This document shows, one piece after another, positions 1 through 21,663 of a DNA stretch of 21,663 nucleotides. Under the pieces are notes generated by a model. It worked only from the letters and a program-made list of their open reading frames with translations, ran no database searches and was not told where the DNA came from. Positions within the stretch are counted from its first letter, which is position 1. Each line of letters starts with the position of its first letter. The DNA comes from a virus, in IMG/VR virus record IMGVR_UViG_3300010149_000219, positions 1-21,663 of that record. One strand, 5' to 3'. A program made the translations under genes and the position numbers.

Positions 1-724
1 AACTATATAATTTATATATCATTTTAAATAGTTCAAAATTCTTTTCAATTTCATCTATTTGAAGTACTTTCCATCCTTTTCCTTGGATAACATTTTTCTG
101 TTTAGAAGGTCCTCTAGAATGAGCTTTCAACCATACGATACCTGTTCTTTCTATTTTTACTCCTTTTGATTCTTCTAGCGCTTTAGCATAAGATGCTAAC
201 TGTAGATCATAAGACTTATGAATAGAATTAGAAGTTTTAATATCTAGTAGCCAAACCTCTCCGTCAATCTTACATACTATATCTGCAGTTCCTGCATACT
301 TATGTTTATCTGACCATACGAATTCTTCTGCTGATATAAGTTCAGGTTTATATGTTGTCCAGAAGTCATGAAACTTTAAGATCATTTCCCATACTATTTG
401 AGAGTATTTAGCATTTCCATAATCATCCATCCAAGAAATCTCCTCTCCTAATATAAGCTTTTCACAAGCTTCATGTACTTGAGTTCCTTGTTTTCCTGCT
501 CTTCGCATAATAAGATCGGCGTTATGCCCAACGTCTTTGAGCCATGACTCGAAAAACTTATTCTTGGGCATATACTGGAGTATAGTAGTTACGGAAGGGT
601 AGTATACTCCTTCGCCTCTCTTATAAACTCTTCTATCTAAGAAATTTATTTGTTTAAGTTGTGGGTTAAAATCTAACCTCTTTTTTTCATTCTGTTCAAG
701 AATATTCATTCCTTGTTTTATCAT
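1..724 (-). CDS. PD-(D/E)XK (RecB/Cas4-like) nuclease, C-terminus cut by window edge
   Basis: The frame opens with ATG at 724 and stays open to the left edge, giving at least 241 residues. It shows the ordered signature of RecB/AddB/Cas4-type exonucleases: H84 (TQVHE), E133/E134 before a strand, G145-T-A-D148 (KYAGTAD), D161-I-K163 (LLDIKTS) and the following helix motif Q175-L-A-S-Y179. The D161-x-K163 pair with D148 is the expected metal site. Known members process DNA ends in recombination, repair or packaging; which of these applies here is not visible. The start overlaps the primase stop as ATGA, implying translational coupling. A second ATG at 709 lies directly after AAGGA, too close for a normal Shine-Dalgarno, so I prefer 724. 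Family assignment is strong; the precise role is inference. Confidence 0.85.
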   Translation of the reverse strand, partial: MIKQGMNILEQNEKKRLDFNPQLKQINFLDRRVYKRGEGVYYPSVTTILQYMPKNKFFESWLKDVGHNADLIMRRAGKQGTQVHEACEKLILGEEISWMDDYGNAKYSQIVWEMILKFHDFWTTYKPELISAEEFVWSDKHKYAGTADIVCKIDGEVWLLDIKTSNSIHKSYDLQLASYAKALEESKGVKIERTGIVWLKAHSRGPSKQKNVIQGKGWKVLQIDEIEKNFELFKMIYKLYS

Positions 725-1644
725 AGGTTTAATTTTTGCAACATTATTTTAGAAAAGTCTAATTCAGTTGCATGCTGTACTAACTCGGTAAATTTTTTAA
801 AACCCATATCGGATGGGTCTTTACCGTTTAGCTCGATTAAATACACTTTAAATCCTGCTGCTATAAGTTTTTCAGCAATCTCTAAAGCTTGGGTTTGTGC
901 ATCAGTATCTAATGCAATGTAAATGTCTGTAAGTTTTCCTGTTAATAATTTTTTCCAAAGTGATTTAGATAAGCTTTTACCTAATATGGGAATAGCGTTT
1001 CTTTTTATAGCCATTGCGTCAAATGCACCTTCACATAGTATAATAGGTGCATCCCAATTAATTAAATTCTCAAAAAAGATTACGTCTTTGGAAGCTTCCG
1101 GGTTTTTATACTTATAGTAGTTGCCATCATAACTTCTTCCAACAAAATAGTTGAGGTGATTGGATGAAGAATAACTTGGGATAATAACTCGTCCTCCATA
1201 CTCTCCACTTGTGCAGTATCCAATACTATATTTAATAAAATCATTGTCGCAAAGTCCTCTCTCATATAAGTAATTTTTAACCAAGTTAGCAACGACTGAT
1301 GTTTTAGAAGCACTGTGAAGTAGTTGGTACTCTTTTGGTAGTTCTACTATAGATAGTTGCTTATAGTCTATTTTAGAACCTTTTGGTAAATACTTTAGTA
1401 TTTCATTAGCTTGATCTCTAGGTGTTTTTAACTGCTTAAGAAGAGAGCGTATTGTTCGCCCTTTAGTTTGACATACCCAACATTCCCAAGGGTTATGCCC
1501 TTCTTCGTTGGTTGCCATATTAATTTCCAACTTAGGCTTTCTATGATTGCAGAAAGGACAGTGGAAGGCATGATTTTCTCTAGCTTTTTTATGAGATTTA
1601 CCTAGTAAGTTCTCAATAGAGCCTAGTAAGAATGTATAATCCAT
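721..1644 (-). CDS. DNA primase, DnaG/T4 gp61 type (zinc finger plus Toprim)
   Basis: This 307-residue protein should synthesise RNA primers for lagging-strand replication. An N-terminal CHC2-type zinc finger has ligands C29/C32 (HCPFC) and C55/C58 (CWVC). A DnaG-like polymerase N-lobe follows (GGRVIIPSYSS near 150, then FVGRSYDGNYYKYKNPEAS near 167-185), and then a Toprim domain with E205-G-A-F-D209 and D246-T-D248, ending in a GKDPSD motif near 275. No helicase domain is fused, and the length is close to T4 gp61 (about 340 residues), so a separate helicase is expected elsewhere. The stop overlaps the next gene's start by ATGA; 45 bp separate it from the upstream kinase-like gene. The start ATG at 1644 has only a weak GGAA upstream. 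Confidence 0.9.
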   Translation of the reverse strand: MDYTFLLGSIENLLGKSHKKARENHAFHCPFCNHRKPKLEINMATNEEGHNPWECWVCQTKGRTIRSLLKQLKTPRDQANEILKYLPKGSKIDYKQLSIVELPKEYQLLHSASKTSVVANLVKNYLYERGLCDNDFIKYSIGYCTSGEYGGRVIIPSYSSSNHLNYFVGRSYDGNYYKYKNPEASKDVIFFENLINWDAPIILCEGAFDAMAIKRNAIPILGKSLSKSLWKKLLTGKLTDIYIALDTDAQTQALEIAEKLIAAGFKVYLIELNGKDPSDMGFKKFTELVQHATELDFSKIMLQKLNL

Positions 1645-1689
1645 ACAGTTGTTCCGTAACTATTATCTTATAATATACGAAAAATAATT
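1645..1689. other. 45-bp AT-rich gap upstream of the primase
   Basis: This is the only real gap in the left third. It is AT-rich and contains a TATATTATAAG-like stretch on the minus strand that could be a promoter -10 element for the primase/nuclease pair. No stable hairpin with a T-run is visible. The promoter idea rests only on position and composition. Confidence 0.2.
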
Positions 1690-2118
1690 CTAAATATCAA
1701 CTAATTTAAGGTGATTTTTTTGATTTACCATTATATTAGAAGGTCTAATATCTAATTCATCAGGATCAATACCGTGCTGTTCTGCTTCTCTATTGACATT
1801 CTCAACCCAATCTTCAGGTATTTCACCTTTAAATTCTCCTAATACTTCCATCTGTATAATTCCTAATTTAGGGTTAATAACTTCTACTTCGTATATTCTA
1901 GCAAAGTTATTTGTTTTTTTACCTTTAAGTATTTCAGCATGTACTAACTCGATTTCGTCTGTGGTTACTTTATATACTCTTCCATTAAGTAAATATGCTG
2001 AACCGTAATCTCCGGAGCCTAAATGTTTACCTCCTAGGTCTACTATCTTATCTACCTCTTTTTCAAATTCTGGATCGTAGTAAAGAATCTCTCCTAATAT
2101 GACGTGTGAAAGTCTCAT
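1690..2118 (-). CDS. Miniature protein-kinase-like protein with short N-terminal leader
   Basis: The 142-residue product follows the order of protein-kinase landmarks: glycine loop G34-S-G-D-Y-G39, ATP-binding-type lysine K50 (RVYK), a possible alpha-C glutamate E62, a hinge-like IIQMEVL (87-93), a catalytic-loop equivalent D123-I-R-P-S-N128 in place of DLKPEN, and D141 in LKLVDI as the DFG-type aspartate. The protein stops one residue later, so no activation segment or C-lobe is encoded; reading through the TAG would add only about eight residues before another stop. The N-terminus (MRLSHVILGE) resembles that of the upstream neighbour (MKLSNIILE). A kinase-like fold is inferred from motifs; activity and substrate are unknown. 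It may instead be a pseudokinase or nucleotide-binding protein. Confidence 0.6.
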   Translation of the reverse strand: MRLSHVILGEILYYDPEFEKEVDKIVDLGGKHLGSGDYGSAYLLNGRVYKVTTDEIELVHAEILKGKKTNNFARIYEVEVINPKLGIIQMEVLGEFKGEIPEDWVENVNREAEQHGIDPDELDIRPSNIMVNQKNHLKLVDI

Positions 2119-2124
2119 ACATGA

Positions 2125-2469
2125 TTAATTAGAAGGTTTTTTAAAGTGGAACTTTATTTTAGGGTAGTAATAACGTTCACCGGGATCTTCATCAAAGTAT
2201 TTAGAATCGGATTGAATATCGTAACCTAAAGATTTTAAATGATCAAGAATTTTATTCCATTCTTCATCTTTAAAGTCAGAATGCACTAGAAAGGTTACTG
2301 AGCCAAAACTTAAGTCTTTTAAAGGATCGTTATCCGGTCTTCCGTCGCTATAATCTCCCAAGGATACTATTAGCCTACCGGTGTCAAATTTAGATTCTAA
2401 TTCTTTCTCTAAAGCATCTTCTTCAGCTTTGTATTGACCGTATTCTAATATGATATTCGATAGTTTCAT
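2125..2469 (-). CDS. Unknown 114-residue acidic protein with MKLSNIILE leader
   Basis: I do not recognise this family. The product is acidic with an alpha/beta look: a helix around 13-28 (KAEEDALEKELESKF), strands near 31-37 and 55-63, a helix at 66-81 (FKDEEWNKILDHLKSLGY) and a terminal strand (YPKIKFHFKK). Its first nine residues mirror the leader of the downstream kinase-like protein. The start is supported by AAGGA five bases upstream and by an ATGA overlap with the 45-residue gene before it. The next gene follows after 6 bp. It could be a small virion-internal or host-modifying protein, but that is inference. Confidence 0.7.
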   Translation of the reverse strand: MKLSNIILEYGQYKAEEDALEKELESKFDTGRLIVSLGDYSDGRPDNDPLKDLSFGSVTFLVHSDFKDEEWNKILDHLKSLGYDIQSDSKYFDEDPGERYYYPKIKFHFKKPSN

Positions 2470-2603
2470 TTTCCTTGTCCTCTATACGCTTTAACGTAAT
2501 GTTTTGCTCCTTTGGAACTAGAGTTCTTTGTTTTTGCATGAACTCCAGGTCTCTTCTTTTTTGTATTACCTTTGTAGTTTCCTACACCTATTACTCTTGC
2601 CAT
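2466..2603 (-). CDS. Small, highly basic 45-residue protein
   Basis: The frame from ATG at 2603 encodes 45 residues beginning MARVIGVGNYKGNTKKRRPG and ending AYRGQGK. It has 9 Lys, 4 Arg and 2 His and no Asp or Glu, so it should bind nucleic acid or sit against DNA in the virion. It exactly bridges two genes: its start lies inside the end of the 86-residue gene (13-bp overlap) and its TGA overlaps the next ATG as ATGA. That spacing, plus coding-like composition unlike the surrounding AT-rich DNA, argues that it is real. No domain is recognised. No Shine-Dalgarno is seen, so translation may be coupled to the upstream gene. Confidence 0.65.
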   Translation of the reverse strand: MARVIGVGNYKGNTKKKRPGVHAKTKNSSSKGAKHYVKAYRGQGK

Positions 2604-2851
2604 ATTTTTACGACTAAATCACCTTCTCCTTTTATTAATCGGTGATATGTTCCTTTGGATATAAATAGCTTACTATCATGTAAATCCACAGGAAGTTGAT
2701 TATCTAATTGAAATTTCCAGTTTGTAGTACTAATTGCTTGAATCCATCTATCTTCTCTATCCCTATGCCAAACGAATTCATCTTCAGGAGTATCTTGGGT
2801 AAACTCCCTAATTAAATAACCATCTTTTTTTTCTTCTGTGTAAGGTCTCAT
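2591..2851 (-). CDS. Small cupin-like protein of unknown function
   Basis: The 86-residue product contains alternating strands with a central EFVWHRDREDRWIQAI segment and a later FISKGTYHRLIKGEGDLVVKI segment. Paired His-containing strands around a conserved 'P/K-G-x-x-H' turn are reminiscent of one-domain cupins: H29 in the first half, and H51 or so in GTYHRLIKG. The metal ligands are incomplete, so enzymatic activity is uncertain. The gene starts 1 bp after the DUF5872-type gene stop and overlaps the 45-residue gene. The cupin idea is a weak fold-level guess; the ORF itself is well supported by tight packing with its neighbours. Confidence 0.6.
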   Translation of the reverse strand: MRPYTEEKKDGYLIREFTQDTPEDEFVWHRDREDRWIQAISTTNWKFQLDNQLPVDLHDSKLFISKGTYHRLIKGEGDLVVKIWQE

Positions 2852-2852
2852 T

Positions 2853-3605
2853 CTACCAGTATCCTGAAAAGTTTCTTGAACCTCCTAAAGACTTCCAATA
2901 GCGCCCTATATTACAAGACCAGTATCCTGGTTTAGTTTTATCTTTCTTAGTAGAACATTTATGTCTAGCTGCGAAAGAAGCTCTAGCTCCTGGTTCTTTG
3001 ATTTTAACTGATAAATTACCGCTATCTCCAAAGTTTACTTTTTTTACATTACCAGTTTTTGGATTTTTAACATAAACGTAAAACTTTTTAGGTCCACCTC
3101 TTTTAGGTTTATTTAACGCTACATCTTTACCTTTATATTCTGCTTCATCAATTTTATTCATATCTCTGTCAGATACCCAATATGAGGCTATACTTCCAGG
3201 TGTAGCTCCTGAATTTTTAACTTGTTTAATATATTCTTCAGCTTCTTCTTTTGAAAATACTCTCGGTTCTTCATAATCAGATTCAGCTGATCTTACTAAT
3301 GATTTACCAGTTCTAGGTCCACGGTTAACAGTTACGTAATATTCTTCTTCATATACCATAGGAAGATCTAAAGGTACTTTTTCTCCTTCATACATTCCGT
3401 ACTCTCCTATATCGGTGGATTCTAGTAATTGAGCATCTTCTTCGTTTAGTTCTATAAGACCGTCTCTCCAAGCGTCTCTCGCTTCAGCAAATAATTGTAT
3501 AAAGTTATCACTAGAGTAACGGTAGACATTCTCATACAAAGAGAGATTGTTATCTACATGGTACTGTAGAGATGGTAATCCTACTAAATCTTTAATTTTT
3601 ATCAT
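2853..3605 (-). CDS. DUF5872-domain phage protein
   Basis: The 250-residue product has two parts. Residues 1-85 are a helical, acidic module beginning MIKIKDLVGLPSLQYHVDNN and running to the VPLDLPM segment near 77-83. Residues 172-250 match the DUF5872 pattern as I know it: KKFYVYVKNPKTGNVKKVNFGD, then R214-H215-x-C217, then GYWSC231. The H/C/C residues could form a small metal site, though this is unproven. An intermediate region (86-170) contains a short helix with acidic residues (SKEEAEEYIKQVK). The gene overlaps the GIY-YIG gene end by 14 bp. DUF5872 has no known function that I can cite; it is seen in phages, often near structural genes. A virion-associated role is inference. Confidence 0.75.
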   Translation of the reverse strand: MIKIKDLVGLPSLQYHVDNNLSLYENVYRYSSDNFIQLFAEARDAWRDGLIELNEEDAQLLESTDIGEYGMYEGEKVPLDLPMVYEEEYYVTVNRGPRTGKSLVRSAESDYEEPRVFSKEEAEEYIKQVKNSGATPGSIASYWVSDRDMNKIDEAEYKGKDVALNKPKRGGPKKFYVYVKNPKTGNVKKVNFGDSGNLSVKIKEPGARASFAARHKCSTKKDKTKPGYWSCNIGRYWKSLGGSRNFSGYW

Positions 3606-4080
3606 TTACAAAATCTTTTTTATAAAACTTACCTAAAATATTATCGTTTATAAAGTTGTTTCTATCTTCTAATACTTCGTTTATAAATAGGTACTTACAT
3701 TCATAATACGTTAATAACTTCTTATTAGGTACGAAGCTAAGTATTTTTCTTGAAAATTCAAACTGGCCGCCAGATTTAATTATATCTAATATCTCTTTAT
3801 GAGAACCGTAATATTCTTTCCAATCAGATTCTTTAACAACCTTTTTCTTCATTGGTACTCTTCCTCCAATTCCTTTTGCTTTTCTTTCTTCTTTTAATAA
3901 TAAGGATTCTTTTTTTCCAATCTTAACATTGCGTTCAAAGAAGAGTACTTTTTTACCAATATACTTTCTACCTGTTGGGGTGTGAGTAGTTTGGTAAATA
4001 AATCCGTAAGTGCCATCAGGCATGTCGGAAATATCTGTTACGATTTTCCCATCATACCACCAAGAAGGTTTAGTTACCAT
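3592..4080 (-). CDS. GIY-YIG family endonuclease
   Basis: Counting from the ATG at 4080 the product is 162 residues. It carries a GIY-YIG core: YGFIY, then ten residues later KYIGKK, followed by a lysine-rich insert, the ESDWKEYYGSHKEI block, an arginine (SRKIL) and a YYECKYLF helix whose Glu is the likely metal ligand. A TTG 18 bases upstream (4098) is in frame and would overlap the fibre gene stop, but the ATG has an AAA-rich upstream context and leaves a normal 10-bp gap, so I prefer it. Known relatives in phages are either stand-alone homing nucleases or resident phage endonucleases; no recognised DNA-binding (NUMOD-like) tail is evident. Position between the fibre operon and accessory genes is compatible with either. 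Confidence 0.82.
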   Translation of the reverse strand: MVTKPSWWYDGKIVTDISDMPDGTYGFIYQTTHTPTGRKYIGKKVLFFERNVKIGKKESLLLKEERKAKGIGGRVPMKKKVVKESDWKEYYGSHKEILDIIKSGGQFEFSRKILSFVPNKKLLTYYECKYLFINEVLEDRNNFINDNILGKFYKKDFVNDKN

Positions 4081-4090
4081 TTTACTATTA

Positions 4091-7000
4091 CTAGACAAAT
4101 GCTATTTTACATATTGAAGAACCGTCTGGGCTGAAATATAAACATCCTGCTCCTGCTGATCCTGAATGAAATATTGAACCTTGTGCTAGGTTAGTTGGTG
4201 TAGCATCGAGAATTTCTAATGTTAAAAGACCTGTAGCATCTACTGAGCTTCCTGATATTAATAAGTTGTTTACTGCAGTGGTATCTGGTGTATTCACAGT
4301 TAAATGAGATCCAATGATAAATGAATTACAAGCTGTTGATGTTACTTCATTGTTTAGACCTCCAAGTATACCTCCAAATGCAGCACTTACTTTGTTAGTA
4401 CTACCTCCGGCAATTACAGTGTTTTGACATAGTGCGCAGTTAGCAGATCCACCACCTACGAAAGCGTAGCAAGCTGCTATATTGTTAATACCTCCTCCAA
4501 TAGTACTATAATGTCCAAATAGTTGCGAACAGTTTCCATATCCTCCTCCAATTGTACCGTGCTCAGAACCTTCTATTCTATTAAGTCGACCACCGGCAAT
4601 AGTTCCTAAACACTGTGAAATAGTATTTTGAATTCCACCTCCTATAGAAGAGAATTGTCCTGCTGTCAACTGGTTACAACTACCTCCTGCAATTGTGCTA
4701 TAAGCACTATTTGTTTCTATCCTATTGCAAAAACCTCCTCCGATTATACCGTAAGTACTACAAATAGTGTTGCATTGTCCACCTACGACTGTACTTACAT
4801 TACCTCTAACGCAGTTTATTTTACCTCCTGCGATTACACCGTATGCATGTTCAACAATGTTTCCCTGTCCTCCAGCTATCGTAGCAAATTGAGCGGCAGT
4901 TTTATTAGAATCTCCACCACCTATAAATTGAGCGTTGCAGATGCATGAGTTTAAAGATTCAATTGTATTATTAAGACCTCCTACAATAGCTGCTCCTGAT
5001 TGAGATGCACCGTCGATGCGGTTGTTACTTCCAGCGCCAATGAATGAAAAACAGCTGTAGTTAATTAAGTTCGATTCTCCTGAACCAATCATTCCGTTGC
5101 ATCCAGTTTGTTGCATAGAATTAGATGCACCTGCGACAATTGCGGAATTTGCATGAGTTGTACAATTGTTATTACCTGCTCCTATAATAGCTGAGTTTCC
5201 TACGTTACAGTTTCTATATCCTGCTCCTATCATTCCATATGTCGAACCATTATCATTACATAATCCTGCAACTATAGCACTCATAAGACCTGTTTGAGTT
5301 TGACATTGTCCTCCTAAAATAGAAGAACCAGATCCGTGAGTTAGTGTATATGAATGTCTATTTCCAACTATTAATCCATCACTGTAAATTTCTCCATTAA
5401 CAGTTAATTTACCTTGACTTCCAGAATTGATTGGATCTAATCTCATTGACTCATATGTGCCTCCTGCAGTTGTATGAGTCCATTTAAAGTATTCGTTATT
5501 ATTATCTCTAGTATTAAACTCTAATCTAGAATCTGTATCTCCATCTCCTGTATTGTAGAACTTAATAGAAGCACCGTCTGTGTTCATTGACCATACTATA
5601 CCTTTTCCTGATGTTTTAAACGAAGTACTACCTGAATGTTGTAAGTTACCTCCTATAATAACATCTGAGTTAAATTTTGATGTACCTACTACTGTAAGTT
5701 TATATCCTGTATCAGTATCTGTACCGCCTGTTCCTCCAATCTGCCAGTTACTACTTCCGCTATGTATTAGTCCTGCAAAGCCTGTTGCTCCGCTGGTATC
5801 CATATCAGAACCTGCATAGAAAGCAAAATCACCGGTAGTTAGAATTTCAGATGTAGTAGTTCCTGCTACCATACCGATTGCATGAGTACCTAAATCTGTT
5901 GCTCCATTAACTACTTTAAGTCTAGAAATAATACCACCTGCTCCTTGAGAAGGAGGATATTCTGATACATCTACATATCCGTATGCAGCTAAAGTATAAT
6001 CTGATGTTGTATTCTCTGTTCTATCATCATATACTTCAAATTGAGAACCTAATACTTTATCGTAATGGTCATTAGGGTGTCCAAATAAACCTTTACCATC
6101 ACCTCTAATCATGAATCTAGCAATAGCGTTATCCCATCCATCTACTTGTGCAGTACCAAAAGTAATACCGCCGTCGCCTACGTTGTCGTCTATAGCATTA
6201 ACAATCCAGAATCTGTTTCCAGTACCTGCTACTGTTCCGTTTGATGTGTCATCAATTATATTGAAACCAACAGCTGCATTTTCTGAACCTCCATCTTGTT
6301 TGAATAGTATAGATGGGTTATCATTTTCACCTGTAAGGTCTGTGTTGGTTGGATCTGCTTCTATTGTTAAAGTTGCATCATTCCCTGCTTCTGCTTTAAT
6401 AAGTAGGTTTCTACTTAATTTTACCTCATTGGTATTAAAGTTTGCAACTTCTGTTCCACCTAAAGAGAATATTTTAAAGTTTTCAGAATCATGTGAGATG
6501 TAACCACCATCGCCTACTCCGTCTTTATCACCTATCATAAAGTCACCAGAATTATTCATAAATGCAATCTGGTTTCCTTGAACACCAATGTTTAATACAT
6601 CATTACCTACAGCATATGATGGGTGGTCGACATGTAGAGTAGCTGTAGCTGATGCAGTTCCAATTCCTATACGGAAGTTAGAATTTGCTGTTAAAACAGT
6701 TTTTTGATCATTCTTTATTTTTATAGTAGAAGAATCTCCAGTGATAAGAGCACCATCACCAAGTCTTTGAGTATCTCCAATTACAAAACTACCATTAAGT
6801 GGATTAGCAACCAATACATCATCTCCTTGATTTGTAACTTTGAATTCACCGCCTTGAACACCTAATGAGCCAGTAAATCCGTGATTATCATCTGAAGTAT
6901 CTCCAAACTTAGTAGAACCGTCTTCAAATACTACTGAAGCATTATCGAACTCTGTGCGTACTTCTTGTGCTGTTAATGTTCCTCCTACAGTTAGATCTCC

Positions 7001-7168
7001 CTCTACTGTTGTTGTTCCTTTAAATACTGTGCTTCCTTCTAGTAGATTAGTACCTGATAAGGTAGTAGCTCCGTTGTGGGTAAGTGAACCAGTAATAGTA
7101 GTATTCCCATCTATACTAATATGGTTACTGGAATTAGGTTGTATCTTATTTACTTTTAATGTGCTCAT
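4091..7168 (-). CDS. Large tail fibre/adhesin with cysteine-rich YadA-like beta-roll
   Basis: The 1025-residue fibre starts MSTLKVNKIQ, an N-terminus typical of environmental myophage fibres. Residues 20-102 are beta-strand repeats (TTITGSLTHNG, TVEGDLTVGGTLT) ending in an EVRTEF...GSTKFGDT module shared with the next fibre gene upstream. Residues 110-610 are Gly/Asp/Ser-rich beta segments (IGDxxxxGDGG motifs, TATLHV, LEFNTRDNN). Residues 613-955 contain 22 repeats of about 16 residues with consensus S-x-I-x-G-G-x-x-N-x-I, as in trimeric-autotransporter head domains. The C-terminus (GCLYFSPDGSSICKIAFV) has no S74 chaperone. It is likely the receptor-binding long fibre, trimeric by analogy. 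No cysteine occurs before residue 622; 21 follow. It lies 1 bp from the 262-residue fibre gene and 10 bp from the nuclease. Confidence 0.85.
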   Translation of the reverse strand: MSTLKVNKIQPNSSNHISIDGNTTITGSLTHNGATTLSGTNLLEGSTVFKGTTTVEGDLTVGGTLTAQEVRTEFDNASVVFEDGSTKFGDTSDDNHGFTGSLGVQGGEFKVTNQGDDVLVANPLNGSFVIGDTQRLGDGALITGDSSTIKIKNDQKTVLTANSNFRIGIGTASATATLHVDHPSYAVGNDVLNIGVQGNQIAFMNNSGDFMIGDKDGVGDGGYISHDSENFKIFSLGGTEVANFNTNEVKLSRNLLIKAEAGNDATLTIEADPTNTDLTGENDNPSILFKQDGGSENAAVGFNIIDDTSNGTVAGTGNRFWIVNAIDDNVGDGGITFGTAQVDGWDNAIARFMIRGDGKGLFGHPNDHYDKVLGSQFEVYDDRTENTTSDYTLAAYGYVDVSEYPPSQGAGGIISRLKVVNGATDLGTHAIGMVAGTTTSEILTTGDFAFYAGSDMDTSGATGFAGLIHSGSSNWQIGGTGGTDTDTGYKLTVVGTSKFNSDVIIGGNLQHSGSTSFKTSGKGIVWSMNTDGASIKFYNTGDGDTDSRLEFNTRDNNNEYFKWTHTTAGGTYESMRLDPINSGSQGKLTVNGEIYSDGLIVGNRHSYTLTHGSGSSILGGQCQTQTGLMSAIVAGLCNDNGSTYGMIGAGYRNCNVGNSAIIGAGNNNCTTHANSAIVAGASNSMQQTGCNGMIGSGESNLINYSCFSFIGAGSNNRIDGASQSGAAIVGGLNNTIESLNSCICNAQFIGGGDSNKTAAQFATIAGGQGNIVEHAYGVIAGGKINCVRGNVSTVVGGQCNTICSTYGIIGGGFCNRIETNSAYSTIAGGSCNQLTAGQFSSIGGGIQNTISQCLGTIAGGRLNRIEGSEHGTIGGGYGNCSQLFGHYSTIGGGINNIAACYAFVGGGSANCALCQNTVIAGGSTNKVSAAFGGILGGLNNEVTSTACNSFIIGSHLTVNTPDTTAVNNLLISGSSVDATGLLTLEILDATPTNLAQGSIFHSGSAGAGCLYFSPDGSSICKIAFV
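4304..5332 (-). repeat. 22-copy beta-roll repeat region in the large fibre gene
   Basis: This covers residues 613-955. The I-x-G-G cores recur at residues 617, 632, 647, 661, 677, 693, 710, 728, 749, 764, 779, 795, 809, 826, 842, 857, 873, 890, 904, 919, 934 and 951, spaced 14-21 residues apart with a mean near 16. At DNA level the copies are diverged rather than perfect, so this is an old protein-level repeat, not a recent tandem duplication. Confidence 0.85.
6863..7003 (-). repeat. Fibre module copy C (GSTKFGDT module)
   Basis: Residues 56-102 of the large fibre. By eye it matches copy B in the upstream gene at 37 of 47 residues. The module carries TLTAQEVRTEF and DGSTKFGDT. Confidence 0.8.
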
Positions 7169-7169
7169 T

Positions 7170-7958
7170 TTAAATAATTGTTAGTGTTGCGTTATCGTCT
7201 ATTTCGATTAATGATGAATTTGCTATTGGTCCGAAAAGTCCTGCATTATAATTAGACGGGACTTTAAAATGTTTTGTTACTGTGTCTGGGTTCATAAATG
7301 CTCCCTCGAATACTGTTAGGTTACCTGTTACTGTCTGGCTTCCTGTTACCTGTAAACTACCAGTAAAGGCATGTTTATCTTCTAATGTATCTCCAAATTT
7401 TGTAGAACCTGATTCAAATATTACTGCTGCGTTTTGGAATTCTGTTCTAACCTCTTGTGCTGTTAAGGTACCTGTTACAGTTAGATCACCGTCGACATTT
7501 ACTGCTCCAATAAAGTCATGAGTATCATCTGGGGTATCACCAAACTGTGTTGAACCTGATTGATATACAACTGATGATGATACTAGTTGTGTATGAAACT
7601 CTTTACCTGTAATTGTACCTGTTACTGTTAAATTACCATCTACATGATGATCTCCTACAGTAATTAAAGAACCTGTTAGTTTTAAACTATTTTGTCTATA
7701 GTCAAATATAAAATTAGGGGTTGCACCAAATAATGCATCAGAGCCTGAAACTGCACTACCTACTTTATACTGTACACTATAATCACTACCTGAAGGTGCT
7801 CCTCCTGGTATCTGTATTTCGTTATTAAGAGAAGCTGTTGTAAATAAACTTATTGCAGTACCTGATATAGACGAAGAATAGATAAAATGTCTAAAGTTAT
7901 TATCTAGTTCGTGATGGCTTAATGCCGAGCCTTTATCTCCTCTTAATATAATTGCCAT
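7170..7958 (-). CDS. Tail fibre protein, short (262 residues)
   Basis: The product starts MAIILRGDKGSALSHHELDNNF, a phage-fibre attachment-type N-terminus (G-x-A-L-x-x-x-E-x-D-x-N-F) shared with the upstream S74 fibre, followed by a VQYKVGSAVSGSDALFG segment. Residues 107-202 hold two copies of the GSTKFGDT module. The end (FKVPSNYNAGLFGPIANSSL...NATLTII) looks like a distal beta cap. The product is probably a trimeric short fibre or an adaptor between the baseplate and the long fibre. It has no chaperone domain, no cysteines and no enzymatic motif. It is 1 bp upstream of the large fibre gene and 1 bp downstream of the S74 gene, so the three are surely co-transcribed. Weak AGAAG upstream of ATG. 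Confidence 0.82.
   Translation of the reverse strand: MAIILRGDKGSALSHHELDNNFRHFIYSSSISGTAISLFTTASLNNEIQIPGGAPSGSDYSVQYKVGSAVSGSDALFGATPNFIFDYRQNSLKLTGSLITVGDHHVDGNLTVTGTITGKEFHTQLVSSSVVYQSGSTQFGDTPDDTHDFIGAVNVDGDLTVTGTLTAQEVRTEFQNAAVIFESGSTKFGDTLEDKHAFTGSLQVTGSQTVTGNLTVFEGAFMNPDTVTKHFKVPSNYNAGLFGPIANSSLIEIDDNATLTII
7353..7493 (-). repeat. Fibre module copy B
   Basis: Residues 156-202 of the 262-residue fibre. 37 of 47 positions match copy C in the next gene, including TLTAQEVRTEF and SGSTKFGDT. It is preceded by copy A within the same gene. Confidence 0.8.
7500..7640 (-). repeat. Fibre module copy A
   Basis: Residues 107-153 of the 262-residue fibre. About 24 of 47 positions match copy B; it keeps DGxLTVTGT and SGSTQFGDT but replaces AQEVRTEF by GKEFHTQL, so it is the most diverged copy. 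Confidence 0.75.
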
Positions 7959-7959
7959 T

Positions 7960-8598
7960 TTATTCTTCTAGTTTAGCGATTCTTTTTTCTAATCCTTCTA
8001 TAATACTACTTTGCTCATTAACTGCCTCTATTAAAAGAGGTACTAGCTTAGAGTAGTCCACAGAAAGATAAGAATTATTATCTTCCGAAACAACTTCCGG
8101 AAGGACTTTTTTTACTTGTTGTGCAATTACACCAACTTGACTATCTTTCTCATCTTTCCAATTAAAGTAGACTCCTTCAATTTCATTCACTCTTGAGAGT
8201 GCATTGTCTATAGGATAAATATTCTCTTTTAACCTTTCGTCAGAGTTAGAAAGTAAGCCTTCTGATGCTCTAATACTACCTGATACCTCTAAGTTGTAAG
8301 TTAAATTATCTGCTGAGGTATTAATCCCTACTTTAGATGCAGTGTATACTAGTCCATCGGCACCTGCTAAGTTACCGTCTCTGTTATATTGAATCTGAGT
8401 GTCAAATCCTTGAACTGTTCCTGTTGTCAAGGGTACTACATGTGCATCTCTTTTAACTGGAACTTCCATACTACTTGTATAGTGTAGGTATAGATTATTA
8501 TCAGATATAGAGCTAGAATAGAAAAAGGAACCTAAGTTCGTATCCATCTCAGCGTACGTTAGTGCTTGTTTTTTTTGTGCTCTAAAAAGTATTCGCAT
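7960..8598 (-). CDS. Short tail fibre with C-terminal S74 intramolecular chaperone
   Basis: The 212-residue product combines an attachment-type N-terminus (QALTYAEMDTNLGSFFYSSSIS) with a central IQYNRDGNLAGADGLVY segment and a C-terminal Peptidase_S74 domain. The latter begins at S119-D-E-R-L-K-E-N-I127, continues through GVIAQQVKKVLPEVV (146-160) and LSVDYSKLVPLLIEAV (168-183), and ends in a coiled coil. In known S74 proteins this domain trimerises the fibre and then cuts itself off at the Ser of the SD-RLK motif. After cleavage only about 118 residues would remain, an unusually small fibre. The gene overlaps the previous stop by TAATG and is followed by the 262-residue fibre after 1 bp. Confidence 0.88.
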   Translation of the reverse strand: MRILFRAQKKQALTYAEMDTNLGSFFYSSSISDNNLYLHYTSSMEVPVKRDAHVVPLTTGTVQGFDTQIQYNRDGNLAGADGLVYTASKVGINTSADNLTYNLEVSGSIRASEGLLSNSDERLKENIYPIDNALSRVNEIEGVYFNWKDEKDSQVGVIAQQVKKVLPEVVSEDNNSYLSVDYSKLVPLLIEAVNEQSSIIEGLEKRIAKLEE

Positions 8599-9632
8599 TA
8601 TATATCTATTTTTACAACAAAAGTCATATCTGTATGATGTGTCTTCTGTATTGGTCTGTTCGTTTTAGCTACTGCCAGCAATTGGTTAGCAGCATTATAA
8701 AGTCCTACTGTTGTAATATATGGAGTAAAACTACTACCAGTAACATTACTGTCTATACTACCTAAAGAGTCTGAAATAGCTGAACGATTATATGTATAGT
8801 TATATTCAGAATCTTTCACAGTACAGTGTACATTATATGTATAAATAGGTTGGTTTGATTTCCATCGCAATTTATGCCTAGAATAAGTACTTAAATACCT
8901 TGCTACAGTCTCATCAGTAATAATAGCTAATCCTTTATTATAAATAATATCACCGACAACTTTCATAGGCTCTGTCCATAAGTGGTTAGAACCTGAGTAT
9001 ATTAAAGCTCCTTCTCCGTTATCTATAATTTCGAATCTTTGCTGTTTTCTATTAATGTCTACGTATTGATAGTGCTCTCCTGGTGCTACCGATTCAGTAA
9101 CAAAGTTACTTTCATCTATTGCATAATCTACATCATCTAATGGATTTGATCCGTACCAGTATTCTACGTTTTCTACAAATTGATTTTGTCCGCTATATCT
9201 ATGTTTACAATAATCATCTGCAAAATATAAATCCTGATCTTCAATAAGAGGTTTGAAAGAAAATGTATTAGGTTCTATATTAGTACCTGTCACATCTCTC
9301 GGAATTGATATAACTGCTACTTCTGATTTTAAATCTCTAGAGCCACTTATAGTTAAAGTTGTCTGTAGAGATAAATCACTTGAACCAGAAGTTAATCCGT
9401 TCCCTATACTATCCCTATAAAAATTTTGATATACACTATCCCAAGTTAGCTTTTCATATCTATTATTACGAAAATCTAAAGGGTAAGGATAAAAGGGAGT
9501 AGAACCTGAAAAGCCTCTTAATGTAGAAATATCATAGGTCTCTATTAAGCTACCTGATGCTTCCCATTGTTTACGCGCTGAGTAATCAGATACGTATACA
9601 TTTTGTCTGTTCAGTTTTTTGTAAGCACTCAT
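8598..9632 (-). CDS. Virion structural protein, paralogue of the 359-residue neighbour
   Basis: I do not recognise an enzymatic domain in this 344-residue product. Its C-terminal half resembles the gene immediately upstream: a GDIIYNKGLAIIT strand pair (227-239), a SEYNYTYNRSAIS motif (275-287), then YITTVGLYNAANQLLAVAK (305-323) and a final VVKIDI. The N-terminal half differs and is rich in Tyr, Ser and Gly (YSARKQWEASGS, FYPYPLDFRNNRYEKLTW). Between gp6-like and fibre genes, the location suggests a baseplate or fibre-attachment component. Start at 9632 follows the upstream stop by 3 bp with no Shine-Dalgarno. The structural role is inferred from context. Confidence 0.7.
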   Translation of the reverse strand: MSAYKKLNRQNVYVSDYSARKQWEASGSLIETYDISTLRGFSGSTPFYPYPLDFRNNRYEKLTWDSVYQNFYRDSIGNGLTSGSSDLSLQTTLTISGSRDLKSEVAVISIPRDVTGTNIEPNTFSFKPLIEDQDLYFADDYCKHRYSGQNQFVENVEYWYGSNPLDDVDYAIDESNFVTESVAPGEHYQYVDINRKQQRFEIIDNGEGALIYSGSNHLWTEPMKVVGDIIYNKGLAIITDETVARYLSTYSRHKLRWKSNQPIYTYNVHCTVKDSEYNYTYNRSAISDSLGSIDSNVTGSSFTPYITTVGLYNAANQLLAVAKTNRPIQKTHHTDMTFVVKIDI

Positions 9633-9635
9633 TCA

Positions 9636-10715
9636 TTAATAATCAAGCTTAACGCGGATTAGCGATTCCTTTGTAAAATCTTTTAATAAAGGTCTAGATA
9701 ATTTTGCGATTGCTAATAAGTCGTTATTGTCGTTATATAGTCCAACAGAAGTTACATATGATTGTGGAGAGTTAATCATGACGTTATGTCTAAGTTCTCC
9801 TGAACCAGTAATTAGAGACGGGTTACTAGAGTAGTTGAATTCATTATTTCTAGCTCTAACAAATACAAAGTTAGATGAAACTGTCTCTTCTGATTGTACT
9901 CTGAAGGATTGACCTTTTGCAAATAAATCGTAACCTAATTGTAAATTTGTTGTTATACCGTCACTATGTAAAACTCCAGCATCTTTCTTAACCGGTAGTA
10001 CTACACCTCCATCACTTGCTTCAGCTTCAAGTGCACTAGCATTTAGTAATATTACACCAATATCTGGGTATAATTTTCCGTAAGAGCCATTATTAGCCGA
10101 ATAGCCGTTTGAGTTTTTACCTGTATATACAGACCCTAATGAACCTGATATTAGTTCATATTCTCTTCCTGCATCGGTAAATGTTACTGTTGAAGCTACT
10201 TGACTATTATCTATAAGTCTTAATTCTGCAAAATTTTTATTGGCACCATCTCCGGGTACATATATATTGAGAGAATCATCTTGGTATTTTATTACTAAAT
10301 CTAAAGTACCAGGTAAGAGTTTTTCTTTATATCTTGCTCTATCAATTGATATTGCATAAAAATGATCAGAAGGTATATTACCGAAACTAAAATCAGTATC
10401 TTCATCTCCTAAAACTAACGATCTATATTGACCGTATATAGTAGAAGAAGGTGATTTGCCGGGTACTATTGGATTATAAACTAAACTACCGCCGCCGTCT
10501 TTATTTCCATAAGTAACTGAAAATTGAACTCTTGCAGAAGAACCTGTAGGATCAGACTGGTAAACGTTAAAGTAGTACTCTCCTGATGGCCCACCTATTT
10601 GTGTAGATGATGTTACAAACGTGTCTAATGTTGTAATATTACCTGACCATACTGGTGTTGAAATAGATTCAGCACTTATTACTACGTCTTGAGGATCGAA
10701 TCTTTTAAATGACAT
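9636..10715 (-). CDS. Virion structural protein with EFNYSxNPS motif
   Basis: This 359-residue product shares its C-terminal architecture with the 344-residue neighbour: GKLYPDIGVILLNASAL (213-229), NEFNYSSNPS (281-290) and YVTSVGLYNDNNDLLAIAK (320-338), ending IRVKLDY. Its N-terminal half is a distinct beta-rich domain with GEYYFNVYQ and VQFSVTYGNKDGGGS (63-77). My recollection, not checked, is that this C-terminal pattern occurs in virion proteins of environmental myophages. It lies 2 bp downstream of the 218-residue gene and 3 bp upstream of its paralogue. A pair of related proteins here suggests alternate or heteromeric positions in the baseplate periphery. Confidence 0.72.
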   Translation of the reverse strand: MSFKRFDPQDVVISAESISTPVWSGNITTLDTFVTSSTQIGGPSGEYYFNVYQSDPTGSSARVQFSVTYGNKDGGGSLVYNPIVPGKSPSSTIYGQYRSLVLGDEDTDFSFGNIPSDHFYAISIDRARYKEKLLPGTLDLVIKYQDDSLNIYVPGDGANKNFAELRLIDNSQVASTVTFTDAGREYELISGSLGSVYTGKNSNGYSANNGSYGKLYPDIGVILLNASALEAEASDGGVVLPVKKDAGVLHSDGITTNLQLGYDLFAKGQSFRVQSEETVSSNFVFVRARNNEFNYSSNPSLITGSGELRHNVMINSPQSYVTSVGLYNDNNDLLAIAKLSRPLLKDFTKESLIRVKLDY

Positions 10716-10717
10716 AA

Positions 10718-11374
10718 TTAATTAGTTTTTGTTATGGTTACAGGAATAGTTAATCTAGCTCCAGAATCTCTACCGATTACTGTTAAAGTAGTCTGTAGTC
10801 TCGTTCTAGAACCGAATAACGTGTTTATAGTTGTCGATGTTAGGTTAATAGTTGTACCTATAACATTTTTAGATACATTAGTTCCTAAAGTTGTCGTAGA
10901 GTTTAGCTGTTCTGCTTCTTCTGTATTAATTCCTACACCGGAGAATGTATTTAAAACTCTTACATCAGCAATTGTTGCTGTATACCCTGAAGCTTCGAAG
11001 GTTGAAGTAGCTCCTTGGAAATTTAATGTCTGAGGTGTGATAGCAACTGATGCTCCTTGTTTTAGAGTAATAGCGCTAAATCCTAAATCTAGAATCGGTA
11101 ATTTTGAAGTACCTCTCGGAAGGGTTACTAGCTTGTACTTCATTATTTGAGTCTCATCAGGAAAAGCTTCTAGTAAAGGCATATTTTCTATTGCCTCACC
11201 GTAAAGCGCAGAACCAGAGGGATGAAGTGGATTGTATAAGGTATAATCTATCTCATCATCTGCTAATGCAAATTGAGTGATTTTGAAAGAACCGTCCCCT
11301 CGTGCTAACAGTTCTCTTCCTTTTTTAGTTAAAATCGCATCCACTGTTACGATCGAATTATCTAAATATCCCAT
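10718..11374 (-). CDS. Virion structural protein (LTKKGRELLA family-like)
   Basis: The 218-residue product opens MGYLDNSIVTVDAILTKKGR, continuing ELLARGDGSFKITQFALADDEIDY (20-43). Such an N-terminus, where a helix (KKGRELLA) is followed by strands and a D-D-E-I-D-Y turn, recurs in phage structural proteins that I know only as hypothetical. The second half is Thr/Ser-rich beta sheet (TTTLGTNVSKNVIGTTINLTSTT; RLQTTLTVIGRDSGARLTI). No enzyme motif and no cysteine. It is preceded by the 58-bp gap carrying the TATAAATA octamer, so it may head a transcript running through the fibres. Baseplate location is inferred from neighbours. Confidence 0.68.
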   Translation of the reverse strand: MGYLDNSIVTVDAILTKKGRELLARGDGSFKITQFALADDEIDYTLYNPLHPSGSALYGEAIENMPLLEAFPDETQIMKYKLVTLPRGTSKLPILDLGFSAITLKQGASVAITPQTLNFQGATSTFEASGYTATIADVRVLNTFSGVGINTEEAEQLNSTTTLGTNVSKNVIGTTINLTSTTINTLFGSRTRLQTTLTVIGRDSGARLTIPVTITKTN

Positions 11375-11432
11375 TTTGTTTTATTGTGTTTTATATAAAT
11401 ATGTAATAATCTTGTTTTATTTAACTTCTATT
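11375..11432. promoter_or_regulatory. Largest gap in structural cluster, with TATAAATA octamer
   Basis: This 58-bp AT-rich gap contains TATAAATA on the plus strand at 11394-11401, read as TATTTATA on the coding strand, 19 bp before the next ATG. TATAAATA is the T4 late-promoter -10 sequence, but here it points against the genes. The same octamer occurs in the two other gaps. No hairpin terminator is visible. Function unknown. Confidence 0.3.
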
Positions 11433-12683
11433 TTAAGATGATCCCGTTGATGCAAATTCTTCATTTATTGCTATACCAAATTCATCTGTTGTATATATTG
11501 ATCCTTTTTCTACCGCATGAATTTTGCTAGAAACTACTCTTACGAGTTTATTCCCATCTTCTTTGAATATAATACTTCCTCCGTATACTGCTGTGTTATT
11601 GGTATAATTTATACTAGTATCTAAATCAACCAGTGTTGCTGATCCAAAAGCAGAAGATCTTTTATTTTGTGAGTTTAGTAATTCTGCCAATGGTGATCCT
11701 TTTACTAAAGGAAATGTAGAGCCAGTGAGAAGCGCAGAACCAGAAGGTATATAATCAGTCGGTCTAGATTCAACATTAAAATATAGTTTTGTTTTTTCTG
11801 GATCTCCTGCTCCTAGTGCTAGTAGGGTATCTTTATCCCCATCTAATGGATGAATAGCTCCTTCAAACATTATATACGACTGTGCAGGAAGATCTCTTTC
11901 CTGTATTGGAGTATTAACACTCCCTTCGTATCTGGCATTAGTCCATCCTACTGTAGTATAATTACTATACTGTACTTCTGCTAGAGCTGCTGTATCGGTA
12001 ATAATAGCGTTAAGGTTAGATGGAGATGCAGCGTCTGTATTTCTGTCAACCTGAACTGAGCCTTTGCTTGTCTTTAATCTTAGTGCGTTACCTAATAGAA
12101 CGTCAAATTCACTATTTGTAAAGTTTCCAGAGAGGTAATCTGTAAAGCTTACTTCTACTGAGAAATCGATAGGGGTACCTGAAGAATCTGTATTCCCTGA
12201 CATTGAGTCAAATACTGTGGGTTCTACTTGTAGGTAGTAGTAATCAGTAAGTTTTGATATATTAAGTACCTTTACTCTAATTCTATCTGTACCTACTTTA
12301 AATGTTATAAATTTTATCTGCCGTAACGTATCTTCTAATCTCACGTTATTTAAACTTGAAAAAGATATAGTTAAACCCACTACTGAATAAGGAGGGAAAA
12401 ATCCATCCTTTAATGTGTAAAGGTATTCATGTTCTCTTTTTTCAAATTCACTACCTGGGTATGAAACTACGTTATCGTATATACCTCCATTAATAGAACT
12501 ACTAGGAATATTTGGATCCGGAACTGGAACTCCAGTACCTGCATAATCTGCTATTATATTAGGAGGTATCTGGCTTACTGGTAGCGGAAGAGAGCCAGAA
12601 TCACGACTACTGCTATACAGGAGGTTCATACTACCTCCACCGTATATGTTTGGATTTCTTAATTTAAAATCTAATTCAGTCAT
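11433..12683 (-). CDS. Large beta-rich virion structural protein (416 residues)
   Basis: I do not recognise the family. The product begins MTELDFKLRNPNIYGGGSMN, has a proline/glycine-rich linker (LPLPVSQIPPNIIADYAGTGVPVPDP, about 32-57), then a long beta-rich body containing RLEDTLRQIKFITFKVGTDRIRV (about 115-137). The segment YIMFEGAIHPLDGDKDTLLALG is near 270-290. The C-terminal third is Ser/Thr/Gly-rich (GSALLTGSTFPLV; ASTGSS end). No transmembrane segment or catalytic motif. Position between the 1140-residue protein and the late structural genes implies a baseplate or proximal tail-fibre component. A 37-bp gap precedes it and a 58-bp gap follows. Confidence 0.65.
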   Translation of the reverse strand: MTELDFKLRNPNIYGGGSMNLLYSSSRDSGSLPLPVSQIPPNIIADYAGTGVPVPDPNIPSSSINGGIYDNVVSYPGSEFEKREHEYLYTLKDGFFPPYSVVGLTISFSSLNNVRLEDTLRQIKFITFKVGTDRIRVKVLNISKLTDYYYLQVEPTVFDSMSGNTDSSGTPIDFSVEVSFTDYLSGNFTNSEFDVLLGNALRLKTSKGSVQVDRNTDAASPSNLNAIITDTAALAEVQYSNYTTVGWTNARYEGSVNTPIQERDLPAQSYIMFEGAIHPLDGDKDTLLALGAGDPEKTKLYFNVESRPTDYIPSGSALLTGSTFPLVKGSPLAELLNSQNKRSSAFGSATLVDLDTSINYTNNTAVYGGSIIFKEDGNKLVRVVSSKIHAVEKGSIYTTDEFGIAINEEFASTGSS

Positions 12684-12720
12684 GTATTACTTTATTATAA
12701 ATATTTTATCTTTATTTTAT
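12684..12720. promoter_or_regulatory. Gap with TATAAATA octamer
   Basis: 37-bp gap, nearly all A and T. TATAAATA lies on the plus strand at 12696-12703, i.e. TATTTATA on the coding strand, ending 12 bp before the ATG at 12683. Same element as at 11394 and 20191. Confidence 0.3.
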
Positions 12721-15700
12721 TTATGTATATGAAAAAGTTCGATAAATATCAGCTCCAGAACCTCCTGAGAATGTTACATCTGCTATAGTCCCTACTTGTG
12801 ATAATGTTACTCCATCAGAACCTATTTCGTAATGTCTAATTTCTATTGTACCAAAGTTACCATTATTATTATTTTGAGTATTTTCCATGAAAATAGAATT
12901 CGTACCATTTAATAAGTAACTAGGATCAAAATACTGTACTTGCATCAATGATAAAGGACAAACAAAACCGGCGCCTGTTGAAGAGATTGTTAAACTTGTA
13001 TCAGTTGAACCAATAAACACTCCTCCTACTTGAGCGTTTTGACTTAAGTCTAAAGATCCAATTAAATTACCGTTTAAATGAACATCAAAATTATCATCTC
13101 TTGCTGCATTAGAATTACATACTTGCATTACGAATACCTGACCGGTAGGTGTTGGTAGATCGTTAGATTCAAAATCTGCATAATAATCTACAGTTGATAG
13201 CGAACCACTTTGAGTAGGTATAGTTAGAATTGATGAGGTTGAAAAATAAGTTAAAGCATCTGGAGCTAATTTCCATCCTTTAAATGTACCTGCTACTGGG
13301 TCTGCTTCTATTGATAAAGGAGCATCGTTTAATGGATGAGAAAACTTTAATACATCAGTTGCGTATGGAGTAGAACTTGGACTTACAATACGTAATCTCC
13401 CGACTCCATCGCCTTCGTTTTGTACATTAAATCTGAAAAAATCACCTATGACATCAAATTCTAAATCTACATCACATGCTAAAGGTAGTATTTCATTAAT
13501 ACTAAAAGCCCTAATATTATAAAAGCTTATCGGTTGTTGTTGACTTTTAAATCTGTTACCTGCATTAAGTTCGCCTTTTGTGACGGTTAAGTTACTTCCA
13601 TCGAATTCTCCTGTTAATCTTGGCTCTTCACTACTCATGTCTCTAGGTATTTCTCCTATTGGAGAGACTACAACTTTATTGTAGTTAGTAGTATACGGAG
13701 ATTTATTTCCTTTACCAAACATATCCCCACTTGAACCTGTTACATTAAGTAGGCTGATAGAACCAGTCAAAAGTTCATCAGAAAAAGAGACTTTAACTTG
13801 CTTTGCTTTACTTCTATGAAGCATATGAGAGCGTACTATAACTCCAGTTGTAGCTGCTGCTCTAGCAGGTATGAATTCTTTTACCAGCCTAAATATTACA
13901 TTATCAAAGAATTTAATTAATCTAATATAGTCTGTAGGTTCTCTATAGTTGGCAATTTCATCAGTCCATCTAAACCTTTCTCTTGGTTCATTTGAATCTC
14001 CTCTATTTACATCTGCATTTCCTCTAACATCTCTATGAGAATCCTCCCATCTGAGGACTATCCATTGCCAGAAGTTATAAGGAGAGAAATCTTCATCAAA
14101 TGTTTCTTTAGTTAATCTATCTAATGAATTGTATCTATCTGCATCTGCTTCCCTAGGGTCACCTATATAGTCATCGTAATTATAACTCCCACTATACTTA
14201 AGTTTAATTATATCATTAGTAGGTTGTGCTATATCAAATCCGACTTCTATTTCATGTAGATCATCTGAATATTTATATTCTTTTTTATTTATGCTTACAT
14301 ATTCTGAAAGTGTACTACCTGTAACAATAGAACCTGTGTTTGATAATCTTAGTTTTTCAAGAGAACTTGTAACTTCTTGTTGTATGGAGAAAAATCGACC
14401 AGCAGTAATATCTGTTCCACCTTTTTGCTTTATAGTTAGGATATTATCAGGTATACCAAAACAGTTTATAAGAGCTCTTAATCCACGGTGAGTACCTTTG
14501 GCTTTAGTAAGGTAAGGTAAATTGTGATATATACGTTTATATATTTCTTTCTGATAATTGTCTTGAGGCATTGGCTGTAGGTAGTCAAGACCACTACCCG
14601 ATGTTATCTGTCTGAAGCTATTAATTACTTCTCCAGTACTACCAGAGTCGTATCCATCGCCAACAAAAGCAGAAAATAAATTTTCTAAACTTTTATTACT
14701 ATTGTATAAATTATATCCAAAGCTTTCTATAGCATCCCTCACTAAGTCTTTAGATATACCAAAATTTAATCTGTTATCTGCATCATACTTATCTGAAACT
14801 GCTTTAAAGTAGATCCATAAGTTATCGAAATGTTGCCCAATCATTTGAGTGAACATTAATATTGGATCATTAGCACCATCGTCTCTAATATAAAGAGGTA
14901 GTGTATCTGTTAGCGCATCATCATTAAGGTTATCAAATATAGATGCTGTTACTATCTGTCTGTCAAACCATTGAACTGATTCAAGAGAATCACTAACTTG
15001 ATTTATATATGGAGGTTTATTATTCTTTTTTGGCCAAGAGTAAGAGCCGCTTTCGAAATATAAATACCTGTCGTAGTGATCAAAATTCTTAACTAATCCT
15101 TCAATTAATCCATTATAGTAGTCTCTACTACCTGAGATACCCATTTTCTTATATCCGGTACTTTCTATTGCCTGAATACTGGTTTCGTATGACTGTATAA
15201 GCTCTAATTTATACTTAAAATTACGAAGTCTTTCTTCTGCAGAAGAGAAGTGTATAAAGTCAGAGTAATCTGAATGGTTAATACTTATTTGAGCACTACT
15301 TTCGTTAAACAGAGAGTACAGGGAATAATACGAACTAGTAACCGGAAAGCTAAATAGTTCGTCAAAATTAAAAAACTCTGTAGGGTTATTATTTTCTTTT
15401 TCAACCTCTACATCAAAGTTAGGACCTTTAAGAGAAGGTATCTTAATTTCATCAGGTATTAACTCGGTACTAACTGTAAAGCTTGCAGTATCTGCTATTG
15501 TCTCTAGTACTCTACAAAGAGATTTAGCTTCCCATGTATTAGGAAGTGGCTCGTATAATTTTAATACAAGAGAGACGTTATTTTTGTACTCTTGAGTATC
15601 AATATTAATTATTGAGTATATATTATTTTTACCAAAGTCTAATTTTAAATCTGAAAAGTATGAGTTATTTTCTAACTTAGCTTTGATTTGCTCTACTCTT

Positions 15701-16143
15701 AATTCTAAATCTTCATTATCTACTTCTAGAGTTAATAATCTTACCTCTGTTCTATCCCCTGATACTTCTTCAAGAAAGAAGTTTTTAGCTACAGTCGAAT
15801 CTGAAAATAAATCTGAGAAGAAATTATATGTTAGTAGAATATCCCCATTCCTGTATCCATTTGATTTAGCATCATTTGCAGGATTAATTTCTATATTTGT
15901 TGCTCCTGATTTACCTGCTCCAGATGCAGTACTTGTTTGGGTTGCGCCTCTGTAGTTGAGTTGAGATTTTAATAATGCGCCGTCTAATGTATAGAAATGT
16001 AAATCTATAAAGTCAACAGAACTGTTGAATAGATTATTAATAGAGAATGGGCCAACAAGAGCCTTATCTTTTAATTTTAATTCAGACTTTGAGTCGTATT
16101 TAAAATCCTCTAATTGATTTACTATGTAATTAGTTACTGCCAT
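12721..16143 (-). CDS. Large baseplate-type structural protein (1140 residues), gp7 position
   Basis: The product starts MAVTNYIVNQLEDFKYDSKS and is the largest protein here. A conserved-looking block near 540-585 (LPYLTKAKGTHRGLRALINC then FGIPDNILTIKQKGG) and another near 749-801 (LVKEFIPARAAATTGVIVRS then HMLHRSKAKQVKVSF) recur, as I recall, in large tail/baseplate proteins of environmental myophages; this was not checked. The C-terminal 270 residues are beta-sandwich-like (LTISSTGAGFVCPLSLMQVQYF), possibly a carbohydrate-binding or tail-tip domain. Its location after the gp6-like and coiled-coil genes equals that of T4 gp7 (about 1030 residues), but I see no sequence proof of homology. 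Start is supported by AGGA eight bases upstream, inside the overlapping 124-residue gene. Encoded immediately before a 37-bp gap. Confidence 0.7.
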   Translation of the reverse strand: MAVTNYIVNQLEDFKYDSKSELKLKDKALVGPFSINNLFNSSVDFIDLHFYTLDGALLKSQLNYRGATQTSTASGAGKSGATNIEINPANDAKSNGYRNGDILLTYNFFSDLFSDSTVAKNFFLEEVSGDRTEVRLLTLEVDNEDLELRVEQIKAKLENNSYFSDLKLDFGKNNIYSIINIDTQEYKNNVSLVLKLYEPLPNTWEAKSLCRVLETIADTASFTVSTELIPDEIKIPSLKGPNFDVEVEKENNNPTEFFNFDELFSFPVTSSYYSLYSLFNESSAQISINHSDYSDFIHFSSAEERLRNFKYKLELIQSYETSIQAIESTGYKKMGISGSRDYYNGLIEGLVKNFDHYDRYLYFESGSYSWPKKNNKPPYINQVSDSLESVQWFDRQIVTASIFDNLNDDALTDTLPLYIRDDGANDPILMFTQMIGQHFDNLWIYFKAVSDKYDADNRLNFGISKDLVRDAIESFGYNLYNSNKSLENLFSAFVGDGYDSGSTGEVINSFRQITSGSGLDYLQPMPQDNYQKEIYKRIYHNLPYLTKAKGTHRGLRALINCFGIPDNILTIKQKGGTDITAGRFFSIQQEVTSSLEKLRLSNTGSIVTGSTLSEYVSINKKEYKYSDDLHEIEVGFDIAQPTNDIIKLKYSGSYNYDDYIGDPREADADRYNSLDRLTKETFDEDFSPYNFWQWIVLRWEDSHRDVRGNADVNRGDSNEPRERFRWTDEIANYREPTDYIRLIKFFDNVIFRLVKEFIPARAAATTGVIVRSHMLHRSKAKQVKVSFSDELLTGSISLLNVTGSSGDMFGKGNKSPYTTNYNKVVVSPIGEIPRDMSSEEPRLTGEFDGSNLTVTKGELNAGNRFKSQQQPISFYNIRAFSINEILPLACDVDLEFDVIGDFFRFNVQNEGDGVGRLRIVSPSSTPYATDVLKFSHPLNDAPLSIEADPVAGTFKGWKLAPDALTYFSTSSILTIPTQSGSLSTVDYYADFESNDLPTPTGQVFVMQVCNSNAARDDNFDVHLNGNLIGSLDLSQNAQVGGVFIGSTDTSLTISSTGAGFVCPLSLMQVQYFDPSYLLNGTNSIFMENTQNNNNGNFGTIEIRHYEIGSDGVTLSQVGTIADVTFSGGSGADIYRTFSYT

Positions 16144-16504
16144 CGTCTATTCCTGCTTTACTATTTGCAAGTTGTATTTCTAAGTCTACTACTTTAGTAT
16201 TTGCTTCTAAAAGTTGATCTCTTAATTCTGCTATTTCGTCTAATAGTGGTTGAATATCTAATAAAGCTTCTTGTATTTGAACTAATTCACTGCTTCTTTC
16301 TATTAAGTATTTATGAGAGCTTCCTTCTCCTTCTAAAGGTATATCTAGATATAAATCTTCATAATCTTTAAAAAACTGTTCAACTGTTTTTAGAGAAAAA
16401 CCATCTTCGTCTTCTGTAATAAACGATTTAAATTGCGTATCTACAACTTTTCCAAAAGAATCTTTTTGGTAAACTGTTTTTTGTATTTTTATATTATTAC
16501 CCAT
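16130..16504 (-). CDS. Coiled-coil structural protein (124 residues)
   Basis: The product is soluble and acidic. Residues 1-62 form a mixed region (KTVYQKDSFGKVVDTQFKSF; VEQFFKDYEDLYLDIPLEGE), and residues 63-115 are a long amphipathic heptad-like helix (ELVQIQEALLDIQPLLDEIA then ELRDQLLEANTKVVDLEIQL). A trimeric or dimeric coiled coil is expected. The end overlaps the start of the 1140-residue gene by 14 bp, and its own start overlaps the DNRLRE-like gene by 8 bp, so the proteins are probably produced in linked amounts. It may bridge the wedge proteins or act as an assembly chaperone; neither is shown. Confidence 0.75.
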   Translation of the reverse strand: MGNNIKIQKTVYQKDSFGKVVDTQFKSFITEDEDGFSLKTVEQFFKDYEDLYLDIPLEGEGSSHKYLIERSSELVQIQEALLDIQPLLDEIAELRDQLLEANTKVVDLEIQLANSKAGIDDGSN

Positions 16505-17546
16505 TTCTAACTACTTTAAATACGTTTTTATTATCTAACACTACTGAGCTACCGTCTAAAGTTGTTTTAACTAATAATCTATAGTATCTTTCTGGTTGTA
16601 ATGTATCCATATAAACGTCAAAGTAGCTACTAGTATTGTCTGCACTAATTTTAGTAAACTGTGTGTCAAAATCTATAATCATTTCTTCACTATACTCGTC
16701 TTTAATGCCCCAGTATGAATTTTCAGGTAGTTTATTTTCTGTTAAGTATATAGAACTAGTTGTAAAACTTCTTACAGGGTATTTAGGTCTTGCTGAAAGT
16801 CTAAACCTTGCTACATCTGAATCTATATATTTTTCTTTATGATTTTTTATAGTTATATTAGCAATATCTGTATCTAATGTGTTTAAAGAGCTGTTATAAT
16901 TTGAGTCGTCCCATTTTAATTCTAAATAAGGGGGAAAGATAGTACTTGTATTAGAGCTAAAATACTTTAAATTAATAGAAGATGTAAGTTCGTTTTCTAA
17001 ACTATCTTGAAATTTAAGTAAAAACCCATCATTATCTATACTTCCTCCTTCAAATGAGGTTATATAATTAGTGACATCTATATCTACATCTAAATTAGAA
17101 AGTAATGTAAATGTTTGAGAAGATGAATTATCGTCATTGACAAAATCACATCCAGGTGTTAACCATTTAGAACCCGGTTTTCTATCTATCCAAGTTACTC
17201 CAGTTGTATTCGCTGGGCTATCTCCTAATTTACCTGTTCCCTGTAGCCAGGATCCGCTAATACTATGAGCTTCTAAAATATAGTCCTGGGGAAGTTGTAT
17301 TCCGTCTGCAAGGTATAGGTGAAGAGAAGCAGAATAGGAGCCGGACACTTTAGTGCTGAGAGCACTTGTTATGTCTCGATCTGAAAATTTAATTAGTATC
17401 CGGCTTGAGCGGCCTATTCCATCATCATCAGGGTATGAACGAACTTCTAATATTTCATCTAAACCAGCGTTACCGTATACGCCAGCTGCATTTGGTTCAC
17501 TGAGTATTGTTGCGTTTTTTTCTGGGTAAATTCTATATATTGCCAT
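16497..17546 (-). CDS. DNRLRE-like beta-sandwich virion protein (349 residues)
   Basis: Residues 1-215 follow a DNRLRE/carbohydrate-binding-like layout: IYPEKNATILSE at the start, SSRILIKFSDRDI (47-59), YSASLHLYLADG (71-82), GSWLQGTGKLGDSPANTTGVTWIDR (98-122) and a closing STIFPPYLELKW (211-222). Such domains form jelly-roll sandwiches that bind glycans or act as spacer modules. Residues 220-349 form an attached second domain with Tyr/Asp-rich strands (SYFDVYMDTLQPERYYRLLV). No catalytic residues stand out. It sits directly after the gp6-like gene (1-bp gap) and before the coiled-coil gene, so a baseplate-periphery role is plausible. The DNRLRE label is a pattern-level call, not a profile match. 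Confidence 0.7.
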   Translation of the reverse strand: MAIYRIYPEKNATILSEPNAAGVYGNAGLDEILEVRSYPDDDGIGRSSRILIKFSDRDITSALSTKVSGSYSASLHLYLADGIQLPQDYILEAHSISGSWLQGTGKLGDSPANTTGVTWIDRKPGSKWLTPGCDFVNDDNSSSQTFTLLSNLDVDIDVTNYITSFEGGSIDNDGFLLKFQDSLENELTSSINLKYFSSNTSTIFPPYLELKWDDSNYNSSLNTLDTDIANITIKNHKEKYIDSDVARFRLSARPKYPVRSFTTSSIYLTENKLPENSYWGIKDEYSEEMIIDFDTQFTKISADNTSSYFDVYMDTLQPERYYRLLVKTTLDGSSVVLDNKNVFKVVRNG

Positions 17547-17547
17547 T

Positions 17548-19359
17548 CTATAATGTTGTTACTCTTCCTTCTATATCTTGATTAGGGTATTTAACTTCAA
17601 AACAACATGGGTCGTAAGAAGGATATAGAACGTTATTTTTAGTTGCTCCTTTAGTATCATAGCCAAATTCACTATACCTACCGCCTGCTTTATTCTCTAT
17701 AATAATACTCTTCACTGTTTGTACTCCTTTTATTCTGTCTAGTTCTGTATATAGAGATGATATATTAATTGGTTGATTAATAGTAAGTTTGTCTTTTGCA
17801 AATAATTGTTTTAATTTTTCAGTACAGCTAAGTAGTACATCTCTTGATTGAAAGTTAGGTAGAGCTATTATTTCAAACTTAATACCTATGTTTACAACAA
17901 AAGCATCTTTTAATTCTACTGCATCTGTTAGCATCATATATTCTGATAAGTAATTTCGTATATTATCTTTAAGTGTATTAGAAGCAGGAACTAAATGTCC
18001 ATTATTATCAAATGCTAGCACATATAGAGCTAATGCAAGTCTATTAACACTAAGAACTGATTTAGTATTTGAAGCTGTATGATCTTGTGTTACAAATATC
18101 TTAGCTATTGACCCAAATTGTGGTGGAAGTGATAAAGATCTTACTGCGTAATCCTGTAAAGTTACTACTCTTTTCTGTTCTGCGTACGCTCTTATACTAT
18201 TTTCTCTTAATTCTTCTATAGTATCTCCATCTCTACCACCTAGTGCAGGAGAAATATTATTAAAAACCAATGAGGATACTTTTGATGAATCTGTAGCTGT
18301 TGTTGTAACTGCATCTATTAAGTTTACAGTATTAGCTGGAGCATTTGCTTGTACTCCTCCTCCTACTATGTATCTGATAGTTAGTGTAGTATTAGATGGT
18401 GCTAGCCCATATGATTTAGTAAATAGAAAATTAGATGGGTCATAAGCTACGTCTAATCTAGGTAACTCACTTCTGGTTTGGTACGCAATAGTATTAGGAT
18501 CAGGTAGAAACTCTTCATTGTCTTCTGTGCTTATTCCTGAACCAAATTGAACTTGAAGTACTCCTGTTGATGTTAATCTAGTAACAAATCTCCTAGGAAC
18601 TTTCTTTAATTTAAGAACATTAGGAGTTAAGTGTCTATCATCACCATAGTTTCTTTCTTCTACGAATATAGTATCTTGACCTAAAAAAGGAACCTCATAC
18701 CATTTATTACCGTCACTATCTGTAATGTCTAATATACCTACTATATTATCTGCTTCTATATTTACTGTGGCAAACTTCTCTGAAATAGTATATGTTTGTT
18801 GAGTGGATTTTACTGTTCCTGAAAAGGCTTTAGTAGTCTTTTTAAGTAAGAACTCTGAGGGCTTACCATCTGTTAATGTATTGACTGTAATCTCAGTAGG
18901 ATCATAGGAACTAGAAAAATTAAAGTCAACCTTATTAGTTAATAGAAATACTGTTTGATCTTTAGTACTTGCTTTAACTGTGCTATTTTCTGCTATTGTT
19001 ATTGCTTGATCAAAATCAGGCTTTGCTTCGGGTCCAATTGCATCTACTGTTTGAGTTACTGTTAGCTCAACTTCAGCTACATTAGTAGCTTTAGGTTTAT
19101 ATCCCATCATGTAGGCTAAAGAGTACAGGTTTGCTGGGTTTTTAGCATGCTGTAGGAATGTTTCCTGTAGCTGGGTGTCTTGATAGAATGACATTACATC
19201 TCCAACATAAGATGCCATCTCAATTAACATCAACCCTGGTGAGGTTGGAGAGAAGTCATTATAGGAATCAGGAAAATATGATTTAGCATACTCTACTAAT
19301 TGAGTACGGAAATCGTCAAAATTCTTATTTATATATTTTATGTCTCTTGTTTCTGCCAT
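17548..19359 (-). CDS. 6: Baseplate wedge protein, T4 gp6-like (baseplate J family)
   Basis: The 603-residue product has the family's landmarks: SPGLMLIEMASYVGDVMSFY then QDTQLQETFLQHAKNPANLY (about 39-79) and LAYMMGYKPK near 81-90. The signature block PALGGRDGDTIEELRENSIR (371-390) is followed by RVVTLQDYAVRSL (397-409) and FGSIAKIFV (415-423), and the tail reads NVLYPSYDPCCFEVKYPNQD (586-605 region to the end). In T4, gp6 dimers form the baseplate inner ring with gp7 and gp53; length here (603 versus about 660) fits. It directly follows the gp25-like gene with overlapping stop/start (TAATG). The C-terminal cysteine pair (DPCCFEV) is unusual but not decisive. Homology is strong. Confidence 0.93.
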   Translation of the reverse strand: MAETRDIKYINKNFDDFRTQLVEYAKSYFPDSYNDFSPTSPGLMLIEMASYVGDVMSFYQDTQLQETFLQHAKNPANLYSLAYMMGYKPKATNVAEVELTVTQTVDAIGPEAKPDFDQAITIAENSTVKASTKDQTVFLLTNKVDFNFSSSYDPTEITVNTLTDGKPSEFLLKKTTKAFSGTVKSTQQTYTISEKFATVNIEADNIVGILDITDSDGNKWYEVPFLGQDTIFVEERNYGDDRHLTPNVLKLKKVPRRFVTRLTSTGVLQVQFGSGISTEDNEEFLPDPNTIAYQTRSELPRLDVAYDPSNFLFTKSYGLAPSNTTLTIRYIVGGGVQANAPANTVNLIDAVTTTATDSSKVSSLVFNNISPALGGRDGDTIEELRENSIRAYAEQKRVVTLQDYAVRSLSLPPQFGSIAKIFVTQDHTASNTKSVLSVNRLALALYVLAFDNNGHLVPASNTLKDNIRNYLSEYMMLTDAVELKDAFVVNIGIKFEIIALPNFQSRDVLLSCTEKLKQLFAKDKLTINQPINISSLYTELDRIKGVQTVKSIIIENKAGGRYSEFGYDTKGATKNNVLYPSYDPCCFEVKYPNQDIEGRVTTL

Positions 19360-19769
19360 TATATTGCTACATTTATTAACAGTTCATCACTTATACCTGT
19401 TTCTGCTATAGAATAAGAAAGGTAGAACCCTATAGTATTTCTATCTTCACTCGCTACTAATTTTATTTCGTTAGGAATAACTCTAGGAAAATATATTTCA
19501 ATTGCTTCTCTAGCTCTTGCATCTAAGGCATCTATTTTTTCTTCAGTTATATTTTCGAATAATTCATTTCTTAGTCCAAATCCAAACATAGGATTTAAAT
19601 ATCTTTCACCTCTACCTGTTAAGAAGTAGTTAATTAGGTTGTTTTTTATTGCATCTTTTGTTTGATAGTTAGAACTAAACGCGTTTTTAGAACTAAAAGG
19701 TAATTCTATTCCTACTGCTTTTCTAGGCTGTAGATCTAACGGGTTTATTTTTTTAACTTCAAATGCCAT
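19359..19769 (-). CDS. 25: Baseplate wedge protein, T4 gp25-like
   Basis: The 136-residue product shows the gp25-like wedge pattern: a helix and strand with AIKNNLINYFLTGRGERYLNP (40-60) then MFGFGLRNELFEN, followed by DALDARAREAIEIYFPRVIP near 80-99 and the final SYSIAETGISDELLINVAI. T4 gp25 is a small lysozyme-like-superfamily wedge component; it does not need catalytic activity. Order with gp6 immediately downstream matches T4-like phages. AGGA four bases before the ATG at 19769 supports the start, which lies 1 bp after the previous stop. Its stop overlaps gp6's start. Both family and context agree. Confidence 0.92.
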   Translation of the reverse strand: MAFEVKKINPLDLQPRKAVGIELPFSSKNAFSSNYQTKDAIKNNLINYFLTGRGERYLNPMFGFGLRNELFENITEEKIDALDARAREAIEIYFPRVIPNEIKLVASEDRNTIGFYLSYSIAETGISDELLINVAI

Positions 19770-19770
19770 T

Positions 19771-20187
19771 TTATCCTAATCTTACTTTATCTTTTGCATA
19801 CGATGCATCTAATACCTCTTTTGCTTTGCCGACAAAATCTAATTTAGATATGTCTATACCCGGTGTAGAACTAGCTTGCATTCCTAATTGGCTAGCCATT
19901 TTTGCAGAAGTAGAAGGTGGTTGTGCACCTGTAATGTTATTAAACTCTTCTGGTGTCATATTGGCTTTTGTCATTGTTAGCATTTCATCTATGCTATTGC
20001 TGCCCATTACTGGGTTGGTTCTACTAGGAGTAGGTTTAGTTACTTCTTTAGTAGTAGTGTCAGTGTAGAACGTTTGCTTAGGGTTACTAGCGATTTTAAC
20101 TGCTTCAGTTAATACTTCTTGTAACTCTTCCTTAAAAGCTGCTCTAACTTCTTCTCGTATAATTTTACGTAATTGATCGAGTTTCAT
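19771..20187 (-). CDS. Small helical protein with MKLDQLRKIIREE leader
   Basis: I do not recognise the family. The 138-residue product begins with an amphipathic helix MKLDQLRKIIREEVRAAFKE continuing to about residue 30 (ELQEVLTEA), followed by a Thr/Pro/Asn-rich flexible region and helices near 66-80 and 115-132 (FVGKAKEVLDASYAKDKV). The leader style (M-K-L, hydrophobic residues, I-R-E-E) recurs in other small proteins of this window. It lies 1 bp upstream of the gp25-like gene and 17 bp downstream of the long partial protein. It could be a virion-internal or assembly factor; the location suggests tail assembly. Confidence 0.68.
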   Translation of the reverse strand: MKLDQLRKIIREEVRAAFKEELQEVLTEAVKIASNPKQTFYTDTTTKEVTKPTPSRTNPVMGSNSIDEMLTMTKANMTPEEFNNITGAQPPSTSAKMASQLGMQASSTPGIDISKLDFVGKAKEVLDASYAKDKVRLG

Positions 20188-20204
20188 ATATATAAATAGT
20201 TAAG
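20188..20204. promoter_or_regulatory. Short gap with TATAAATA octamer
   Basis: Only 17 bp, but the octamer TATAAATA is present on the plus strand at 20191-20198 (TATTTATA on the coding strand), 3 bp before the ATG. It sits where a Shine-Dalgarno would be, so it may influence translation rather than transcription. The same octamer recurs at 11394 and 12696. Confidence 0.25.
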
Positions 20205-21663
20205 TTAAGAAAGTTGATTGTCTATTTTGAATTTAATTTCCTCTAATAGTATTTCTTTCGATGAACTATAGGAGTCTGGTCCTTTAAACACAATGACTCC
20301 ATTCTTTTCTCCTGTCGCATAATGCCTAGGAGCTAAGGTAGGTGATTCATTTGTTCTCTGTACCTTTAGTATATAACCTTTATAAGTATTATCAGCTGTT
20401 TCTTCGTTAATAGAAGATTCTTTTTCTACAAGGTTATTTGTAAGTTTAGATAAATCGTCTTTAAGCTCTTTTAGAATGTCTAATGGGATAGAGTCTGTTA
20501 GAGTTTGGTCAATTCTATTTAAACTAGATTTCAAACCTTCAATTGCTACATTAGTCTGATTCGTAACATTGGGGTCTGTTTTTTGTAGTTTTGATACACT
20601 ATCAAATTCATTTAACCTATTACCTTTTTTAGTTGATTGAGATTCTTTACTCAAAAGACCTTTAGATGATAGATTAGTATCTGATGTGTCTATTTTTTCG
20701 AGTTTATCTGATACGTTCTTTAAGACTGTATCTAATTGTGCAAAAGCTTGAGCTTTCGCTGTAAGAGTAGAAGGGTCAATATCCAGCTCTACTACTTTTA
20801 TTTCTTTCTCGGGTACACCTGCTGGAGAGATCTTCTTCTTTACTTTCGCTAAATTGTTTTTATCTTCTTTTTTAGTTAATATAACTGCAAACTTATTAAC
20901 TACTTTACCGTCTATTTTTTCTACTGGGAGACGGAAAGCATCTCCTTCTTTTAAAATATTTAATTTAGGACCTGTTGATGGAAAGTCTGATAGATCTCTT
21001 TTACCTTTTAGAGATACTGCTGCTAAATTAACTTTTTTTGCTAAATCTTTTTCTAATTTACTTTTAGGTGAATCTGTGTTTTCTGGTTTAAGTACTTTAG
21101 AGCCAAACGAATCTAAGATATTGTTGCCATCTTCATCTATAATACCTAACTCTTTCTGTTGTTTTTTATCTAACTTACCTTTTATCGTATTACTTATCTT
21201 ACACACTGCAATCGGTGTTCCAATTTCAGCTACTCTTGCTGACATTCCAGCGGTAGAGCCTGTTACATCTTTTAAACATCCGTCAATAGCGTCTGCAGTT
21301 ATTAACATAGCTATAGCAAATTCTTTCATTAAGTTAAGTATATCTGCAAAGTTTGTAGTAAAAGCAGTTGGTAACCCTAAGATTAAACCACCTGCAGGAC
21401 CGGGTGGTATACCTATTGCTTGAGGAACAGGGAGTTTAATAATAGTATTCACTACAGCAAGTATCCCGCTTACTGGTCCTTTAATAGCAGGAGGAAGAGC
21501 TTTGAATGCGCTAAGATTTGAAGTAAGTCCTGTTGATAGAGCTGAAAGACCGGCTAATTTTGCTGATATCTGAGCTAATTCGGCTGGGTTAGGACATTCT
21601 GGTTTTCTGAGTGCATTAGCTGCTTGAGATGTTGCAGATAATCCTTTAGATAGGACCACTCCG
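20205..21663 (-). CDS. Large virion-associated protein, N-terminus cut by window edge
   Basis: The frame is open to the right edge; the GTG at 21659 is probably an internal codon, so the protein extends beyond the window. At least 484 residues are visible. The first 130 are Ala/Gly/Leu/Pro-rich with weakly amphipathic or hydrophobic helices (ISAKLAGLSALSTGLTSNLS; IGIPPGPAGGLILGLPTAF), the middle is charged and helical (KDKKQQKELGIIDEDG; KLEKDLAKKVNLAAVSL), with two helical Ser/Asp-rich stretches in 310-420. The final 55 residues (YKGYILKVQRTNES, then GVIVFKGPDSYSSSKEILLEE, then IKFKIDNQLS) look like a compact beta domain. It precedes the gp25-like operon, so a tail or baseplate hub-related structural role is likely. 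Function not assigned. Confidence 0.7.
   Translation of the reverse strand, partial: GVVLSKGLSATSQAANALRKPECPNPAELAQISAKLAGLSALSTGLTSNLSAFKALPPAIKGPVSGILAVVNTIIKLPVPQAIGIPPGPAGGLILGLPTAFTTNFADILNLMKEFAIAMLITADAIDGCLKDVTGSTAGMSARVAEIGTPIAVCKISNTIKGKLDKKQQKELGIIDEDGNNILDSFGSKVLKPENTDSPKSKLEKDLAKKVNLAAVSLKGKRDLSDFPSTGPKLNILKEGDAFRLPVEKIDGKVVNKFAVILTKKEDKNNLAKVKKKISPAGVPEKEIKVVELDIDPSTLTAKAQAFAQLDTVLKNVSDKLEKIDTSDTNLSSKGLLSKESQSTKKGNRLNEFDSVSKLQKTDPNVTNQTNVAIEGLKSSLNRIDQTLTDSIPLDILKELKDDLSKLTNNLVEKESSINEETADNTYKGYILKVQRTNESPTLAPRHYATGEKNGVIVFKGPDSYSSSKEILLEEIKFKIDNQLS

What the first reader, a model, noticed from the sequence alone, without database searches (positions are those of the whole stretch)
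1690..2118. A 142-residue kinase-like protein ending one residue after the DFG-type aspartate
Seen: glycine loop G34-S-G-D-Y-G39, K50, E62, D123-I-R-P-S-N128 and D141 fall in the order and roughly the spacing of a protein-kinase core, and the protein ends LKLVDI followed by TAG. A normal kinase needs an activation segment and C-lobe after this point. Inference: either a minimal phosphotransferase relying on a partner or dimer, or a nucleotide-binding pseudokinase. The missing frame shows no C-lobe remnant, so it is not a fresh nonsense mutant.
Basis: partly seen in the sequence, partly recalled or inferred. Interest (0 to 1): 0.62.

Follow-up and report, generated by a model that had tools for sequence, protein, structure and literature searches.

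The report
Phage half-kinase ending at DFG aspartate
Marine and freshwater phages of a T4-like group carry a conserved protein of about 142-150 residues that is only the ATP-binding half of a protein kinase, ending one residue after the magnesium-binding aspartate, and it may travel inside the phage head.

Summary
Window 1690-2118 (-) encodes a 142-residue protein ending LKLVDI-stop. Homologues were found in 107 viral contigs. In 106 the stop falls at exactly this point, and the remaining contig ends earlier. The DnaG primase gene starts 45 nt downstream, so there is no room for a C-lobe. Median dN/dS is about 0.1, so this is an old, selected end and not a broken gene.

AlphaFold2 (pLDDT 89) gives a kinase N-lobe, an alpha-E-like helix, the catalytic loop and the beta7-beta8 hairpin. 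Solved protein kinases align to it up to the DFG position (CDK2 chain, Z 10.4).

Two sister clades, 42-46% identical, share the glycine loop, K50, N128 and D141. The catalytic aspartate D123 exists only in the marine clade; the Immutovirus/freshwater clade has S, L or R. What is kept in common is the nucleotide/Mg site, not the catalytic base. I infer a nucleotide-binding half-kinase that is inactive alone and needs a partner or dimer.

Closest relatives are the T7 gp0.7 kinases (Aquamicrobium phage P14's ends 9 residues after the same aspartate). By analogy it resembles OspG. The first ten residues fit T4's capsid-targeting/gp21-cleavage signal, so it may be packaged and injected. No activity or virion content was tested.

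The parts
1690..2118 (-). Half-kinase gene, 142 aa, ends LKLVDI-TAG
   Evidence: ORF; 107 homologous loci, 106 with the same end; median dN/dS 0.096 over 504 pairs; AF2 pLDDT 89.0, pTM 0.81; Foldseek/VIA protein kinases
2089..2118 (-). Residues 1-10 MRLSHVILGE, leader resembling the T4 capsid-targeting sequence with L8-x-E10 (proposed)
   Evidence: L/I at 8 and E at 10 in 44 of 44 aligned rows; pLDDT 34; T4 CTS length and L/I-X-E rule from PMC9026906; leader shared by other late genes
2002..2019 (-). Glycine-rich loop G34-S-G-D-Y-G39
   Evidence: G34, G36, D37, Y38, G39 invariant in 44 sequences of both clades
1969..1971 (-). K50, the beta3 (VAIK-type) lysine
   Evidence: invariant in 44 of 44
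1948..1950 (-). E57, likely the alpha-C glutamate (helix 55-64)
   Evidence: invariant in 44 of 44; helix assignment; the salt bridge itself was not measured
1750..1752 (-). D123, HRD-type catalytic aspartate, marine clade only
   Evidence: D in 25 of 25 marine rows; S16/R2/L1 in 19 freshwater rows
1735..1737 (-). N128, Mg-binding asparagine of the catalytic loop
   Evidence: invariant in 44 of 44
1696..1698 (-). D141, DFG-type aspartate
   Evidence: invariant in 44 of 44; aligned with the CDK2 DFG position
721..1644 (-). DnaG-type primase, next gene downstream (45 nt)
   Evidence: phrog_47 E 7.7e-43; present downstream in 72/72 marine and 29/31 freshwater loci with room
2125..2469 (-). Variable upstream neighbour, 114 aa, starts MKLSNIILE (same leader type); not a C-lobe partner
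   Evidence: present in only 37/73 marine and 1/30 freshwater loci; no kinase match

Best explanation
It is a stand-alone half-kinase: kinase subdomains I-VII (N-lobe, one linking helix, catalytic loop, beta7-beta8 hairpin), kept by selection to end right after the DFG aspartate. Shown: the predicted fold, the fixed end, the invariant nucleotide/Mg residues and the lack of the catalytic Asp in one clade. Inferred: it binds ATP-Mg but cannot hold or phosphorylate a protein substrate alone, because the activation segment and C-lobe are absent. It therefore acts as a nucleotide-dependent regulatory module that docks on a host or phage protein, or on itself. In the marine clade, where D123 is present, a partner may complete an active site. 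Inferred with less certainty: the first ten residues are a T4-type capsid-targeting leader, so the protein is packed into the head, trimmed by the gp21-type protease after E10 and injected with the DNA.
For: Same end in 106 of 107 loci, and no C-lobe reading frame before the primase gene. Purifying selection, strongest over residues 121-142 (pN/pS 0.12). AF2 pLDDT 89.0, with five models at 86.3-89.0. 516 PDB chains at Foldseek E<=1e-3, the listed ones all protein kinases. VIA Z 10.4 with CDKL1 (rmsd 3.7, 115 aligned) and with CDK2 (rmsd 3.2, 108 aligned), ending at residue 142. K50, E57, N128 and D141 invariant in both clades while D123 is not. Link to T7 gp0.7 kinases: phrog_15752, best E 4.5e-5 among members, hhalign E 6.6e-4. 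Published analogues: OspG/NleH have subdomains I-VII and need ubiquitin (PMC7943720); SteC truncated shortly after its DFG-like site does not phosphorylate substrate (PMC13395416). Leader: L/I8-x-E10 conserved; T4 IPIII CTS is 10 residues with processing determinants at 8 and 10, rule L/I-X-E (PMC9026906); leader motif in 9 vs 0.38 and 7 vs 0.27 expected ORFs; Peptidase_S77 present in all four genomes tested.
Against: No biochemistry: ATP binding is read from conserved residues only. D123 is fully conserved in the marine clade, which fits real catalysis there. T7 gp0.7 shows that a phage kinase domain with little after the DFG site can be active alone (about 30 kDa, PMC4858673). For injection: the bare [LI]xE at residues 9-11 is not enriched genome-wide (11 vs 8.2 and 12 vs 9.5); the residue after E10 is I or V; no virion proteomics was found; the leader count in Immutovirus itself is weak (2 vs 0.39, 54/1000 shuffles).
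Confidence: 0.6

Rival explanations
1. It is an active minimal Ser/Thr kinase of the T7 gp0.7 type that needs no partner, with the C-lobe function simply dispensed with; the Immutovirus clade is a secondary pseudokinase.
For: D123-x-R-x-x-N and D141 intact in all marine members; T7 gp0.7 family is the closest phage family; Aquamicrobium phage P14's annotated kinase ends 9 residues after the DFG aspartate; the T7 N-terminal domain alone is active (PMC4858673).
Against: T7's active domain of about 30 kDa extends some tens of residues past the aspartate at 213 (my estimate from the mass), here one; SteC cut shortly after the equivalent site loses substrate phosphorylation (PMC13395416); the whole sister clade lacks the catalytic Asp.
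Confidence: 0.2
2. It is a purely structural or inhibitory kinase mimic that no longer binds nucleotide; the kinase residues are kept for folding or for docking on a target.
For: Catalytic Asp missing in one clade; no activation segment or C-lobe.
Against: Glycine loop, K50, N128 and D141, the nucleotide/Mg contacts, are among the few invariant positions between clades 42-46% identical.
Confidence: 0.12
3. Split kinase: a separately encoded C-lobe elsewhere in the phage genome completes the enzyme.
For: The chain stops exactly at the N-lobe/activation-segment junction in every member.
Against: Adjacent genes are a variable ORF, a conserved 86-aa protein and a primase, none kinase-like. The family profile finds one copy per genome, although that profile could not detect a C-lobe.
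Confidence: 0.05
4. Artefact: nonsense mutation, assembly error or stop-codon recoding hides a full kinase.
For: Most marine members end in TAG.
Against: TAA at the same place in 40 loci, read-through of at most 31 residues, primase gene 45 nt away, many independent contigs.
Confidence: 0.01

Closest known systems
T7 gp0.7 protein kinase family (PHROG 15752/2828), including the short kinase of Aquamicrobium phage P14
   Same: Phage-encoded kinase fold with no canonical C-lobe; glycine-loop and lysine region alignable; P14 form ends 9 residues after the DFG aspartate.
   Different: T7 gp0.7 is an early gene with a C-terminal shut-off domain and proven activity; here the chain ends one residue after the Asp, the linker is shorter, and one of two clades lacks the catalytic Asp.
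OspG/NleH effector kinases
   Same: Literature only: subdomains I-VII, weak or no activity until a partner (ubiquitin/E2-ubiquitin) binds (PMC7943720, PMC13395416).
   Different: Bacterial effectors acting on eukaryotic ubiquitin; sequences not compared here; OspG's partner binding involves its own C-terminal region.
SteC kinase domain
   Same: Depleted C-lobe; a truncated domain appears among weak profile hits (8jbi, E 0.25).
T4 internal proteins IPI-III/Alt
   Same: Ten-residue leader with L/I-X-E and a gp21-type protease in the genome.
   Different: The mature part is a kinase fold; packaging not demonstrated.

Membership tests
Protein kinase superfamily (PF00069-like) | N-lobe fold with catalytic loop | tested here: met
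   AF2 pLDDT 89; VIA Z up to 10.4, aligned about 21-142
Protein kinase superfamily (PF00069-like) | Glycine loop, beta3 Lys, catalytic-loop Asn, DFG Asp | tested here: met
   invariant in 44 sequences of both clades
Protein kinase superfamily (PF00069-like) | HRD-type catalytic Asp | tested here: inconclusive
   met in the marine clade (25/25), not met in the freshwater clade (S/L/R)
Protein kinase superfamily (PF00069-like) | Activation segment, APE motif and helical C-lobe | tested here: not met
   chain ends one residue after the DFG Asp in 106/107 loci
Protein kinase superfamily (PF00069-like) | Pfam gathering score | tested here: not met
   13.6 bits against 31.7; 18 of 20 members match Pkinase, best E 0.043
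T7 gp0.7 kinase family | Sequence match to the family profile | tested here: inconclusive
   phrog_15752 best E 4.5e-5 but 0.58 for the window protein itself; hhalign E 6.6e-4 over 32 columns
T7 gp0.7 kinase family | Protein Ser/Thr kinase activity | not testable with these tools
   needs the purified protein
T4-type capsid-targeted internal protein | N-terminal leader of about 10 residues ending L/I-X-E | tested here: met
   44/44 aligned rows; rule from PMC9026906
T4-type capsid-targeted internal protein | gp21-type prohead protease in the same genome | tested here: met
   PF03420 over cut-off in 4/4 related genomes; the window itself is a 21.7 kb fragment without that region
T4-type capsid-targeted internal protein | Presence in virions, cleaved after Glu | not testable with these tools
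   no proteomics found for these phages
OspG/NleH minimal effector kinases | Sequence or structure homology | not tested
   effector sequences were not fetched; comparison from papers only

The most novel reading that the evidence does not exclude
A head-packaged, injected half-kinase whose catalytic site is completed, or whose ATP-bound state is read, by a host protein at the start of infection: a delivered phage counterpart of OspG, with a sister lineage that is a pure ATP-binding switch.
Probability: 0.25. Interest if true: 0.78.

Novelty: new variant of a known kind. Interest (0 to 1): 0.55.

Why it matters
A kinase fold that stops at the DFG aspartate and is kept that way in about a hundred phage contigs is a very small natural kinase-fold protein, and it makes the question of what half a kinase can do alone directly testable. 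The two clades, with and without the catalytic Asp, are a natural experiment separating nucleotide binding from catalysis. If the leader is a packaging signal, it adds kinase folds, and a neighbouring zeta-toxin-like phosphotransferase, to the set of proteins that T4-like phages may inject.

Tried and rejected
Stop-codon recoding or pseudogene: rejected. C-lobe encoded next door: neighbours are not kinase-like and the immediate one is not conserved. Paralogues in the same genome: none. Cellular homologues in GTDB contigs: 83 stretches matched the patterns but none was confirmed as a relative (patterns were strict). PDB relatives by sequence: only weak matches, mostly protein kinases when a profile was used (E 0.07 or worse). 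NCBIfam and PADLOC gave nothing useful. First AF2 run with the marine clade alone was poorer (pLDDT 78); adding the sister clade raised it to 89. The genome-wide test of the bare [LI]xE motif was negative; the longer leader motif was positive, but it was worded from genome G002, and G001 holds orthologues, so these tests are not independent. Guessed accessions for RSB1 and Xylella phage Paz were not held.

Full report
Observation. The ORF at 1690-2118 (-) encodes 142 residues ending LKLVDI-TAG. The kinase-type residues are in the stated places, and the D123-N128-D141 spacing (5, 13) is that of a kinase catalytic loop and DFG. Pfam Pkinase matches only residues 123-141 (13.6 bits, below the cut-off of 31.7), but a weak Pkinase match recurs in 18 of 20 members.

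Family and end point. Pattern and tblastn searches of IMG/VR gave 75 marine-clade loci. tblastn of GenBank phages found Flavobacterium phage immuto (44%), and a search with the immuto protein gave 32 further loci. In 106 of 107 loci a stop follows directly after D-I or D-V (66 TAG, 40 TAA); the other contig ends earlier. Read-through would add 0-31 residues. The primase ATG is 45 nt downstream in the window and mostly 37-53 nt in the marine loci where its start was recognised. A primase lies downstream in 72/72 marine and 29/31 freshwater loci with room; the 86-aa and the phrog_7595-type genes lie upstream in 68/73 and 30/30. Median dN/dS is 0.096, and the catalytic-loop-to-end segment is the most constrained. 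The end is therefore an old, selected feature.

Fold. AF2 on the two-clade alignment gives pLDDT 89.0 and pTM 0.81, with all five models agreeing; only residues 1-11 are of very low confidence. Secondary structure is helix 16-27, three strands, alpha-C 55-64, two strands, one helix 102-114, catalytic loop and a beta7-beta8 hairpin. Foldseek finds 516 PDB chains at E<=1e-3, the listed ones all protein kinases. VIA gives Z 10.4 to CDKL1 and to CDK2, the CDK2 chain being aligned from residue 6 to 146 against model 29-142, so the protein stops at the DFG position. Unrelated models usually peak at Z 7-8, so the fold call rests on Z together with the motif register and the consistency of the hits. 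The sequence profile against the PDB is weak (E 0.07) but its top hits are kinases in the same register.

What is conserved. Between the two clades (42-46% identity) the invariant set includes G34, G36, G39, K50, T52-T53-D54, E57, N128 and D141, and outside the core E10. D123 is D in 25/25 marine rows but S (16), R (2) or L (1) in the freshwater rows; a further freshwater copy (L122), which also carries an in-frame stop, has K there. The shared function is thus more likely nucleotide/Mg binding than phosphotransfer. This is inference from conservation; no binding was measured.

Relatives. The best phage family is the T7 gp0.7 kinase group (phrog_15752, best member E 4.5e-5; hhalign to T7 gp0.7 E 6.6e-4 over the glycine-loop region). 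The annotated kinase of Aquamicrobium phage P14 ends 9 residues after its DFG-type Asp. The N-terminal ~30 kDa of T7 gp0.7 is an active Ser/Thr kinase (PMC4858673). So a reduced C-lobe is known in phage kinases, and the window family is the most extreme case seen here. In bacteria, OspG/NleH match subdomains I-VII only and need ubiquitin (PMC7943720). SteC cut shortly after its DFG-like site does not phosphorylate substrate (PMC13395416).

Delivery. T4 internal proteins carry a 10-residue capsid-targeting sequence; processing depends on residues 8 and 10 and gp21 cuts after L/I-X-E (PMC9026906). The window protein has L8-G9-E10 and immuto L8-K9-E10. L/I at alignment position 8 and E at 10 are kept in all 44 rows, although in some members a one-residue shift puts the Glu at residue 9. 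A leader motif of this shape starts 9 ORFs in genome G002 (0.38 expected by shuffling), 7 in G001 (0.27) and 4 in G014 (0.32), most of those in G002 and G001 in the late gene cluster. All four related genomes tested carry Peptidase_S77, the gp21 family. Against it: the short [LI]xE motif is not enriched genome-wide, the motif was worded after seeing G002, and no virion data exist. I give packaging about 0.45.

Verdict. This is a conserved, free-standing half-kinase: a new variant of the minimal phage/effector kinases. Fold and end point are near certain, nucleotide binding is likely, dependence on a partner is the best-supported mechanism, and injection is plausible.

Noticed in passing
L132:13011-13949 (related phage contig G002, about 73.0 kb); orthologue at about 146.5 kb in G001: A 313-aa Zeta_toxin-family P-loop protein (PF06414, E 4e-12) starts MIKLSTLILE, the same leader type as the half-kinase, about 3 kb away; possibly another packaged phosphotransferase.
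   Followed up: partly
window 2125-2469; L132:7964-8377, L132:9797-10225, L133:13061-13603: Several unrelated small ORFs in the same late cluster share the leader MKLxxI[IL]xE, pointing to a set of proteins with one targeting signal.
   Followed up: partly
L133:9178-9408; L080:23355-23576: Small proteins starting MKKSxIxKAx[KQ]E with VGGYxTxxAFS; the Immutovirus copy lies between the portal and prohead-protease genes, so they are likely head-core components with no PHROG match.
   Followed up: no
window 3592-4098: Protein matches the PHROG labelled NAD synthetase (phrog_447) but also homing-endonuclease PHROGs; the NAD synthetase label in phage records looks doubtful.
   Followed up: no
L122:3001-3441: One freshwater copy has an in-frame stop in alpha-C (DSE*LEDA) and K at the catalytic-Asp position: a sequencing error or a decaying copy.
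   Followed up: no
window 4091-7168: 1025-aa tail-fibre-like protein with long Cys-rich repeats (IAGGxxNxI / IGGGxxN) near its C-terminus.
   Followed up: no
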